Shown here in pieces: positions 1 through 64,000 of a stretch of DNA of 64,000 nt (positions are counted from its first letter, which is position 1; the number at the start of each line of letters is the position of its first letter). The DNA is from Paraflavitalea sp. CAU 1676 (GTDB lineage Bacteria > Bacteroidota > Bacteroidia > Chitinophagales > Chitinophagaceae). The notes under the pieces were generated by a model. That model worked only from the letters and a program-made list of their open reading frames with translations. It had not been told where the DNA came from and ran no database searches. The stretch is taken from the NCBI RefSeq assembly GCF_029223285.1, contig NZ_JARHUJ010000005.1, positions 186,001-250,000 on the forward strand, read 5' to 3'. The translations under genes were made by a program, and so were the position numbers.

Positions 1-941
1 TCGGCCGTATAACCATGGTATTCTGCACCCACATCCATCAGCACCATCTTGTTCTCGACATGCAGTTTTTCGTTTTCCTGGTAATGCAATACGCAGCCAT
101 TGTTGCCGGCGCCCACGATAGAGGGGTAACCCACATATTCGGCGCCGTATTTCTTGTGTACATACTCATGCAGGCCCTGTACTTCACGCTCCGACATATC
201 GGGGCGTACTGCCTTCATTACTTCGGCCTGGCCATGGCAGGATATTTCCACTGCCTTGCGCAGCAGGTTCACCTCTTCTTCGGTTTTGATCTCCCGCAGC
301 TGGCCGGTATATTGGCGGAACTGGGCTGTACCGAAACGTTTTTCCTGCACATAATTGTCGGGTATCTGCGCTTTCTCCTTCAACTGCTTCAGCAGGTCGA
401 AAAGGTCGGCATTATCGTAGCGTGAATCGTTTACATCGGCCGGCAAACGGTCGAGGATGATCTTGTCGAATTTCGTAAAGTCGAGCTGGTAATTTTTGAA
501 ATCCTCTCCATTGAACACATGCGTTAAACCCAGCTTTTCCTTAGCCCCTTCTACGCCCATACGCTTGCCCGTCCACTGCTCGGCCTGCGCATTGCGTTTC
601 TGTACAAACAGGAGCTCTTTAAACGTGCTGCCGTCGGCGGCCGTTTGTGGTTCCTTAAACACCAGCAACATGGAATGGGGCTCTTTGTAACCCGAGAAAT
701 AATACAGATCCGGATTCTGGTGATACACATAATCCACATCATTCGAGAAATTGCGGGTAGGGTAGGCCCATACCACGGTGACGGAGTTGGCCGGCATCAG
801 CTGGCGCAAAGAATCCCGGCGTCCGGCATGAAAAGCAGGGGTCAGGTAATCACCTGGCAGATCTTCTTTGGGAGATGGCTGGGCAACAGCAGTATAGCTT
901 GCCAGCAGCGTACATCCCATAACGAAATTGCGTAAACGCAT
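1..941 (-). CDS. Xaa-Pro aminopeptidase (M24B), secreted, 3' end cut by window edge
   Basis: The frame is open from the ATG at 941 to the left edge (313 codons), so the C-terminal half is missing. The product starts with a signal peptide (about residues 1-21, ending AVAQ). A creatinase/prolidase N-terminal domain follows, with YYFSGY near residue 70, then the start of the metallopeptidase domain. The visible end carries DVGAEYHGYTA, the stretch holding the first metal-binding Asp in M24 enzymes; the later His and Glu ligands lie outside the window. M24B enzymes remove N-terminal residues preceding proline using two metal ions. The signal peptide suggests the periplasm. A weak box resembling TAnnTTTG (TATATTTA) lies at 971-978. 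Confidence 0.9.
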   Translation of the reverse strand, partial: MRLRNFVMGCTLLASYTAVAQPSPKEDLPGDYLTPAFHAGRRDSLRQLMPANSVTVVWAYPTRNFSNDVDYVYHQNPDLYYFSGYKEPHSMLLVFKEPQTAADGSTFKELLFVQKRNAQAEQWTGKRMGVEGAKEKLGLTHVFNGEDFKNYQLDFTKFDKIILDRLPADVNDSRYDNADLFDLLKQLKEKAQIPDNYVQEKRFGTAQFRQYTGQLREIKTEEEVNLLRKAVEISCHGQAEVMKAVRPDMSEREVQGLHEYVHKKYGAEYVGYPSIVGAGNNGCVLHYQENEKLHVENKMVLMDVGAEYHGYTA

Positions 942-1301
942 AGTTAGTTTTTTTGGCTTCATTGATGGCTTAAATATAGGCTATTGTGGAAAGGAGTACC
1001 GGGTCGAAAGCGGCGAGTGGCAAGGGAATTAGGTGAGTGGCAGGGAAGCGGCGCGCAGGGGGCGGAACGCAATGCTGGTTGGACGTTTGGAGGAGTGATC
1101 CGGTAGTGCTTTTATTGGCCTGTTTCGGGGTGTTTGGGTAGTTAAAACCACAAGCAAATGGGAATTTACGGACCCCTATTTTTAAAGGCGCAAAGGCCTA
1201 TCGTATTTTGTGCAGGACCTTGCAGGGTAGTAATACTGAAAAAGCCTTTCTATGCAATATTTCCTTAATTTTTTGCGATTTTAGAGGGTAATGCCAGCTT
1301 A
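942..1301. other. Divergent intergenic region, no gene seen
   Basis: This 360-base gap separates two divergent genes and so should hold both promoters. I see no convincing ORF, RNA or long repeat. The short word gagtggca occurs twice near 1014-1042, which is probably chance. AGAGGG just before the GTG at 1302 is the only purine-rich ribosome-binding candidate. Confidence 0.5.
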
Positions 1302-2006
1302 GTGAAAAGTCAAATTTACCTGGTCGTATCCATCTTAACGGTCATCCTGTCTTTTGTACCCGCGGTGATCGTGTTGCTTAAAAAACTTTGGCAGGCTTCC
1401 CCTTTCAATTACTTCGCCATTTACTGGATCGTCAACGGATTCGTGAACAGTATGCTGTTGGTGAAAGGGCTCAATAAGCAGTTTGTGGAAGTCATGATCG
1501 TCGTGTACAATTCGCTCGATATTCCCATGATGGTAGGCATCATATACCTGTCGGCGTTCTCTGCCAAACTGAAGCGCTTCATCCGGGTCGGCCTGGCTGG
1601 GTTGCTGGTGTTTGAAGCAGCCTGCCTTATACAGGGTGGATTCGATTATGATTCGCTGAAATACTCCATGGGGATCGGCTTGCTTTTCGTGATGACGATC
1701 ATCATCTGGCAGATCTCGCTGTACCTGCAGCAAATGGAACATGCCACCCGCGAGAAAGCCTTGTTGCTGATACATGGCGCGCTGCTGTTTCAGTACGGCA
1801 CCTACATCGTCGTATACATTTTCGATTACTACATGGTCGGGGTCGCCGATAATGTCGATAAATTCCTGATCTACTATATCTCCACTATCATTTCCATCAC
1901 CATTGGCAGCTCGGGACTCCTTTTCAATGGGCTCAGGAGATTGCCCACCACCAATGCGATCAGAAGGTCTTTCTGGGCCGAATCGCAGGATAGCGCCACC
2001 AGATAG
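1302..2006 (+). CDS. Predicted seven-helix membrane protein of unknown function
   Basis: The product has 234 residues and starts with GTG, since the nearby upstream ATG at 1291 meets a stop after three codons. About seven hydrophobic segments are visible, near residues 5-26, 34-53, 61-83, 93-111, 121-142, 153-174 and 188-211. The loops are short and the basic C-terminal tail ends at SATR. There is no signal peptide and no catalytic motif. This layout resembles small sensory or structural 7-TM proteins common in Chitinophagaceae, but I do not recognise a named family. It is convergent with the transglutaminase-like gene and monocistronic on its strand. Confidence 0.7.
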   Translation: MKSQIYLVVSILTVILSFVPAVIVLLKKLWQASPFNYFAIYWIVNGFVNSMLLVKGLNKQFVEVMIVVYNSLDIPMMVGIIYLSAFSAKLKRFIRVGLAGLLVFEAACLIQGGFDYDSLKYSMGIGLLFVMTIIIWQISLYLQQMEHATREKALLLIHGALLFQYGTYIVVYIFDYYMVGVADNVDKFLIYYISTIISITIGSSGLLFNGLRRLPTTNAIRRSFWAESQDSATR

Positions 2007-2109
2007 CGACCAACAGCAGCTTGTTCCCCAACTCACCAATGGCAGGTAACTGACGCCAGGGTTTTCCTTGTTTGAACCAGGAAGCTCATGATGTACTCTG
2101 CAAACGGCA

Positions 2110-3015
2110 TCAGAGATCGATGATTGCGTAGGCTTTTTCACTCAGGTAAGGGCCGCCGGGATGCTTGGCCGTATAATCGAGGTTGATCCAGTACTGGCCG
2201 TTCTGCTCATGATAGTAGATATTATCGATTGACCGGTCACCGAAAAGGTAAATAATGGCCTGCTGTAAACGGTCGAACGCTTTCTCATCGCCCGCATACA
2301 ATTCCGGGTACAGGTGCCCTTCGGATAATACCATACGGCAATGCGCCCCGATCGATTTGAGGGTCGACACCATCAGCAGGGTATGGTCATCGCAATCGCC
2401 GCCCAGCCCATTCAGGATGGTTTCGCGGGCAGTGGCAAAATATTCGTCACGCTCCGAGTCGGATACGTACTTGAAGTTGGAGTTGATGTATTTGAACAAT
2501 GACAGCTGGCGCACGATAGGACCATACTTGGTATGGTATTCGTCAAAATAGTCGAGCGAATGCTTCACGGAAAAATTCCTCACCACCGAATCGCGCGAGT
2601 CTACTTTCGATTGCAGCACCTTGATGGTCTTGGTAAGTGGTCCGTCGAAGATGCCGGGCGTAAGAATGAGGTCGGTTTCCTTTTGACCATTGCGGCCCCA
2701 GTTGTTCTCTACCATCGAGCGGTAATCCGTTACCATATGGCTGAAGCCATAGCCATTGGTAAGCTGGTTATAGAGCAATACCAGCACGCAGAGTGCCACG
2801 GCGGGTATCAGTAAAAAGCGGAATAACCTCAACACGAGCCAGGTTGCAAGCGCTGCCAATGCCACCGAGAGGGTGAGGTCGAGGTTCCAGTCGCCCACCA
2901 TCAACGGTGGAATGTAACGGTTGATGAGGGGAGCCAGGGGCAATACGGTCAGTATGCTGACGATCACCAGCAATACCTTGCGAATCTTAATATACTTTTC
3001 GTCGTTGAAATTCAT
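2110..3015 (-). CDS. Membrane-anchored transglutaminase-like protein
   Basis: The product has 301 residues. Three hydrophobic helices occupy about residues 12-34, 46-63 and 66-84, followed by a soluble domain with the transglutaminase-like triad. The nucleophile is Cys208 in GGDCDDHT, the His is His234 in EGHLYPE, and the Asp is Asp280 in WINLDYTA. The Cys-His-Asp spacing fits the transglutaminase/cysteine-protease-like superfamily. Bacterial members may act as proteases, amidases or crosslinkers, and the substrate here is unknown. The short helices suggest anchoring in the inner membrane. It appears monocistronic, separated from the downstream convergent gene by about 100 bases. Confidence 0.75.
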   Translation of the reverse strand: MNFNDEKYIKIRKVLLVIVSILTVLPLAPLINRYIPPLMVGDWNLDLTLSVALAALATWLVLRLFRFLLIPAVALCVLVLLYNQLTNGYGFSHMVTDYRSMVENNWGRNGQKETDLILTPGIFDGPLTKTIKVLQSKVDSRDSVVRNFSVKHSLDYFDEYHTKYGPIVRQLSLFKYINSNFKYVSDSERDEYFATARETILNGLGGDCDDHTLLMVSTLKSIGAHCRMVLSEGHLYPELYAGDEKAFDRLQQAIIYLFGDRSIDNIYYHEQNGQYWINLDYTAKHPGGPYLSEKAYAIIDL

Positions 3016-3320
3016 ACCAGTAGTATCCTGTTAGATCTACAGAAAAATTGTACCAATTTACTGAACGCGGCCGGTTGGGTAATTGGCTAAGCAGGTCGTT
3101 TTGGTGGAAGGGGTTAAAGGGCAACCGGCACCAACTAATTTATAAAATTTTATGTTAACCGGAACATAATATAGTTGACCGGGTGAAAATAACCGGTGGA
3201 TGCAGGTGACTGCAAAGAATAGAGCGGAGAGGAGGTATTGGCGGGAGCTGCTACGGTTAAGGTATGGGCTTTAAAAACCGCTCCCGGCATCCTGTCGGGG
3301 CCGGGAGCTGATTTATTGCA
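3016..3320. other. Intergenic region with a minus-strand terminator
   Basis: This gap of about 300 bases lies between the start of the transglutaminase-like gene and the end of the small acidic gene. Its only clear element is the terminator at 3271-3309. No ORF with a credible start was found. Confidence 0.5.
3271..3309 (-). terminator. Intrinsic terminator of the small acidic gene
   Basis: On the minus strand GCTCCCGGC pairs with GCCGGGAGC (arms 3300-3308 and 3280-3288) around an 11-base loop. The stem is followed by GGTTTTTAAA. It begins 12 bases after the stop of the gene at 3321-3587. Confidence 0.8.
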
Positions 3321-3587
3321 TTAGTCATCATCTTCTTCGTAATAGGCGTCCTGATTGTCATTATACACGGATTCCCACTCCTTCACTTTGTCATCACTCA
3401 GCAATTCGAGTATATCGAAAATGGGGTCGGCCTTCTTCTTCCATTCCAGTACTGGCACTTCCGCATAGTTCGTGACATACTGGCAATAATCTGTTTCTAC
3501 AGTTACTTTGATCAATGATACCGGGCTATCTTCCTTTTCCTGGATCAGGTAATAATAACCAGTCTCTAACAATGCATACGAATACAT
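3321..3587 (-). CDS. Small acidic protein of unknown function
   Basis: The product is an 88-residue soluble protein with no signal peptide, rich in Tyr, Asp and Glu and ending in the acidic tail YYEEDDD. I do not recognise the family. The start is set at the ATG at 3587 because GGAGGAA lies seven bases upstream, an unusually good ribosome-binding site for this genome. A GTG five codons further upstream lies inside that site and is unlikely. The gene has its own terminator and appears monocistronic. Confidence 0.65.
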   Translation of the reverse strand: MYSYALLETGYYYLIQEKEDSPVSLIKVTVETDYCQYVTNYAEVPVLEWKKKADPIFDILELLSDDKVKEWESVYNDNQDAYYEEDDD

Positions 3588-3593
3588 ACAATC

Positions 3594-3600
3594 TTCCTCC
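3594..3600 (-). promoter_or_regulatory. Strong Shine-Dalgarno site fixing the start at 3587
   Basis: The minus strand reads GGAGGAA, followed by six bases and then ATG. Most other genes in the window lack a recognisable Shine-Dalgarno sequence. Confidence 0.65.
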
Positions 3601-3863
3601 ACCGTTTTAGTTAATAGTTTAAAACGAACTTAAATGGTATAGTAAGTAAATACTTTGTTCAGGTCACTTTTCAAAGGCAATTCGGTCCTGACAGAATTTA
3701 ATGGATGTAGCGGGGGTTGGTCTGGTAGAATTATAAACAGGTTGGTAAGGCCAAATTTAGGACAATAATGGTATTCGCGGGTTCGCCTGCTTGCCCGGTA
3801 TTAAAATTTTTACAGAGCCTTAATAATTGGCCAATTCCACCATTGATTTCTAGTTACTTACAG

Positions 3864-3883
3864 ATTATCAGGAATTTGATAAT
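3864..3883. promoter_or_regulatory. Inverted repeat ATTATCA-N6-TGATAAT, possible operator
   Basis: A perfect 7-base inverted repeat with a six-base spacer lies about 340 bases upstream of the GAPDH start. The size and symmetry suit a dimeric repressor site, but nothing else supports that role. Confidence 0.25.
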
Positions 3884-4219
3884 TGTCAGATTCGGGTATA
3901 TCCCTACCCGGCGCAGGGGTGGGTGGGGGCCGCTGAGCACCCCGCGGCTACTTTGGAACTCCTGCCGGGCCACCGCCTACTGGCTATGCAGCGAGCCCCC
4001 ACACCGGCCCGCAAGTACCCCTAAAAGACCTTCACTCCTTGCCTCCAGAGGTGCTGATTTGATCTGCCATGCGTCGTTTCATCCGGCGAAGACGCGTTGG
4101 AGCCTTTTCTTTTACTGGCCTACCGCCTATGTGGCAACCGGACTACCACTCACCACCTCCGGTGAACCTGGGTATCTTCTTCTTACCGATATTTGCAGCC
4201 ATTTTTAAACAAAGAACAC

Positions 4220-5215
4220 ATGCGTATTGCGATCAATGGAATGGGACGTATCGGCCGGCTTCTCTTCAGGCGGCTGGCAGGCAGGAAGGATCTGGAGCTG
4301 ATAGCCATCAACGACATCATGGAACCAGGCAACCTCGCCTACCTGCTCAAATACGATTCGGTGTATGGCACCTATCAGCATGAAATAACATTAGAGAATG
4401 ACGAACGCCTCCTGGTAAACGGACAGTCGATCGCCGTGCTGCAGCAGTCCGATCCCGCTAAGCTGCCCTGGAAAGACCTGGGTGTGGATGTAGTGCTTGA
4501 GTGTTCCGGCAAATTCACCAGCCGGGCAGGCGCCTCCACCCACTTATCGGTTGGGGCGAAGAAGGTATTGTTGTCAACCACCGGTGCGCCGGAGATACCG
4601 TTGATGATCTACGGCTTCAACCAGCACCTGCTGACCCCCGAAACCGATATCATATCGCCCGGTGGCTGCATGACCAACTGCTCCACCCATATCCTTTACC
4701 TCATGAACTCCATCGGGATCGAATCGGCCCATATCAACGTGCTGCATTCTTATACTTCCCGCCAGGGTATCGTCGATGCGCCGCACAAGCAGTTCCGCCG
4801 CGGCAGGGCTGCTGCCGAATCGATCATCCCCGTAGAGATCGATTTGGCCCACTCCCTCGAAACCTTATTCCCCTTGTTACAGGGTAAGATCGCTACCGTT
4901 TCCACCCGCGTGCCGGTAGCCAATGGGGCACTGGCCGACTTTACCCTTCAATTGAAACAGCCTGCCGCGGCCGACCAGATCAACCAGCTATTCCGCACGG
5001 CCGCCGCTACCGAATACAAAGGCATCATCGATTATACCGAAGAGCAACTGGTGTCGCTCGACATTAAAGGCAATACCCATTCGTGCATCCTGGATGGTAC
5101 CCTTACTTCCGTCGTCGGCAACCACGTTAAACTCATTACCTGGTTCGATAATGAATTTGGTTACACCAGCCGCATGCTCGACTGGCTCCAGTACTGGAAA
5201 CGCGTATTGGGATAA
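4220..5215 (+). CDS. Glyceraldehyde-3-phosphate dehydrogenase family protein, diverged active-site loop
   Basis: The product has 331 residues, the usual GAPDH length. It starts with the Rossmann motif INGMGRIGR. An Asp follows the second strand (IAIND), as in NAD-dependent enzymes. The active-site Cys is Cys150 and the catalytic His is His176 in HSYTSRQ. The phosphate-binding RRGRAAAESIIP and the C-terminal WFDNEFGY are present. GAPDH oxidatively phosphorylates glyceraldehyde 3-phosphate in glycolysis. The loop GGCMTNC replaces the usual SCTTNC, so this may be a second paralogue or an erythrose-4-phosphate dehydrogenase-type enzyme. The start is the ATG at 4220, where family homology begins. 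It is monocistronic with a terminator 20 bases after the stop. Confidence 0.88.
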   Translation: MRIAINGMGRIGRLLFRRLAGRKDLELIAINDIMEPGNLAYLLKYDSVYGTYQHEITLENDERLLVNGQSIAVLQQSDPAKLPWKDLGVDVVLECSGKFTSRAGASTHLSVGAKKVLLSTTGAPEIPLMIYGFNQHLLTPETDIISPGGCMTNCSTHILYLMNSIGIESAHINVLHSYTSRQGIVDAPHKQFRRGRAAAESIIPVEIDLAHSLETLFPLLQGKIATVSTRVPVANGALADFTLQLKQPAAADQINQLFRTAAATEYKGIIDYTEEQLVSLDIKGNTHSCILDGTLTSVVGNHVKLITWFDNEFGYTSRMLDWLQYWKRVLG

Positions 5216-5235
5216 TCCGCATATTGAATAGTATA

Positions 5236-5282
5236 ACATCGCCCTGTTGTTGGATAATTCCGCAACAGGGCGATGTGTTTTA
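5236..5282 (+). terminator. Terminator after the GAPDH gene
   Basis: A perfect 14-base inverted repeat (5236-5249 and 5263-5276) surrounds a 13-base loop. It is followed by a short, interrupted T-rich tail (gtttt). Confidence 0.75.
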
Positions 5283-5420
5283 AAGCAGGTAGCGGTCGGC
5301 TCTCTTCAATAAAAAAGAATTAAATGTAAACGCTGCCACAATTTTTTTTCATAATACCGTTAAGTGTATGCGTTAATATCCTGTGGAGAAATCAACACAA
5401 TAAATCCTAAATCTAACCCA

Positions 5421-6008
5421 ATGAAGAAGTTAACCAACCTGCTGTTGGCCGTTATGGCCCTGTCCCTGTCTGCCCATGCGCAATTCAAATCAGAGCCATC
5501 GAATGCTGGTTTTATCAAGGCGGTAGAAACCATCATGGGCGATTTCCCTTACAATTACAAACATATTACGGGTGAGCTGGTAGAGGCTACCGGCGACTGG
5601 CACCAGTATAGCTCTACCGTGAAGATCCCGGGATCGGAGCATTGTGTCGTGGGCCTTTACCATTCTGAAATAGATACTACGGCCAGCTGGCAGGCGCTCT
5701 TGTTCCGCAGCGACAATTTCAGTAAGGCAAAGTCGGCCTACAAAAAACTGTATCAACAATTGAATCAGTGCAGGCTGCGTATGGTGGATGGCAGCGTCTA
5801 TTTCCTCAATGGAGAGTTTGAAGACGTATCGGAAGGAATGGACTTTGTAACAAGTGCCTTTCGTATCCAGACAGCCGATGAACGTTTCCGGGAGTTTCAT
5901 GTAGAGCTCGAACTGCTTTACCAACTGGACGAGTGGGTCGTGAATGTGAACATGGTAAGCAAAAAGAAAGATAATGAAGTGCGGCCTGATTGGATGACAG
6001 GCCGTTAA
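5421..6008 (+). CDS. Secreted protein of unknown function
   Basis: The product has 195 residues. It opens with a signal peptide (MKKLTNLLLAVMALSLSAHA, cleavage near residue 20). The remainder is soluble alpha/beta-looking sequence with no recognised motif; AFRIQTADERFREFHVELE near the middle is typical of small periplasmic proteins with a sheet fold. The ATG at 5421 is chosen over an in-frame one 57 bases upstream because the signal peptide starts there. It is monocistronic, ending at a terminator shared with the convergent cupin gene. Function cannot be inferred. Confidence 0.7.
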   Translation: MKKLTNLLLAVMALSLSAHAQFKSEPSNAGFIKAVETIMGDFPYNYKHITGELVEATGDWHQYSSTVKIPGSEHCVVGLYHSEIDTTASWQALLFRSDNFSKAKSAYKKLYQQLNQCRLRMVDGSVYFLNGEFEDVSEGMDFVTSAFRIQTADERFREFHVELELLYQLDEWVVNVNMVSKKKDNEVRPDWMTGR

Positions 6009-6037
6009 GATAGTAGTGTGGTTTCATAGTCATGCAA

Positions 6038-6070
6038 AATGCCGCCTGTGGTTGGGCGGCATTTGCTTTT
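6038..6070. terminator. Bidirectional terminator between convergent genes
   Basis: AAATGCCGCC (6038-6047) pairs with GGCGGCATTT (6055-6064). A T-rich tail follows on the plus strand (gctttt) and a shorter one on the minus strand. It separates the secreted protein gene from the cupin gene. Confidence 0.75.
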
Positions 6071-6386
6071 AAATACGGTAGTCTTCCCGCACCGGTGAAA
6101 AGGCATCCAGCACGCGACAATCTGTTAGCGCAATGGCGCTGTGGGGCGTATTGCCCGGGATTACATGCACCATGCCGGGTGTCAACACCATCTTTTCGCC
6201 ACCTATGATCATCTCCAGTTCGCCTTCAAGGATAAAGGTCACCTGCTCATTCGGGTGTTTGTGCTCTGGCAACGGATGGCCTTTCTTGATATCTACGAAT
6301 GACATGGTGATCTTGTCTCCATGCACGAACCGGCCAAAATAGCCCGGCACGATCTCCTTGCCTTTAATGTCGTTGAGGTGTTGCAT
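6069..6386 (-). CDS. Small cupin-domain protein
   Basis: The product is a 105-residue single-domain cupin. The first cupin motif is visible as PLPEHKHPNEQVTFILEGELE, with His and Glu metal ligands at about residues 42, 44 and 48. The second motif is PGMVHVIPGNTPHSAIA with the last His ligand near residue 83. Small cupins bind a metal ion and act as enzymes (isomerase, dioxygenase) or sugar and small-molecule sensors; which applies here cannot be told. There is no signal peptide, so it is cytosolic. It lies 11 bases downstream of the RDD gene on the same strand and is probably co-transcribed. Confidence 0.85.
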   Translation of the reverse strand: MQHLNDIKGKEIVPGYFGRFVHGDKITMSFVDIKKGHPLPEHKHPNEQVTFILEGELEMIIGGEKMVLTPGMVHVIPGNTPHSAIALTDCRVLDAFSPVREDYRI

Positions 6387-6397
6387 ATCTAAAGGTT

Positions 6398-6835
6398 TTA
6401 TTTCGCTGTGATCATCACTGAACCGGCAACCAGGTCGTGAAATGCCCTTTTCTGGGGATTAGAGTGGATCGCCAGGAATGAAAGCCATCCCAACACCAGC
6501 TTGATGAGCCAACGGAGGTAGGCCTGGAAGATATTGATCCTTTTAGAGGTATTGTTGAACTGGCGAACGCGGATACCCATCAGGTAGTTGCCAAGGGTAC
6601 AACCAAGGGCCGTACACAAAGGTTCGTAAACAGCCCAAAGAAAAATGAAAGCAGCAAACCTGACCCATCCTGGGATATCTCCAAACTTATCCAATAAAGC
6701 TACTACGCCAAACATGCAGAACAGGGCAAACAAAAAATCAATAAAAAGCGACTGGTAGCGCTTCATGAGACTGGGGTATTCCTGTACCTCAGGTTGTAAT
6801 GCCTGGTCACCAGGCAATGATGTAACGGGTTCCAT
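6398..6835 (-). CDS. RDD family membrane protein
   Basis: The product has 145 residues counting from the ATG at 6835. It has a short cytosolic N-terminus, then the RDD-family core. The core shows an Arg-containing first helix (KRYQSLFIDFLFALF), a second helix (FAAFIFLWAVYEPL), GNYLMGIRVRQ, and a third helix ending in FHDLVAGS. RDD proteins are small three-helix membrane proteins, some linked to ion or osmolyte transport. A TTG start 17 codons upstream (6886) would overlap the preceding gene by 11 bases and is possible. It lies 40 bases after the ATP-grasp-like gene and 11 before the cupin gene, so the three may share a transcript. Confidence 0.75.
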   Translation of the reverse strand: MEPVTSLPGDQALQPEVQEYPSLMKRYQSLFIDFLFALFCMFGVVALLDKFGDIPGWVRFAAFIFLWAVYEPLCTALGCTLGNYLMGIRVRQFNNTSKRINIFQAYLRWLIKLVLGWLSFLAIHSNPQKRAFHDLVAGSVMITAK

Positions 6836-6875
6836 GGTGTAGGTTGTATTAGGGGGGCAATATAAGATGTTGATC

Positions 6876-8114
6876 TTATTGTTCAAAGTAACAAACGCTG
6901 CCGCCTACCCATTCCTTGTTCTTGTTGTAATCCACGCCGATCATTTTTCCTTTGCTGAGTCGTGCGAGGTTGATCGCCGGGCGGGGTCGGTCCCAACCAT
7001 CCTTCCACAGGTACATCAGGCGGATCTCCGTTTTGGCAGGCACATCCGGTGTAGGGATCACCGGCGCATAGTTTACTTTCCGCTGCAGTATCCAGTTCTC
7101 AGGATCGGGAATGTTAATGATATGGTCCTGGGTTACATCGATCACTACGCCTTGTCCGGCGAAGGAGAACAGCGGTTTCAATACATAGTTCTCCAGGTCG
7201 GCCGGCACTTGCTTCAGTTCATTGAGGAACCAGGTTTCGGGTACATAGGGATGCTGGATAAAGGGTATGGTGAACTTGCTGATGCGGTAAAACCAGTTGG
7301 GGTGGGGCACCCATTCCACGTCGAGGTCCTGCGTAATATCGACATAGTTGGCGAGCTTGCTCTTCTGTGCCTTCAGGTCGTCGAAGATCGCGCGGTTGTA
7401 GATGCGCTTTACAGCCGTTTTTACCCCATCCTTCAGGTAGTAGAGCTTTTTTCCTTCCTGTATCAGTTCGGTAATACAAACAGGTTCAATGCCGAGGTAT
7501 TCGCGGGTGCAATAGAAGTCGATACGCGTCTTTTGCTCATGCGGTTTGATCTCGAGCAGGATCACATTTTCTGCGGGTGTATCGCCCATGATCACTTCCT
7601 TCAGTTGCTGCAGGTAGGTGTCATGGTTCAATCCGTTGAGGTATTGAGAATAATTGCCGGGCACGGGGAAATACTTGCGCAGCAGGTCGGGATAATACAC
7701 CTGGAAACCAAAGAGGGTAGGAAAGCCCTGCATTTCGATGAGCTGTGGCACCAGTTCGCCTTTGTCATCTTCACACACGCCAAAATCAAATGCGATCATA
7801 TGGGCGTGGCCGTTCTCGTTGGGCACCCGCTCGCCCTGGGGAATGGCTCTTTCTGTTAGTTCCTTGAAATGGGGATCGGTGATCACGTCGATGATGCTTT
7901 CGCAGGCATCGAACATCTTTTGCGCAAAGGATTTGCTTACGAAAACCGGTGTTTCGGCCAGCCTGAATTCAATGGCGCCGGGATATTTGCTGTTGAGGTC
8001 ATTAAGAAATTGTTGGTATTGCTCTTTCGTGAACGACTCATTGTACGCTTTGCGCAGGCTGGGTACCATGGCAGACTTGTTTTGCCCGGAAGATACGAAG
8101 AAACGGGAAGCCAT
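6876..8114 (-). CDS. Predicted ATP-grasp-like ligase of unknown substrate
   Basis: The product is 412 residues from the ATG at 8114; a TTG at 8135 would add seven residues. I recognise it only as an uncharacterised Bacteroidota family. Its C-terminal third looks ATP-grasp-like: a Lys before a Gly-rich loop (VLKPLFSFAGQGVVIDV, near residue 300), then WILQRKV as the adenine-contacting strand, and TEIRLMYLWK and INLARLSKGK as late motifs. ATP-grasp enzymes join a carboxylate to an amine or thiol through an acyl phosphate. It follows a glutamine amidotransferase gene by 54 bases in the same reading frame, with only a TAG separating the frames. That pairing suggests amidation or peptide-bond formation. 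The fold assignment is an inference. Confidence 0.6.
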   Translation of the reverse strand: MASRFFVSSGQNKSAMVPSLRKAYNESFTKEQYQQFLNDLNSKYPGAIEFRLAETPVFVSKSFAQKMFDACESIIDVITDPHFKELTERAIPQGERVPNENGHAHMIAFDFGVCEDDKGELVPQLIEMQGFPTLFGFQVYYPDLLRKYFPVPGNYSQYLNGLNHDTYLQQLKEVIMGDTPAENVILLEIKPHEQKTRIDFYCTREYLGIEPVCITELIQEGKKLYYLKDGVKTAVKRIYNRAIFDDLKAQKSKLANYVDITQDLDVEWVPHPNWFYRISKFTIPFIQHPYVPETWFLNELKQVPADLENYVLKPLFSFAGQGVVIDVTQDHIINIPDPENWILQRKVNYAPVIPTPDVPAKTEIRLMYLWKDGWDRPRPAINLARLSKGKMIGVDYNKNKEWVGGSVCYFEQ

Positions 8115-8168
8115 CAGCGGGATGGCTGTGTGCAATGGGTGACCAACAAAACAGGCATCGTAACAACT

Positions 8169-9008
8169 CTACGCTTCTACTTCCACGAGGTTGTTGATGG
8201 AGTGCTTCAGGAAATTGGGAATAATGTGCGAATAGGTATACCGGATCTTATCGGGATCGTTGAGCTGCTCGATCATCGATTGCCATTTCTCGAATCCATG
8301 GTTATCGATCACCACCTGCCGGCGGTCGTCGCGTTGCAGGTAGAGGCTCATACCCGATGCGTCGGCTTCGGGATGGAACTGGGTGCCGATCATGTTTTCA
8401 TTGAAACGGATGGCCATGATGGCCCTTTCGAGGGGTATATGAGGTCTTTCCTTTTCGATGGCGAGTACGGCGCCGCCCATCGAGCGGATCCGCTGGGTAT
8501 CGGGCTGTACCACCTGGTAATCGCGGCTGTCTACCGCGTAGAATGGATCCTGCAAGCCGTCGAATACGGGTTCCTCATGGCCGGTCTCCAGCATATGCAC
8601 CGGGAATACGCCAAAGGCGGTAGATCTTCGCTGGGTTACCTGGGCCACTTTGAAATAGCGGCAGGCCAGTTGAAAGGAGTGACAAATGAACAGTACATTC
8701 TTTTTGATGAGATGGCGGTCGCCGGTGTTGTAGTCTTCCACCGACCGAAGCCAGTTAAAGTACTTGTTTTCCCACTCGCTGCCCTCGCTATCGAGGGGCG
8801 AACCGGGGCCACCGCTGGAAATGTATAGATCGTAGGAGAGATCGGGTAGTTCCTGTTTGGAACGCACATCAAATTCGTCCCATTCAATACGGAGTTGATT
8901 GATTTCGGCATACTGGGTCAGGAGTTCCCGGATACAACGCATGCCCTGGTTGGCCACGCCTTCATAGAGGTCGAGGATTGCTATGTGTATGTGTTTAGGA
9001 TCGCTCAT
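8169..9008 (-). CDS. Class I glutamine amidotransferase (GMP synthase-like domain)
   Basis: The product has 279 residues. The triad is visible: Cys109 in FICHSFQL as nucleophile, and His212 and Glu214 in GTQFHPEAD. SSGGPGSPLD near residue 65 is the usual oxyanion-side loop. The enzyme would hydrolyse glutamine and pass ammonia to a partner synthetase, here probably the ATP-grasp-like protein encoded next. It has no signal peptide. The ATG at 9008 is chosen because homology starts at IHIAILDLYEG and the promoter-like box TATGTTTG lies 11 bases upstream; an upstream ATG would fall beyond that box. A C-terminal extension of about 50 residues beyond the triad is unusual for a lone amidotransferase domain. 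Confidence 0.85.
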   Translation of the reverse strand: MSDPKHIHIAILDLYEGVANQGMRCIRELLTQYAEINQLRIEWDEFDVRSKQELPDLSYDLYISSGGPGSPLDSEGSEWENKYFNWLRSVEDYNTGDRHLIKKNVLFICHSFQLACRYFKVAQVTQRRSTAFGVFPVHMLETGHEEPVFDGLQDPFYAVDSRDYQVVQPDTQRIRSMGGAVLAIEKERPHIPLERAIMAIRFNENMIGTQFHPEADASGMSLYLQRDDRRQVVIDNHGFEKWQSMIEQLNDPDKIRYTYSHIIPNFLKHSINNLVEVEA

Positions 9009-9019
9009 ATACATGCCTG

Positions 9020-9027
9020 CAAACATA
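9020..9027 (-). promoter_or_regulatory. Promoter -7 box (TATGTTTG) of the amidotransferase gene
   Basis: It matches the Bacteroidota TAnnTTTG consensus and ends 11 bases before the ATG, implying a very short leader. No TTG was seen at the expected distance upstream. Confidence 0.45.
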
Positions 9028-9176
9028 AGAATTTTTGCCATTTTGGCTGTCTGCACACGATATGATAACAAAAGGCGGGTCTGTGTGGTTCAAAAAAAGC
9101 CGCACCGGGTGGGTGCCGCTCTATTCGAAGAAGGTATCGTGTTCGTTGAAAAGGGTTATTAATACCCGGTTAAAAA

Positions 9177-9839
9177 CTACTTGTACAGTGCTTTCAACAT
9201 TTGCTCGGCCACCAGCTGGTTGCCTTTGTCGTTGAGGTGCACGCCATCGGTGGTGAGGATATTCCTGTCCTTATTCTCGGGATTGTTGGCGAGGTTATAG
9301 TCCAGGAAAGCCTTGCGCAGGTCGATGAGGGCTACATTGTTCTTTTTCGCGATCTCGCGGATCATGGCGGCATACTTGTTCAGGTCGCCATCGAGTTCGT
9401 TGGTGTAATCGGTCTTTTCGCCGATCGCAGCCGGTGTACAGATCAGCACCTTGATGTTCTTTGCCTGCAATTTCTTGATGAGGGCATTGTAGAAACCTTC
9501 AAATTTATTGGCATCTGTACCAGTGCCCGATGTCTTTTTATGCCATACGTCGTTTACGCCTACCCAGATCACCACGGTAGTAGGGTTCTTAGCCAATACG
9601 TCGTCTTCCATACGCAGGTAAAGGTCATACACCTTGTTGCCGCCAATGCCGGCGCCAATCAGTTCGTCCTGTATGTTCTTTTGCTTCAGCAGATCGCCCA
9701 GTACGGTGATATAGCCGCCGGGCTTTACGCCAGCCTGCGTGATAGAATCACCGAAGAATACGATCTTTTGCTTTTGCTGAGGAAGTGTGAAGGCCATTAA
9801 AAAGGTAATGAGCGCAGAGATTACAAATACTTTTTTCAT
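9177..9839 (-). CDS. SGNH/GDSL-family esterase, secreted
   Basis: The product has 220 residues, beginning with a signal peptide or anchor (residues 1-20, ending AFTLP). The SGNH blocks are all present: block I FFGDSIT with nucleophile Ser32, block II Gly in GAGIGGN, block III GVND with Asn96, and block V DGVHLN with Asp198 and His201. Such enzymes remove acetyl or acyl groups from carbohydrates or hydrolyse small esters outside the cytoplasm. The start is the ATG at 9839, where the signal peptide begins. The gene lies alone between the amidotransferase unit and the divergent NPP gene. Confidence 0.9.
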   Translation of the reverse strand: MKKVFVISALITFLMAFTLPQQKQKIVFFGDSITQAGVKPGGYITVLGDLLKQKNIQDELIGAGIGGNKVYDLYLRMEDDVLAKNPTTVVIWVGVNDVWHKKTSGTGTDANKFEGFYNALIKKLQAKNIKVLICTPAAIGEKTDYTNELDGDLNKYAAMIREIAKKNNVALIDLRKAFLDYNLANNPENKDRNILTTDGVHLNDKGNQLVAEQMLKALYK

Positions 9840-9860
9840 ATGCTTGTGCTGTTGGGTGGC

Positions 9861-9868
9861 CAAAACTA
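9861..9868 (-). promoter_or_regulatory. Promoter -7 box (TAGTTTTG) of the SGNH esterase gene
   Basis: It matches TAnnTTTG and lies 21 bases before the ATG. The -33 region is not obvious. Confidence 0.4.
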
Positions 9869-9950
9869 ATGGTTTTTGATGTTAAAAAGAAGCCGGGCAA
9901 TTTGCCTTTCCTTACCTTATTTTGTATCCTAACGGATTAAATATATCGAA

Positions 9951-11222
9951 ATGATGTCATGGCGTATCGCTTGGTTTTGCCTGCTGTTATTGCTGATTTC
10001 GGGGACATGGTGCCTGGCACAGGAGAAAGATACTACGCAGCACATTACCCCGGGGCGTCGTAACGCGGCCGCTCAACAGGCCAAACCCTATGTGATCCTC
10101 ATCTCGGCCGATGGGTTCAGGTACAATTATGCCGATCAGTACCAGGCTGCCAACCTGTTGCGTTTAAGCAGCCGCGGTGTGCGGGCCGAATCGATGATCC
10201 CTTCCTTCCCGTCGCTCACCTTTCCCAATCATTATACGCTTGTCACCGGACTCTATCCTGCCCACCATGGCCTCGTCAACAATAATTTCTACGATCGCCG
10301 GCGCAAAGAGATCTATGCCCGGTCGAAGCCTGCCATTGCCGAAAACCCTTATTACTATGGCGGTAAACCGCTCTGGGTGCTGGCCGAGCAGCAACAATTG
10401 TTGTCGGCCTGCTTTTATTGGGTAGGCAGTGAAGTGGCCATCGATGGCACACAGCCTACCTATTACTACAATTACAACGAGATGATCCCGCTCGGCGATC
10501 GGTTGCAGACCGTCAAAAAATGGTTACAGCTTCCTGATGAACAGCGTCCTCATTTTATCACGTTCTATATGCCCGAGGTGGATCATGCCGGCCACAGTTA
10601 TGGGCCCGATCATGCAGAAACGATCAAGGCCATCGGGGTCGTCGATAACGCTGTCGGGCAACTCATCGCCATGGTCGATTCGCTGGGCCTGCCCGTGAAC
10701 TATGTTTTTGTGAGCGACCATGGGATGGCATCGGTGGATACGGTCAATACCATGCTGCCGCCCAAGGCCGATACCACGCAATGGGTTACCATTGCCGGTG
10801 ATGTGCTCGTGAACTATTATGCCAGGGAGAAGGCCGATGTGATGGCTTTGTATAAGCAACTCAAGGCGTCGGCCAAAGGATACGATGTATACCTGCGCGA
10901 TCAGTCGCCCGCTGCCTGGCATTATCGAAAAAAAGATGATCGTTATGATCGCATCGGCGATGTTTACCTGGTAGCACGTTATCCGCAGATATTTTCGTGG
11001 ACCAATAAAAAGATCAATCCCGGCCGGCATGGCTTCGATCCCCGGGTGGTAAAAGATCTGAAGGCAAGTTTCATGGCCTGGGGGCCGGCGTTCAAGAAGG
11101 GTAAGGTGATCGGGTCATTCGAAAACATCCACGTGTATTCGTTGATTGTCCGCCTCCTCGGCCTCCAAATAAAAGAACCGGTGGACAGCAAGCCACCGGT
11201 TCTGCAACGATTATTGAGATAG
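9951..11222 (+). CDS. Ectonucleotide pyrophosphatase/phosphodiesterase (alkaline phosphatase superfamily), secreted
   Basis: The product has 423 residues with a signal peptide (about 1-23, ending CLAQ). The NPP features are clear. Asp54 in ISADGFR is a metal ligand, Thr90 in FPSLTFPNH is the nucleophile, and later metal ligands lie in EVDHAGHSYGP, VSDHGM and GRHGFDP. NPP enzymes cleave phosphodiester or pyrophosphate bonds of nucleotides and related molecules in the periplasm or outside the cell using two zinc ions. The stop codon abuts the stop of the convergent amidohydrolase gene with no spacer, so the two transcripts must overlap at their 3' ends. Confidence 0.92.
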   Translation: MMSWRIAWFCLLLLLISGTWCLAQEKDTTQHITPGRRNAAAQQAKPYVILISADGFRYNYADQYQAANLLRLSSRGVRAESMIPSFPSLTFPNHYTLVTGLYPAHHGLVNNNFYDRRRKEIYARSKPAIAENPYYYGGKPLWVLAEQQQLLSACFYWVGSEVAIDGTQPTYYYNYNEMIPLGDRLQTVKKWLQLPDEQRPHFITFYMPEVDHAGHSYGPDHAETIKAIGVVDNAVGQLIAMVDSLGLPVNYVFVSDHGMASVDTVNTMLPPKADTTQWVTIAGDVLVNYYAREKADVMALYKQLKASAKGYDVYLRDQSPAAWHYRKKDDRYDRIGDVYLVARYPQIFSWTNKKINPGRHGFDPRVVKDLKASFMAWGPAFKKGKVIGSFENIHVYSLIVRLLGLQIKEPVDSKPPVLQRLLR

Positions 11223-12851
11223 TTATTTTTCAAACACCTTCTCGCCCTGTACAAACGTAGCCAGCACCTGTATGTGCAGGATATCTGCCGGCGCCGCTTT
11301 CAGCAGGTCCTTATCAGTAATGATGAAGTCGGCAAACTTACCGGCTTCGATACTTCCCTTTTCCTGTTCTTCGAAGTTGCTGCGTGCAGCCCAGATGGTC
11401 ATGCCACGCAGGGCATTTTCGCGGGTAAGTGCATTCTCCATTTGATAACCTTTATCGGGCCACCCTTTGGCATCTTTACGCACTACGGCAGCATAGAATG
11501 TTTTCATTGGCGAAATATCTTCCACCGGAAAATCGGTACCCAGCGGTATCCAACCGTTCTGTTGCAGCAGGTCATTGAAGGCATACGCGCCCTTCACCCG
11601 TTCAGCACCGAGGCGGTCGCCCGCCCAGTACATATCGCTGGTTGCATGTGTGGGCTGTACAGAAGGGATCACACTGTATTGGCCAAAGAGCTGGAAGTCG
11701 TTTTTGTTTACCACCTGCGCATGTTCGATGCGCCAGCGGCGATCGTTCTTTCCTTGCAGGTATTTGCCATAGATGTTGAGGATGGCGCGGTTGCCCGAAT
11801 CGCCGATGGCGTGGGTGCACATCTGGTAATCCTTTGCATAGAGCAGGTTGGCGACAGAGTCGAAGTGGGCAGGCTCGCTCAGCAAGAAGCCGCTCCAATG
11901 AGGTTTGTCGGTATATGGTTCCAGCAGGCAGGCGCCACGTGAACCCAGTGCGCCATCGGCATATACTTTAAAGGCGCGTACGTTGAGCCGGTCGGTCTTG
12001 ATCTTTCCTTTGGCAAATATGTATTCGTAGTTCTTGCGTGCATCGCTTAGCATGGCATAGATGCGCATCTTCAATCCGCCGCTGCGTTGCATGCTGTCGA
12101 TGAAGGTTACGGCTTCATGATCGAGGCCGCAATCATCCACCGTAGTGAGGCCGGCGGCAAAACAGTTTTGCTGAGCGGCCAGCAAACCTTTACTTACTTT
12201 TTCGGGGGTGGGCGATGGTATTTTAGACGATACCAGGTCGATGGCATTATCGACCAGGAGGCCCGTCAGTTTCCCGTTCTTTACTTCTACAGTGCCGCCG
12301 GTGAGGGTTTGACCTGCTTTGATGCCTGCCAGGTCGATAGCTGCCTGGTTCACGATGGCGGCGTGGCCGTCAATGCGACTCAACAATACTGGACGGCCGG
12401 CGAATAAGGTATTGAGTTGTTCATTGCTCGGAAATTCTTTCACGGCCCAGTCGTTCTGGTCCCACCCACGGCCAATGATCCAGCCTTCGGGGTTGGCAGT
12501 GGCAAATGCCTGTAGTTTTTGGATGATCTCTTCCCAGCTGGTGGTGCCTACCAGGTTGGCCGTTTGCAATCCCATGCCATATTGTAAGAAATGGGCGTGG
12601 GCATCGATCAGGCCGGGGTAAATGAACTTACCCTGGGCGTCTCTTTTTTCTTTGGCTTCGTATTGGGCCATCAGGTCGGCTGAGGTGCCGGTGGCGATGA
12701 TCTTACCGTCTTTCACCGCCAACGCTTCGGCAGTACTGAAGGTGGAGTCGACAGTATACACCGTGGCATTGTACACGATGAGGTCGGCCTGTTTTTTAGG
12801 TTGGCAGGCGCCCAGTGCAGCAAGCAATAGGAGGCAGTAGGTCTTTCTCAT
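11223..12851 (-). CDS. YtcJ-like amidohydrolase (amidohydrolase 3 family), lipoprotein
   Basis: The product has 542 residues. It starts with a lipoprotein signal (LLLLAALGAC, lipobox Cys at residue 16). The metal-dependent amidohydrolase barrel shows DAHAHF (metal His pair), the Lys-containing strand VRAFKVYADGALGS, HAIGDSGNRA and TDFPVEDISPM. The family hydrolyses C-N bonds of exocyclic amides or related compounds; the substrate is unknown. The start is the ATG at 12851 because the lipoprotein signal begins there; upstream in-frame sequence to 13019 overlaps the amidase gene and is not protein-like. It lies 82 bases downstream of the amidase gene on the same strand, so the two may form a unit. 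Confidence 0.9.
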   Translation of the reverse strand: MRKTYCLLLLAALGACQPKKQADLIVYNATVYTVDSTFSTAEALAVKDGKIIATGTSADLMAQYEAKEKRDAQGKFIYPGLIDAHAHFLQYGMGLQTANLVGTTSWEEIIQKLQAFATANPEGWIIGRGWDQNDWAVKEFPSNEQLNTLFAGRPVLLSRIDGHAAIVNQAAIDLAGIKAGQTLTGGTVEVKNGKLTGLLVDNAIDLVSSKIPSPTPEKVSKGLLAAQQNCFAAGLTTVDDCGLDHEAVTFIDSMQRSGGLKMRIYAMLSDARKNYEYIFAKGKIKTDRLNVRAFKVYADGALGSRGACLLEPYTDKPHWSGFLLSEPAHFDSVANLLYAKDYQMCTHAIGDSGNRAILNIYGKYLQGKNDRRWRIEHAQVVNKNDFQLFGQYSVIPSVQPTHATSDMYWAGDRLGAERVKGAYAFNDLLQQNGWIPLGTDFPVEDISPMKTFYAAVVRKDAKGWPDKGYQMENALTRENALRGMTIWAARSNFEEQEKGSIEAGKFADFIITDKDLLKAAPADILHIQVLATFVQGEKVFEK

Positions 12852-12933
12852 GTTACTGATTGATCGGTTGTGCGTTTGATGAATGATGTGCGGCCGTTTT
12901 GGCTGTCTTGACCGGCAAGCATCAAATCTATGA

Positions 12934-14583
12934 TTACCGGATAAATTTTTCTGGATGTTTGGTATGAAAGGAAGTCGCTTCCTGGAAAGCTTTGGCCACG
13001 GCCAGGATGGTCGCTTCATCGTACAGGTTGCCCAGCAGGGTAATGCTGGTAGGTAACCCGTTCTTGCCGAAGCCTACCGGGAATACCACCACGGGATGAC
13101 CCGTGAGGTTGGTCATGGCCAGTTGATTACCGCCATAGGTGGGCAATATGATCACATCGTATTGTTTGGTGAATGCATTCAGGGCCTCTATCAACCGGTA
13201 CCGGTGCCGGTTGGCATTGATGTATTCAACGGCCGGCACAAAACGAGAAACCCGGAAACTGTTGGGCCAAAAATTCTTGTCCTGCCGGCGAATGAGGTCG
13301 TCCTGGTGACTGCGGGTAAGTTCATCGAAAGCGGCGGCCGATTCGGAACTGATCACCACATCCATGATATTGAAAGGGTAAATGGTCGAGTCGGGAAAGT
13401 TGACCTCGCGGATCAGTGCCCCTGCATTGCGCAGCGTTTCCAATACACCCCATTGCGGGGCCGATGGAGAAAGGTTTTTGAAGTAATTGCCCGCATACGC
13501 GATACGCAATTGCGTAAGGTTCACTTTACCGGTATAATTGAAGGCGCGGTCGACGGCGCTGGCATCCTTGCCATCGGTGCCTTTGAGGTAATAGAATACA
13601 ATCGCCGCATCTTCGGCGCTACGGCAAATGGGGCCGGCTTTGTCGAGGCTCCAGCTCAATACCATGGCGCCAGTACGGCTAACCGAACCGAAAGTGGGGC
13701 GCAGGCCGGTGGCGCCGCAGGTGTGCGAGGGCGATACGATGGAGCCCCAGGTTTCCGTGCCTATGGCAAAAGGCAGCAGCCCTGCTACCGTGGCCGATGC
13801 AGAACCTGCCGAGGAACCGCTCGATCCCTGCTGCAGGTTCCAGGGGTTGCGCGTGCGACCGCCAAACCACAGGTCGGCATAAGCCAGTTCGCCCAGCGAA
13901 AGTTTGGCGCACAATACGGCACCTGCTTTCTTTAGTTGCGTGTATACGAAAGCATCTTCATCGATCACCTGGTCTTTGTAGGGTACCGATCCCCAGGTGG
14001 TTTTATATCCTTTTACGGCAAACAGGTCTTTCAATCCATAAGGTATGCCATGCAGCGGACCTTTGTATTGTCCCTTGCGGATGGCCTCGTCTGCTTCCCG
14101 GGCCTGTTGTAAGGCCAGCTCGGGAGTAAGTGTGATCACGCACTCGAGGGTGTCGCCCCATTGGCGCAGCCGATCCAGGAAAAAGGTGGTGAGCGCTACC
14201 GAGCTGATCTTTTTGTTTTTGATGAGGGAGGCCAGCTGGGGGATAGAATAAAAGGCGAGTTCGTTCAAGTTGGCGGGCAATGCAACATTCGATGGGATAT
14301 TCCAGCGAACACTTGCCTGCTTTACCGGTATGTTGAATCCCTGCGGTGCGGGATGAAAGGCGAAAGGGTAGGCCAGGTCGTTGGGTATCGTCAACTGGTG
14401 CATTCGCTGGTAATGGGTAAGGTTGTCATTGAGCCCTTCGACCATGGAATCTTTTTCGGCTGCGGTAAACTCCAGGTCGGTCAGGCGGGCTGCCTGCCCG
14501 ATAGCCGCCGTATCTGCTTTGAGCTGTGCCTGTGCGGTACCCAATGCCAATAACGATAGAACCAATGAACAGTACTTCATCAT
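12934..14583 (-). CDS. Amidase signature family enzyme, secreted
   Basis: The product has 549 residues with a signal peptide (about 1-19, ending AQA). The amidase signature Ser-Ser-Lys triad is visible: Lys185 in GIPYGLKDLF, the cis-Ser in GSSGSSAGS near 257, and the nucleophile Ser near 281 in GTETWGSI. The common GGS before the nucleophile is WGS here. A helical N-terminal extension of about 100 residues precedes the core. Such enzymes hydrolyse carboxylic amides; export suggests scavenging of amides or peptides. It starts at ATGATG, and either Met could be used. It is probably co-transcribed with the downstream amidohydrolase gene. Confidence 0.9.
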   Translation of the reverse strand: MMKYCSLVLSLLALGTAQAQLKADTAAIGQAARLTDLEFTAAEKDSMVEGLNDNLTHYQRMHQLTIPNDLAYPFAFHPAPQGFNIPVKQASVRWNIPSNVALPANLNELAFYSIPQLASLIKNKKISSVALTTFFLDRLRQWGDTLECVITLTPELALQQAREADEAIRKGQYKGPLHGIPYGLKDLFAVKGYKTTWGSVPYKDQVIDEDAFVYTQLKKAGAVLCAKLSLGELAYADLWFGGRTRNPWNLQQGSSGSSAGSASATVAGLLPFAIGTETWGSIVSPSHTCGATGLRPTFGSVSRTGAMVLSWSLDKAGPICRSAEDAAIVFYYLKGTDGKDASAVDRAFNYTGKVNLTQLRIAYAGNYFKNLSPSAPQWGVLETLRNAGALIREVNFPDSTIYPFNIMDVVISSESAAAFDELTRSHQDDLIRRQDKNFWPNSFRVSRFVPAVEYINANRHRYRLIEALNAFTKQYDVIILPTYGGNQLAMTNLTGHPVVVFPVGFGKNGLPTSITLLGNLYDEATILAVAKAFQEATSFHTKHPEKFIR

Positions 14584-14647
14584 GCCGGTAAATTTTTGTG
14601 AAGGGGGGAGGATGGGTGCTTAAAGATATTGGAAAATTACCATGCCC

Positions 14648-14676
14648 AATAAAAAACAGCGCCTTGCGGGCGCTGC
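14648..14676 (-). terminator. Intrinsic terminator after the GCS2 gene
   Basis: On the minus strand CAGCGCC pairs with GGCGCTG around a five-base loop, followed by six Ts and ATT. It lies 25 bases beyond the GCS2 stop and closes the ATP-grasp/GCS2 operon. Confidence 0.85.
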
Positions 14677-14700
14677 TCTATAGGATCTTTTTGATGTGCA

Positions 14701-15813
14701 TTAAATTCCGTGGAGGAACTGGGCCTGTATGTAATCGACTACGGCGGTGAGGCTTTGGGTTTGTTCAAACACCTTTAGTTGCCTGTCGGCCCCGGTGCCT
14801 TCTTCCATCATGCGGGCCACATAATTCACCGCGTGGCGGCTGCCCAGCGGATCCACTACATCGTCAATGAAGTCGAGCAATTCATAGATCAGTACACGGG
14901 CATTCACTTCTTCTTCCTTGCCAAAATCGATGAGGCGGCCGTCGATGCCATAGCGGCTTGCACGCCACTTGTTCTCGTTGATCAGCGCGCGGGAGTATTG
15001 AATGAAGTTGAGGTTCTGGTTACGCAGCTTGTAGATCTTGGCACACACGCCCTGGAACAGCGCCGCGATGGCGATGGTTTCCGATACGGTCATCGGTACA
15101 TCGCAGATCCTGAATTCGACGGTGTTGAAGAAGGGGTGTACGCGAAGGTCCCACCAGATCTTCTTCGCATTATCGATGCAGTTGGTCTTCACCAGTAATT
15201 TGATGAAGTTGTCGTACGACTCGATCGAATCGAAGGTTTCCGGTATACCGGTACGGGGAAACTTGTCGAATACTTTTGTGCGGAACGACTTATACCCGGT
15301 TTGCCGGCCTTCCCAGAAGGGTGAGTTGGTACTGAGAGCATAGATATGCGGCAGGAAGTAACGCGTGCTGTTAGCGATATGGTTGGCCATTTCGCGGCTT
15401 TCCATGCCTACATGCACATGCAAACCAAAGATGAGGTTGCTGCGGGCAGCTTCCTGCAATTCGTTCACGATCTCGTTATAACGGGCATGATCGGTAATGA
15501 GCTGACTTTCCCAATGACTGAAGGGGTGGGTGCCGGAAGCGCCCATGCCATAACCTAGTTCGCCGGCGATGCCTGCCATGGTCTTGCGCAGGGTGCCTAC
15601 ATCGTGATAGGCATCGTCCACATTCTGGCAAATATCGGTGCCCACTTCTACTACGGCCTGGTGCATTTCGGCCTTCACTTTGTCTTTGATGACCTTTTGG
15701 CCTTCCGTCACGATGCGCTGTTCGTGGCTCTTCAGTTCACGGGTATTGGGATCCAGTACCATGTATTCCTCCTCGATGCCCAGCGTAAATTGCTTGTAGT
15801 TCGTATTTCCCAT
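14701..15813 (-). CDS. Carboxylate-amine ligase, GCS2/YbdK family
   Basis: The product has 370 residues and belongs to the glutamate-cysteine ligase type 2 family within the glutamine synthetase fold. The N-terminal metal/ATP motif LGIEEEYMVLDP is intact. HVHVGM in the middle and VEFRICDVPMTV are the other family signatures. E. coli YbdK shows weak glutamate-cysteine ligase activity; most homologues have unknown amine and acid substrates. The protein is cytosolic. It follows the ATP-grasp ligase gene by 32 bases and ends at a strong terminator, so the two form an operon. The pairing of two different amide-forming enzymes suggests stepwise assembly of a small peptide-like product. Confidence 0.9.
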   Translation of the reverse strand: MGNTNYKQFTLGIEEEYMVLDPNTRELKSHEQRIVTEGQKVIKDKVKAEMHQAVVEVGTDICQNVDDAYHDVGTLRKTMAGIAGELGYGMGASGTHPFSHWESQLITDHARYNEIVNELQEAARSNLIFGLHVHVGMESREMANHIANSTRYFLPHIYALSTNSPFWEGRQTGYKSFRTKVFDKFPRTGIPETFDSIESYDNFIKLLVKTNCIDNAKKIWWDLRVHPFFNTVEFRICDVPMTVSETIAIAALFQGVCAKIYKLRNQNLNFIQYSRALINENKWRASRYGIDGRLIDFGKEEEVNARVLIYELLDFIDDVVDPLGSRHAVNYVARMMEEGTGADRQLKVFEQTQSLTAVVDYIQAQFLHGI

Positions 15814-15845
15814 TGATCAGATTGAATAATTGGTTGACCCTGGTA

Positions 15846-16799
15846 TTAAGCCAGGGGTTTTTTGGCTGCACTGTGTTTGATGTATTCACCCCAGGTGAGG
15901 TTGTCACGATCGGGTTTGTGGGCCAGGGCACGCTCGATGGCGTAGTTGGCGGCTGTTTCCACTACCCAGTTGAAATTGTCTTCGCCCACACTGGGCAGGT
16001 CTGCATCGGGTGCAGGATTGCAAAAGTCGATGGCGTACGGGATGCCGTCGCGCACGGCCAGTTCAACGGTATTGAAGTCATAACCGAGGTACTGGTTGAT
16101 GCGCAGTACGATCTCTTCCATTTGCTTCAGCCTTTCGGGTGTGGGATGAAAATCGCTGGTGTAGCGCAGGTGATGCGGATTGCGCGGCTCGTATGGCATG
16201 ATGCGTACATGCTTACCGCCGATGCAATAACACCGGTAATATTCTTCAAAGATAATCTCTTCCTGCAGCAGCATTACCAGTTGGCCGGTTTCTGTGTGCT
16301 TGTGGTAGAAATCATCCATATCGTGCAGTTTGTAAACATTCTTCCAGCCACCCCCTGCAAAAGGTTTCATATAGGCCGGAAAGCCTACGTATTTAAAGAT
16401 GCCTTCCCAGTCGAGCGGGTAGGAGAGGTTGCTGAAGGATTGATCAGAAGTATCGGGTGGCAACTGATATGAGGGCAGGATCACCGTTTTGGGAACCGGC
16501 ACACCGATCTTGACGGCCAGACAATTGTTGAAGAACTTTTCGTCGGCACTCCACCAGAAGGGGTTGTTGATAACTGCCGCGCCGCAGATCGCCGCATTTT
16601 TGAGGAAGGCGCGGTAAAAGGGTACGTCCTGCGAAATGCGGTCCAGGATCACGGCATATTCATCGGCAGCGCCCTGCACCACTTTGTCGATGCGCACCGG
16701 CTCGGCCGTCACTCCATTGATTCCCTTGCTGTTGATCCTTTCTACAAAGGCCATGGGGAATGACCTTTCCTTCCCGAAGAGAATGCCGATCTTTTTCAT
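15846..16799 (-). CDS. ATP-grasp ligase, D-Ala-D-Ala ligase/RimK-like
   Basis: The product has 317 residues. The N-terminal domain starts KKIGILFGKERSFP, and a central ATP-grasp region follows. It shows PAYMKPFAGGGWKNV (Lys and Gly-rich loop, near residue 145), the adenine-contacting LLQEEI, then YCIGGKHVRIM, and the metal-binding Glu and Asn in NTVELAVRDGIPYAIDFCNPAPD. The family forms amide bonds through acyl phosphates. It is unlikely to be the cell-wall Ddl, because the sequence around the ligands is atypical and no cell-wall genes adjoin. It is first in an operon with the GCS2 gene and has a well-formed promoter about 140 bases upstream. Confidence 0.85.
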   Translation of the reverse strand: MKKIGILFGKERSFPMAFVERINSKGINGVTAEPVRIDKVVQGAADEYAVILDRISQDVPFYRAFLKNAAICGAAVINNPFWWSADEKFFNNCLAVKIGVPVPKTVILPSYQLPPDTSDQSFSNLSYPLDWEGIFKYVGFPAYMKPFAGGGWKNVYKLHDMDDFYHKHTETGQLVMLLQEEIIFEEYYRCYCIGGKHVRIMPYEPRNPHHLRYTSDFHPTPERLKQMEEIVLRINQYLGYDFNTVELAVRDGIPYAIDFCNPAPDADLPSVGEDNFNWVVETAANYAIERALAHKPDRDNLTWGEYIKHSAAKKPLA

Positions 16800-16934
16800 C
16801 TGTAATGATTTTATATGATTGAATAAGCGATATGGAATGCCGTCTGGCGTAAAGTACGCTCATCGAAATGCTGTGCCCGTCCTTTCATATGCGCTCGTTT
16901 TTAATGATCTATGCAGTGTGTGAAGTGTGTAAAC

Positions 16935-16965
16935 CAAATTTATCTGAATGCAGGGGAAATACCAA
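16935..16965 (-). promoter_or_regulatory. Promoter of the ATP-grasp/GCS2 operon (TTG-N20-TAAATTTG)
   Basis: Both elements of the Bacteroidota consensus are present on the minus strand: TTG at 16965-16963 and TAAATTTG at 16942-16935, with a 20-base spacer. Confidence 0.6.
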
Positions 16966-17122
16966 ATTAAGGTAGGCGCCGGGGTAATGGTGTCGATTGC
17001 GCAAGAGGGTTGTGTAGGTGAGGAGGCAACCGTCTTTAGCGGGCGGGTCGCGTAATTTTACGTGTTGGTCGCCCGAAAACACGGCCCAACCGTAGTGCAG
17101 GCTTTCGGATGCCTAAAATCCC

Positions 17123-17130
17123 TACTTTTG
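17123..17130 (+). promoter_or_regulatory. Promoter -7 box (TACTTTTG) of the esterase gene
   Basis: It matches TAnnTTTG and ends only seven bases before the ATG at 17138, so the transcript would be leaderless or nearly so. No TTG lies at the expected distance. Confidence 0.45.
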
Positions 17131-17137
17131 CCGCCGT

Positions 17138-17962
17138 ATGCACACTGAGATTAGTACCGGCATCATGGTAGAGACCATTGCCTTGCCATCCGAACACCTG
17201 GGACGTACCGTAACTGTGAACTTTTATCAACCCCACCAAACCGCACAACCCGCAGCGTTAAGTCTGCTGCTGGTCAATGACGGACAGGACCTTGAAGCGA
17301 TGGGATTTGATAAGATGCTCGGCTACCTGTCCGAAACCCGGCAAATAACCCCGCTGCTCGTAGCTGGTATTCATTGCGGTGAAGACCGTTTGAATGAATA
17401 CGGCATGGCCATCGGTCCCGATTTTAAGGGCCGTGGCACCAAAGGCGCCGAATACCAACGATTTATACTGGAAGAATTGCTCCCTTTTATTTATGGTCAT
17501 TTCAGGATCAGCGAATTCAAGGAAAGAGCCTACGCCGGTTTTTCACTGGGCGGACTGAGTGCCATGGATATTACCTGGAATCACCCGGAAGTGTTTTCGA
17601 AAGTGGGTGTGTTCTCCGGTTCGCTGTGGTGGCGTTCGAAAGACAAAGACGCGAAAGATTACAACGGCGATAAACACCGCATGATGCACCAGCAGGTGCG
17701 TGCGGGAGAGTATCATCCCGGTCAGCGTTTCTTCTTTCAATGCGGTACCCTCGATGAAACGGAAGACCGCAACAGGAATGGCGTGATCGATTCTATCGAC
17801 GATACCATCGACCTGATGCGCGAACTGCTGCAGAAGGGATACCGGGACGGCAGAGACATGCAATACTTTCAATTGCAGAAGGGCAAACACGATGTGCCTA
17901 CCTGGGCCAAGGCATTGCCTACCTTCCTGAAGTGGGGATTTAGAGGTCCGGGCGAAGAATAA
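17138..17962 (+). CDS. Alpha/beta-hydrolase esterase (Fes/esterase D-like)
   Basis: The product has 274 residues without a signal peptide. The nucleophile elbow is GFSLGG (Ser near residue 137), and the C-terminal His lies in KGKHDVPTW. The acid is probably in the TLDETED segment. The fold matches the esterase family that includes enterochelin esterase and S-formylglutathione hydrolase-like enzymes. Just after the fourth catalytic-domain strand, DRNRNGVIDSIDD resembles a calcium-binding EF-hand or dockerin loop. The gene is divergent from the ATP-grasp/GCS2 operon, which makes an esterase acting on that pathway's product plausible but unproven. Confidence 0.85.
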   Translation: MHTEISTGIMVETIALPSEHLGRTVTVNFYQPHQTAQPAALSLLLVNDGQDLEAMGFDKMLGYLSETRQITPLLVAGIHCGEDRLNEYGMAIGPDFKGRGTKGAEYQRFILEELLPFIYGHFRISEFKERAYAGFSLGGLSAMDITWNHPEVFSKVGVFSGSLWWRSKDKDAKDYNGDKHRMMHQQVRAGEYHPGQRFFFQCGTLDETEDRNRNGVIDSIDDTIDLMRELLQKGYRDGRDMQYFQLQKGKHDVPTWAKALPTFLKWGFRGPGEE

Positions 17963-17985
17963 TCCAACGAAATAAATTACTACAT

Positions 17986-18027
17986 AAAAAGAGCGGCCGT
18001 CTTCATACGAAGACGGCCGCTCTTTTT
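17986..18027. terminator. Bidirectional terminator, perfect 19-base stem
   Basis: Arms 17986-18004 and 18009-18027 are exact complements around a four-base loop. The stem is GC-rich with A5/T5 ends, so it can terminate both the esterase gene (+) and the receptor gene (-). Confidence 0.9.
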
Positions 18028-18041
18028 ATACGGTGTATGCC

Positions 18042-21000
18042 TTATTGATTGAAGATATACCGCAGACCCAGTTGAATACCCCAGGTGCTCGCTGTGGTAT
18101 AGGCTGGCTGATAACCTTGTTTGGGGTTAGCAGGGTTGAACGTGAACTTGGGCGTGTTCTTGTTGAATGCTTCATTGCCCGTGTTGTTGGAACTGCTGCC
18201 AGAAGTCGGTGTGCCGAGGATACCCATATCCTGGAATGTACCAAAAGTATATTGGTAACGATAGCCCCAATCATTGTTGAGCAGGTTGAGCGCATTGAGC
18301 AGGTCGATGCTGAACTGGATGGTATGCTTTCTGCCGCCAGCGCGGAAGTTATAGTCTTGCAATACGCGCAGGTCCAGACCATGTACCCAAGGCAGCAATG
18401 CACCATATTTCTCAATGTATTGGCCTTTATGCTTGCGCAGATACTTGTCGCTTTCAACAAAAGCGAAGAAGGCATCGCTTTGTTGTTGTGCCGTGTATAT
18501 TTTCTGACTGGCACCACTGCCTACTTTGAAACCTTCTACGAACTGGATCTCAGAGGCATCTTTAGGAATATAGATGGCATCGTTGGTTTGTCCATCGCCG
18601 TTCACATCGCCGCCATACCGGTATGTATACCGTTCCTGTGGTTGCGCACTGTAATAGAGGCCGATGGTGGTTGCCGCCTTTCCGCCCCAGTAGTTGAAAC
18701 GTTTAGAAGCATGCGCTACGATGCGATGCGGGATCGCATAGTTGGATGGCCCCTGATCGGGTTTGTTGGGGTTGAAGATGATGTTGTTGGTATTGAAACC
18801 GCTCGCGCTTTGGTCGCCGCTGCCGATCGCCACTTCTTCCGCCAGCGTCCAGGTATAAGCTAAACCAGCTTCCCAGTTGTTGGAGAAGGTCTTTTGGATC
18901 TGACCGGTCAGGGAGAAGCTATAGCCTTTGCTGGTGTTATCCAATACGATCATCTGAGCGATGTTGTCGTTCAGGCGGGTATTGTAATAGGGCCGCTTAT
19001 CTGCGCCAGCCAGTGTGCCATTTTGAGCGCCCTGGTTAGCATTGCGGAAATAGGCATTATTTACCTGTTTGGTATAGATCGCTTCGAGGGTGAATACGTA
19101 GTTGCCGGCGAAACGTTTGTCCACCGCCAGGTTACTTCTCCATACCTGTGGCATCTTGAAGTCGTTCGCTACAGCGCTGTACGAAGGACGGCCCGAAGGG
19201 ATGGCTGTTCCTACAGGTGGTATCTGGTTTTGAGGAGGAATATAGGTAGTTCTATCAGTGTTGTACTTGATCTTGGCGATGTCTACCGCATTGTCGGTAC
19301 TGTTGAGGTTGTATTGTGCACGGATCACACCATTGTCACCTACCTGGTTAACCAACCAGATGAAGGGGATACGACCGGTGAAGAGACCGGTACCACCACG
19401 AACGATGATCGATTTGTCGCCTTGCACGTCATAGGTAAATCCAACGCGGGGAGAGAAGAGTGGCTTTTGGTCGGGCCATTTGCTCACGTCGAAATGCTCC
19501 GTGTTGCCGTTTTCGTCCTTAAAGGCAACTGCTTCCAGCGCTGGGTTCTTGGGCGGATCGTAAGGGTAGAAAGGCAGGTCTACACGCAGGCCATAAGTCA
19601 GCTTGAACTTGTTCGAGGGTGTCCACACATCCTGTGCATAAATGCCGAGTTGGTTGAATTTGGCTTCGGGTACTTTGATGCCCAAACGGTTGTTGGGGTC
19701 GTAGGCCACAGAGAAATGGGTAGGCGCTTTATTGTCGATGAAATCCTGCAAGGAAGCATAACGATAATAGCTGGGCCCTGCACCACCGGTGAAGGAGTTG
19801 GCGAATGACAACGCCTCGAAGCTAATGCCGCCAGTTACCGTGTGTTTGCCGAGGTTAACAGTCAGGTTATCTGCAACATTCAATGCTTTATCGCTGATGC
19901 TGTTCAGGTAAGAAAAGAGTTCGTTACCAAAAGAGATATATACGTTGCTGCCGCTCATGATATCTACGAAGGATACATTGCTGGCAGGGTCGCGCTTCAA
20001 TTGGTTATCGGTATAAGATGCAATCAATTGGTTGGTGAACTTAGAGCTGAAATTGGAGTTCAGTTCCAATACGCCCGATTTAACTTCCACATTGTTCTTG
20101 AAATTGGAAGAGATATAGGCCATACCGCCAGTGCTTCCACCTCTGCGGCTATTGTTCACACGTGGTACCGGTGAGGCCGTGCTGGAAGCGTTGATCTGGT
20201 CATCGTCGTCGGTTGTAGACTGGGTATAACGCAGTGTTAAACGATGTTTGGAGGTGATGTTCCAATCGATACGGCCGAGTAACTTTTTGTTCTCGGTAGC
20301 GAAATCGTATCCCTGATAAACACCTGGGTCGAATTTATACGTAGTGATCAGGTGCTGCCTCAATTTATCCAGGTCGCTGGCCAATACAGCGGTGGCATTC
20401 GGGTTTTTGTCATCAGCGCTTGTTTTGGCTTCAAAGGTTTGACCCGGTTGTGTTCTTTTCTCCTGCTCGTAATTCACGAAGAAGAACAGCTTATCCTTGA
20501 TGATCGGTCCGCCGATGCTGGCGCCATAGACTTTGGAAGATCTGTCAGGATTGGCGAACTCAGTTCCTTTTACTTTTTTGCCATTGAAGCTTTGGTCTCT
20601 GTAAAAACCATAAGCCGTACCGTACCAGTTGTTGGTACCACGGCGGGTAACCGCGTTGATACCACCACCCACGAAGCCGCTTTGCCGTACGTCGTAGGGA
20701 GCGATGTTCACCTGTACCTGATCGAGGGCATCAACAGAGATGGCCGACGATGCTCCGCCGGGCACCATGCCATCACCACTACGACCGAAGTTGTTGTTGA
20801 ACAAGGAACCATCGATGGTAATGTTGTTGTAACGGTTATTCATACCGGCAAAACTGTTGCCGTTGGCCTGAGGGGTAAGGCGGGTAAGGTTGGTGAGGTT
20901 GCGCGATACGTTGGGCAGGTTTTGGATCTGCCTGTTGCTGATGTTCGTAGAAGCGCCCGTTTTAATGGTAGTGCTTCTGCGACCAGCGCTGATGGTTACT

Positions 21001-21356
21001 GACTGCAGCTCAACACCTGCTCCGCCCAATGTGGCTTGCAGATCGAATTTTTCACCCAGCGGTATATTGATATCGCTGCGGGTGAAATCGCTCATGCCAA
21101 CATACGAAACTTTAACGGAATAAGGGCCACCGGGAGGAATATTGGCCACATCGAACTGACCACCGGTTCTGGTGATCACCGTGAATACGGATCCTGTAGG
21201 TTCATGTTTAAGGGTAACAGTTGCACCAACAAGGGGTTCTCCTTTGTCGGTTTTGATGATGCCGGTCATACTACTGGTGGTGACCTGCGCCACCACGTTC
21301 ATACAGCTGACTATTGCCAGCATAAGACAGACAATGATCTTAGTGGATCTTCTCAT
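18042..21356 (-). CDS. TonB-dependent outer-membrane receptor, Oar-like
   Basis: The product has 1104 residues. It has a signal peptide (about 1-23), then a carboxypeptidase regulatory-like beta-sandwich (TGIIKTDKGEPLVGATVTL, about 30-110). A plug-like domain follows, with NITIDGSLFNN and VGGGINAVTRRGTN, then a long beta-barrel ending in the aromatic strand GIQLGLRYIFNQ. Proteins of this size and order resemble Oar of Myxococcus and large Bacteroidota TonB receptors that move bulky ligands or secreted proteins. The ligand is unknown. No SusD partner is present, so a polysaccharide-utilisation role is not indicated. It is monocistronic with a strong terminator. Confidence 0.92.
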   Translation of the reverse strand: MRRSTKIIVCLMLAIVSCMNVVAQVTTSSMTGIIKTDKGEPLVGATVTLKHEPTGSVFTVITRTGGQFDVANIPPGGPYSVKVSYVGMSDFTRSDINIPLGEKFDLQATLGGAGVELQSVTISAGRRSTTIKTGASTNISNRQIQNLPNVSRNLTNLTRLTPQANGNSFAGMNNRYNNITIDGSLFNNNFGRSGDGMVPGGASSAISVDALDQVQVNIAPYDVRQSGFVGGGINAVTRRGTNNWYGTAYGFYRDQSFNGKKVKGTEFANPDRSSKVYGASIGGPIIKDKLFFFVNYEQEKRTQPGQTFEAKTSADDKNPNATAVLASDLDKLRQHLITTYKFDPGVYQGYDFATENKKLLGRIDWNITSKHRLTLRYTQSTTDDDDQINASSTASPVPRVNNSRRGGSTGGMAYISSNFKNNVEVKSGVLELNSNFSSKFTNQLIASYTDNQLKRDPASNVSFVDIMSGSNVYISFGNELFSYLNSISDKALNVADNLTVNLGKHTVTGGISFEALSFANSFTGGAGPSYYRYASLQDFIDNKAPTHFSVAYDPNNRLGIKVPEAKFNQLGIYAQDVWTPSNKFKLTYGLRVDLPFYPYDPPKNPALEAVAFKDENGNTEHFDVSKWPDQKPLFSPRVGFTYDVQGDKSIIVRGGTGLFTGRIPFIWLVNQVGDNGVIRAQYNLNSTDNAVDIAKIKYNTDRTTYIPPQNQIPPVGTAIPSGRPSYSAVANDFKMPQVWRSNLAVDKRFAGNYVFTLEAIYTKQVNNAYFRNANQGAQNGTLAGADKRPYYNTRLNDNIAQMIVLDNTSKGYSFSLTGQIQKTFSNNWEAGLAYTWTLAEEVAIGSGDQSASGFNTNNIIFNPNKPDQGPSNYAIPHRIVAHASKRFNYWGGKAATTIGLYYSAQPQERYTYRYGGDVNGDGQTNDAIYIPKDASEIQFVEGFKVGSGASQKIYTAQQQSDAFFAFVESDKYLRKHKGQYIEKYGALLPWVHGLDLRVLQDYNFRAGGRKHTIQFSIDLLNALNLLNNDWGYRYQYTFGTFQDMGILGTPTSGSSSNNTGNEAFNKNTPKFTFNPANPKQGYQPAYTTASTWGIQLGLRYIFNQ

Positions 21357-21541
21357 ATATGCGTGTTTATATTTTCCGGGCGCAAAGAAACAATGATCTG
21401 TTTCGCTGAGGGGGCAGGGGCCATTATCAAATAATTAATTCCCTCCTATAGCTGAGTTTCAGCCAGTGTTTCTGGGTATCATGAACAAGAAATCGGTGGA
21501 GAGTTTTCAGGGATCCAGGTTCTGTCCGTCTTTCGATGCGG

Positions 21542-21549
21542 CAAATGTA
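21542..21549 (-). promoter_or_regulatory. Promoter -7 box (TACATTTG), probably for the Oar-like receptor
   Basis: It matches TAnnTTTG on the minus strand, 185 bases before the receptor start. No TTG at the right spacing was seen, so support is partial. Confidence 0.35.
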
Positions 21550-21930
21550 ACAGAAAATCAAAGGAAAAGTTAAAATTGGATACACAGGTTATTCACAGCG
21601 CTGAGCAGCCAATTTCGATACCCAAACACCACAGTTTTTTGCACGAGCTAGATTTTCCGTAGCCCTATTATGGGCAAATGCAAACCTCAAAAAGCTGCAT
21701 CATCACAATTGTATAATCTGCTATAAGCATTCAGCAACAGCAACCTTTTTCACCCGTGCGACGTTATATTATCTGACTGCCGTTTTCAGCTACCGCGGGC
21801 AGCCTTTGCAGGTGTCCGTGTGCCGTATCCGGCGGTCAACTTACAGGCGATCCGTCAGAAAGGTTCTGTGATGAGTTGAGTAGCTCTTAGGAATCAATAA
21901 TTTAGCTTCGCTGAATGCGAAAGGGAAGGC

Positions 21931-21960
21931 TTGTATCTTGTACCTTAATTAGTAACTTTG
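21931..21960 (+). promoter_or_regulatory. Promoter of ribBA (TTG-N19-TAACTTTG)
   Basis: TTG at 21931-21933 and TAACTTTG at 21953-21960, with a 19-base spacer, match the Bacteroidota consensus exactly. The start codon follows 17 bases after the box, giving a leader of about ten bases. Confidence 0.7.
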
Positions 21961-21977
21961 CGTCAAATTTTTGCCCC

Positions 21978-23180
21978 ATGCTCGATTCTATTGAAAGTGC
22001 GATAGAGGATATCAGAAACGGGAAAATGGTCATTGTTGTAGATGATGAGGACCGTGAAAACGAAGGAGATTTTGTTACGGCTGCCCGGAATGTGACCCCT
22101 GAGGTCATCAATTTCATGAGTAAGCATGGCCGTGGCCTGATCTGTGCCCCCATTCCGGAAGCCCGCTGCGAAGAATTGCAGCTTGGCCTCATGGTCAACA
22201 ACAATACCGCGCTGCATGAAACGGCTTTCACCGTATCGATCGACCTGCTGGGGCATGGCTGCACGACCGGCATTTCTGCTCACGACCGCGCCAAGACCAT
22301 CCAGGCGTTGATCAATCCCGATACAAAACCGGATGACCTCGGTCGCCCGGGACATATATTTCCCCTCCGTGCCAAGAAGGGAGGCGTTTTGCGCCGCGCG
22401 GGCCACACGGAAGCGACCGTAGACCTGGCACAGCTGGCCGGTTTTGAACCTGCCGGTGTACTGGTAGAGATCATGAACGAAGACGGCTCTATGGCACGCC
22501 TGCCCGAACTGCAGGAGATCGCCAAAAAGTTCGACCTGAAACTTATTTCCATCAAGGATCTTATTGAATACCGCCTTAAACAGGACAGCCTCATCGAAGA
22601 AGTGGTGCGGGTGGACATGCCTACTCAATACGGCCATTTTAAACTGGTGGCTTTCCGCGAAAAGATGAGCGGCGTCGAACACCTCGCACTGATCAAAGGC
22701 GAATGGAGACATGACGAACCCTTACTGGTAAGGGTGCACTCATCCTGTTTTACCGGCGATATCCTCGGTTCTATGCGTTGCGACTGCGGCGATCAGCTGC
22801 ACAATGCCATGGAAATGGTGGAGAAAGAAGGTAAGGGCGTGATCCTGTACATGAACCAGGAGGGCAGGGGCATTGGACTCGTTAATAAACTCAAAGCGTA
22901 TAAACTCCAGGAAAACGGATACGATACGGTAGAAGCCAACCTGCACCTCGGTTTCCCGATGGATAAACGTGATTATGGTATCGGTGCACAGATCCTGCGC
23001 GCGCTCGACGTGACCAAATTGCGCCTCATGAGCAATAACCCGAAGAAACGTGCTGGCCTGCTGGGTTATGGATTAGAGATCGTTGAGGCAGTACCTATCG
23101 AGATCTGTCCCAATCCACACAATGAAAAGTACCTCACTACCAAGCGTGATAAACTGGGTCACGAAATATTGAAAGGATAA
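21978..23180 (+). CDS. ribBA: Bifunctional riboflavin biosynthesis protein RibBA
   Basis: The product has 400 residues and two domains. Residues 1 to about 205 are 3,4-dihydroxy-2-butanone-4-phosphate synthase ([45 protein letters not shown]). Residues about 206-400 are GTP cyclohydrolase II (the zinc ligands are in [19 protein letters not shown], and EGRGIGL follows). It supplies both precursors of lumazine, ribulose 5-phosphate-derived and GTP-derived. The start is the ATG at 21978: an in-frame ATG at 21915 lies upstream of the promoter box and would not be transcribed from it. It is monocistronic, with the terminator 30 bases downstream. Confidence 0.97.
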
Positions 23181-23210
23181 TTACACCGCAAGGTGAGTTA
23201 ATAAATTGTC

Positions 23211-23240
23211 AGCCCCTTCTTCGGAAGGGGCTTTTTGTTG
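23211..23240 (+). terminator. Terminator of ribBA with a TTCG tetraloop
   Basis: AGCCCCTTC pairs with GAAGGGGCT around the stable TTCG loop, followed by TTTTGTTG. Confidence 0.9.
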
Positions 23241-23323
23241 AATGCAGGGATGCGTCCGGCCAGGCCGGATCAACGAATCAGGTGTCCAACAATGTCAGGT
23301 TGAGAAGATGGTGAATTACCAGT

Positions 23324-26300
23324 CTAATTTTTGACGGAGTCGCCCTTGGTGCTGTCGGTAGCGGGCGTGGCCGGTGGCGTACTGGTGGCCTTCTTTTCCT
23401 GCAGTCTTTCCAATGCCTTCTCCCTTCTCTTCTTTTCACTGCGGAAGAGGTCGCCCAGGCGGTCGAAGTCGTGGCGGTAGCTGATACTGGCGCCCGAACG
23501 GTTTTGCCTTGCACCCACACCAGTAGAATAGTTATACGAGTCGCGGTAGAAGAAGGTGAGTACCACTTTACCATCGGCCCGCACTTTCCATTCGGCCGTT
23601 ATATCGGGCAGGAATTGCAGGTTCTGGGTAGCCTGCACCTGTTGAGAACTCAATCCAAAATCAAGCGCACTACCAAACGTGAAGGTGAGCCGTTCATTGA
23701 GGAAGCTCTTACCAATGTTGAAGTTGAGGTTGGTACGGTCTATATTGAACTTGTTGTTGTTCACATTGTCGATGAAGTTCGACCCACTGTACATCTGTGC
23801 GTTGAAGTTCACTTTAATGCTCTTGTCGTTGAATATCTTCTGGAAGATATTGGAGAACTGTTTGCTGAGTGTATTCGACAGGATACCTGATATACTGTTG
23901 ATCACTACCCCTTCAATGGCCAGGTTAGCCAATGATCCCTGATTGCTGGAGGTAGACAACGGTCCAAAACTGTTGAATACGATGAGGAAGGCCACCTGTT
24001 TGTTCAGCTCGTTGGGGTCGTTCTGGATACGCTGCAGGATGGCGAGTGCATCGGCATCGTTCTTCAGGGTACTGTTCTGCGGCAGCTCGATCTGGAAACT
24101 GATATCGGGCTGCATCAGCTTATTCTTCAGGGTGGCCACTACCACCACTTCACCACGGTATTTGCGCACGTTGTTGTTAATGCCTGCACTCGCATCTGTA
24201 CCGGAAGTAAGCGAGAAGGCATCGAGTCCGAGATCACTGAAGCGTACTTGCTCTGCCCGGTATTCTGCATCGATCTTGATGGTGGCTCCGTAGGGATCGC
24301 CCTGCCATTGAATATAGTTGCCCGAATTGGGACGAAGTGTAAACGGCTTACGCAACAACGACTGGAAGTTGAAATTGTAATATCCGCGGTCGATATCGTA
24401 ACGGCCGTTGAGGGTGAAGTCGCCGTCGGTGCTGGCTTTCATCTTCAGGTTGCCACGGCCCGTAGCTTCGATGATATCGCCCGTGAGTTCGTCGAGGATC
24501 ACGTACATTTTTATGTAGTTGTTGGCAGCCACATCGAGGTTCACGTGCAGGTTACTTTCCTGGAAGCTCTTGGGCTGCTGCATCTCACGGCCATATACCT
24601 TCCACGTGATATAGTCCGTTTCACCGGCATGCGAGGAGTTGTCGGACCGGATGTACAGCTTGGAGCTATCAGCCGGTTCGCCCTTGATATCCATCTGCAT
24701 GTCTTCCAGCCTGTCTTTCAGGGTCAAGTTCACTTTGGCGAATACCGTACCGAAGAAGGGGTCTTTACCGGTACCGTTTGTTGCCAGTACGAGCAGTTTG
24801 TTGCTGGTTAAGGCAAAATCAAAGTAGAGGTCGTCAAAGCCGCGGTGCTTCAATATGCCCCTGCTCAAGCTTCCGGTATTGCCGTATTCGTCCTTGATGG
24901 CGAAGCTGCCAAAATTGATATGGTCTTCCTTGAACTCGAAAGTGGCGGACGGTATTTTGTACAGTACGTTGGTATAGTTTACGCGCAGCTGGCCATCGCG
25001 CAGCTGCACGCGACCCAGGTACTTGAGATCGTTGGTAGGCCCGGTGATGCGCAGGTTGCCGGTAGCCAGGCCATCGAGGTCTTTGAATACGCCCGACAGG
25101 TATTTTTCCAGCACATGGATCTTCGTGTCTTTGAAATTGCCCGTAAGGTCGAGCGGCACGAGGCCATTGGTGCTATCGCTGAGGTTGTACATCCCGGCGA
25201 CGTCGAATACATAATCCTTGTTGTTCGACAGGGCCGAGAAATTGATCACTTTGCTGCGTTGGTTGTAATTGGCATTGAGCTGCACCCGCCCCAGCGAGTC
25301 GTTGTCGAGCCTGAACTGCTCGGCCTCGCCGTTCATATCCACCTGTATCTTGCCAAACGGATCCATGATATCGATATTGGCATTCAGCAATCCTTCGAGG
25401 CGGGTGGTGGAGGTGATATAGGGAGCAAAGTCGCCGATGTTGACGCGGGTCATCGCTACCTTGATATCGTTGGTATTGCCAATGTCGGATGGTTGCGTAG
25501 TAACCAGTATTTCCTGGTCGGCGTTGTGGATCTTCACCCCGTCGGCTGTTACGAGCTCCTTGCTCAATACCAGTTCGCCATCTTTATCGATCACCCAGTT
25601 CTTGCCATTCACATCGAACTTCGATTCATTGAATACAATGCGCACACCATTGGGCATGGTTTGTACCCGCGCCGCCAGGTTGGCTGAGTTGAGGGTCTGA
25701 CTGGCACTGGTTTTCAGGGTGATGTCCGATACATCATTGGCCGACCGGATACTGATGGTAGAGCCTGGAAAGTGCAGGCTGTCGTTGATGTATACATCGG
25801 CAATGGAGTTCTCGAGCGAGAGACTGTCGAGGTCGCCGATGCCTTTCAGGGCAACATTGTAGAAGGCTATATTGCGGTAGCTGAACTGAGGTACTTCCAC
25901 GTTCAGGTCGAGCATGTTCTCTTTGGTATTGATACGGCCGGTTACCGTACTGTAGTTGAAGCCGCTGAGGTTCTTGTCGAAGAAGTCGATGTACTCGTCT
26001 ACCTTTTTGGTAGTAATGACGAAGCTGAAATTCTCGTCGGACTGAATGGCGCGCGCTTCTTTGATATAACTCGGATAGTATTTGTTGAGGAAGGTGCGGA
26101 ATGATGAGGGCAGGTCGAGGATGGAAAACTGACCCACCAGTGCTGCGTCGAATTCATTGCTGAGTACGGTGATCACCTTGTTGGTACCCATGGTCTTCGA
26201 CTCGACATTGAGCGAGTCGAAAGAGATACGTTTTCCCTTCTTGAAGATCGAAGCTTCATACACGCGTGCTGTACCGAGGAAGTTATCGATGTTGTTGCCG

Positions 26301-28180
26301 CTGAAATTAAAGCGGAACTTACCGGTAAGTTCCACGCTGTCTGTCACGAGCTTGATGTTCTTGAGATCGGCTTTGGTGATATTGGCATCGAAGTTGAACT
26401 CCGGAATGTCTTTACTAAGGTCGACCAGACCGTTGAGCTGCAATTGCAGGTTGGGGTCGTTGGATGTCAATTCTCCATTGAACAGGCGCTTGGCCACAGT
26501 GCCCTTTACGTCGATATTCTGGTAGGTATACCCTTTTACCTCGAGCGATTTGATGGAGCCATCGATCTTGGCGTTGAGGCTGTTGGCCTTCATACCAATA
26601 CCGTATACCCCGCCGGCAAAACTGATCTTGCCTATCTGTGCTACATCTACAAACTGACCGAGGTTGAAACTATCTGTACGTAGTTTACCGGAATAGGAGG
26701 GAGACCCTTTCTCGGGAAACTTCATGTTGAGGTCACTGATGATGGTGCCGAGGTTGGTACGGATCGTACCATAGGTTACGAAGTCGTTGACGAAACCGGT
26801 AAAGTTACCTTTGAAGTGGAGGTACTCGAGTTTGTCGACGCGTGGTTGCTGTACCTGTTTCAGCTGGGGCACGATGATCACGGCATCGGCGTACGTGGTG
26901 CGGAAATCGTGTGCCACGAAGTCGATGAAGGTGTTATTGATATCGGGCAGGCCCTTGATGCTGATATCGCCGTTGAGGTAAGAGTTCTTGCCGGCTTCGA
27001 TGACGAGCTTGCGGGCGTTGAGGTTTTCAACGGGGCCTTTGATCCTGCCGCTGATGCGGATCTTCTTTTTCCAGTTCTGCATATCGGGTGCAAAAAAGGC
27101 GATGTCATCACTATCGAGGTCTGCTTCGTTGAAATTGGCTTCCATGCGCACCTTCGATACGAAATCGGCCATGTCGTCGAAGGTATCGTACCGCATGGCG
27201 AAGAAGTTGTGTAAGTGGCTGCGGTTGGTGAGCAGGTCGAGCTGGTGGAACTCCATGGCTTCGGGGTGAAACCTGAAGTTGGCGTTCAGTCTCTTCACAA
27301 TGAGGCCTCCGCGCTCCTTGGTTGAGAGCTGCATGATGGCCGTGATGGAATCCTGCTTAAAGGCCACGTTGCGGAAAGTGGCATTGATATCGCTGAACTT
27401 GATGCGGTTCTCATCGAACCAGGCGACTGGCGCCTCGTCGGATTCGCGGTCACTGCGGAAGATGCCTTTGTGCAGCTTCACTTCGTTGATGGTGATGTTC
27501 CAGTTGCCGGGGTTCCAGCGCAGGTTATTGGGATCGTTGGTGTAAACGGTGTCGATGTCTTTTGGCCGCAGCGAATCGGGCCTGTTGCCGGCATAGTTGT
27601 AGATCGTAAATACCGGCTGGTCGATATCGATGGTATTGACGCGCACCTGTCGCTGCTGCACGTCGAGTTTATCGGCATCGAGGCGGAAGCTGCCAAATTG
27701 CAGGTGCATGTCTTCCCCCCGCCAGCCATCGCGTTGCAGGAGGGCTACGTTGTCGAGCTCTACTTTTTTAAGATCGAGGTCGATGCTGCTCTTTTTGGTA
27801 AGGGTGTCTTTGGGGCCGCCACCGAAATAATCGGCCAGGAAACGGTAGTTCCAAATGGAATCCTGCCTTTGCAGGTGGATCACGGCATCCTGCAGGCCGA
27901 TGTATTTAAGCTCGATGCGGTCTTTGAAGAAGAACCAGTCGGTGATATTCACTTTCACGGCGCCGGCGTACAGGAGGGTGTCCTGCTGGCGGTCTTTGAC
28001 CAGCGTGCCTTCCAGCATCATTTTATTAAACAGGGCGAAGTCGACATGCTTGATCTCAACGGTCGTATTGAGGTCTTTCGAGAGGCGTTTGGTGACCTGG
28101 TGTACCAACCAGTTCTGTACGGGAGTAGTTTGGATGGCCATCCATGCCAGCAAGATCAGGGCGATCAGCACCAGCAACAC
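23324..28180 (-). CDS. tamB: TamB-like translocation and assembly module protein (DUF490)
   Basis: The product has at least 1618 residues. An N-terminal signal anchor (LVLIALILLAWMA) is followed by a very long beta-rich region typical of AsmA/TamB bridge proteins. The conserved DUF490 domain lies in the last 450 residues, ending near WKVRADGKVVLTFFYR. A charged coiled tail rich in Lys, Glu, Thr and Pro comes last. TamB-type proteins span the periplasm and help outer-membrane protein insertion or phospholipid transport. No ATG exists at the N-terminus: GTG at 28180 is the first standard start. The upstream in-frame codons read LRKFWKISRT, which looks like a normal N-terminus, so translation may begin at a CTG near 28210. 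Confidence 0.9.
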   Translation of the reverse strand: MLLVLIALILLAWMAIQTTPVQNWLVHQVTKRLSKDLNTTVEIKHVDFALFNKMMLEGTLVKDRQQDTLLYAGAVKVNITDWFFFKDRIELKYIGLQDAVIHLQRQDSIWNYRFLADYFGGGPKDTLTKKSSIDLDLKKVELDNVALLQRDGWRGEDMHLQFGSFRLDADKLDVQQRQVRVNTIDIDQPVFTIYNYAGNRPDSLRPKDIDTVYTNDPNNLRWNPGNWNITINEVKLHKGIFRSDRESDEAPVAWFDENRIKFSDINATFRNVAFKQDSITAIMQLSTKERGGLIVKRLNANFRFHPEAMEFHQLDLLTNRSHLHNFFAMRYDTFDDMADFVSKVRMEANFNEADLDSDDIAFFAPDMQNWKKKIRISGRIKGPVENLNARKLVIEAGKNSYLNGDISIKGLPDINNTFIDFVAHDFRTTYADAVIIVPQLKQVQQPRVDKLEYLHFKGNFTGFVNDFVTYGTIRTNLGTIISDLNMKFPEKGSPSYSGKLRTDSFNLGQFVDVAQIGKISFAGGVYGIGMKANSLNAKIDGSIKSLEVKGYTYQNIDVKGTVAKRLFNGELTSNDPNLQLQLNGLVDLSKDIPEFNFDANITKADLKNIKLVTDSVELTGKFRFNFSGNNIDNFLGTARVYEASIFKKGKRISFDSLNVESKTMGTNKVITVLSNEFDAALVGQFSILDLPSSFRTFLNKYYPSYIKEARAIQSDENFSFVITTKKVDEYIDFFDKNLSGFNYSTVTGRINTKENMLDLNVEVPQFSYRNIAFYNVALKGIGDLDSLSLENSIADVYINDSLHFPGSTISIRSANDVSDITLKTSASQTLNSANLAARVQTMPNGVRIVFNESKFDVNGKNWVIDKDGELVLSKELVTADGVKIHNADQEILVTTQPSDIGNTNDIKVAMTRVNIGDFAPYITSTTRLEGLLNANIDIMDPFGKIQVDMNGEAEQFRLDNDSLGRVQLNANYNQRSKVINFSALSNNKDYVFDVAGMYNLSDSTNGLVPLDLTGNFKDTKIHVLEKYLSGVFKDLDGLATGNLRITGPTNDLKYLGRVQLRDGQLRVNYTNVLYKIPSATFEFKEDHINFGSFAIKDEYGNTGSLSRGILKHRGFDDLYFDFALTSNKLLVLATNGTGKDPFFGTVFAKVNLTLKDRLEDMQMDIKGEPADSSKLYIRSDNSSHAGETDYITWKVYGREMQQPKSFQESNLHVNLDVAANNYIKMYVILDELTGDIIEATGRGNLKMKASTDGDFTLNGRYDIDRGYYNFNFQSLLRKPFTLRPNSGNYIQWQGDPYGATIKIDAEYRAEQVRFSDLGLDAFSLTSGTDASAGINNNVRKYRGEVVVVATLKNKLMQPDISFQIELPQNSTLKNDADALAILQRIQNDPNELNKQVAFLIVFNSFGPLSTSSNQGSLANLAIEGVVINSISGILSNTLSKQFSNIFQKIFNDKSIKVNFNAQMYSGSNFIDNVNNNKFNIDRTNLNFNIGKSFLNERLTFTFGSALDFGLSSQQVQATQNLQFLPDITAEWKVRADGKVVLTFFYRDSYNYSTGVGARQNRSGASISYRHDFDRLGDLFRSEKKRREKALERLQEKKATSTPPATPATDSTKGDSVKN

Positions 28181-28427
28181 GGTCCGGGATATTTTCCAAA
28201 ACTTTCTCAGGAAGTATGTATTCGGGTTGTAAAATTAGGTATTCCCCATTGCTGAGCAAATTCAGTACCAACGAATTGAAATGAATTGGTAAATATCGGC
28301 TTTCGGACCGGGTTAACAATCCACACCCAACCCACAGTGGGCCCGGCGGCGTACGGTGTTTACCTGTTTTCCCCCTTTGGGAATGCTTTCGGTTCGGGGT
28401 CGTCAGGCTGATAAGCTTTCTCCCGCT

Positions 28428-28991
28428 TTACTGCTTACCCCAGTTCACATTCGCCGGGTCCTTGATGCCTTCGCCGGCATTGTAGTCGGCCGATTTGCCG
28501 GGCTCAATGGAGAGGCTTTTCCATTGCTGGTCTTTGATCATACGGCCGATATAGACGATCTGGCCCACATGATAAGGATAGTGGGAGAGCTGCCGGTTGA
28601 TGGCGTCGATGACGATGAGCGGTTCCTGGCGAATGGTGATGGTCTTGAGCAGGTCGGCTTCGGTGAGGGACTCGAGCGCGCCCAGGAAGCAGGCCCATCC
28701 TTCTTCCCATTTGTCAAGCAATTGAATTTTCGTGTGGGAGATCACACCAAATTCTTCATCCCGCTGGCGCCATGGTTTTTCGCCGTCTTCGGTGAGGAAG
28801 TTTGTCCACCGGCTGAGCATATTGCCATGCAGGTGTTGGATAATCACGGCGATGCTGTTGGAAGCGGGATTGGGTTGAAAGAGAAAGTCTTTTTCTTCGA
28901 GTTGTTCGAAGGTGCGTTCGCCGAGCGATTTATAGTAGCGGAGGCGCTTGATGGCGCTCGATAAAAAGGTGGTCCCTACAGATGCTTGCAT
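28428..28991 (-). CDS. DinB/DUF1572-like protein
   Basis: The product has 187 residues and is all-helical in character. The DinB-like fold is suggested by the repeated His pattern: IIQHLHGNM near residue 57 and QLSHYPYHVGQIVYIGRM near 140 supply the three metal-site His residues. Members of this superfamily are metal-dependent, some thiol transferases, most uncharacterised. The start is the ATG at 28991, just downstream of the box TACATTTG. It is cytosolic and on the same strand as the gamma-glutamyltransferase gene, but separated from it by a large hairpin. Confidence 0.8.
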   Translation of the reverse strand: MQASVGTTFLSSAIKRLRYYKSLGERTFEQLEEKDFLFQPNPASNSIAVIIQHLHGNMLSRWTNFLTEDGEKPWRQRDEEFGVISHTKIQLLDKWEEGWACFLGALESLTEADLLKTITIRQEPLIVIDAINRQLSHYPYHVGQIVYIGRMIKDQQWKSLSIEPGKSADYNAGEGIKDPANVNWGKQ

Positions 28992-29009
28992 GGCTACAAT
29001 GTTTGTCCA

Positions 29010-29017
29010 CAAATGTA
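29010..29017 (-). promoter_or_regulatory. Promoter -7 box (TACATTTG) of the DinB-like gene
   Basis: It matches TAnnTTTG, 18 bases before the ATG at 28991. It suggests the gene has its own promoter rather than relying on read-through from the upstream gene. Confidence 0.45.
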
Positions 29018-29026
29018 GGAAGAAGC

Positions 29027-29087
29027 GGCGGGTGCGGCGGGGGAGCATTCTCCAAAAAAATGGTAAACCTGCTCCGCCGCACCCGCC
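29027..29087 (-). terminator. Large GC-rich hairpin between ggt and the DinB-like gene
   Basis: Arms 29027-29047 and 29070-29087 pair over about 17 bases with a three-base bulge, around a loop of about 22 bases. No T-run follows on the minus strand, so termination would be weak or factor-dependent. Confidence 0.5.
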
Positions 29088-29095
29088 ACAACGTT

Positions 29096-30811
29096 TTAAT
29101 AGCCGGCAGCGTGATCATCGCCCCGCTTGTCACCCACGGCTTCGAAGCTGCCGTTGGGCAATATGCGGATCACTTCCGTGCGACCGATCGCATTACGCAC
29201 CGTTACTTTATATCCCATCTTTTGCAATTGCTCACGTACGTCTTGCGGGAAATCCTTCTCTACCATGATCTCGTCGGGCAGCCACTGGTGGTGGAATTTG
29301 GGCTTGTTTACCGCGTCATCGGCATTCATGCCAAACTCGAGTATGTTGACCAGTGTCTGGAATACCGAGGTGGTGATGGTGGTGCCACCCGGTGTGCCGG
29401 CCACGATATAAGGTTTACCATCTTTCAATACTACTGTAGGCGTCATGGAACTCAACATGCGCTTGCCCGGTACAATGGCATTGGCGTCGCCGCCTACTGC
29501 TCCGTACATATTGGGTACGCCGGGCTTTACGCTGAAGTCGTCCATCTCATTGTTAAGGAAGAAACCGGCGCCGCCTACGACCGTCTTGCTGCCATAACCA
29601 CCATTGAGGGTAGTAGTGACCGATACGGCATTGCCTTCGTGGTCATAAACGCTGAGATGCGTTGTTTCTTCGCTTTCGGGAACAATGCCTGCCTGTACGG
29701 CTGCGCTGGTGCCGGCTTTGGCAGGGTCGTAGTCCCTCATCCTTTCTTTGGCATACGCATCGCTGGTAAGCGTCTTCACCGGTACTTTGAAGAAATCTAC
29801 ATCGCCCAGGAATTTTGCGCGGTCGGCATAGGCACGGCGTTCTACTTCCGTCATCAGTTGCACCGATTGCAAGGTTTGGAATCCGTAACTTTTGATGGGC
29901 TTGTCTTCGATCATCTTCATCATTTGCGGCAACAGTACGCCGCCGCTGCTGGGCAGGGGCATGGTAACGATGGTGTAGCCTTTGTAGTCGAATACCGAAG
30001 GCTGCCGGTCGCTCGCTGCATAATTCTTCAGGTCTTCGTAACTGATGATGCCCTTTCCGCGCTGCATTTCTTCTACGATAAGCCTGGCTGTTTCTCCTTC
30101 ATAAAAACCCGCCTTTCCTTTGTCGCGTATGCGCTTGAGGGTATTGGCCAGGTCTTTCTGCACGAGGGTGTCGCCGGCTTTCCAGGGTGTTGCTTTTACA
30201 AAGGCGGGTGTTACGGTATTGTATTTGACGAAAGCTTCGCGGCTGCGGTTGAGGTCGGCCGCTTCATCGGCCGTGATCACATAACCAAACTCCGCCAGGT
30301 CGATGGCAGGCTGTATGAGTTTTTTGAAGGGCAGTTTGCCATGTGGCGCGGCGGCGAACAAGCCGGCCACCGTGCCGGGTACGCCGGCTGCGAGGTGCCC
30401 ATTCACACTGAGGCTGGTGATGGCATTGCCATCTTTATCAAGATACATATCCCGGGTCGCTTTGCCGGGTGCTTTTTCGCGGTAGTCGAGGGTAAGGTTC
30501 TTGCCGCCGGAGAGGTGTGCTACGAGGAACCCGCCGCCGCCGATATTGCCGGCTGCAGGGTATACGACGGCCAGCGCCAGCTGGGTAGTGATAGCGGCGT
30601 CGATCGCATTGCCGCCCATCTTCATGATGGCGAGGCCCGCTTCGCTGGCCAGCGGATGCGCCGATACGACGGCTGCATGGGTGCCGGTCACTTTTTTATT
30701 GATCGTGTATTGATACGGATTGACATGCTTGCTGCTTATAACCTTTCGGTTACCTGAACAGGATGCCGCCAGTGCTGCTACCAGTAATATATAAGTGTTG
30801 ATTTTGATCAT
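29096..30811 (-). CDS. ggt: Gamma-glutamyltransferase, lipoprotein
   Basis: The product has 571 residues, the normal length of the precursor. A lipoprotein signal (VAALAASC, lipobox Cys at 18) targets it to the membrane. The autocleavage and nucleophile site is Thr384 in ETTHLSVYD. NGGYGSKTVVGGAGFFLNNEMDDFS and the late GTPGGTTITTSVF are small-subunit signatures. GNIGGGGF in the large subunit is also typical. The enzyme cleaves gamma-glutamyl bonds of glutathione and related peptides in the periplasm and can transfer the glutamyl group. The start at 30811 is set by the lipoprotein signal. It has its own promoter box. Confidence 0.95.
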   Translation of the reverse strand: MIKINTYILLVAALAASCSGNRKVISSKHVNPYQYTINKKVTGTHAAVVSAHPLASEAGLAIMKMGGNAIDAAITTQLALAVVYPAAGNIGGGGFLVAHLSGGKNLTLDYREKAPGKATRDMYLDKDGNAITSLSVNGHLAAGVPGTVAGLFAAAPHGKLPFKKLIQPAIDLAEFGYVITADEAADLNRSREAFVKYNTVTPAFVKATPWKAGDTLVQKDLANTLKRIRDKGKAGFYEGETARLIVEEMQRGKGIISYEDLKNYAASDRQPSVFDYKGYTIVTMPLPSSGGVLLPQMMKMIEDKPIKSYGFQTLQSVQLMTEVERRAYADRAKFLGDVDFFKVPVKTLTSDAYAKERMRDYDPAKAGTSAAVQAGIVPESEETTHLSVYDHEGNAVSVTTTLNGGYGSKTVVGGAGFFLNNEMDDFSVKPGVPNMYGAVGGDANAIVPGKRMLSSMTPTVVLKDGKPYIVAGTPGGTTITTSVFQTLVNILEFGMNADDAVNKPKFHHQWLPDEIMVEKDFPQDVREQLQKMGYKVTVRNAIGRTEVIRILPNGSFEAVGDKRGDDHAAGY

Positions 30812-30841
30812 GAAAAGCTGTTGGGTTGGGGGTAAAAATAC

Positions 30842-30849
30842 CAAAGCTA
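30842..30849 (-). promoter_or_regulatory. Promoter -7 box (TAGCTTTG) of ggt
   Basis: It matches TAnnTTTG, 30 bases upstream of the ATG at 30811. No TTG with standard spacing was seen. Confidence 0.4.
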
Positions 30850-30931
30850 TCTCAATAAAAAATTTTAACTTAGGTAACAACATCAGGGCGGGCCGTGGGG
30901 CCACTCTTAACCAACAAACCGGATCAAGCTT

Positions 30932-33900
30932 ATGAGAAAATTCAATTATCCACTGCGGAGGGTAACCCTTTTTTCATTCTTCCTGTTTACCTTCCTTTGT
31001 TCCTTCTCCCAAGAACCCACCAGTATTATTCGCGGTACTGTCAAAGACGAGAATGGTCAGCCCCTCGTAGGCGCCTCCGTCGTAGTGCAGGGTAAGCAGC
31101 AAGGCACTGTTACCGATGCTGCAGGCCGGTATAGCTTGCGTGTTTCTCCCGGCAGCTACACCCTTGTGGCCAGTTATATAGGCCGCGGCTCGCAGGAAGC
31201 GGCAGTGGTGGCAGAAGCCGGACGCACCATCGACAAAGACATCGACCTGAAAGAAGTGATCGACCTCAGTGCCAGTGTGGTCGTGGTAGGTTCCCGTGCG
31301 CGGGCGGCGCGTAGTAAACTCTCTACGCCTGTACCGGTAGATGTGATCAATACCCGCGAGATCAAGCAGTTTGCGCAGGTCGATGTTACCCAGCTGCTCA
31401 CGTATGCTGCCCCATCCTTTCAGAGTGCACGCCAAACCATTTCCGATGGTACCGATCATATCGATCCGGCGGGTTTACGTGGTCTCGGGCCCGATCAAAC
31501 CCTGGTGTTGGTGAATGGCAAGCGCCGCCACACCACGGCGTTGGTCAACATCAATGGAACGGTAGGGCGCGGTTCGGTGGGCACCGATCTCAATACCATC
31601 CCTGTTGCCGCCATCGAACGCATCGAAGTATTGCGCGATGGCGCAGCGGCTCAATATGGATCGGATGCCATTGCCGGCGTCATCAATATCGTACTGAAAA
31701 AAAGCTTCCGGGGTATATCGCTCTCGGGTATGGTAGGAGAGAACGTTACTTCTATGCCCTACAATGGCGATGTAAACATCAACGATGGCCTCAACCGGCA
31801 GGTAGACATCAGCGCCGGCATGGGCTGGAAGAATGGAGCCTACCTAAACCTGAGCGGCCAATGGCTGAAGCGGGATGGCAGTAACCGCAGCGGGCTCGAT
31901 AATATTCCCCTCATCTATTATGGAAATGCCGGTTCACTGCCGCCAGCAGCTGCGATACCGCCGGGTGTTACGGCCAACGATTATTATCGTTGGCTCATCG
32001 ACCAGGATAAAACATTTGCTGATGGTCGAAAATATGACCGCCGCAATATTGTTGCGGGCAACAGTTCGGCCAACAACCTCAGCGGTTTTCTCAATGGCGG
32101 CCTTCCGCTGGGCGCTGCCATGAATGCTTACCTCACGGCGGGCGCATCCCACCGCACCGGCGCTGCCAGTGGTTTCAGCCGCAACCCCAATAGCTGGAGC
32201 CAGCAACCTGTGATCGGCAATGGCCAGCGGTATTACCTGGACGGGTTTCTGCCGCAGATACATACTACCATCAACGATTATTCAGTCATCGCGGGGTTGA
32301 AATCCGAGCTGGGTGAGTGGACGCTCGACATCAGCAATACGCTTGGACAAAACACCATCGAATACGATATAGAAAACACCGGCAACGCTTCGCTGCCTGC
32401 ATCCAATAACGTGCAGACGCAGTTCTATGCCGGTAAACTGTCTTTCCTGCAGAATACGGTGAATGTGGATCTCAGCCGGCAGTTTGCGCTGGATGTAGGC
32501 AAATCGATCAATTTTGCCGCAGGCGGTGAATACCGTTATGAGCGCTACCTGATCCGTCCCGGCGAATTCAATTCCTGGCAGGATACTTCTGTGAGTGGGC
32601 GTCGTTTTCAACCCGAACCCATTCCTCCTTATCCGGGTACCACGTTTACCTATACACCACCGGGCGGCCCGGCCGTACCCGGCGCACAGGTATTCCCCGG
32701 TTTCCGTCCTTCCGATTCCACCACGGCCCACCGCAATATTTATGCTTTGTATGCCGATGCTGAATACCAAACAGCTAATTTCCTCATTGGTATTGCGGGC
32801 CGCTACGAGACCTATAAAGAGTTTCAGGCCAATTACGATAACCTGAGCGGTAAGATCACGGCGCGCTATGATATCAATCGCAACTTCGCCCTGCGGGCAT
32901 CGGTAAGTACCGGCTTCCGCGCGCCTTCACTGCACCAGCGCTATTTCCAGAACACATCTACGCAGTTCGTAGGCGGATTGCCTTCGCAGGCACTCACCGC
33001 CAACAACTACAATCCCGTAGTGCGCAATGCCTTCGGCATACAGGAACTGAAACCGGAGACCTCCACCAGTTTCAGCGCAGGTGTAGTAGGGAAGGTAGGC
33101 AACCACCTCACTTTTACGGTCGATGCTTATTTCATCAAGATCGATGACCGCATTGTGCTGTCGACCCAATTTTCAAGAACCAACTCGATCGTCGATTCGA
33201 TCATGAAAGCGAACAATGTACCGGCCTCGGTCAACGCCCTCCAGTTCTGGACCAATGCCATCAATACTGAAACGAAAGGCATCGATATAGTCGTTACCGA
33301 ACGCTTCAAAATTGGAAAGGGAAATGCCACCGCATCGCTTGCTGCAAATTTTAATGAGAATAAGGTTGTGGGTGGTTTAAACACGAATTCTGTGATCGAT
33401 GATCCAAAAGTAAATCCGAGCTGGGGAAATCCCAACGCCAACCCAGCCAATGACTTAAGTACAGGTTTGTTCGATCGGCAGCAGCAGTCACGCATCGAGG
33501 TGGCGCAACCACGCAGTAAGATCAACATCACTTTTGGTTATGAAGTTTCGCGCTGGAATTTTTTGCTGCGTGCGGTGAGGTTTGGAAAAGTTGAGTATAT
33601 TCACAACGTTGATCCTGCCTCTAAGAACCCGGTTACGGGGGCTTATTTCAATGATGTTGGATTGGGGACCGACCAGACCTTCGACGCCAAATGGACGACC
33701 GATCTGGTGGTAACCTTCAAAGTGGTGAAGGGACTTTCGATTGCCGTGGGGGCCAACAACCTGTTTGATGTTTACCCCGACAGGATCTTTATCGATCCGC
33801 GCAACGAACCTTCCGCCTATTACGCTACACCCGTAACTACGGGGGCCAACAAAACGACCGGCGGGTACAATGCATCACGCGATGCGTCGAACAGGGGACG

Positions 33901-34015
33901 CTTCCTGTTTACGGCCAACCAGTTCGGTTTTAACGGTCGCTTTCTTTTTGCCCGATTGAATGTAGAGTTGCTGGAGCTGGGTAAAGCGTTCAAAGGGGCA
34001 TCAACCAAAAAGTAA
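30932..34015 (+). CDS. TonB-dependent receptor with carboxypeptidase-like domain
   Basis: The product has 1027 residues. Signal peptide about 1-27; then the regulatory-like sandwich (GTVKDENGQPLVGASVVV, about 35-110). The plug follows (TPVPVDVINTREIKQF; LRGLGPDQTLVLVNGKRR; IPVAAIERIEVLRDGAAAQYGSDAIAGVINIVLK), then a 22-strand-type barrel ending at LNVELLELGKAFKG. The plug motifs resemble siderophore or vitamin receptors more than SusC. It imports an unknown ligand across the outer membrane using TonB energy. No SusD or other partner adjoins. It is divergent from ggt and closed by its own terminator. Confidence 0.93.
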   Translation: MRKFNYPLRRVTLFSFFLFTFLCSFSQEPTSIIRGTVKDENGQPLVGASVVVQGKQQGTVTDAAGRYSLRVSPGSYTLVASYIGRGSQEAAVVAEAGRTIDKDIDLKEVIDLSASVVVVGSRARAARSKLSTPVPVDVINTREIKQFAQVDVTQLLTYAAPSFQSARQTISDGTDHIDPAGLRGLGPDQTLVLVNGKRRHTTALVNINGTVGRGSVGTDLNTIPVAAIERIEVLRDGAAAQYGSDAIAGVINIVLKKSFRGISLSGMVGENVTSMPYNGDVNINDGLNRQVDISAGMGWKNGAYLNLSGQWLKRDGSNRSGLDNIPLIYYGNAGSLPPAAAIPPGVTANDYYRWLIDQDKTFADGRKYDRRNIVAGNSSANNLSGFLNGGLPLGAAMNAYLTAGASHRTGAASGFSRNPNSWSQQPVIGNGQRYYLDGFLPQIHTTINDYSVIAGLKSELGEWTLDISNTLGQNTIEYDIENTGNASLPASNNVQTQFYAGKLSFLQNTVNVDLSRQFALDVGKSINFAAGGEYRYERYLIRPGEFNSWQDTSVSGRRFQPEPIPPYPGTTFTYTPPGGPAVPGAQVFPGFRPSDSTTAHRNIYALYADAEYQTANFLIGIAGRYETYKEFQANYDNLSGKITARYDINRNFALRASVSTGFRAPSLHQRYFQNTSTQFVGGLPSQALTANNYNPVVRNAFGIQELKPETSTSFSAGVVGKVGNHLTFTVDAYFIKIDDRIVLSTQFSRTNSIVDSIMKANNVPASVNALQFWTNAINTETKGIDIVVTERFKIGKGNATASLAANFNENKVVGGLNTNSVIDDPKVNPSWGNPNANPANDLSTGLFDRQQQSRIEVAQPRSKINITFGYEVSRWNFLLRAVRFGKVEYIHNVDPASKNPVTGAYFNDVGLGTDQTFDAKWTTDLVVTFKVVKGLSIAVGANNLFDVYPDRIFIDPRNEPSAYYATPVTTGANKTTGGYNASRDASNRGRFLFTANQFGFNGRFLFARLNVELLELGKAFKGASTKK

Positions 34016-34053
34016 TTCCATTCTCAGTATACAGTCACATGAGAAATCTCAAC

Positions 34054-34083
34054 GGCATCCTGCACATGGGGATGCCTTTTTTG
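34054..34083 (+). terminator. Terminator after the TonB receptor gene
   Basis: GGCATCC (34054-34060) pairs with GGATGCC (34070-34076) around a nine-base loop and is followed by six Ts. It isolates the receptor gene from the M14 peptidase gene. Confidence 0.85.
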
Positions 34084-34122
34084 TGTTTTCTTCCTTATTT
34101 TCATGGTTTATACCGACATATC

Positions 34123-36648
34123 ATGAAGAAAGCCCTGGCCTTATTATGGCTCCTCGTCTCTGTTACACTGCCTGGATCTGCACAGATAAAATCGCCCGAA
34201 CAATTCCTGGGGTACAAACTCGGTTCCCGTTATACTCCGCACTACAATGTGGTGAATTATTTTAAAGAGATAGCTGCAACCGCTTCTTCGATGGTGAAGC
34301 TGGAAGAATATGGCCGCACCAATGAAGGGCGCCCGTTGCTGCTAGCTGCAGTGGCGCTTCCCGAAAACCTTAACAGGCTGGAGCAAATTCGCCTCAATAA
34401 CCTGCGCCTGGCCGGCACCACGAATGACAAGGCTGCTGCCGACGAGCGTGGACCTGCCATTGTATGGTTAAGTTATAACGTGCATGGCAATGAAACCTCT
34501 TCTTCCGAAGCTGCCATGCTCACCATCTACGAACTGGTGAACCCTTCCAATGCCAAAACAAAGGAATGGTTGAAGAATACCGTGATACTCATCGATCCCT
34601 GTATCAACCCCGATGGCCGCGACCGCTATGTGAACTGGTTCAACAGTGTGGTGGGTGTTACTGCCAATGCGCAGCCCTTTACCCGCGAGCACAGCGAGCC
34701 CTGGCCCGGCGGACGTTCCAATCACTATTACTTCGATCTCAACCGCGACTGGGCCTGGCAAACACAGGTAGAGAGCCAGCAGCGCATCGCCAAATACAAC
34801 CAATGGTTGCCGCAGATCCATGTCGATTACCACGAGCAGGGTTATAACGACCCTTATTATTTTGCGCCGGCGGCCGAACCCTTCCATGAAGTGATCACGC
34901 CCTGGCAACGTGAATTCCAGGTGTTGATCGGTAAGAACAATGCCAAATACTTTGATGATAATGGCTGGCTGTTCTTTACCAAAGAACGCTTCGACCTTTT
35001 CTATCCTAGCTATGGCGATACTTATCCAATTTACCGCGGCGCCATCGGCATGACCTATGAGCAGGGTGGCCACAGCCGCGGCGGCGCCGCCGTGATCAAC
35101 AACGACGGTGATACGCTGACGTTGTGGGATCGTTTATATCATCATTTCACCACCGGCATGGCTACCATTGAAGTAAGCTCGCAAAATGCGGGTAAGCTGG
35201 TGCAGGAATTTAAGAAGTACTATGATAAAGCACGCAGCAATCCGCCCGGCGATTTTAAGGCCTATGTGGTGAAGAGCGATGGCAGCGATCGCATCAACCG
35301 CCTGCAAAAGATGCTCGACCGCAACCAGATTGAATGGAATTATGTAAATGCAGCGGGCTTCAGCGGGTTGAATTACTTCACCGGCAAATCGGAAAGTTTC
35401 AAAACGGTTTCGGGCGATATCGTGATCAACGCCAATCAACCCAATGCCAATCTGGTCGATGTGTTGTTTGAAAGATCTTCCAAGCTATCCGATTCCGCTA
35501 CTTACGACATTACTGCCTGGTCGATGCCTTACGTATATGGCCTCACGACCTACGGCATGGGTTCTTATATCTCCAATACGACCAAAGAAGCACCTGCCAT
35601 TACCGTGGCATCGCCCGCGTCGGCCAAACTGGCTTATGCAGTACGCTGGAATGGTGTGAGCAGTGCACGCTTCCTGGCAGAGTTGATGCAGAAGAATGTG
35701 AAAGTGCGTTTTTCCGAACAGCCATTTACCGCCGGCGGTCAGTCGTTCGAGAAAGGCACCTTGCTGATCGTACGCACCAGCAATGCGGGCCTGGGTGATA
35801 AGCTGCACCAACTGGTGTCCACCGCTGCGGGCAATGCGAAAGTGAGTGTGCATGCTGTTGAATCGGGCTTTGTTGATAAAGGATTCGATCTCGGTTCAAA
35901 CAAAGTACATATGCTGCATGCGCCCAAAGTGACACTGATGGCAGGAGAAGGTGTATCCTCACTGGGTATGGGTGAAATATGGCATTTCTTCGAGAAGGAT
36001 CTTGGTTATCCCATCAGTGTGGTATGGTCGGGCGAACTGAATGGACAGGTTTTAAAGAATACCGACGTGCTGATCTTACCGGATGGGTTCTATAAATTCC
36101 TCGGCGACAAAACGCAGAACGAGAACCTGAAGGAATGGGTCAATAACGGGGGTAAACTGATTGCACTGGAAGGTGCCGTGGCGCAGCTGGCCCGTGCGGA
36201 ATGGGGCATCAAACAAAAAGAAGAGAAGAAGGACGATAAGAAAGATGATAAAAAGGATGATTACACCATGCTGAGACGCTATGAGAACCGGGAACGTGAT
36301 TTTCTACCCGGGTTCAACCCTGGTTCTATTTTTAAAGTAGAGATGGATAATTCGCATCCGCTGGCATTCGGCTACGATAATTTTTATTATACCCTGAAGC
36401 AGGATGATAATATCTATGAATTCTTCAAAGATGGCAGCTGGAATGTGGGCGTACTCAAGAAAGACAACCAGGTAGCAGGTTTTGTGGGTTCGAAGCTGAA
36501 AGAAAAGCTGAAAGATGGCGTCTTATTCGGGGTACAGGATAATGGCAGGGGCAGTATCGTGTTCCTGGCCGATAATCCGCTGTTCAGGAACTTCTGGGAA
36601 AGTGGCAAACTCTTGTTTTGCAATGCGGTGTTCCTCGTAGGGCAATAA
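34123..36648 (+). CDS. M14-family zinc carboxypeptidase-like protein, secreted
   Basis: The product has 841 residues with a signal peptide (about 1-20, ending GSA). The M14 zinc site is visible as His121 and Glu124 in NVHGNETSS, with the third ligand His in VDYHEQGYND about 140 residues later. NPDGRDR and HYYFDLNRDW are substrate-side motifs of the family. The C-terminal half is a separate beta-rich and amidotransferase-like region, interrupted by a Lys/Asp-rich loop (KKDDKKDDKKDD). Such proteins trim C-terminal residues or peptidoglycan peptides outside the cytoplasm. The ATG at 34123 is chosen because the signal peptide starts there; the upstream in-frame ATG lies inside the terminator of the previous gene. 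Confidence 0.9.
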   Translation: MKKALALLWLLVSVTLPGSAQIKSPEQFLGYKLGSRYTPHYNVVNYFKEIAATASSMVKLEEYGRTNEGRPLLLAAVALPENLNRLEQIRLNNLRLAGTTNDKAAADERGPAIVWLSYNVHGNETSSSEAAMLTIYELVNPSNAKTKEWLKNTVILIDPCINPDGRDRYVNWFNSVVGVTANAQPFTREHSEPWPGGRSNHYYFDLNRDWAWQTQVESQQRIAKYNQWLPQIHVDYHEQGYNDPYYFAPAAEPFHEVITPWQREFQVLIGKNNAKYFDDNGWLFFTKERFDLFYPSYGDTYPIYRGAIGMTYEQGGHSRGGAAVINNDGDTLTLWDRLYHHFTTGMATIEVSSQNAGKLVQEFKKYYDKARSNPPGDFKAYVVKSDGSDRINRLQKMLDRNQIEWNYVNAAGFSGLNYFTGKSESFKTVSGDIVINANQPNANLVDVLFERSSKLSDSATYDITAWSMPYVYGLTTYGMGSYISNTTKEAPAITVASPASAKLAYAVRWNGVSSARFLAELMQKNVKVRFSEQPFTAGGQSFEKGTLLIVRTSNAGLGDKLHQLVSTAAGNAKVSVHAVESGFVDKGFDLGSNKVHMLHAPKVTLMAGEGVSSLGMGEIWHFFEKDLGYPISVVWSGELNGQVLKNTDVLILPDGFYKFLGDKTQNENLKEWVNNGGKLIALEGAVAQLARAEWGIKQKEEKKDDKKDDKKDDYTMLRRYENRERDFLPGFNPGSIFKVEMDNSHPLAFGYDNFYYTLKQDDNIYEFFKDGSWNVGVLKKDNQVAGFVGSKLKEKLKDGVLFGVQDNGRGSIVFLADNPLFRNFWESGKLLFCNAVFLVGQ

Positions 36649-36683
36649 GCTTTTCCAAGTCAAATCGTTAAAATTGGACCAGT

Positions 36684-36708
36684 GGGGCAGTAAGCTGCCC
36701 CTCTTTTA
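36684..36708 (+). terminator. Terminator after the M14 peptidase gene
   Basis: GGGGCAG (36684-36690) and CTGCCCC (36695-36701) pair around TAAG, followed by TCTTTTA. The overlapping TTATTTTG to the right is one base off a promoter -7 box for the next gene. Confidence 0.75.
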
Positions 36709-36732
36709 CTTATTTTGTCGCACTAATCTCTT

Positions 36733-39255
36733 ATGATGGGTATTTTTTACGCTAAACGCACATTGTTCTCTTTACTGCTTTCTCTCCAGGTGCTGTCGCT
36801 CACAGCTCAAACACCTGCTACCTATTCTTCCGCAGATATTTATCTCCAGTTAAAGAAGCTCAAGGTGCTGGGTTCGGTGTTGTATATCGCCGCTCACCCC
36901 GACGATGAGAATACCCGTTTGCTAGCCTATCTTTCCAAAGACCGTTTGTACCGGACCGGTTACCTGTCACTCACGAGAGGTGATGGCGGGCAGAACCTGA
37001 TCGGTGATGAGCAGGGCATCGACCTCGGCTTGATCCGTACGCAGGAACTGCTGGCGGCGCGCCGCATCGATGGGGCCGAACAGTTCTTCAGCCGTGCTTT
37101 CGATTTCGGCTTCAGCAAGAGCACCGATGAGGCTTTGGCTACCTGGGGGAAGGATAAAATACTGGGCGACGTGGTATGGGTGATCCGTAAGTTTCAACCC
37201 GATGTCATCATTACCCGTTTTCCCGAAGATGCGCGGGCTGGTCATGGACACCATTCGGGCTCGGCCGTACTGGCGCATGAAGCGTTCCGGGCGGCTGCCG
37301 ATCCCAAAGCCTTTGCCGAGCAATTTACCCAGGGCGTAAAACCATGGCAGGCGAAGCGCATCATGTGGAATACCTTCAATTTCGGCGGCAACAATACCAC
37401 TTCGAACGATCAGTTGAAGATCGATGTAGGTGGTTATAACAGTGTGTTGGGGAAAGGGTATGGGGAGATCGCTGCCGAGAGCCGTAGTCAGCACAAGAGC
37501 CAGGGCTTCGGTGTGCCGGCGAGCAGGGGAGTGGCGTTTGAATTCTTTACACCGGTAGAAGGAGATGCCGCGAAAGCGGATATCATGGATGATATCAATG
37601 TGAGCTGGTCGAAAGTAGCAGGCAATGGAACGATCGAGTCGAAGATCGATGCCCTGATCAATAATTATTCATTGGCGCAACCTGCACGTTCGGTGCCTGC
37701 CCTGGTAGAGCTGCACAAAAGCATTGCTGCCTTGCCCGAAAGTTACTGGCGCACGCAGAAACTGGCCGAAGTGCAACAACTCATCGAGCGCTGCAGCGGT
37801 TTATTCCTCGAGGTGGCCGCTACTTCGGAGTTTGTGGTGCAGGGTGATACCTTGCGGGTAAATGTAGTGGCCAATAACCGTTCGGGTGTCAATGCACGGC
37901 TGGTGAAGGTGACGGTAGAAGCCTTCGATTCCACCTTCAACAAAGATCTGGCAGCGAATACCAACCTGATATTTTCAAAGCCTATTTACGTGTTTGCCAA
38001 TAAGCTGGTTACGCAACCCTATTGGCTGCAGCACAAAATGACAGAAGGTTCTTTTACAGTGAACGATCAGGCACTGATCGGCCGTCCGGAAAGTGTTCCT
38101 TCTTACCAGGCTAGTTTTGAACTTACAGTAGAAGGTGCCAGCTTCACGATCGTAAAACCGGTTCAATACAAATTCACCGATCCGGTGAAGGGTGAGTTGT
38201 ATCGGCCGCTGCTGGTGGTGCCTGCTGCTACGGTGACCACCGATCCCGGTATCGTCATTTTCCGCAGAAACGAAAAGGCATCACAGGATATCATGATGCG
38301 GGTTACAGCCAACAAGAATTTCAACAATTATATTGCCAAGGTAAGCAAGCGGTTGAAGTATGATAATTCTACCATCACCGATACCAGCTTCAACGTTGTG
38401 AAAGGCCTTAGTAAACCATATTATTTCAGTATCAACAATGGTATGCTCAAGGGGCTGGAGCAGGACAATGTGCAGGCGTTCGTGGAGATGCACAACGGCA
38501 AGGAAGAGCAGCCTGTGTGGTTGAATATGACAGCGATCAATTATGATCATATTCCGCCCATTCATTACTTCTACCAGGATGCGGTGAAAGTGTTGAACAT
38601 CGATCTTAAGACAGCCGGCAAGCGGATCGGTTATATCGAAGGCGCGGGTGATAAAGTGCCGGCGGCCCTGGAACAGATGGGGTATGAGGTGGTGTTGCTG
38701 AAGGAGAAAGACATCAACGCTACTATGTTGAAGCAGTTGGATGCTGTGATCACCGGCATTCGTGCCTACAATGTGCATGACTTCATGTTCACCAAATACG
38801 ATGTGCTGATGGAGTATGTGAAGAATGGTGGCAACCTGATCGTTCAGTACAATACGAATAACCTCATCAGCACGGTGAAGAGCCGCATGGGACCTTATCC
38901 ATTTACGATCTCCCGCAACCGCATCACCGATGAAAAGGCAAAAGTGAGTTTTCTGCTGCCCGATCATCCGGTGTTGAATTTCCCTAATAAGATCACAGAA
39001 AAGGATTTTGACGGCTGGATACAGGAACGGGGCATTTATTTCCCCGATGGACTGGATTCGGCCTATAAGCCTATATTGTCGATGGCCGACCCAAATGAGC
39101 AGCCTTTGAACAATAGTTTGATCGTGGCCGATTATGGCAAGGGCAAGTTCGTGTATACCGGCCTGGTGTTTTTCCGGGAATTGCCTGCCGGCGTGCCCGG
39201 GGCCTATCGCCTGCTCGCCAATATCATTGCGTTGAATAAAAAGAAAGGATTCTAA
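36733..39255 (+). CDS. PIG-L family deacetylase, large secreted form
   Basis: The product has 840 residues: signal peptide (about 1-25), then a PIG-L/LmbE domain with the zinc motif AHPDDE (His55, Asp57, Asp58) and the distal His in GHGHHSGSAV. The remaining two thirds hold a beta-sandwich-like middle and a C-terminal ThuA/amidotransferase-like domain (VITGIRAYNVHDF, GGNLIVQYNTNN). PIG-L enzymes remove N-acetyl groups from amino sugars such as N-acetylglucosamine conjugates. Export and length suggest a sugar-conjugate substrate in the periplasm. The stop codon is followed directly by the ATG of a 53-codon gene, then a second small gene and a symporter gene, so it heads a likely operon. Confidence 0.9.
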   Translation: MMGIFYAKRTLFSLLLSLQVLSLTAQTPATYSSADIYLQLKKLKVLGSVLYIAAHPDDENTRLLAYLSKDRLYRTGYLSLTRGDGGQNLIGDEQGIDLGLIRTQELLAARRIDGAEQFFSRAFDFGFSKSTDEALATWGKDKILGDVVWVIRKFQPDVIITRFPEDARAGHGHHSGSAVLAHEAFRAAADPKAFAEQFTQGVKPWQAKRIMWNTFNFGGNNTTSNDQLKIDVGGYNSVLGKGYGEIAAESRSQHKSQGFGVPASRGVAFEFFTPVEGDAAKADIMDDINVSWSKVAGNGTIESKIDALINNYSLAQPARSVPALVELHKSIAALPESYWRTQKLAEVQQLIERCSGLFLEVAATSEFVVQGDTLRVNVVANNRSGVNARLVKVTVEAFDSTFNKDLAANTNLIFSKPIYVFANKLVTQPYWLQHKMTEGSFTVNDQALIGRPESVPSYQASFELTVEGASFTIVKPVQYKFTDPVKGELYRPLLVVPAATVTTDPGIVIFRRNEKASQDIMMRVTANKNFNNYIAKVSKRLKYDNSTITDTSFNVVKGLSKPYYFSINNGMLKGLEQDNVQAFVEMHNGKEEQPVWLNMTAINYDHIPPIHYFYQDAVKVLNIDLKTAGKRIGYIEGAGDKVPAALEQMGYEVVLLKEKDINATMLKQLDAVITGIRAYNVHDFMFTKYDVLMEYVKNGGNLIVQYNTNNLISTVKSRMGPYPFTISRNRITDEKAKVSFLLPDHPVLNFPNKITEKDFDGWIQERGIYFPDGLDSAYKPILSMADPNEQPLNNSLIVADYGKGKFVYTGLVFFRELPAGVPGAYRLLANIIALNKKKGF

Positions 39256-39417
39256 ATGAGCGCACCTTCGAGAGGTAAAGGACAAATAGCTTTGATCGTT
39301 GCCATACTGGTTGGTCTCATCATTGGCCGCCTGATCAAAAAAGCTACCGTGGGATTTGCTATTGGCGCCGTTGCCGGGCTGATGGTGCTGATGATCCTGT
39401 CAAAAAGAAAAAATTAA
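39256..39417 (+). CDS. Tiny two-helix membrane protein (53 aa)
   Basis: The gene starts at the base after the deacetylase stop codon. The product has two hydrophobic segments, IALIVAILVGLIIGRLI and ATVGFAIGAVAGLMVLMIL, joined by KK and ending in SKRKN. Gly spacing in both helices suits tight helix packing. I do not recognise the family. Zero spacing with the gene before and 15 bases to the gene after argue that it is a real operon member. It could be an accessory subunit of the downstream symporter. Confidence 0.65.
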   Translation: MSAPSRGKGQIALIVAILVGLIIGRLIKKATVGFAIGAVAGLMVLMILSKRKN

Positions 39418-39432
39418 CGATTGCCCAACAAT

Positions 39433-39558
39433 ATGTCTGCCAACAACGATGATAAAGTGCCTGTATTCAGGCAATGGCGCCAGTGGTACTGGTTCGTGAT
39501 CGTATTGCTCGCGCTGCAGGTCATATTGTTTTATTTGTTTACCAAACATTACGCATGA
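39433..39558 (+). CDS. Tiny single-helix membrane protein (41 aa)
   Basis: The product begins MSANNDDKVPVFRQWRQWY, then one hydrophobic helix (WFVIVLLALQVILFYLF) and a short tail TKHYA. Its stop codon overlaps the ATG of the symporter gene in ATGA, the hallmark of translational coupling. Small membrane proteins directly before sodium:solute symporters are known in other bacteria (for example YjcH before ActP, which is larger and two-helix). The Trp/Arg-rich membrane edge suggests the N-terminus is cytosolic. No named family is recognised. Confidence 0.7.
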   Translation: MSANNDDKVPVFRQWRQWYWFVIVLLALQVILFYLFTKHYA

Positions 39559-41306
39559 ACTTTTCCCCGTTAGACTGGTTCGTACTGGTAGCAACGCTGT
39601 TGTGTATCATCCTGTATGGGATATACAAAAGCCGTTCGTCCAAGAACGTGGAGGGGTACTTCCTGAGCAACCGGCAGATGCCCTGGTGGGTGGTGATGCT
39701 GAGCATCATGGGTACGCAGGCTAGCGCAGTTACCTTCCTCACGGCGCCGGGACAAGCCTATACCGACGGGATGCGTTTTGTGCAGTATTATTTTGGATTA
39801 CCGCTGGCGATGATCGTGGTGTGTGTGGCTTTTGTACCCATCTTCCGCCGGCTGAAAGTATATACTGCTTATGAGTACCTCGAGCAGCGTTTTGATATAA
39901 AGACCCGCATGATCACTTCGCTGTTGTTCATGTTGTCGCGCAGTCTGAGTACCGGCATCAGTATCATAGCGCCGGCCCTGGTGCTGCACAGCATGCTGGG
40001 TTGGGATATTACGATCACCAATATATTTATGGGTGGTTTATTACTGATCTATACGACCAGTGGGGGAGCGAGGGCGGTTGCTTATACGCAGCAATTGCAG
40101 TTTGTGATCATTTATGCCGCTATGTTTGCGGCCGCCTGGTGGGCCATCCATTTGTTGCCCGATGGTATCGGTGTGGCTGAGGCGTTGCACATTGGTGGAA
40201 AGTCGGGCAAGATGAATGTGATAACGACCGGGTTTACTGATCAGGGCTTCGACTGGAAAGACCGCTTTAATATCTGGAGCGGATTGATCGGCGGCTTCTT
40301 CCTTACGTTGAGTTATTTTGGAACCGATCAAAGTCAGGTTGGCCGTTACCTCACTGCCCGCAGTGAAGGCGAAAGCAAATTGGGTTTGTTGCTGAATGGC
40401 GTAGTGAAGGTTCCGTTGCAGTTTGGTATTCTCCTGATCGGGATATTTATATTCTCCTTTTATCAATTTCATAAGACACCGGCTTATTTCAACCTCGCAG
40501 AAGAGCGGAATGCGAAGTCTGGCAAGTATGCCAAGCTCTACAATGAGGCAGAGCAGCAGTACCATGTATTGCAGGAGCAGAAAGCAACCGCGATCACCGG
40601 CCTGGCAGCTGCGTTGAAGGCTGAAGATCAGGCGGGCATCGACAAATACCGGCAGGAGCTGGACCTGCATGAGAAGGCAGCCCGGCACCAGCGCGATTCG
40701 GTGAAGTCGATCATCAAACTGGCCAATCCCGGCAGTGAAGGCAATGATACCAATTACATATTCCTGCGTTTTGTGGGTGATACGCTGCCAAATGGACTGG
40801 TGGGCCTGATCATTGCGATCATCTTCCTGGCTGCCTGGGGTAGTATTGCACCAGCTTTGAACTCACTGGCTTCCTGTACCATGATGGATTTTCACAAGCG
40901 GCTTTCGCCGCAACCGATGACTCCGTTGATCGAGTACAAATGGTCGAAGCGGTATACCGTAATATGGGGTATCGTGTGCATCATCATGGCGCAGTTTGCT
41001 TATAACCTGGGTAATAGTTTGATCGAGGCCGTAAACATCCTTGGTTCCTTGTTCTATGGTCCAATCCTCGGCATCTTCCTGGTGGCCTTCTGGGTCAAAC
41101 GGGTGGGTGGCCATGCGGTATTCTTTGCAGCGGCCCTCGCTGAGGTAGTGGTGCTGACGGTTTATTTTATGAAGATCGTTTCCTTCCTGTGGCTGAATGT
41201 GATCGGTGCGGTGGCAGTGATCCTGCTGAGCTTAATGATCCAGCCATTTTGTAAGCGGGCTACAGTGGCCGCTTCTGCAGCGCCGGCTGAAGTGCCGGCG
41301 AAATAA
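39555..41306 (+). CDS. Sodium:solute symporter (SSS family)
   Basis: The product has 583 residues with about 13 to 14 predicted membrane helices. SSS signatures include YFLSNRQMPWWVV near the start, TAYEYLEQRFD, the sodium-site region GTQASAVTFLTAPGQAY, and TLSYFGTDQSQVGRYL. A charged insertion of about 90 residues (near 310-400, rich in Glu, Lys and Gln, probably coiled coil) interrupts the helices between TM 9 and 10. The substrate cannot be told; the neighbouring deacetylase suggests a sugar or amino-sugar product. Its start overlaps the stop of the 41-residue protein, and the carrier-like gene follows after 17 bases. Confidence 0.93.
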   Translation: MNFSPLDWFVLVATLLCIILYGIYKSRSSKNVEGYFLSNRQMPWWVVMLSIMGTQASAVTFLTAPGQAYTDGMRFVQYYFGLPLAMIVVCVAFVPIFRRLKVYTAYEYLEQRFDIKTRMITSLLFMLSRSLSTGISIIAPALVLHSMLGWDITITNIFMGGLLLIYTTSGGARAVAYTQQLQFVIIYAAMFAAAWWAIHLLPDGIGVAEALHIGGKSGKMNVITTGFTDQGFDWKDRFNIWSGLIGGFFLTLSYFGTDQSQVGRYLTARSEGESKLGLLLNGVVKVPLQFGILLIGIFIFSFYQFHKTPAYFNLAEERNAKSGKYAKLYNEAEQQYHVLQEQKATAITGLAAALKAEDQAGIDKYRQELDLHEKAARHQRDSVKSIIKLANPGSEGNDTNYIFLRFVGDTLPNGLVGLIIAIIFLAAWGSIAPALNSLASCTMMDFHKRLSPQPMTPLIEYKWSKRYTVIWGIVCIIMAQFAYNLGNSLIEAVNILGSLFYGPILGIFLVAFWVKRVGGHAVFFAAALAEVVVLTVYFMKIVSFLWLNVIGAVAVILLSLMIQPFCKRATVAASAAPAEVPAK

Positions 41307-41323
41307 CAACAAATTCTTCTACC

Positions 41324-41590
41324 ATGGGCCTCGATACTGTAGAATTGCTGATGACCGTTGAAAAGCACTTCGGGATCTCTATTCCCGATCAGGAAGCTGA
41401 AAACATAATCACGGTGGGTGACTTTCATGAGGCAGTCTGGCAGCACCTGCAACGTGACCCCGCTAAGGCACTGATGTTGAGAGCGGAGGTGGAAGCGACC
41501 ATCAATACGATCATTGTCGATTTTGCCGGCCTTGACCCCGAAGATGTATCTCCCGAAAAAAGTATCACCAATGATCTTGGGTTGGATTGA
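41324..41590 (+). CDS. Acyl-carrier-protein-like, apparently circularly permuted and lacking the Ppant serine
   Basis: The product has 88 residues. Residues 2 to about 43 (GLDTVELLMTVEKHFGISIPD and the following AENIITV) match the second half of acyl carrier proteins, from helix II onward. Residues about 53-88 (INTIIVDFAGLDPEDVS, ending ITNDLGLD) match the first half, helix I and the loop, up to the residue just before the attachment serine. The order of halves is thus inverted, and the break falls exactly at the serine, which is absent: Gly2 stands in its place at one end and the stop at the other. It could be a non-acylated regulatory or scaffold relative. It is the last gene of the deacetylase/symporter unit. 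Confidence 0.75.
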   Translation: MGLDTVELLMTVEKHFGISIPDQEAENIITVGDFHEAVWQHLQRDPAKALMLRAEVEATINTIIVDFAGLDPEDVSPEKSITNDLGLD

Positions 41591-41618
41591 GGTTCATGGG
41601 CGAAGAGACTAAAAAGCA

Positions 41619-41653
41619 ATCGCCAAATCGTGGTAGTTCCACAATTTGGCGAT
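41619..41653. terminator. Terminator between convergent genes
   Basis: Arms 41619-41633 and 41639-41653 pair over 15 bases with one mismatch around a five-base loop. The T-run (CTTTTTAG) is on the minus strand, so it mainly serves the gene at 41667-43166. Confidence 0.75.
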
Positions 41654-41666
41654 GCATGTGGAGGGG

Positions 41667-43166
41667 TTAATTAATTGAAAACTGGGCCAACTTTACTTTG
41701 GACCGGCCAACGTTGCGATGATGATATAATGTAAATATCCCCGTGCCGTTGAAGATTACATATGACTTGCGCGGAGCAAACCGGAGGTCGTCTGGTGTAT
41801 AATTGTTGATCCTGGCCCTTTTGATACCCCCGTTTTCATTGATCTGAAATACGGCTAATTGGGTTGAGGGCCATGATGAGAGCAGGCCAAGATCCTTAAA
41901 AGTGGTTTCGGGTTTATCGCTCGTATGCTGAATATAGTCGTGGTAGAATATATACAGATCCTTTCCGTCTTTCAGAACAGGAAGCGCTCCGCTATAGAGT
42001 GGGTACGATTGTTCATGTTGTTTACTGGGAATAGCCTGCATCCAGGTTAACTCATTATTGGGACTGATTTTGGTGATGTAAATACTCCCTGTGTTAGTAA
42101 GAGGATGGTAATTGCCGCTGGCAAAAAACATTCCATTATCTTCTGTTGTTTGCAAGATGAGCAATAAGCTGCCATCGGATAAGGTGAAATGGGTTATCAA
42201 ATCAACATTGGCTGATATCCCGCGCTGTTTCATTTCCAGCAGAAATTCCCCGGTTGCAGTTGACCAAAAAGGAGCAGTTCCCAAAGGTGACTCTTTAATG
42301 CCCGTAATTTTTTGGGTCGAGCCGTTAAACTTCCCGGAAATCACATATTGAAAGGCTTCATTGACTGTTTTGGACAACAAGCCGGTAAAACTCAGTCCAT
42401 TGCTATCACTGGCCCAAACAATATTAGATATTCTGCCTTCGGGGAGATCGTCGATATAGGTTGTTGTTACGTTTCCATCCGCTTTTACCTCGGATACTAT
42501 ATATAGAAAGGGTTTGTAAAGATCTTTTTGTGGGCTGACACTGATCTTATTAATCATGTAAAGTGAGCCATTCTGCGACAATACGAATGTGGTATTTTTA
42601 ACAAAAGGAACTCGTCTGTCGAGTTGGATAGAGAATTTTGTACGTGTATTAAATTTGTTGTCCATTATTACACCCTCGAACACTTGTTGGTTGGCTTTAA
42701 GCCTTGTTGCAACGAAAGAGGAGCTGCTGTCCGGAGAAAAGCCCTTGTAGAATTTTTCTGGCTTTTTGGAGGCAGTAAAAACAGGTGCTGGTTGTGCCTC
42801 ACCCTTTCCGGTAGCCGGGTTAAAGGGATAAGCGTAAATTTCCTTCTTGTTGGCACAAAATACCTGGATTTTATTGTTGAACTCGATAGCTCCGAGGTAT
42901 TTTCTTTTTTTCAGTTCTTCGATAGGGTGGGAGTAGACTTCCTTCATGTTATTGTCGTAGCCGGTTACAAAGGGTTGTTCCATGTAATATTCAAATGCCC
43001 TATCGTAGAAGATGGATACGGTTGTTCCATTCACCGGCTTAAAAATTTCATACAGGTAGTCTGCGAGGACAGTAGATTCCCTGACGTTGACAGATTGTGC
43101 GAACAGGTGGTCTGGTTGAAGCCAAAAAGAGGCGGTAATAATGAATGATAAAGCGAACTTGCGCAT
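41667..43166 (-). CDS. Secreted protein of unknown function, possible beta-propeller
   Basis: The product has 499 residues counting from the ATG at 43166, with a signal peptide (about 1-23, ending LFAQ). The rest is beta-rich with repeated patterns such as DGSLLLIL, DGKDLYIFY and NGSLYMIN at regular spacing. These recall propeller blades of large exported Bacteroidota proteins. I recognise no catalytic motif. The gene looks visibly more AT-rich than its neighbours, which could mean relaxed selection or recent transfer. It has its own promoter and terminator. Confidence 0.7.
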   Translation of the reverse strand: MRKFALSFIITASFWLQPDHLFAQSVNVRESTVLADYLYEIFKPVNGTTVSIFYDRAFEYYMEQPFVTGYDNNMKEVYSHPIEELKKRKYLGAIEFNNKIQVFCANKKEIYAYPFNPATGKGEAQPAPVFTASKKPEKFYKGFSPDSSSSFVATRLKANQQVFEGVIMDNKFNTRTKFSIQLDRRVPFVKNTTFVLSQNGSLYMINKISVSPQKDLYKPFLYIVSEVKADGNVTTTYIDDLPEGRISNIVWASDSNGLSFTGLLSKTVNEAFQYVISGKFNGSTQKITGIKESPLGTAPFWSTATGEFLLEMKQRGISANVDLITHFTLSDGSLLLILQTTEDNGMFFASGNYHPLTNTGSIYITKISPNNELTWMQAIPSKQHEQSYPLYSGALPVLKDGKDLYIFYHDYIQHTSDKPETTFKDLGLLSSWPSTQLAVFQINENGGIKRARINNYTPDDLRFAPRKSYVIFNGTGIFTLYHHRNVGRSKVKLAQFSIN

Positions 43167-43188
43167 AGGCGTATTGGTATTTAGGCAG

Positions 43189-43220
43189 CAAAGAAAGTAA
43201 ATTTTAACCATTTATGCCAA
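43189..43220 (-). promoter_or_regulatory. Promoter of the secreted unknown gene (TTG-N21-TTTCTTTG)
   Basis: TTG at 43220-43218 and TTTCTTTG at 43196-43189 on the minus strand are 21 bases apart. The -7 box has one mismatch to TAnnTTTG, and the ATG follows 22 bases later. Confidence 0.4.
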
Positions 43221-43364
43221 CGTGTATGCTTGCAAAGCGGTTATATTGGTACGTGGGGGTGCAGGGATGCCGATAGGGCTGGCGCCCGGGAAGTACGCGC
43301 AGTCAATCCTTGCTGATCTTTGCTGTCCTTTAATGAGAAGTGAACTGAAAGGAAGTGGTGTTAC

Positions 43365-43958
43365 TCAATCTTTTTGTGCGATGATAAACAATTCTACGCC
43401 CGACCGGGGTTTGATAGAATTGTAACAGGGCGCCAGCACCCGCAAGTTAAACGTCGGGCTAAACAAGGGCTCATATGCTGCCCGGCTACCGCCGAAAGGA
43501 GGGCCTCCTTCGAAGGATCGGTCAAACAATACACCCGCCAGTTTACCGCCGGGTTTCAACAGCTTGTGCATTTGTTGTACATAGTTGGGCCGCAGTTCGG
43601 GAGGCAGGGCGCAAAAGAAGGTTTGCTCCAGTATGAGATCGTATTGACCCGTGAGTGCGAAGAAGTCGCCGGTGATGATGGTGAGTTGTTGGCCATTGTA
43701 ATCGCTGAGCTTGTCTGCCAGCCGTGCCGTGAGCACCGGAGAGAGGTCGGCCACAGTTACCTTCGTAAATCCCTGTTGCAGCAGGTACTCGGCTTCATAG
43801 CCGTGCCCGCAGCCCGGAATGAGGATGGAAATGCTTTTATCCGTCAACTGATCGATGTACTCTTTCAACGGTGTGGAAGGATAGCCGATATCCCAGGCAG
43901 TTTGCTTCGTATTATAAAGCTCATCCCAGTATTCATGTTTGGTAAGCTCGTCGTTCAT
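43365..43958 (-). CDS. SAM-dependent methyltransferase, thiopurine methyltransferase family
   Basis: The product has 197 residues. It opens with the family signature TAWDIGYPSTPL. The SAM-binding motif I is LIPGCGHGYEAEYL, then motif II VTVADLSPV and ITGDFF. EQTFFCALPPELRPNYVQQM is typical of the TPMT family. It would methylate a thiol, selenol, halide or related small molecule in the cytosol; TPMT-family members of bacteria often detoxify tellurite or selenium. It is downstream of the threonine synthase gene on the same strand, but a terminator between them suggests a separate transcript. Confidence 0.9.
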   Translation of the reverse strand: MNDELTKHEYWDELYNTKQTAWDIGYPSTPLKEYIDQLTDKSISILIPGCGHGYEAEYLLQQGFTKVTVADLSPVLTARLADKLSDYNGQQLTIITGDFFALTGQYDLILEQTFFCALPPELRPNYVQQMHKLLKPGGKLAGVLFDRSFEGGPPFGGSRAAYEPLFSPTFNLRVLAPCYNSIKPRSGVELFIIAQKD

Positions 43959-43974
43959 GACTTAAATGTAGCAT

Positions 43975-44003
43975 AAAAAAGGCCCCCGTTCCCACGGAGG
44001 CCT
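43975..44003 (-). terminator. Terminator after the threonine synthase gene
   Basis: On the minus strand AGGCCTCCGT pairs with ACGGGGGCCT (one mismatch) around a four-base loop, followed by six Ts. It lies about 110 bases past the thrC stop. Confidence 0.8.
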
Positions 44004-44113
44004 ACCTTTAACATAAAACATCCATAATCAAACATCGTCCATGAACGGTGCGCTGCTGATGCAGCCTTATGGCAAACATCCGTTCTGCCGGTGATGGTGG
44101 CTGCACACCGGCT

Positions 44114-45289
44114 TCAGCAAATATTTTCGAGGTATTTGTAGCCCGATCCTGTATTCAACAGCAATATTTTTTCTTCACGGTGTATGGTACCCTGTGCGAT
44201 CAACTCCAGCAATGCCTCCCAGATAGCGCCACCTTCCGGCGCCATTACCAGGCCTTCCATGCGCGCTACTTCCTTTACCGCGGCGATCATATCGTTATCT
44301 TGTATAGCGATGGCTGTGCCTTTCGATTCGCGTAGTACGCGCAGGATCATGTTCTCTGCAAATGGATTGGGTACTGCCAGTCCGTTCGCGATGGAAGGGC
44401 GGCCCACATACTTGCGGCAATTGGGCTGTACCCCCTGCCAGGTATGTACGATAGGTTGGCAGGTGGCTGCCTGTACGGCGATCATCCGTGGACGATGCGA
44501 TCCGATCCACCCCATGCGTTCCATCTCCTCAAAGGCCTTCCACATGCCTATCAGGCCTGTGCCTCCGCCTGTTGGGTAGAGGATCACATTGGGCAAGGTC
44601 CAGTTCATTTGTTCTGCGATCTCATATCCCATGGTCTTTTTGCCTTCCAGCCGCCAGGGTTCTTTGAGGGTAGATATGTCGAAGCAATCGGTGGTTTGTT
44701 TCATCTCCGCTACCTTCTTTGCACAATCGCTGATGAGGCCATCCACCAGTATCAGCTCTGCCCCATACAGGTTGCATTCATCCTTAAACACTTTGGGTGT
44801 ATGACGCGGCATCACTACGATAGCTTTCAATCCAGCCGCTGCACAATAGGCGGCCAGCGCACCACCGGCATTACCTGCCGTAGGTACTATACAGGTATGC
44901 GCACCTGCTTCTTTAGCCTTCGATACGGCGGCACTTAACCCACGTGCTTTAAATGAGCCTGTTGGGTTGAGTGATTCATCTTTGATGAACAGCGATGGCA
45001 TGCCGTATTTTTCGCGCAGGTGCCGTGGCGTGAGGATGGGGGTCATCCCTTCTCCCAGCGTTACAATGTTGGCGGGGTCCATCACTGGCAACACCTCGCG
45101 GTAACGCCACATATTCGCCTCGCGGCCACGGAGCAGGTTCCTGGTGAATGTTTCAGGTATGTCGTAGTTGGCCACCAATGGCTGGTTACAGCAGGGCGCA
45201 AAGCTGTGCACTTCAAAGGCATCGTACTTATGTCCGCATTGTGAGCAGGATAGGTGAGATAAGGAGGTAAACTGTTGTACTGTTTGCAT
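44114..45289 (-). CDS. thrC: Threonine synthase or close paralogue
   Basis: The product has 391 residues. The N-terminus carries a rubredoxin-like metal knot (CSQCG then CC at residues 15-34). The PLP lysine is Lys114 in GSFKARG, and the phosphate-binding loop is TGGGTGLIG. LGEGMTPI and PTAGNAGGALA are substrate-side motifs. The enzyme would convert O-phosphohomoserine to threonine with PLP. The family also includes cysteate synthase-like paralogues, so the assignment is by similarity of motifs only. The start is the ATG at 45289. A LysR gene precedes it on the same strand, and a LysR-type operator candidate lies about 70 bases upstream, suggesting specific regulation. Confidence 0.85.
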   Translation of the reverse strand: MQTVQQFTSLSHLSCSQCGHKYDAFEVHSFAPCCNQPLVANYDIPETFTRNLLRGREANMWRYREVLPVMDPANIVTLGEGMTPILTPRHLREKYGMPSLFIKDESLNPTGSFKARGLSAAVSKAKEAGAHTCIVPTAGNAGGALAAYCAAAGLKAIVVMPRHTPKVFKDECNLYGAELILVDGLISDCAKKVAEMKQTTDCFDISTLKEPWRLEGKKTMGYEIAEQMNWTLPNVILYPTGGGTGLIGMWKAFEEMERMGWIGSHRPRMIAVQAATCQPIVHTWQGVQPNCRKYVGRPSIANGLAVPNPFAENMILRVLRESKGTAIAIQDNDMIAAVKEVARMEGLVMAPEGGAIWEALLELIAQGTIHREEKILLLNTGSGYKYLENIC

Positions 45290-45309
45290 GGTAGCGGCTT
45301 TGAACAATA

Positions 45310-45317
45310 CAAAAGTA
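45310..45317 (-). promoter_or_regulatory. Promoter -7 box (TACTTTTG) of the threonine synthase gene
   Basis: It matches TAnnTTTG on the minus strand, 20 bases before the ATG. A TTG at the normal distance is absent, as might be expected for an activator-dependent promoter. Confidence 0.5.
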
Positions 45318-45359
45318 TCTCTCCTGGCGCAAGCAGGTGATACCGTTTGCTTATATGCT

Positions 45360-45374
45360 ATAACTAAAAGTTAT
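45360..45374. promoter_or_regulatory. Candidate LysR-type operator (ATAACT-AAA-AGTTAT)
   Basis: This perfect palindrome contains a T-N11-A core (45361-45373), the general LysR box. Its centre lies about 50 bases upstream of the thrC -7 box, the usual place for an activator. It sits 78 bases downstream of the lysR stop. Confidence 0.45.
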
Positions 45375-45452
45375 GACCAGTAACCTGATGCAGGCGGGTA
45401 ACGGGTTTGCCTCAAACTTTGGCCCTGCTGTGGCCCGTTGGCAACGCGACGG

Positions 45453-46388
45453 TCAGTGTTTGGCACGGCCTTCGCTGCGACCGGTACTCTTACTGTAGTA
45501 GGAGGTAGCCAGTTTGATGAATTGCTGGTTGATGCGATCGGCTTCCGATCCGCGACGTTGTACGAAGTAAAACGGGCGCTGTATGGAAATGCCGGGTATA
45601 TTGAGTCTTATCAGTTCGCCATTCTTCAATTGCCTGGCTACTGAGCGCAGTGGCAGAAAACCCAGGCAGGTGTCATCGAGCAGGAAATTCTTGAGGGCTT
45701 CTGTGCCACCCAGTACGATGCGTTGTTTGATATCGGCAATGCTGAGTTTGCATTTCTGCAAGGCTTCGGTAACGGCCGATAGGGTGCCCGATCCGCGTTC
45801 GCGTAATGCGACCGGTATCTTTTTGAGGTCTTCGGGTAGTATCACTTTCTTCCTGGCAAGCTCGCTGCGTGCACTGCATACCGGTATTACTTCGTCGGTG
45901 AGGAAGTATTGGTATTTGACGGTGTTGATATTGTTCTTTCCCTGGGTAATGGCCAGGTCAATTTCATGATCCAGTAATGCCTTCAGGATGCTCTCCGAGT
46001 TCCGGTTCACGAGGGTGAGTTCGATGTTGGGGTACTGTTGATGGAAAGAGGAAAATACAGGAGGTATTACGTAGAGCGATATCGTGGTGCTGGTGCCCAG
46101 CGTGAGCGATCCTTTGGCGATGTTGATGTCTTTTTGCCGGGTGATATCGAACTCGAGCTGGCGTTGCAGTTCGCGTCCCTTGACGATGTATTCGAGCAGT
46201 ATTTTGCCTTCGGTAGTCAGCGATACGGAATTGCCCTTTCGCTCAAAGAGGCTCACTTTATATTGTTTCTCGAGCGTCTGGATATGTTTTGAAATGGCGG
46301 GCTGACTGATGAACAATACTTCTGCGGCCTTGGAAAAGCTGAGCTGAATAGCTACTTCGTAAAATACGATATGACCGAAGTTGAGCAT
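45453..46388 (-). CDS. LysR-family transcriptional regulator
   Basis: The product has 311 residues. The N-terminal winged helix-turn-helix is classic: LSFSKAAEVLFISQPAISKH then LEKQYKVSLFER. The substrate-binding domain (about 90-300) contains LTLGTSTTISLYVIPPVF and EIDLAITQG, as in CysL- and CbbR-like members. It binds a small effector and activates or represses nearby genes. The adjacent downstream threonine synthase gene, on the same strand with a palindrome between them, is the likely target. The basic tail STGRSEGRAKH is not part of the family fold. Confidence 0.92.
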   Translation of the reverse strand: MLNFGHIVFYEVAIQLSFSKAAEVLFISQPAISKHIQTLEKQYKVSLFERKGNSVSLTTEGKILLEYIVKGRELQRQLEFDITRQKDINIAKGSLTLGTSTTISLYVIPPVFSSFHQQYPNIELTLVNRNSESILKALLDHEIDLAITQGKNNINTVKYQYFLTDEVIPVCSARSELARKKVILPEDLKKIPVALRERGSGTLSAVTEALQKCKLSIADIKQRIVLGGTEALKNFLLDDTCLGFLPLRSVARQLKNGELIRLNIPGISIQRPFYFVQRRGSEADRINQQFIKLATSYYSKSTGRSEGRAKH

Positions 46389-46434
46389 GGTGAGCGGTTA
46401 ATGATAACAAGTTACTGAAGTCCGGCGCAAATAA

Positions 46435-46463
46435 AAAGCGTTCCGTCAGCCACGGAACGCTTT
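46435..46463. terminator. Terminator after the universal stress protein gene
   Basis: AAAGCGTTCCGT (46435-46446) pairs with ACGGAACGCTTT (46452-46463) around CAGCC. The longer T-run is on the minus strand (CTTTTTATTTG), matching the gene at 46484-47314. Confidence 0.85.
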
Positions 46464-46483
46464 CTATAATATTTCAGGTAGTT

Positions 46484-47314
46484 CTATTCGTGGATAGCTA
46501 CAATGGGTACGTGGCTATGGTAGGCCAGGCGCTTGGTGTGGCTGGTCTTGAACAAGCCACCCAGGAAGGAGTTCTTCTTGGGAACAGTGATGATGAGGTC
46601 GATGCTCTTATCCTGCGCATACTGACTGATCGCGTCGAGGAAGTCGTATTGGCGGATAAAGAAGAACTCGGGTTTGTACTCGGCCAGCATGCTGCCCAGT
46701 ATGTCGGCTTCGGCTTTGTATTCGTCGGTCACGGCTACATAGTGTTCGTGGTCTACGTTCACGATGTGCAAGGTGGGTTTGAAGATGTCGAGTACCGACC
46801 TGATGGGAGCAACGGGGGTTGTAGTGGCTACATCCTTGAGGTCGCTGGCCAGTACCACGGTCTTGATCTGGCGGAAATTGGCGTCTGGCGGTACGATCAG
46901 TACGGGGCAGATAGCAGTGTTCACCATGTCGAGGGTGTTGCTGCCGATGAAGATCTGCTCGAGCCGGGTAGCACCGGTGATACCCATGATCACCATATCG
47001 ATATCGTAGTGGCGTACGTAACGCTCCATATTCTCAACAAGGGATGAACCATATTCCAGCACGGTGCTGATAGCTGCGCCACCTGCAAAGGGCTGAATCT
47101 CGTCTTTCAGCTGTTGCAGGGCATTGCCCAGGATGAGTGCCCTGTCGTCGTCAGTTTCGGTAAGCAGTGAGCCATCGGCACCTGCAGCGATCTTATCGGA
47201 CACATTGTAGAGAATGATGGTTGCACCCGCTACTCCTGCTACAGCCTGTGCTGCATATTTGGCTGCATTTTTAGAAGTATCGGAGAAATCAGTGGGGACG
47301 AGAAATTTTTTCAT
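46484..47314 (-). CDS. Universal stress protein, tandem Usp domains
   Basis: The product has 276 residues made of two UspA-like domains, about 1-145 and 150-276. Domain one starts KKFLVPTDFSDTSKNA and ends MGITGATRLEQIFIGSNTLDMVNTAICPVLIVP, which contains the G-x9-G(S/T)-like nucleotide-binding pattern. Domain two starts IKTVVLASDLKDV and ends VPKKNSFLGGLFKTSHTKRLAYHSHVPIVAI. Usp proteins bind ATP or other ligands and are produced under stress. The ATG at 47314 is chosen because domain one starts there. It is monocistronic. Confidence 0.92.
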   Translation of the reverse strand: MKKFLVPTDFSDTSKNAAKYAAQAVAGVAGATIILYNVSDKIAAGADGSLLTETDDDRALILGNALQQLKDEIQPFAGGAAISTVLEYGSSLVENMERYVRHYDIDMVIMGITGATRLEQIFIGSNTLDMVNTAICPVLIVPPDANFRQIKTVVLASDLKDVATTTPVAPIRSVLDIFKPTLHIVNVDHEHYVAVTDEYKAEADILGSMLAEYKPEFFFIRQYDFLDAISQYAQDKSIDLIITVPKKNSFLGGLFKTSHTKRLAYHSHVPIVAIHE

Positions 47315-47527
47315 GTGTTCGCTAGTTTTTTCGAAAGATACGGCAATACGGGCAATCGTACACCCCCGGCCAAGAAAAGTTTTGAGCATTGCAGTGGGCC
47401 ATCGCTTCACCTGCCATTTTACTTTTATCAACCGGTTGAGTTGGCTGCTTCCTTGTGCTTAGCCGCCTTTTCTATAATTATTCCCTATTTTTAGCCCTAT
47501 TATCTTGTTTGTATAAATCATCAGCGT

Positions 47528-49450
47528 ATGAAAAAAGGCTCACTCGTTATCCTTTATCTCTTAATCGTTCTCCCCATGCTTGCACAACAGGCTACCGATG
47601 TAGCGATCATTCCCGAACCCGTTTCTCTGGAGAAACGGACCGGCAGCTTCCAGTTCTCCGGCAGCACACGAATTGAAGCGGCCGACCGCCATCCCGATGT
47701 ATTGCGGGTGGCCAACCTCTTTGCCGACCAGGTGCGCAAGGCCACCGGTTATAAAGCAACCGTTCAAACCACAGCGGCCGCTACGCGTACCAACCTGGTG
47801 AGCTTCGTTCTCAATAAAGCGGAAGATATGGAACTGGGTACTGAAGGGTACCGCCTGGAAGTGTCTCCTGCAGCCGTAACCGTAAAGGCCAATTATCCGG
47901 CAGGACTTTTTTATGGCATTCAAACCCTGCTGCAACTGTTCCCCAAAGAGATCGAAAGCAAAACAACCGTAAGCCAAAAAAGCTGGGCTGTACCTGCGGT
48001 TAAAGTGACCGATTACCCCCGCTTTGGCTGGAGGGGATTGATGTTCGACGTATCACGCCATTTCTTTACCAAAGAGCAGGTGAAGCAATTCATCGACGAT
48101 ATGGTAAAGTACAAATACAATATGCTGCACCTGCACCTTACCGACGACCAGGGCTGGCGCATTGAGATCAAGAGCCTGCCAAAGCTGACTTCCGTTGGCG
48201 CCTGGAGAGTCGAGAAAACGGGCCATTTCGGAGGCTTCAGCGCCCCCGAAGCCGATGAGCCTGTTAACTATGGCGGTTTCTATACCCATGAGGATATCCG
48301 CGAGCTGGTGAAGTATGCCGGTGAGCGTTTCGTCAATATTCTTCCCGAGATTGATATACCCGGTCATAGCATGGCAGCAGTAGCCGCGTATCCCGAGCTT
48401 TCCTGTACGCCTGGTAATTACCGGGTAAGCTCCGGAGATAAATTCATGCAATGGAATGGCGATGGCACCTTCTATGCACTGGTCGATAATACGCTTTGCC
48501 CTGCCAACGAACAGGTGTACTCGTTCATGGATAAAGTCTTCACCGAAGTGGCCGAACTATTTCCCTTTGGATATATCCATATGGGAGGCGATGAGTGTGC
48601 CAAGAACTTCTGGGAGAAAAGTGATGCCATCAAACAACTGATGGAAAAAGAAAAGCTGAAAGACCTGCACGAGGTACAGAGCTATTTTGTAAAACGCATC
48701 GGGAAGATCATCGAGGCGAAAGGCAAGAAGATGATGGGCTGGGACGAGATCCTTGAAGGCGGTCTGGCACCCGGTGCGGCTGTGATGAGCTGGAGAGGCA
48801 ATAAAGGTGGCAAAGAAGCGGCTGCTGCGGGCCATGAAGTCGTGATGAGCCCCAACAACCATGTGTACATCGATCTGCGCCAGGGAGATCCGGCTATCGA
48901 GCCTCCCGTGTACAGCCAGGTACTGCTGAAAGATTCGTATAAATTCGAACCTGTACCAGATGGTGTGAACCCCAAACTGATCAAAGGCGGACAGGCCAAC
49001 TTATGGACCGAACAGGTATATAATCTGCGCCATCAGCAATACATGACCTGGCCCCGTGCTTTTGCCGTGGCTGAGGCGGTGTGGTCGCCGAAGGACAAGA
49101 AGGACTGGAACAATTTTATCGGCCGGGTTGAGCAGCATTTCAAGCGTTATGATGTGGCCGAGAAGAAATATGCGCCCAGTATGTATGAGCCCATTATCAA
49201 TGCTGCCAAAACGGCTAATGGAGCCATCGGCGTAACCTTCAGTCAGCAGCTGGAAGGGCTCGACATTTACTACAGCTTCGACAACTCTTTCCCCGACCGT
49301 TTCTATCCTAAATACAGCGGCAGTGCGGTGGTGGTGCCCAAAGATGCAGGTTTCATGAAATTGGTTACCTACCGTGGTAAGGAACAGGTTGGCAGACTGA
49401 TCACCATTCCGGTTACCGAGCTGAAGGCAAGGGCCGATAAGAAGAAGTAA
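47528..49450 (+). CDS. Beta-N-acetylhexosaminidase, GH20
   Basis: The product has 640 residues. Signal peptide about 1-20; an N-terminal GH20b alpha/beta domain (about 25-160); then the GH20 barrel. The catalytic pair is Asp355-Glu356 in HMGGDEC, used in substrate-assisted catalysis. RGLMFDVSRHFF, LHLHLTDDQGWRIEIK and PEIDIPGHSMAA are substrate-binding signatures. A small C-terminal beta domain (about 560-640) follows. The enzyme removes terminal N-acetylglucosamine or galactosamine from chitin fragments or glycans in the periplasm. It is monocistronic and divergent from the universal stress protein gene. Confidence 0.95.
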   Translation: MKKGSLVILYLLIVLPMLAQQATDVAIIPEPVSLEKRTGSFQFSGSTRIEAADRHPDVLRVANLFADQVRKATGYKATVQTTAAATRTNLVSFVLNKAEDMELGTEGYRLEVSPAAVTVKANYPAGLFYGIQTLLQLFPKEIESKTTVSQKSWAVPAVKVTDYPRFGWRGLMFDVSRHFFTKEQVKQFIDDMVKYKYNMLHLHLTDDQGWRIEIKSLPKLTSVGAWRVEKTGHFGGFSAPEADEPVNYGGFYTHEDIRELVKYAGERFVNILPEIDIPGHSMAAVAAYPELSCTPGNYRVSSGDKFMQWNGDGTFYALVDNTLCPANEQVYSFMDKVFTEVAELFPFGYIHMGGDECAKNFWEKSDAIKQLMEKEKLKDLHEVQSYFVKRIGKIIEAKGKKMMGWDEILEGGLAPGAAVMSWRGNKGGKEAAAAGHEVVMSPNNHVYIDLRQGDPAIEPPVYSQVLLKDSYKFEPVPDGVNPKLIKGGQANLWTEQVYNLRHQQYMTWPRAFAVAEAVWSPKDKKDWNNFIGRVEQHFKRYDVAEKKYAPSMYEPIINAAKTANGAIGVTFSQQLEGLDIYYSFDNSFPDRFYPKYSGSAVVVPKDAGFMKLVTYRGKEQVGRLITIPVTELKARADKKK

Positions 49451-49488
49451 GCGACCGGTCGGCCCGTCCGATTCGGTAATAATAAATG

Positions 49489-49527
49489 AAAAGGGAAACA
49501 TCTTTCGATGCTTCCCTTTTTTGTTTT
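49489..49527 (+). terminator. Terminator after the GH20 gene
   Basis: AAAAGGGAA and CATC pair with GATG and TTCCCTTTT, with one internal mismatch and a four-base loop, then TTGTTTTT. It separates two convergent genes. Confidence 0.85.
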
Positions 49528-49567
49528 TACATGGCCAATGACATTACCGGGCTACGGGGCCTGTGTA

Positions 49568-51934
49568 TTATTCGCTTCTTAAAGTCTTCACCGGGTTGGC
49601 CAGTGCGGCTTTAATAGATTGGAAACTGATGGTAACAAGGGCTATCAGGATGGCGATGACGCCGGCCACCAGGAATACCGCCCAGCCTATATTGGCTTTG
49701 TAGGCAAAATCCTGCAACCAGTTGTTCATCGCGTACCAGGCAACCGGAACGGCGATAACGATACCCACGAGCACAAGTGTAATGAAATCCCTGGCGAGTA
49801 AACGGATAATGCCGCTTACACTCGCTCCCAATACCTTCCGGATACCGATCTCGCGAGTGCGTACCTGTGCTGTATACGTGGCAAGGCCCAGCAGGCCGAG
49901 GCAGCAGATCACAATGGCGATCACCGCAAAGATGTTGAAGATCGTGCTGGTACGTGTTTCGTTTTCATACAGCGAATTGAACGCTTCATCCATAAATGTA
50001 TAGCGGAAAGGCAGGTCGGCATTGTATTCCTTCCATACTTTTTCTGCCGCCGCAATGGCCTTGCCGGCGTCTTTGCCGGTGGTTTTAACATACACAAGGG
50101 CATTGGGCCATTTCTTCAGGTAGAAGATCGAAGGTTCTATTTTATTCTTCATCGAAGCAAAATGGAAGTCTTTGACCACGCCCACAATGGTGCCCGTAGT
50201 TTCCCACAATTTGAATTGTTTGCCGATGGGGTCTTTGATGCCAGCCTGCTTAATGGCCGTTTCATTCAGAATAAAAGCCGTAGAGTCTGCCGGTGTGCCG
50301 CTGAAATTTTTGCCGGCCACCAGGTCCATTTTGAAAAAGGGAATGAAGTCGTTGGTAACCCCCACAGGGCGCATCATCATAGTTTCATTGGCGCCTTTGC
50401 CATCCCACCAGTTGTTGCCGGTTTGGTTGCCGAGATTAATGAGGTTGCCATCGGCGCAGGTTACATCCAGCACACCGGGTTGTGCCATCAGGGTGCTTCG
50501 AACAGTATTGAATTTAGTACCTCCATCCTTGATCCACATACCAAATACATTCTCTTTGTTGTAACCAAGGTTGCGCGACTTTATGTAAGATAGTTGCTGG
50601 CTGATGACGAGCGTGCCGATGATGAGGGCTACGGAGCAGGCAAACTGCACTACTACCAGTGCCTTTCTGAACAAGGCATCACTGATGCCGGTATTCATTT
50701 TGCCTTTCAGTACTTTCAGCGGTTCAAAGGATGAAAGCAGCAGGGCAGGGTAGATGCTTGATACGACCACCGAGCTGAGGATGGTGACAGCCAGTAAGAA
50801 CCACAGCTTGCCATCGAGCAGGTTCAATTCGAGCGTTTTTCCCGATAGCTGGTTGAATTGGGGCAACAGGATATGGATAACGCCCAGGGCCAGCACCGAG
50901 GCCAGCATGAAAAGGAGGGTCGTTTCTATAATGAATTGAAGAAATAGCTGCCAGCGTGCGGCGCCTACGATCTTACGCATGCTTACCTCGCGTGCACGAA
51001 GCATAGACCGGGCTGTACTAAGGTTTACATAATTGATGCAGGCGATCACCAGCACGATAAAGGCGATCCATGCGAACATACGTACTGTTTCCATGCCGGC
51101 TTCTGTACCATCCGAACGGAACAGGTGCGCACGGGTAATCTGCAGAAATTGGTATTTGATATCGGTATCATCTGCTTTGTTGCGCAGGTGAATATTGCGG
51201 AGATCGGTAGCCAGCTTGTTGAGGTCGGTGCCGGGTTGCAGCTGGAAATAAGTCTGGATGCTGAACTGGTGGAAGTCATTGTCGACCGTGCGGCCATCGG
51301 TACGGCCCTGGTATTGACGATCGGCGTACAGCTGCATCGGGAACAATACATCGAATTTGAATGTGGAGTTCCGGGGCAGGTCTTTGATCACACCGGTTAC
51401 GGTGAGGTTGGTTTGACCGTCGCCAATGATCACTTTGCCGATGGGGTCTTCTTTACCGAAATAGCTGTTGGCGACCGATTCAGTGAGTACGATGCTGTTG
51501 GCATCCGGGAATGGATTTGCTTTATCGCCTTTGATCAGTGGAAAGTTGAACAAGGTGAAGATGCTGGCATCGGCGCTCGCCGGATCGCGCACATCAATAC
51601 GCTTGTCTTTATAGGCCAGTTTGAAAAAAAAGTTGCCATAAGAGATACGGGCCATGTCCTTAATGACGGGTAACTGTTCCTTACCCATTTTGCCAATGGG
51701 CGCAACATTGGTGGTCCATATCTGGATGCTGGCGCCGGTGCCTACTTGGTTCTCGAGTTTGTAGATATCAGCAGCCTTATCATGAAAACCATCATAACTG
51801 AGTTCATCCTGTACCCACAGCAGGATAAGTATTCCGATAGCGAGGCCGGCGGTTAGTCCGGCAATGTTGATGGCCGAGTAGAACTTATTCTTTTTGAGGT
51901 TACGCCAGGCAGTTTTTAGATGGTTCTTGAACAT
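49568..51934 (-). CDS. FtsX/MacB-type ABC permease without a linked ATPase
   Basis: The product has 788 residues with duplicated halves. Each half has an extracytoplasmic MacB-like domain and FtsX helices. An N-terminal helix (FYSAINIAGLTAGLAIGILILLW) is followed by a large periplasmic region. Helices cluster near 285, 335, 380 and 430, a second periplasmic region follows, and the last three helices lie near 670, 725 and 760. RAREVSMRKIVGA and RTREIGIRKVLGAS are the paired coupling loops. Such permeases work with a MacB-type ATPase in export or mechanotransmission. No ATPase or membrane-fusion gene is adjacent, which is common for Bacteroidota paralogues. Confidence 0.92.
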   Translation of the reverse strand: MFKNHLKTAWRNLKKNKFYSAINIAGLTAGLAIGILILLWVQDELSYDGFHDKAADIYKLENQVGTGASIQIWTTNVAPIGKMGKEQLPVIKDMARISYGNFFFKLAYKDKRIDVRDPASADASIFTLFNFPLIKGDKANPFPDANSIVLTESVANSYFGKEDPIGKVIIGDGQTNLTVTGVIKDLPRNSTFKFDVLFPMQLYADRQYQGRTDGRTVDNDFHQFSIQTYFQLQPGTDLNKLATDLRNIHLRNKADDTDIKYQFLQITRAHLFRSDGTEAGMETVRMFAWIAFIVLVIACINYVNLSTARSMLRAREVSMRKIVGAARWQLFLQFIIETTLLFMLASVLALGVIHILLPQFNQLSGKTLELNLLDGKLWFLLAVTILSSVVVSSIYPALLLSSFEPLKVLKGKMNTGISDALFRKALVVVQFACSVALIIGTLVISQQLSYIKSRNLGYNKENVFGMWIKDGGTKFNTVRSTLMAQPGVLDVTCADGNLINLGNQTGNNWWDGKGANETMMMRPVGVTNDFIPFFKMDLVAGKNFSGTPADSTAFILNETAIKQAGIKDPIGKQFKLWETTGTIVGVVKDFHFASMKNKIEPSIFYLKKWPNALVYVKTTGKDAGKAIAAAEKVWKEYNADLPFRYTFMDEAFNSLYENETRTSTIFNIFAVIAIVICCLGLLGLATYTAQVRTREIGIRKVLGASVSGIIRLLARDFITLVLVGIVIAVPVAWYAMNNWLQDFAYKANIGWAVFLVAGVIAILIALVTISFQSIKAALANPVKTLRSE

Positions 51935-52201
51935 ATCTTCTTATTTACCAATGGGTGGATAAAAGCTTTCGCCCGTATAGGGATTAAAAAAGGTGCCAGT
52001 TATATTATATATTGATATACAAATGTTTGTAGATGGTTGGCGCGGGTGAGGTGTTCGTTTTTATTACACCGCCTGTTCGGTTTAAGGCCGTGAAGAAAGT
52101 GAATAGTTGGGCTTGAGAGCATTCCGTTCCTTAAAATTTATCAGAAGGCTGCAACGATCGGGCTTTGAGGAATGTCAAGGAAAATAGCAGCTTGCTGCTC
52201 T

Positions 52202-52221
52202 TTTAGTAAGATTTAGTAAGA
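52202..52221 (+). repeat. Perfect tandem repeat of TTTAGTAAGA (two copies)
   Basis: Two adjacent identical 10-base units lie 34 bases upstream of the orphan terminator hairpin. The role is unknown. Confidence 0.6.
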
Positions 52222-52254
52222 CGGGTTTAGGGGGTTAAATCAGTCTCTTCTAAT

Positions 52255-52290
52255 GGGTCTTCCGATTCACCGGAAGACCCTCTTTTTTTA
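52255..52290 (+). terminator. Orphan intrinsic terminator on the plus strand
   Basis: GGGTCTTCCG pairs perfectly with CGGAAGACCC around ATTCAC and is followed by a T-rich run of about eight bases. There is no T-run on the other side, so it acts only on plus-strand transcripts, yet no plus-strand gene ends nearby. Confidence 0.75.
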
Positions 52291-52383
52291 TGCTGACTTC
52301 AGGCGGTAACCAGGGCGCCCATGTGGGGTAATGCCTGCACGATCTTCACAACATCTGTTACACATTTGCGTGCATCACGGTGA

Positions 52384-53526
52384 TCAGTTTTGTTCGAGTT
52401 CGTCTTTCACGGGCAGTTTGGGGAACGACGCATGCGGTTCCAGCTGGTACCAGAATACCACCGAGCTGATATCGGACTGTTGCTGCAGGTAGCGGCCACC
52501 ACTTTTCCAGCCGAGGTCCTGGATAGTGATCTTCAGGTCTTTTTCAAAACGTACCGGATCGGTAATATGCCAGCGGTACATGCCAAAACGTTGTTGTGAA
52601 GTATATAGTCCATCGGGCCTTATCACCTGGTGAAGGCCGGCGTAAGCTGTCGAGAACTCCTGGTATTTCCCTTTTACATCGAAGTTGTAAGAGCCGCAGA
52701 AGTAGTCCTCTGTGCCAGTGCCATTGATCGTGGGGTACTGGGTGTCGCCATCCATGAAAAATTTGATCTCCCCTTCGCCCCACCAGCCGTTGTTGCGGAT
52801 GCCATAAGCCATATAGGTGCCTACGTATTGTCCTTTGCCTTTGATATTGTCGATAAGCGTGTACAAGGCGCCCTTCGTAGGGTTAGCACGCCTGAACTGG
52901 GCGTGGAAATAAGCAGCATCGTCGGGTACTTCCGTAAGCGTATAATCGATCTGGTAATAAATGCGCATGTCTTCGGTGGCTATGTTCTCGAGCGTGACGC
53001 GGCATTTTTTGCGGAAGGGCATCGGCCAATAGCAATTGAAGGCGCTGCCGGGATTAACAGTTACGGCCAGTGAATTGAGTGGGGCGTAGCTGCCCCATCC
53101 CATGCCGAAAAAATCTCCCACCGGTACTTCTACCGAAGGTTCTTTTTCATCATCCCAATAAAAACGAAGTATGGAAAAACGCCAGTTGCCGGTAGGTGTC
53201 ATCCAGATATGCTGGATCGAGCCGGAGCCGTTGATCTCCCCCAAGGTGAAGGTGGTTCCTTTCTTTACTACCACAAACGGACTTACTTTCCAGCCCTGCC
53301 CCAGTTCGCGGGCCTCGTTCCTGGCCGATCCGTTCTCCATCGTGGCCATACCTCCTTTACCAGGCTCGCCAGTAAAATTTTCGGGACTGATGGAGCGTGT
53401 TTTAGCAGGTGATACCCGGTAAATATTCCCAAGGTTTACATCGAGCCCGTTGAACGTATTATTTTTCTGTGCGTTAGCGCCGATGCAGGCAACGGCAAGT
53501 GTCGTTAGCAGTAAGAATGATCTCAT
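52384..53526 (-). CDS. DUF2961 glycosidase-like protein, GH172
   Basis: The product has 380 residues with a signal peptide (about 1-19, ending GANA). It belongs to the DUF2961 family, now grouped as GH172, whose characterised members act on fructofuranosides or arabinofuranosides. Recognisable stretches are GSIQHIWMT, PVGDFFGMGWG, YWPMPFRKKCRV and NGTGTEDYFCGSYNF. The last two supply the acidic and aromatic active-site residues of the jelly-roll fold. The length is normal for the family. It is exported, probably to the periplasm. It is monocistronic, with an orphan plus-strand terminator beyond each end. Confidence 0.88.
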   Translation of the reverse strand: MRSFLLLTTLAVACIGANAQKNNTFNGLDVNLGNIYRVSPAKTRSISPENFTGEPGKGGMATMENGSARNEARELGQGWKVSPFVVVKKGTTFTLGEINGSGSIQHIWMTPTGNWRFSILRFYWDDEKEPSVEVPVGDFFGMGWGSYAPLNSLAVTVNPGSAFNCYWPMPFRKKCRVTLENIATEDMRIYYQIDYTLTEVPDDAAYFHAQFRRANPTKGALYTLIDNIKGKGQYVGTYMAYGIRNNGWWGEGEIKFFMDGDTQYPTINGTGTEDYFCGSYNFDVKGKYQEFSTAYAGLHQVIRPDGLYTSQQRFGMYRWHITDPVRFEKDLKITIQDLGWKSGGRYLQQQSDISSVVFWYQLEPHASFPKLPVKDELEQN

Positions 53527-53707
53527 GGATACTGTAGGTTTTTAGATAACAGGAAGGTACAAAAGATTTTTGCTTTTGCATTTCTTTAACACAATAGGGG
53601 AACCCGGGCACGATAAATGATTGTTACAATAGTATACTTCATAACCACGTGATATTGGAAAGCATTCCGAAAAATGTGTTGATTGGTTGTTTTTGGTTGT
53701 AGAGTTA

Positions 53708-53756
53708 GAAGGTCTTCTCAAGTCGCACAACAATTGAGAAGACCTTCTTTTTTATG
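53708..53756 (+). terminator. Second orphan intrinsic terminator on the plus strand
   Basis: A perfect 15-base stem (53708-53722 with 53735-53749) has a 12-base loop and a T-run. Its 3' arm and tail resemble those of the hairpin at 52255-52290. No plus-strand gene precedes it. Confidence 0.75.
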
Positions 53757-53817
53757 GCAACGTGCGTGTTTTCGCATGTAGTGCGGTTGTTGGTGTGCTA
53801 TAGCCAGACATGATATG

Positions 53818-53844
53818 CAAAAGGCGACACCGCAGTGCCGCCTT
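53818..53844 (-). terminator. Terminator after the S9 peptidase gene
   Basis: On the minus strand AAGGCGGCAC pairs with GTGTCGCCTT (one mismatch) around TGCG, followed by a short T-run. Confidence 0.65.
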
Positions 53845-53868
53845 CGCATATGTCGTATCGACTATTTA

Positions 53869-56310
53869 TTAGAATCCCTTTTTACCGGCGCCCCCGGTGC
53901 CGTTCTTGTCGGCATTCTTTACATACTTCTCCAGCCAGGCATTTTGCTCGTACAGCAAATGCAATAAATTCTCTTTACCGCGATAACCGTGTGCTTCGTA
54001 AGGCAGACTTACAAAACGAACGGTGCCGCCATGTCCTTTTACGGCATTGAATAAACGTTCGCTCTGGATGGGGAAGGTGCCGGGGTTATCGTCCATCTCT
54101 CCATGTACCAGCAGCAACGGTGTTTTGATCTTGTCGGCATAGCTGAAGGGGCTCATGCCATTGTAGAGTTCAGGCGCCTGCCAGTAGGTACGGTCTTCAT
54201 TCTGGAAACCGAATGGCGTCAGCGTGCGGTTATACGCTCCGCTGCGGGCAATACCTGCTTTGAATAAGCTGGTATGCGCCAGCAGGTTGGCCGTCATGAA
54301 AGCGCCATAGCTATGGCCACCTACGGCCACGCGGTTGCGGTCGCCCACACCGAGATCGGCCAGTTTATTGATGGCGGCCTCTGCATTCATTCGCAGCTGG
54401 TCTACAAAATTGTCGTTTGGTTTTTTGTCGGCATTGGTAGCCACGATCGGAAACTCCGCATTGTCGAGTACGGCATACCCTTGCGTTACCCAGAACACCG
54501 GTCCGCCGTAACTCACCATCGTGAAGCGGTCTTTGGAGCCGCGCACCTGTGCCGCATCGGCAGCAGAGTTGAACTCGCGGGGATAGGCCCACATCAATAC
54601 GGGTAAGGGACCATCCTTTTTAGGATCGTAATTCTTCGGCAGGTAAAGGTCGCCGGTGAGGTCAACGCCATCAGCCCTTTTGTACGATACCTTTTGTTTG
54701 CTAACGCCCTCCAGTCCGGGATAGGGATTGGCAAAGCTGGTGATGGGTTTATCGGCTATGCGCAGCACCAGGTTCTTGATATAATAGTTGGGCATGTCTT
54801 TCTGCGACTCGCGACGCGTCAGCAACACCAGTTTATCGGCATCCAGCACATCGGTAACGGTTTCATAAGCGCCTTCCTGGCTACGCCAGATGATCTCGTT
54901 CTGTTTGGTCTTGAGATCGAATTTGGCGAGGAAGGGAAGGTCGCCCTTTGGTGAACTGCCCACGGGATTGTTCATCAGCAGCTTGCTGCCCCCGTCAATG
55001 GTCCTGATCACCTGGCGGCCGTATTTATTTTTTACCGTAATGGGTGATCCGGGATTGCCATAGGCATCTGTCATATTGCGCTCCTGCAGGGTTTCGAACG
55101 AACCGGTAGCCGGATTGTAGAGGCTCATGCGTACGCTTTGTTTGCTCTGCAAACGTTCGCTCACCAATGCGAGGTTTTCATTGCCCCAGGTAATGCCGCC
55201 AAAGCGCCAAGTAGTTTTCAGGAGTTCTTTGGGAGATCCCGTAAAAGGGGCATTCAATGAATACACGATATCGTGGTAATCGCTTTTCTTTTTATAGATA
55301 CCACTATCAAGTGGTTCGGCCCACACAACGGTAGCGCCTTCATCATCGCGCCATTCAAACCCACGGGGAGCATTGAGTATGTTGTCGTAGCCAGAAGGGG
55401 AAAGCTCGGACGATGGTATCTCTGCAAGCACCTTCACCGGTTTGCCTGTTGGGTCAACAATGCTCACGGTTGAGTTGAAACCAAAGGCCGGTACGAGGTA
55501 GGAGTAAGGCTTTCTGATGGTGCGGGTGAGCATGTATTTCTTATCGGGCGAAACGGACAGCGTAGTATAAATAGCTGGCTGCCCCACTTTAGTCTCCGTT
55601 CCGTTTACATTCTTTACCAGCTGGGCCATGGCGTAGAACTCGAACAGCTGTTCATCGTAGGGCGTTTTGATAAGATCCTGGTAGGTACGGCTGGGTGCTA
55701 CCTTACCCAGGTTCTGCTGCACGGTGGGCCCCGATGGCATGAGCGATCTGGCAGGAGCCGCGCTGGCCGGTTTCAGGATGGCCTTATAGAGCAGCGTATT
55801 GTCATCCATCCAGATGAACTCCTGTCCGAGGATCACATTGAGTGCCTGCTTATTGACCTTGCTGGCTTTGCGGGTGGCTACATCGATCACATACAGGTCT
55901 ACCTGCTTATTGGAGGTATTGGTAAAGGCGATCTTTTTTTCATTGGGGCTCCAGCTCACATTACCGGCCAGCATGCCCGCGGGAAGGCCCGATACCGGAA
56001 ATTCCTTTCCGCTCCTGATGTCTTTCAGTATGAAGTTGTTGATGAAGTTCTGGCGGCTGGGCGCAAAGTTGTTGGGGTTGATGCGCTGACCAGCGATGCG
56101 GAGTTCGGGCTGCGCCAGCTCTTCCACCGAAGGATAGCTGTTGCGTTCCATCAGCAGCATCAAATCGGCATTGCCATCTATGCTTACGGCAGGAGTGGGT
56201 TTTGCCAATAAAAGATCAGCGATGGCTTTGGGAGGTGTTTGGTAGCCTTCGTCCTGTGCCTGGCACCAGGCGACTGCAAACAGTAAAACGACCGGTAGTA
56301 GTTTTCTCAT
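53869..56310 (-). CDS. S9-family prolyl oligopeptidase-like peptidase, secreted
   Basis: The product has 813 residues with a signal peptide (about 1-18, ending CQA). An N-terminal beta-propeller region covers about 60-560 (SWSPNEKKIAFTN is a typical blade). The C-terminal alpha/beta-hydrolase domain has Ser667 in GGHSYGAFM, Asp about 740 in HGEMDDNPGT and His774 in YEAHGYRG. Such enzymes release dipeptides or cleave oligopeptides after proline or small residues. The length and motifs resemble glutamyl/alanyl-type S9 peptidases. It is periplasmic and monocistronic. Confidence 0.93.
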   Translation of the reverse strand: MRKLLPVVLLFAVAWCQAQDEGYQTPPKAIADLLLAKPTPAVSIDGNADLMLLMERNSYPSVEELAQPELRIAGQRINPNNFAPSRQNFINNFILKDIRSGKEFPVSGLPAGMLAGNVSWSPNEKKIAFTNTSNKQVDLYVIDVATRKASKVNKQALNVILGQEFIWMDDNTLLYKAILKPASAAPARSLMPSGPTVQQNLGKVAPSRTYQDLIKTPYDEQLFEFYAMAQLVKNVNGTETKVGQPAIYTTLSVSPDKKYMLTRTIRKPYSYLVPAFGFNSTVSIVDPTGKPVKVLAEIPSSELSPSGYDNILNAPRGFEWRDDEGATVVWAEPLDSGIYKKKSDYHDIVYSLNAPFTGSPKELLKTTWRFGGITWGNENLALVSERLQSKQSVRMSLYNPATGSFETLQERNMTDAYGNPGSPITVKNKYGRQVIRTIDGGSKLLMNNPVGSSPKGDLPFLAKFDLKTKQNEIIWRSQEGAYETVTDVLDADKLVLLTRRESQKDMPNYYIKNLVLRIADKPITSFANPYPGLEGVSKQKVSYKRADGVDLTGDLYLPKNYDPKKDGPLPVLMWAYPREFNSAADAAQVRGSKDRFTMVSYGGPVFWVTQGYAVLDNAEFPIVATNADKKPNDNFVDQLRMNAEAAINKLADLGVGDRNRVAVGGHSYGAFMTANLLAHTSLFKAGIARSGAYNRTLTPFGFQNEDRTYWQAPELYNGMSPFSYADKIKTPLLLVHGEMDDNPGTFPIQSERLFNAVKGHGGTVRFVSLPYEAHGYRGKENLLHLLYEQNAWLEKYVKNADKNGTGGAGKKGF

Positions 56311-56545
56311 GAATGAAGCGTTTATGAATTGTTAGTGATTGCGCTAGTAAGCGGCAGATGAGGTTTTAGACGCCATACCGCCACTTACCCTGTGATGCGG
56401 TGACAAGTTAGGCACCCCGGGTCTTGCTTTTCCGCCTGATTGTGACAGGTGGTGGTATCGGTGTAGGAATTGCTTCAGCAACAGCTGATTGAGACATAGC
56501 CTTCCGGTTATTTCCCGGAGAATCTGGTCCGGATAAAAATATTTT

Positions 56546-56574
56546 TTGTCAAACGCGCGGATGTATTATTTTTG
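56546..56574 (+). promoter_or_regulatory. Promoter of the histidine operon (TTG-N18-TATTTTTG)
   Basis: TTG at 56546-56548 and TATTTTTG at 56567-56574 fit the Bacteroidota consensus. Transcription would start near 56581, only a few bases before the leader-peptide ATG. Confidence 0.65.
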
Positions 56575-56583
56575 CGACTCGAA

Positions 56584-56637
56584 ATGAACATATTTACGCA
56601 CATACATCACCATCATCATACTTACCCTTCCAGGTAG
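56584..56637 (+). CDS. hisL: His operon leader peptide (17 aa, six His)
   Basis: The sequence is MNIFTHIHHHHHTYPSR. Six of 17 residues are His, five of them consecutive (56605-56619). It starts about ten bases after the promoter box and ends at TAG 56635-56637, inside the first strand of an antiterminator. When charged tRNA-His is scarce the ribosome should stall on the His run, leaving the downstream segments free to pair and open the operon. The protein itself has no other role. The gene is far too short for usual gene finders. Confidence 0.9.
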   Translation: MNIFTHIHHHHHTYPSR

Positions 56638-56705
56638 GCCGGTGGTGCTTTGTTCAGTGCCATATCATATTCAGGGCTTACCACAGGTAAGCCCTTTTTG
56701 TTTTT
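56621..56705 (+). promoter_or_regulatory. Ribosome-mediated attenuator of the his operon
   Basis: Four segments can be read. Segment 1 is cttacc (56621-56626), segment 2 ggtaggcc (56633-56640), segment 3 ggcttacc (56675-56682) and segment 4 ggtaagcc (56686-56693). Segment 1 pairs with the first six bases of 2 (one U-G). Segment 2 pairs with 3 over eight bases (one G-U). Segments 3 and 4 form the terminator. A ribosome stalled on His codons frees segment 2 to capture segment 3; one reaching the stop codon covers segment 2 and lets the terminator form. Confidence 0.85.
56674..56705 (+). terminator. Attenuator terminator before hisG
   Basis: GGGCTTACC and GGTAAGCCC form a nine-base stem with a three-base loop, followed by TTTTTGTTTTT. 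It lies 37 bases past the leader stop and 62 bases before hisG. Confidence 0.9.
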
Positions 56706-56766
56706 CGATCATCCGAACTTTTTAAAATATACCAGCGGCCCCAGCAAGGCCTACAAACACAACACT

Positions 56767-57618
56767 ATGTTACGAATAGCGATTCAGAAGTCAGGACGCC
56801 TGTACGAAGATTCTGTTCAATTACTGAAAGAATGCGGTATCGACCTGCGCAATGTAAAAGACCGCCTGCGCACCGAAGCCGATAATTTCCCCCTCGAAGT
56901 GTTTTTTCTCCGTGATGACGATATCCCTCAATACGTGGAAGATGGTGTTGCCGATATTGGTATTGTAGGCGAAAACGTGTTGTTTGAAAAAAACAAGAAG
57001 GCTGAGATCGTAGAAAAACTGGGCTTTGGAAAGTGCCGCCTGGCTGTAGCGATACCCCGCGGGCAGGAATATACCGGCGTATCGTCTCTCCAGGGCAAAC
57101 GCATCGCCACCAGCTATCCTTTCCTCGTCAATGAATTCCTGAAAAAGAATAAGGTGGAAGCTGAGATCCACGAGATCAGCGGCTCCGTAGAGATCGCACC
57201 CGGTATCGGGCTGGCCGACGTAGTGGCTGATCTGGTAAGCAGCGGCTCTACCTTGTTTATGAATGGTCTGAAAGAAGTAGAGACCATCCTGCAGTCGCAA
57301 TCGGTGCTTATCAAGAACAACCTGCTCGATGCTGGGCAACAACAGTTGCTCGACAAACTCCTGTTCCGCATCCGCGCTGTGAAGAAGGCGAAAAGAACCA
57401 AGTATGTATTGCTCAATGCACCCAACGATAAACTGAAAGAGATCATTGGCCTGTTGCCGGGTATGAAGAGCCCCACCGTGCTGCCGCTGGCCGAGCAGGG
57501 ATGGAGCAGCGTGCACAGCGTATTGAGTGAAGATACCTTTTGGGACATCATCGAGCAATTGAAAGCTGCCGGTGCACAAGGTATCCTGGTGGTGCCTATT
57601 GAAAAGATGATAATCTAA
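56767..57618 (+). CDS. hisG: ATP phosphoribosyltransferase, long form
   Basis: The product has 283 residues, the long form with a C-terminal regulatory domain (about 210-283), so no HisZ partner is expected. It starts MLRIAIQKSGRLYEDS. The PRPP-binding loop is DLVSSGSTLFMNGL near residue 160. The enzyme condenses ATP with PRPP in the first step of histidine synthesis and is normally feedback inhibited by histidine through the C-terminal domain. The start is the ATG at 56767, where homology begins, beyond the attenuator. It is the first structural gene of the operon. Confidence 0.96.
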   Translation: MLRIAIQKSGRLYEDSVQLLKECGIDLRNVKDRLRTEADNFPLEVFFLRDDDIPQYVEDGVADIGIVGENVLFEKNKKAEIVEKLGFGKCRLAVAIPRGQEYTGVSSLQGKRIATSYPFLVNEFLKKNKVEAEIHEISGSVEIAPGIGLADVVADLVSSGSTLFMNGLKEVETILQSQSVLIKNNLLDAGQQQLLDKLLFRIRAVKKAKRTKYVLLNAPNDKLKEIIGLLPGMKSPTVLPLAEQGWSSVHSVLSEDTFWDIIEQLKAAGAQGILVVPIEKMII

Positions 57619-57680
57619 ATGAATACACCGGTAAACCAGGGTATCAATACAATCGAAAAGCACAATAATATTACGCGTTT

Positions 57681-58958
57681 ATGAAAGTATATGACAACCC
57701 GGCCCGCAGCGAATGGAATACATTGCTGCAACGGCCGGTAGCAGAGGCGGCGAGACTGGAGGAAATTGTGAGCGGCATCCTGCAACAGGTGAAAACCGGC
57801 GGCGATGCAGCGGTGAAAGCGCTGACCCTGCAATTTGACAAAGCTGTTGTCGACGATCTGCAAGTATCTGAGTCCGAGTTTAGGGATGCAGCGTCCTCGC
57901 TCGACGAAGCATTGAAGACGGCGATCCTTACTGCCAAAGCAAATATTGAAACTTTTCATCGCAGGCAGTTGAGTGAACCGGAGATGGTGGAAACGATGCC
58001 TGGCGTACAATGCTGGCGAAAAGCGGTGGCCATCGAAAAAGTAGGCTTGTATATTCCCGGCGGTACGGCGCCTTTGTTCTCGACCATCCTGATGCTGGGT
58101 GTACCGGCCAGGCTGGCGGGCTGTAAAGAGATCGTATTGTGTTCGCCGCCCGATAAGCAGGGCAAGCTGCATCCGGCCATCCTGTTTGCAGCCGAAGCGG
58201 TAGGCGTAACGAAAGTATTTAAGGCGGGTGGGGTACAGGCAATCGGCGCCATGGCTTATGGTACCGCTACCATCCCGAAAGTGTCGAAAATATTTGGACC
58301 GGGCAATCAATATGTAACCTGTGCCAAACAACTGATACAGCAGGAAGGGATTGCGATCGATATGCCTGCAGGCCCCAGTGAGGTGGCTGTGTATGCAGAT
58401 GCGAGTGCCAATGCATCATTTGTAGCGGCCGACCTGCTGAGCCAGGCTGAACACGGAGTAGATAGCCAGGTGATCCTGGTGGTGCGCGAAAAGCAACTGG
58501 TAGCGAAGGTGCAGCAGGAGCTCGATACGCAACTGGCGGTATTGCCCCGGAAAGACCTGGCGGCAAAAGCGCTGGAGAACAGTAAGATCTTTGTCATTAC
58601 GGAGGAGGCAACAGCCTTGGAACTCCTGAATGAGTATGCCGCAGAACACCTCATCCTTGCCTGCGACAATGCCGGTGTGCTGGCCCGCCAGGTAGTGAAT
58701 GCGGGTTCTGTATTCCTCGGCCATTATTCGCCCGAGAGTGTAGGCGATTATGCCAGCGGCACCAACCATACACTGCCCACCAATGGTTATGCAAAAGCCT
58801 ATAGCGGAGTGAGTGTTGACAGCTTCGTCAAGAAGATCACCTTTCAACAGCTTACCCGGCAGGGCCTGCAGATGATTGGCCGCACCGTAGAACTGATGGC
58901 AGAAGCAGAAGGGCTCGAAGCCCATGCCAATGCCGTACGTGTGCGGATGGGCAAGTAA
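57681..58958 (+). CDS. hisD: Histidinol dehydrogenase
   Basis: The product has 425 residues, the normal length. Visible signatures are VGLYIPGGTAPLFSTILM, QAIGAMAYGT, FGPGNQYVTCAKQ, DMPAGPSEVAVYAD and LLSQAEHGVDSQVILV, the last two with active-site Glu and His residues and the zinc ligands. It catalyses the last two oxidations from histidinol to histidine with two NAD. It lies 62 bases after hisG and 88 before hisC, in the same operon. Confidence 0.97.
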   Translation: MKVYDNPARSEWNTLLQRPVAEAARLEEIVSGILQQVKTGGDAAVKALTLQFDKAVVDDLQVSESEFRDAASSLDEALKTAILTAKANIETFHRRQLSEPEMVETMPGVQCWRKAVAIEKVGLYIPGGTAPLFSTILMLGVPARLAGCKEIVLCSPPDKQGKLHPAILFAAEAVGVTKVFKAGGVQAIGAMAYGTATIPKVSKIFGPGNQYVTCAKQLIQQEGIAIDMPAGPSEVAVYADASANASFVAADLLSQAEHGVDSQVILVVREKQLVAKVQQELDTQLAVLPRKDLAAKALENSKIFVITEEATALELLNEYAAEHLILACDNAGVLARQVVNAGSVFLGHYSPESVGDYASGTNHTLPTNGYAKAYSGVSVDSFVKKITFQQLTRQGLQMIGRTVELMAEAEGLEAHANAVRVRMGK

Positions 58959-59046
58959 ATGCAGCTATGACGAAGGAATCCTTGTTCTGAATCCTGCTGA
59001 TGCTTTGACCGGTTCTCCTGGCTGCAGCAGCAACAAAATGTAATCC

Positions 59047-60102
59047 ATGAGCTTTGATCTTAATAATATACTGAGAGATAATATCAAGAAACTGGTGCCT
59101 TATTCCTCGGCCAGAGATGAATTTAAAGGGGAAGCCAGTGTATACCTCGATGCCAATGAGAATAGTCTCGGCTCGCCCCTCCGTAAATGGTACAACCGCT
59201 ATCCCGATCCTTTGCAAAAGAAGGTGAAAGAGAAACTGAGCGAAATAAAAGGCGTACCGGCCGAGCGAATCTTTTTGGGCAACGGCAGTGATGAGTGTAT
59301 CGATGTGCTGATGCGGGCTTTTTGCGATCCCGGAAAGGATAATATCATTATTTGTCCGCCCACTTATGGTATGTACGAAGTGAGTGCCAACATCAATGAT
59401 GTGGCCATAAAGAAAGTGCCGCTGACGCCGGCCTTTCAGCTGGACCTCCCGGCCATCGAAGAAGCGGTAGATGATAATACCAAAATGATCTTCATCTGCT
59501 CGCCCAACAACCCGACAGGTAATTCGCTGGAGCGTGATGATATTGAAGTGTTGCTGAACAATTACTTCGGACTGATCGTGATCGATGAGGCTTATATAAA
59601 TTTCTCGAGGTTCAGGTCTTTTACGCAGGAGATGGCAGACTATCCGAACCTGGTGGTGATGCAAACCTTGTCGAAGGCCTGGGGCCTGGCAGCATTACGG
59701 GTGGGTATCGCCTTCTCATCGGTAGAGATCATCGATGTAATGAATAAAGTAAAACCGCCTTACAATATCAACCAGGCATCGCAGGACCTCGTATTGCAGG
59801 CGCTGGAAGAAGTGGGGCAGGTGAACGATATGATCAAAGAGATCGTGAAACAACGCGGCGAGTTGGAAAGGGTATTGCCTACGGTGCCTGTGGTAAAGCA
59901 GGTGTATCCTTCGGATGCCAACTTTTTGCTGGTGCAGGTTACCGATGCAAAAGCGATCTATGATTATTTGCTGACGGAAGGCATTGTAGTGCGTGACCGC
60001 AGCAAAGTGATGTTGTGTGAAGGATGCCTGCGAATTACCGTAGGTACCGAAGCGGAGAACGTAGCACTGGTGAACGCGTTGAATAAGTTTGCGGCGCAAT
60101 AG
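59047..60102 (+). CDS. hisC: Histidinol-phosphate aminotransferase
   Basis: The product has 351 residues. The PLP lysine is in LSKAWGLAALRVG (near residue 220). LDANENSLGSP, GNGSDECIDVLMRAF, CSPNNPTGN and VIDEAYINF are class I/II aminotransferase and HisC signatures. The enzyme transaminates imidazole-acetol phosphate with glutamate. It follows hisD in the operon. The next gene is not a his gene but a beta-propeller dehydrogenase, 39 bases downstream on the same strand. Confidence 0.96.
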   Translation: MSFDLNNILRDNIKKLVPYSSARDEFKGEASVYLDANENSLGSPLRKWYNRYPDPLQKKVKEKLSEIKGVPAERIFLGNGSDECIDVLMRAFCDPGKDNIIICPPTYGMYEVSANINDVAIKKVPLTPAFQLDLPAIEEAVDDNTKMIFICSPNNPTGNSLERDDIEVLLNNYFGLIVIDEAYINFSRFRSFTQEMADYPNLVVMQTLSKAWGLAALRVGIAFSSVEIIDVMNKVKPPYNINQASQDLVLQALEEVGQVNDMIKEIVKQRGELERVLPTVPVVKQVYPSDANFLLVQVTDAKAIYDYLLTEGIVVRDRSKVMLCEGCLRITVGTEAENVALVNALNKFAAQ

Positions 60103-60141
60103 CAAATCATTTATTACAAATATTCAACGAAAACGAGCAAC

Positions 60142-61431
60142 ATGAAACGTATTGGCGGATTATTATCGGCTTTGCTGCTGACTGGCTTTACTGTTTGGGC
60201 CAATGATACTACACAGGTTAAACTAAGACGAGGCAAACGCATCCCGGCAGAAGTGAATGGCGGTATTACCTTGCCCGCCGGTTTTAAGGCCGTGGTAGTG
60301 GCCGATACGGTAGGGCGGGCCCGGCATATCGTTACGGCCGCCAATGGTGATCTGTACGTCATGTTGTTCCGTTTGAAAAATGGCAAAGGCATCCTGCGCC
60401 TGCGCGATACCAATAAAGATGGCGTTGCGGATCAGGTTACTTCCTTCGGCAATTATGCCGGTACCGGCATCACGATCAAGGATGGTTATCTCTATGCCTC
60501 CTCCAACAAGGAAGTGTTCCGGTATAAACTGAATGAGCAACAGGAAGTGATCAATCCCGAGTCGCCGGAACGCATCATTACGGGCCTCATCGACCGCAAT
60601 ACCCACAATACCAAATCGCTGGTGCTTGATAATGAAGGCAATATTTATGTCAATATTGGCGCCCCTTCCAATGCCTGCCAGATCGAGGACCGCAAAAAAG
60701 GTTCTCCATCACCCGACCCCTGTCCGCTGCTCGATTCGGTAGGAGGGGTATGGCAGTTCAAGGCCGACAAGCTCAACCAAAGTTACCCGGAAGGTATCCG
60801 CTATGCCACCGGCATTCGCAATATCATGGGGCTCGATTGGAACCAGGCGACCAATAGCCTGTACGCCATGCAACATGGCCGGGACAACCTGAACTCCTTA
60901 TTTCCTGAACTGTATAATGAAGATGAAAGCGCCGAGCTGCCTGCAGAAGAACTGTTCCGCATTAACAAGGGCGACGATTTCGGCTGGCCTTATTGCTACT
61001 TCGACTGGCAGCAGAATAAGAAAGTACTGGCACCTGAATATGGCGGCGATAAAAAGAAAGAAGGTCGTTGTGCCGATAAAAAGAAACCCATCTATGCCTT
61101 CCCTGGTCACTGGGCGCCCAATGCATTGTTGTTCTATACAGGCAATCAGTTCCCTGAGAAATACCGCAATGGTGCATTTGTTGCCTTTCATGGTTCCTGG
61201 AACAGAGCACCGAAACCACAGGCAGGTTACTTTGTCGTGTTCCTGCCATTTAAAGACGGTATGCCCAGCGGCGACTATGAGATCTTTGCCGATGGATTTG
61301 CGGGTGGTTTCAGAGAGCCTGCGAAGTCATTGTATCGTCCCTGCGGACTCGCACAAGGGCCTGATGGTTCACTCTATATCTCCGACGATAAGAAAGGACG
61401 TCTCTGGAAAGTTATGTACACTAATAAATAA
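60142..61431 (+). CDS. Sorbosone/glucose dehydrogenase-like beta-propeller protein, secreted
   Basis: The product has 429 residues with a signal peptide (about 1-20, ending VWAN). It is a six-bladed propeller of the PQQ-dependent sugar dehydrogenase type. LPAGFKAVVVAD, GDLYVML, DTNKDGVADQVTSFG and YATGIRNIMGLDWN are repeated-blade motifs. FPGHWAPNALLFY and FHGSWNRAPK match active-site and PQQ-binding segments of soluble aldose dehydrogenases. The cofactor is inferred, not seen. It is followed after 12 bases by a cytochrome c gene, an obvious electron acceptor. Both lie between hisC and hisB with the same polarity, so they are probably transcribed with the operon. Confidence 0.85.
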   Translation: MKRIGGLLSALLLTGFTVWANDTTQVKLRRGKRIPAEVNGGITLPAGFKAVVVADTVGRARHIVTAANGDLYVMLFRLKNGKGILRLRDTNKDGVADQVTSFGNYAGTGITIKDGYLYASSNKEVFRYKLNEQQEVINPESPERIITGLIDRNTHNTKSLVLDNEGNIYVNIGAPSNACQIEDRKKGSPSPDPCPLLDSVGGVWQFKADKLNQSYPEGIRYATGIRNIMGLDWNQATNSLYAMQHGRDNLNSLFPELYNEDESAELPAEELFRINKGDDFGWPYCYFDWQQNKKVLAPEYGGDKKKEGRCADKKKPIYAFPGHWAPNALLFYTGNQFPEKYRNGAFVAFHGSWNRAPKPQAGYFVVFLPFKDGMPSGDYEIFADGFAGGFREPAKSLYRPCGLAQGPDGSLYISDDKKGRLWKVMYTNK

Positions 61432-61443
61432 AATACACTTGCT

Positions 61444-61857
61444 ATGCGAAAGTCATTCCTGCTGATCACCTGTGCCGGCACCCTGTTGCTGATGGCCGCT
61501 CAAACCAAACCGAAGCCCGTACCTAAGAAAGTGCTGGAGAATGGTAAAAAAGTATATGATACTTATTGTTTGCCCTGCCATCAACAGGATGGAAGCGGCG
61601 TACCCAATATGACACCCGGCCTGGTGAAAACTACCTGGGTAACGGGCGATAAAAAGCGGTTGGTGGAACTCATCATAAAAGGCATGAAAGGTGTGGAAGT
61701 GGATGGTGAAACTTACGACAACGTAATGGCTGCCCACGATTATCTCACCGATCAGGAGATTGCGGATGTTACTACTTATATTCGCAACAGTTTTGGCAAC
61801 AAGGCGAGTTTGATCGCGCCGGCGGAAGTGAAAGCGATCCGTGCCAAGATCAAATAA
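61444..61857 (+). CDS. Class I cytochrome c, periplasmic
   Basis: The product has 137 residues, with a signal peptide (about 1-19), one haem motif CLPCH near residue 42, and the likely axial Met in the [21 protein letters not shown] segment near 98. The fold is that of single-haem cytochromes paired with PQQ or propeller dehydrogenases. The stop lies 10 bases before hisB. It probably accepts electrons from the dehydrogenase encoded just upstream and has no known link to histidine synthesis. Confidence 0.9.
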
Positions 61858-61867
61858 ATACATTTTC

Positions 61868-63007
61868 ATGAAGCGCGTATTGTTTATTGACCGGGATGGC
61901 ACTTTGATCAATGAAGCTCCTCCTACCTATCAGTTGGATTCTTATGATAAGCTCACCTTTTATCCGGGTATGTTTGAATTCATGGGCAGAATTGCCCGCG
62001 AGTTCGATTATGAACTGGTGATCGTGACCAACCAGGATGGCTTGGGCACGGCGGCATTTCCGGAAGATACTTTCTGGCCGCTGCACAACTTGGTGATGAA
62101 GAGTCTGGAAGGAGAGGGCATTCATTTCAGCGCCACATATATTGACCGGAGTTTTCCCAAAGACAATGCGCCTACCCGTAAGCCCGGTACCGGTATGCTT
62201 ACGCAATACCTCAATAATCCGGCTTATGATATCGCCAACTCTTTCGTGATCGGCGACCGTATTACCGATGTACAATTGGCCAAGAACATGGGCTGCAAAG
62301 CCATCTGGTTGAACAATGATGCCACGTTGGGTTCCGGAGAGATCAAAGACAAGGTGGCCGAGCTGCAGCCTGTTATTGCTCTGGAAACAACCCTCTGGAG
62401 CGATATCTACAAGTTCCTGAAACTGGGCCTGCGCCAGGTAATACACGAACGCAATACCAATGAAACGCAGATCAAGATCGAGCTCAACGTAGATGGCAGC
62501 GGAAGGGCGCAGATCGTGACCGGACTGGGTTTCTTCGATCATATGCTGGATCAGATAGCCCGTCATGGTAAAATGGATCTCACCATCCGTTCAAACGGCG
62601 ACCTGCACATCGATGAACACCATACCATTGAAGATACCGGCATTGCGTTGGGCGAAGCCTTTGCGCTGGCATTGGCCGATAAGCGGGGCATGGAGCGTTA
62701 TGGATTTGCGTTGCCCATGGATGAGGCGGATGCGAAAGTACTGATCGACTTCGGCGGGCGCAACTGGATCGTATGGAATACAGAGTTCAAACGCGAATAT
62801 GTGGGCGATATGCCAACCGAGATGTTCTTCCATTTCTTCAAGTCATTCTCCGATGCGGCGAAATGCAACCTAAACATAGAATGCCATGGCGATAATGAGC
62901 ATCACAAGATAGAAGCGATCTTCAAGGCCTTTGCAAAAGCCATTAAGATGGCGGTGAAGCGCGATCCGCTCAGCAATTACCTGCCCAGTACAAAGGGGGT
63001 GTTGTAA
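61868..63007 (+). CDS. hisB: Bifunctional histidinol-phosphatase / imidazoleglycerol-phosphate dehydratase
   Basis: The product has 379 residues. The N-terminal HAD phosphatase (about 1-165) has the nucleophile in [11 protein letters not shown] and [23 protein letters not shown]. The C-terminal dehydratase (about 190-379) carries metal-binding His clusters in [21 protein letters not shown] and [12 protein letters not shown]. It performs two steps of histidine synthesis. The ATG at 61868 is where the HAD motif begins. It is the last his gene in the window: hisH, hisA, hisF and hisI do not follow, since a terminator and minus-strand genes come next. Confidence 0.96.
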
Positions 63008-63085
63008 GCGCGGGCATCTTTTCGGGGAAGCAATTCCGGCCGTGCGTCTTGCCCAATGGCCAGACGTCGCGGTTACTGTATACAG

Positions 63086-63149
63086 AAATAGCCTTTAACT
63101 GAAAGCGGACGATGGTGTCCAGTACCAGTTAAAGGCTATTTTATTTTTA
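63086..63149. terminator. Terminator after hisB, bidirectional
   Basis: Perfect 16-base arms (63086-63101 and 63126-63141) surround a 24-base loop. T-rich tails lie on the plus side (TATTTTTAG) and weakly on the minus side. It also closes the convergent GNAT gene. Confidence 0.85.
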
Positions 63150-63160
63150 GTACCTGATGG

Positions 63161-63442
63161 TCAGGCCAGCACGTCCTGCCATTCTGGTGTGCGGTCCAAT
63201 ACTTTTTTAGCGAAAGGGCAGAGGGGAACGATCTTCAGGTTATTGGTGCGGGCAAATTCCACGCCGGCATACACCAGTTGTTTGCCTACTCCCTTGCCGC
63301 CCAGCGATTCATCTACCTCGGTATGTTCAATGACCATCTTATTGGGCGAAGGTTTGGAATACACCATTTCTGCCAGTATTTTTCCATCCTCTTCCACATA
63401 GAACATGCTCTTAACTTTTCCTTCCTTGTGCTTGATCAACAT
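63161..63442 (-). CDS. Small GNAT N-acetyltransferase (YjdJ-type)
   Basis: The product has 93 residues, the compact GNAT variant. The acetyl-CoA loop is SLGGKGVGKQLVYAGVEFAR near residues 46-65, and IVPLCPFAKKVLDRTPEW is the family C-terminal motif. It would transfer an acetyl group to an unknown amine or protein. It is cytosolic. It lies 44 bases after the alpha/beta-hydrolase gene on the same strand. Confidence 0.88.
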   Translation of the reverse strand: MLIKHKEGKVKSMFYVEEDGKILAEMVYSKPSPNKMVIEHTEVDESLGGKGVGKQLVYAGVEFARTNNLKIVPLCPFAKKVLDRTPEWQDVLA

Positions 63443-63486
63443 GCGACATCATTTGGGTGAATAATCATTTGCGTTGAACGTGCAAT

Positions 63487-64000
63487 TTAATACAATTGCT
63501 TCAGCAGGGCCATGCCTTCGGGCCATAAGCCCAGGTTGGAGGTGCTATTGATATGCCCGTAATCGCCAACATTTACCAGGCGGCTGCCCCAGGCGTCGGC
63601 AAACTGTTGTGCCCTTTCGATGCTCACATACTCGTCGTTGGTGCTGGCTACCGTAATGGACGGAAAGGGCAGCTTATGGAGCGGCATCGGCATAAAGCCA
63701 GTGGTGCCGGGCGGATAACTGGGGGCTTCTACATCGCTGGGGCCTACCAGTAAGGCGCCCTTGATGGTGCGGTCGTAGGCTGTTGCCCATCGTACAATGG
63801 TGCTGCACGCAAGACTATGCCCCACCAGGATCACTTGGTCAAGCGGTTGCTGAGATACTATGCCATCGATTGTTTGGAGCCAGTCCGCGCACACGGGCGT
63901 ATCCCAATCCCGTTGCCGGATGCGGGTAAAGCCGTAGGTCTGTTCCCAATGTGTTTGCCAGTGCTGAGGGCCCGAGTCGTAAAGGCCAGGAAGGATAAAA
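63487..64000 (-). CDS. RBBP9/YdeN-type alpha/beta hydrolase, 5' end cut by window edge
   Basis: The frame is open from the right edge to the stop at 63487 (about 171 codons visible), so only the first few residues are missing. The visible N-terminus reads FILPGLYDSGPQHWQTHW, the RBBP9 family signature, followed by RIRQRDWDTP. The nucleophile is the Ser in VGHSLACS; the acid is likely in STNDEYVS, and the His in YGHINS. The family are serine hydrolases of unclear substrate. It is followed by the GNAT gene. Confidence 0.9.
   Translation of the reverse strand, partial: FILPGLYDSGPQHWQTHWEQTYGFTRIRQRDWDTPVCADWLQTIDGIVSQQPLDQVILVGHSLACSTIVRWATAYDRTIKGALLVGPSDVEAPSYPPGTTGFMPMPLHKLPFPSITVASTNDEYVSIERAQQFADAWGSRLVNVGDYGHINSTSNLGLWPEGMALLKQLY

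Follow-up and report, generated by a model that had tools for sequence, protein, structure and literature searches.

An acyl-carrier-like protein with swapped halves and chain ends at the phosphopantetheine serine position

The locus and the order of the two halves

The DNA analysed here (the window, the whole stretch of 64,000 nucleotides from Paraflavitalea sp. CAU 1676) carries an open reading frame (ORF) of 88 codons, whose product starts MGLDTVELLM and ends NDLGLD directly before a TGA stop, both termini thus reading as the initial annotation had described them. Between its ATG and the preceding in-frame stop lie 11 codons, none of which is ATG, GTG or TTG, so this ATG is the first possible start. 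The parts of the ORF and its surroundings are collected in Table 1. The long upstream ORF is by eye symporter-like, and a relative of it was found near a methyltransferase gene in another genome of the genus (G001).

Table 1. Features of the locus, with positions in the window
Feature	Position	Strand	Basis
Permuted serine-less ACP-like protein, whole ORF, 88 aa	41324..41590	+	ORF list, ACP HMM, structure model
Met1-Gly2, with Gly2 opposite the ACP serine position	41324..41329	+	HMM position 37 against residue 2
ACP second half (helices II, III, IV), residues 3-43	41330..41452	+	HMM 38-69; modelled helices
Short linker, residues 44-52; full-length relatives have a middle of ~145 residues here	41453..41479	+	Alignments, including G004 DNA
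ACP first half (helix I and loop), residues 53-88, the last being the Asp before the serine	41480..41587	+	HMM 2-36; helix 53-68
Stop codon TGA in place of the serine codon	41588..41590	+	74 of 79 relatives stop at the same point
Long ORF, 610 aa, 17 bases upstream of the ACP-like ORF	39474..41306	+	ORF list
Hairpin, terminator-like, between the ACP-like ORF and the converging gene	41619..41653	-	Consensus match only

Few bacterial proteins are more conserved than acyl carrier protein (ACP), which depends on a single serine for its carrier function. As a reference for the ordinary protein we used a hidden Markov model (HMM) made of 27 ACPs from relatives, which matched the window protein in two pieces: HMM positions 38-69 over residues 3-34 (44.6 bits), followed by positions 2-36 over residues 54-88 (23.1 bits). 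The sole position left out between both pieces is 37, the serine of the D-S-L motif, which is absent; opposite it stand Gly2 and the chain break. When the halves were put by script into the conventional order, a single match over positions 2-69 was obtained with 83.9 bits, whereas 50 shuffled versions of the halves never exceeded 3.6 bits. The same rotation of seven relatives gave 50.3-73.7 bits, with shuffles reaching at most 10.2. A profile of the family compared with PDB sequences gave the same picture, query positions 195-227 aligning to residues 2-34 of the ACP 2ehs and positions 3-42 to residues 36-75, with residue 35 alone skipped.

The window protein thus consists of the two halves of an ACP in exchanged order, its termini lying at the serine site, at scores far above chance, and the order of helices is II-III-IV-I instead of I-II-III-IV. 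This confirms both claims of the initial annotation, that the second half comes first and that the break falls exactly at the missing serine. Among curated models, the Pfam phosphopantetheine-binding family PF00550 was matched in two stretches at 29.1 bits (cut-off 20.8), and two of the three long relatives tested also passed this cut-off; none of the 16 NCBIfam ACP models listed for the window protein was passed, the best being NF002148 with 63.7 against 71. Since the Pfam cut-off is passed without an attachment site, annotation pipelines may mislabel members as phosphopantetheine-binding.

Relatives in other genomes

At E <= 0.001, 58 of 59 related genomes gave a match, nearly all through ordinary ACPs, and three of the 59 (G004, G032 and G019) contain ORFs of the form MGLDSVE...DLGID or DLGLD with about 145 extra residues in the middle as compared with the window protein. 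With these three proteins as queries, contigs from 84,980 species were scanned using the patterns MGLDSVE[IL] and [LV]M[KE]VE[KT]TF. As the N-terminus is itself a scan pattern, the family start is partly forced by the search and N-terminal counts are biased, while the C-terminus was left unforced. Of 130 confirmed stretches the best 80 were retained, which probably leaves short forms under-represented; they give 79 loci spread over at least eight groups at the level of phylum: Bacteroidota, Planctomycetota, Acidobacteriota, Verrucomicrobiota, Melainabacteria, Riflebacteria, Gemmatimonadota and Proteobacteria.

The motif [DN][LFM][GRHK]x[DN] followed by a stop closes 74 of the 79 ORFs; of the exceptions, L097 is one residue longer, L118 ends DLGMY, and a stop or frameshift interrupts L069, L098 and L100. 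According to the HMM, residue 2 stands opposite serine position 37 in 78 of 80 proteins (the 79 and that of the window), the two that do not fit (L103, L109) being taken two codons late in the start table. The last residue stands opposite the Asp preceding the serine in 74 of the 75 proteins with a detectable C-terminal match; the five lacking such a match are the three broken ones and L115 and L117. The window protein shares both marks of the family, the M-G-L-D start and an end at the position of Asp35. The swapped order recurs in all 79 loci of this best-80 set, and in the intact members examined the chain break takes the position of the serine, so that the expectation of a permuted family with fixed order and no serine was borne out. 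No version in conventional order appeared among the hits of the family searches.

Two simple readings of the ORF are thereby removed. The initial annotation had considered that it might be a broken ordinary ACP, which is ruled out by a swapped order fixed in 79 loci. Stop-codon read-through or recoding was rejected as well, the stops being mixed among the 79 ORFs (TAA 46, TGA 23, TAG 10) and no second ACP half being visible by eye after the stop in the window.

A less biased check came from whole-genome profile searches, which, with the window and the centre genomes left out, gave 12 full-length hits. The N-terminus reads MGLD in 11 of them and MEAED in one. The C-terminus falls at the same place in all 12, its last residue being D in eight and A, G, G and C in the other four. 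Nine further hits (L125-L131, L172, L174) are cousins with ends elsewhere, and the wider group thus does not share the exact break throughout. The Bacteroidota cousins L034-L037 and L039-L041 (the same as L125-L131) have the same middle and halves, with a C-terminus several residues shorter and an extended N-terminus. Counting the centre genome and cousins, matches were found in 5 of 240 genomes of the phylum of L108, 7 of 246 for L062, 2 of 199 for L082 and 2 of 200 for L088. In the phylum of the window 356 of 395 genomes matched, nearly all by fragments of ordinary ACPs, which the threshold let in, so this figure is no count of the permuted family; of the permuted kind were two full-length members, the window and seven cousins. 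The family looks patchy across genomes and accessory in character.

A scan of viral contigs for virus-borne copies gave one pattern match and no relative. Among plasmids 36 records matched, one Persicobacter plasmid with 41% over residues 1-81; the named features at the other matches are acyl carrier proteins, one of them with fabF beside it, and several matches are unannotated.

The relatives are mostly 178-241 aa long and possess a middle domain of ~90-150 residues, which is absent from the window protein and from L108. In a simple hydropathy scan membrane-helix-like segments were found in 28 of 28 ORFs of at least 218 aa and in 0 of 47 ORFs of 178-198 aa. The middle weakly resembles a second, degenerate ACP: 52 columns covering helix I, loop and helix II are in register, with an hhalign probability of just 22-38%, and in a Foldseek search with a long model (L042) several ACPs were aligned over 56-62 columns, with TM by target of 0.44-0.51 and E of 1.6-4.1. 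The region matched is taken to be the middle, because the chain carries its other ACP module in two parts. The long proteins may then be read as half, whole and half of an ACP repeat, and by analogy they may have arisen from tandem ACPs that gained new ends, as described for swaposin. Tandem ACPs such as that of the prodigiosin pathway (PDB 5y08, one of the weak hits that Foldseek gave for the long model) would be repeated units of the expected ancestral type, which are conventional in order, whereas the permuted members start and end at the serine position; among the hits no tandem precursor with conventional order appeared. Swaposin, the permuted saposin of plant aspartic proteinases, is likewise a four-helix domain of about 80 aa with swapped halves, and its permutation is explained in the accessible part of PMC3320104 by tandem duplication and new ends; its fold family is unrelated, and that part of the source reports no loss of a cofactor site at the break.

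A near-invariant Cys opens the middle domain of the long members (L042 385-387, residue 50; motif C.[ST]Q..F[YH].[LI]R); a loose form of the motif occurs in 59 of 71 long members, both short forms are without it, and this Cys could be a modification site. The Burkholderiaceae metagenome-assembled genome L097 has two full permuted copies in tandem (4017-4940 and 5001-5690).

Predicted fold and docking surface

The AlphaFold model of the window protein reached a mean pLDDT of 86.8 and pTM of 0.73 with relatives in the alignment, and that of L042 (233 aa) 93.6 and 0.79. Helices are modelled at residues 3-16, 22-25, 31-44 and 53-68; after renumbering they coincide with helices 36-50, 56-61, 65-74 and 3-15 of E. 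coli ACP, whose limits are those given in PMC12469350. The C-terminal half, for which the initial annotation had allowed that no ACP-like fold might be found, is thus modelled with a helix at the place of helix I. The best PDB hit of the window model in Foldseek is an ACP, aligned over 26 columns at 0.7 Angstrom with E 1.3; neither this value nor the best one of the long model (0.33) is significant, and a sequential aligner on a permuted fold would be expected to find one half only. The model agrees with a four-helix ACP bundle in the placing of helices, and the Foldseek match is partial. Taken together, the four ACP helices are predicted to form in permuted order within a single chain, and from the alignment its two ends would meet in the fold.

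In relation to type II ACP (AcpP; PF00550, TIGR00517, NF002148), the window protein matches in both halves, keeps the helix II residues and is predicted with coinciding helices, but differs in the swapped order, the lack of the phosphopantetheine serine and scores below the NCBIfam cut-offs. It is a genuine and unusual variant, exact in its breakpoint, of what is predicted to be the ACP fold. Literature on permuted, serine-less, swapped or decoy ACPs yielded nothing on this family, which is apparently undescribed; subscription papers are mostly outside that coverage and a description elsewhere is possible.

Helix II is named as the recognition helix of ACP in the review PMC12469350, and Asp35 and Asp38 contact Arg14 of AcpS according to PMC3447402. 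Among 72 intact members the equivalent of Glu47 is kept in all 72 and that of Asp31 in 71, and Asp35 corresponds to D in 66 and N in six; the equivalents of Asp38 and Glu41 fall inside the scan pattern. Of the 11 profile-only proteins starting MGLD, 10 have E and one has Q at the Glu41 position, and all have E at that of Glu47. Judged by these residues, the acidic docking surface of helix II appears to be kept without the phosphopantetheine arm, though much of the conservation may serve folding rather than docking.

We propose the following mechanism. The chain starts just before helix II and stops just before the serine position, and its halves are predicted to fold together into one ACP-like bundle. 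As a chain break replaces the serine, phosphopantetheine could not be attached at the usual place; the acidic surface of helix II, which ACP partners read, is retained. With the surface kept and the arm lost, the protein would most likely dock to enzymes or regulators that recognise ACP and deliver no acyl chain, acting as a mimic, competitor or tether for such partners. In the longest members the middle domain, with its membrane hairpin, would fix the docking module to the membrane; the window copy would represent a soluble permuted module alone, shortened in frame. To this picture of an arm-less permuted ACP that mimics docking we give about even credence. The order, the breakpoint, the loss of the serine, the breadth of the family and the conservation of docking residues are shown and the fold is predicted; we infer the docking role, its partners and a continued use of the window copy.

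Published work on ACP bears on this proposal. E. coli ACP with the S36T change was unable to support growth, as stated in PMC3340395, so loss of the serine ends the carrier role there. According to PMC8602292, apo- and holo-AcpP stimulate MukB comparably in vitro, so an arm-free ACP can act on a partner by docking; that case concerns an ordinary, modifiable ACP and is a precedent for the mechanism alone. A natural family that keeps the docking surface minus the serine would be a built-in test of cargo-free ACP recognition, and the permuted proteins would make a ready-made arm-less probe for ACP partners.

Alternative readings and neighbourhoods of the relatives

The reading most competitive with the docking mimic accepts the family as real and takes the window copy for a relic, i.e. 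a product of an internal in-frame deletion, still open and functionless. In a tree of the halves the window copy falls among full-length Chitinophagaceae members, in a set of 12 rows (97/92), so the simplest account is that it derives from a full-length member by an in-frame deletion; its end branch is longer (0.41). All five genomes of the genus carry the neighbouring methyltransferase gene. Beside it G004 has a full-length permuted gene, G002 retains a remnant, frameshifted and with an internal deletion of its own, and in G001 and G003 tblastn did not find the permuted gene in ~3.6 kb around the methyltransferase gene. With the gene decayed or missing elsewhere in the genus, the window copy may be a relic too. 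It also changes faster, with 13-16 unique changes in the halves against 3-7 for G004 over five outgroups.

Other features speak against decay. The start, frame, stop, docking residues and family-invariant residues of the window copy are intact, and its modelled fold is compact and confident, though with relatives in the alignment. Compared with six relatives, pN stands at 0.23-0.29, clearly less than the pS of 0.71-0.91, although the deletion may have come only after most of this divergence time. At 25 family-diagnostic positions the copy is changed, and 10 of them carry the residue of ordinary ACPs, a leaning that is not random. There is moreover a second short form, L108 of Verrucomicrobium (86 aa), which lies elsewhere in the tree of halves on a long branch and so appears independent of the window copy; beside it stands a frameshifted second copy, and in the phylum of L108 short forms were found in one of 230 genomes, L108's own. 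Weighing both sides, we regard the relic as a serious possibility, though less likely than not.

As a separate observation, the neighbouring gene of 514 aa at 41667-43211 (-) has a relative in G002 on the opposite side of the ACP-like remnant (L178 2-1162 (-)), so gene order at this locus has changed within the genus.

Chain ends placed so exactly could themselves be the working site, with the Gly amine, freed by removal of Met, or the terminal Asp carboxylate bearing an acyl or different group, or with the ends joined, as a substitute for phosphopantetheine. Proteins starting Met-Gly usually lose the Met to Met aminopeptidase, both ends align to the serine position with hardly an exception, and Gly2 is present in all 72 intact members counted, though the scan pattern forced it, and in 11 of the 12 profile-only hits. 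The last residue, however, varies in four of those 12 and is T or Y in L097 and L118, and no enzyme for such a reaction is seen adjoining the gene. We consider this unlikely, and would give no better prospects to its wider form, in which arm-less permuted carriers of many phyla use the chain ends as functional site and the longest act at the membrane. If true, it would mean a carrier that works without phosphopantetheine.

The short linker at residues 44-52 could permit domain swapping, by which two chains would swap their halves to form a dimer with a restored ACP-like surface, a possibility raised in the initial annotation. One window chain is predicted to form the compact bundle, so two are not needed, and the long relatives likewise give confident single-chain models; we judge such a dimer quite improbable. 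An assembly or start-codon artefact hiding a conventional ACP, for which nothing speaks except the odd order, has a negligible chance, as it is contradicted by the same order in relatives of many groups, by the absence of an in-frame upstream ATG, GTG or TTG in 62 of the 79 ORFs and in the window, and by an ordinary ACP encoded elsewhere in the source genome (L001).

For the docking mimic, which we prefer, the gene neighbourhoods indicate no pathway, and no neighbour family is shared across the loci. The largest neighbour cluster covers six of the 79 loci and the window, at varying distances, and tight clusters lie mostly within Niastella or other close relatives. In a Pfam tally of 38 of 67 nearby genes, DinB_2 was found in two and each of the other 24 families shown in one, with eight further families beyond those shown. 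The tightest shared neighbour outside Niastella belongs to three Obscuribacter-type loci, where a related gene on the strand of the permuted gene stops 3-9 bases away from it (L103 4288-4992, L105 4294-4998, L109 208-669); the single PhyH match of the tally may be this gene.

The flavobacterial copies sit in a conserved unit, having upstream a short element like GTTGTAAAAC and downstream its inverted form, and the sequence outside the unit is unrelated. In L080 the flanks concerned are 1395-1430 and 2029-2165, and similar ones occur in L067, L070, L071, L076, L078, L081, L085, L090, L101 and L107. In L080, the 161 bases on the downstream side fold better than shuffled sequences (z -2.63, with one of 200 as good), and the unit as a whole presumably resembles an integron-type gene cassette.
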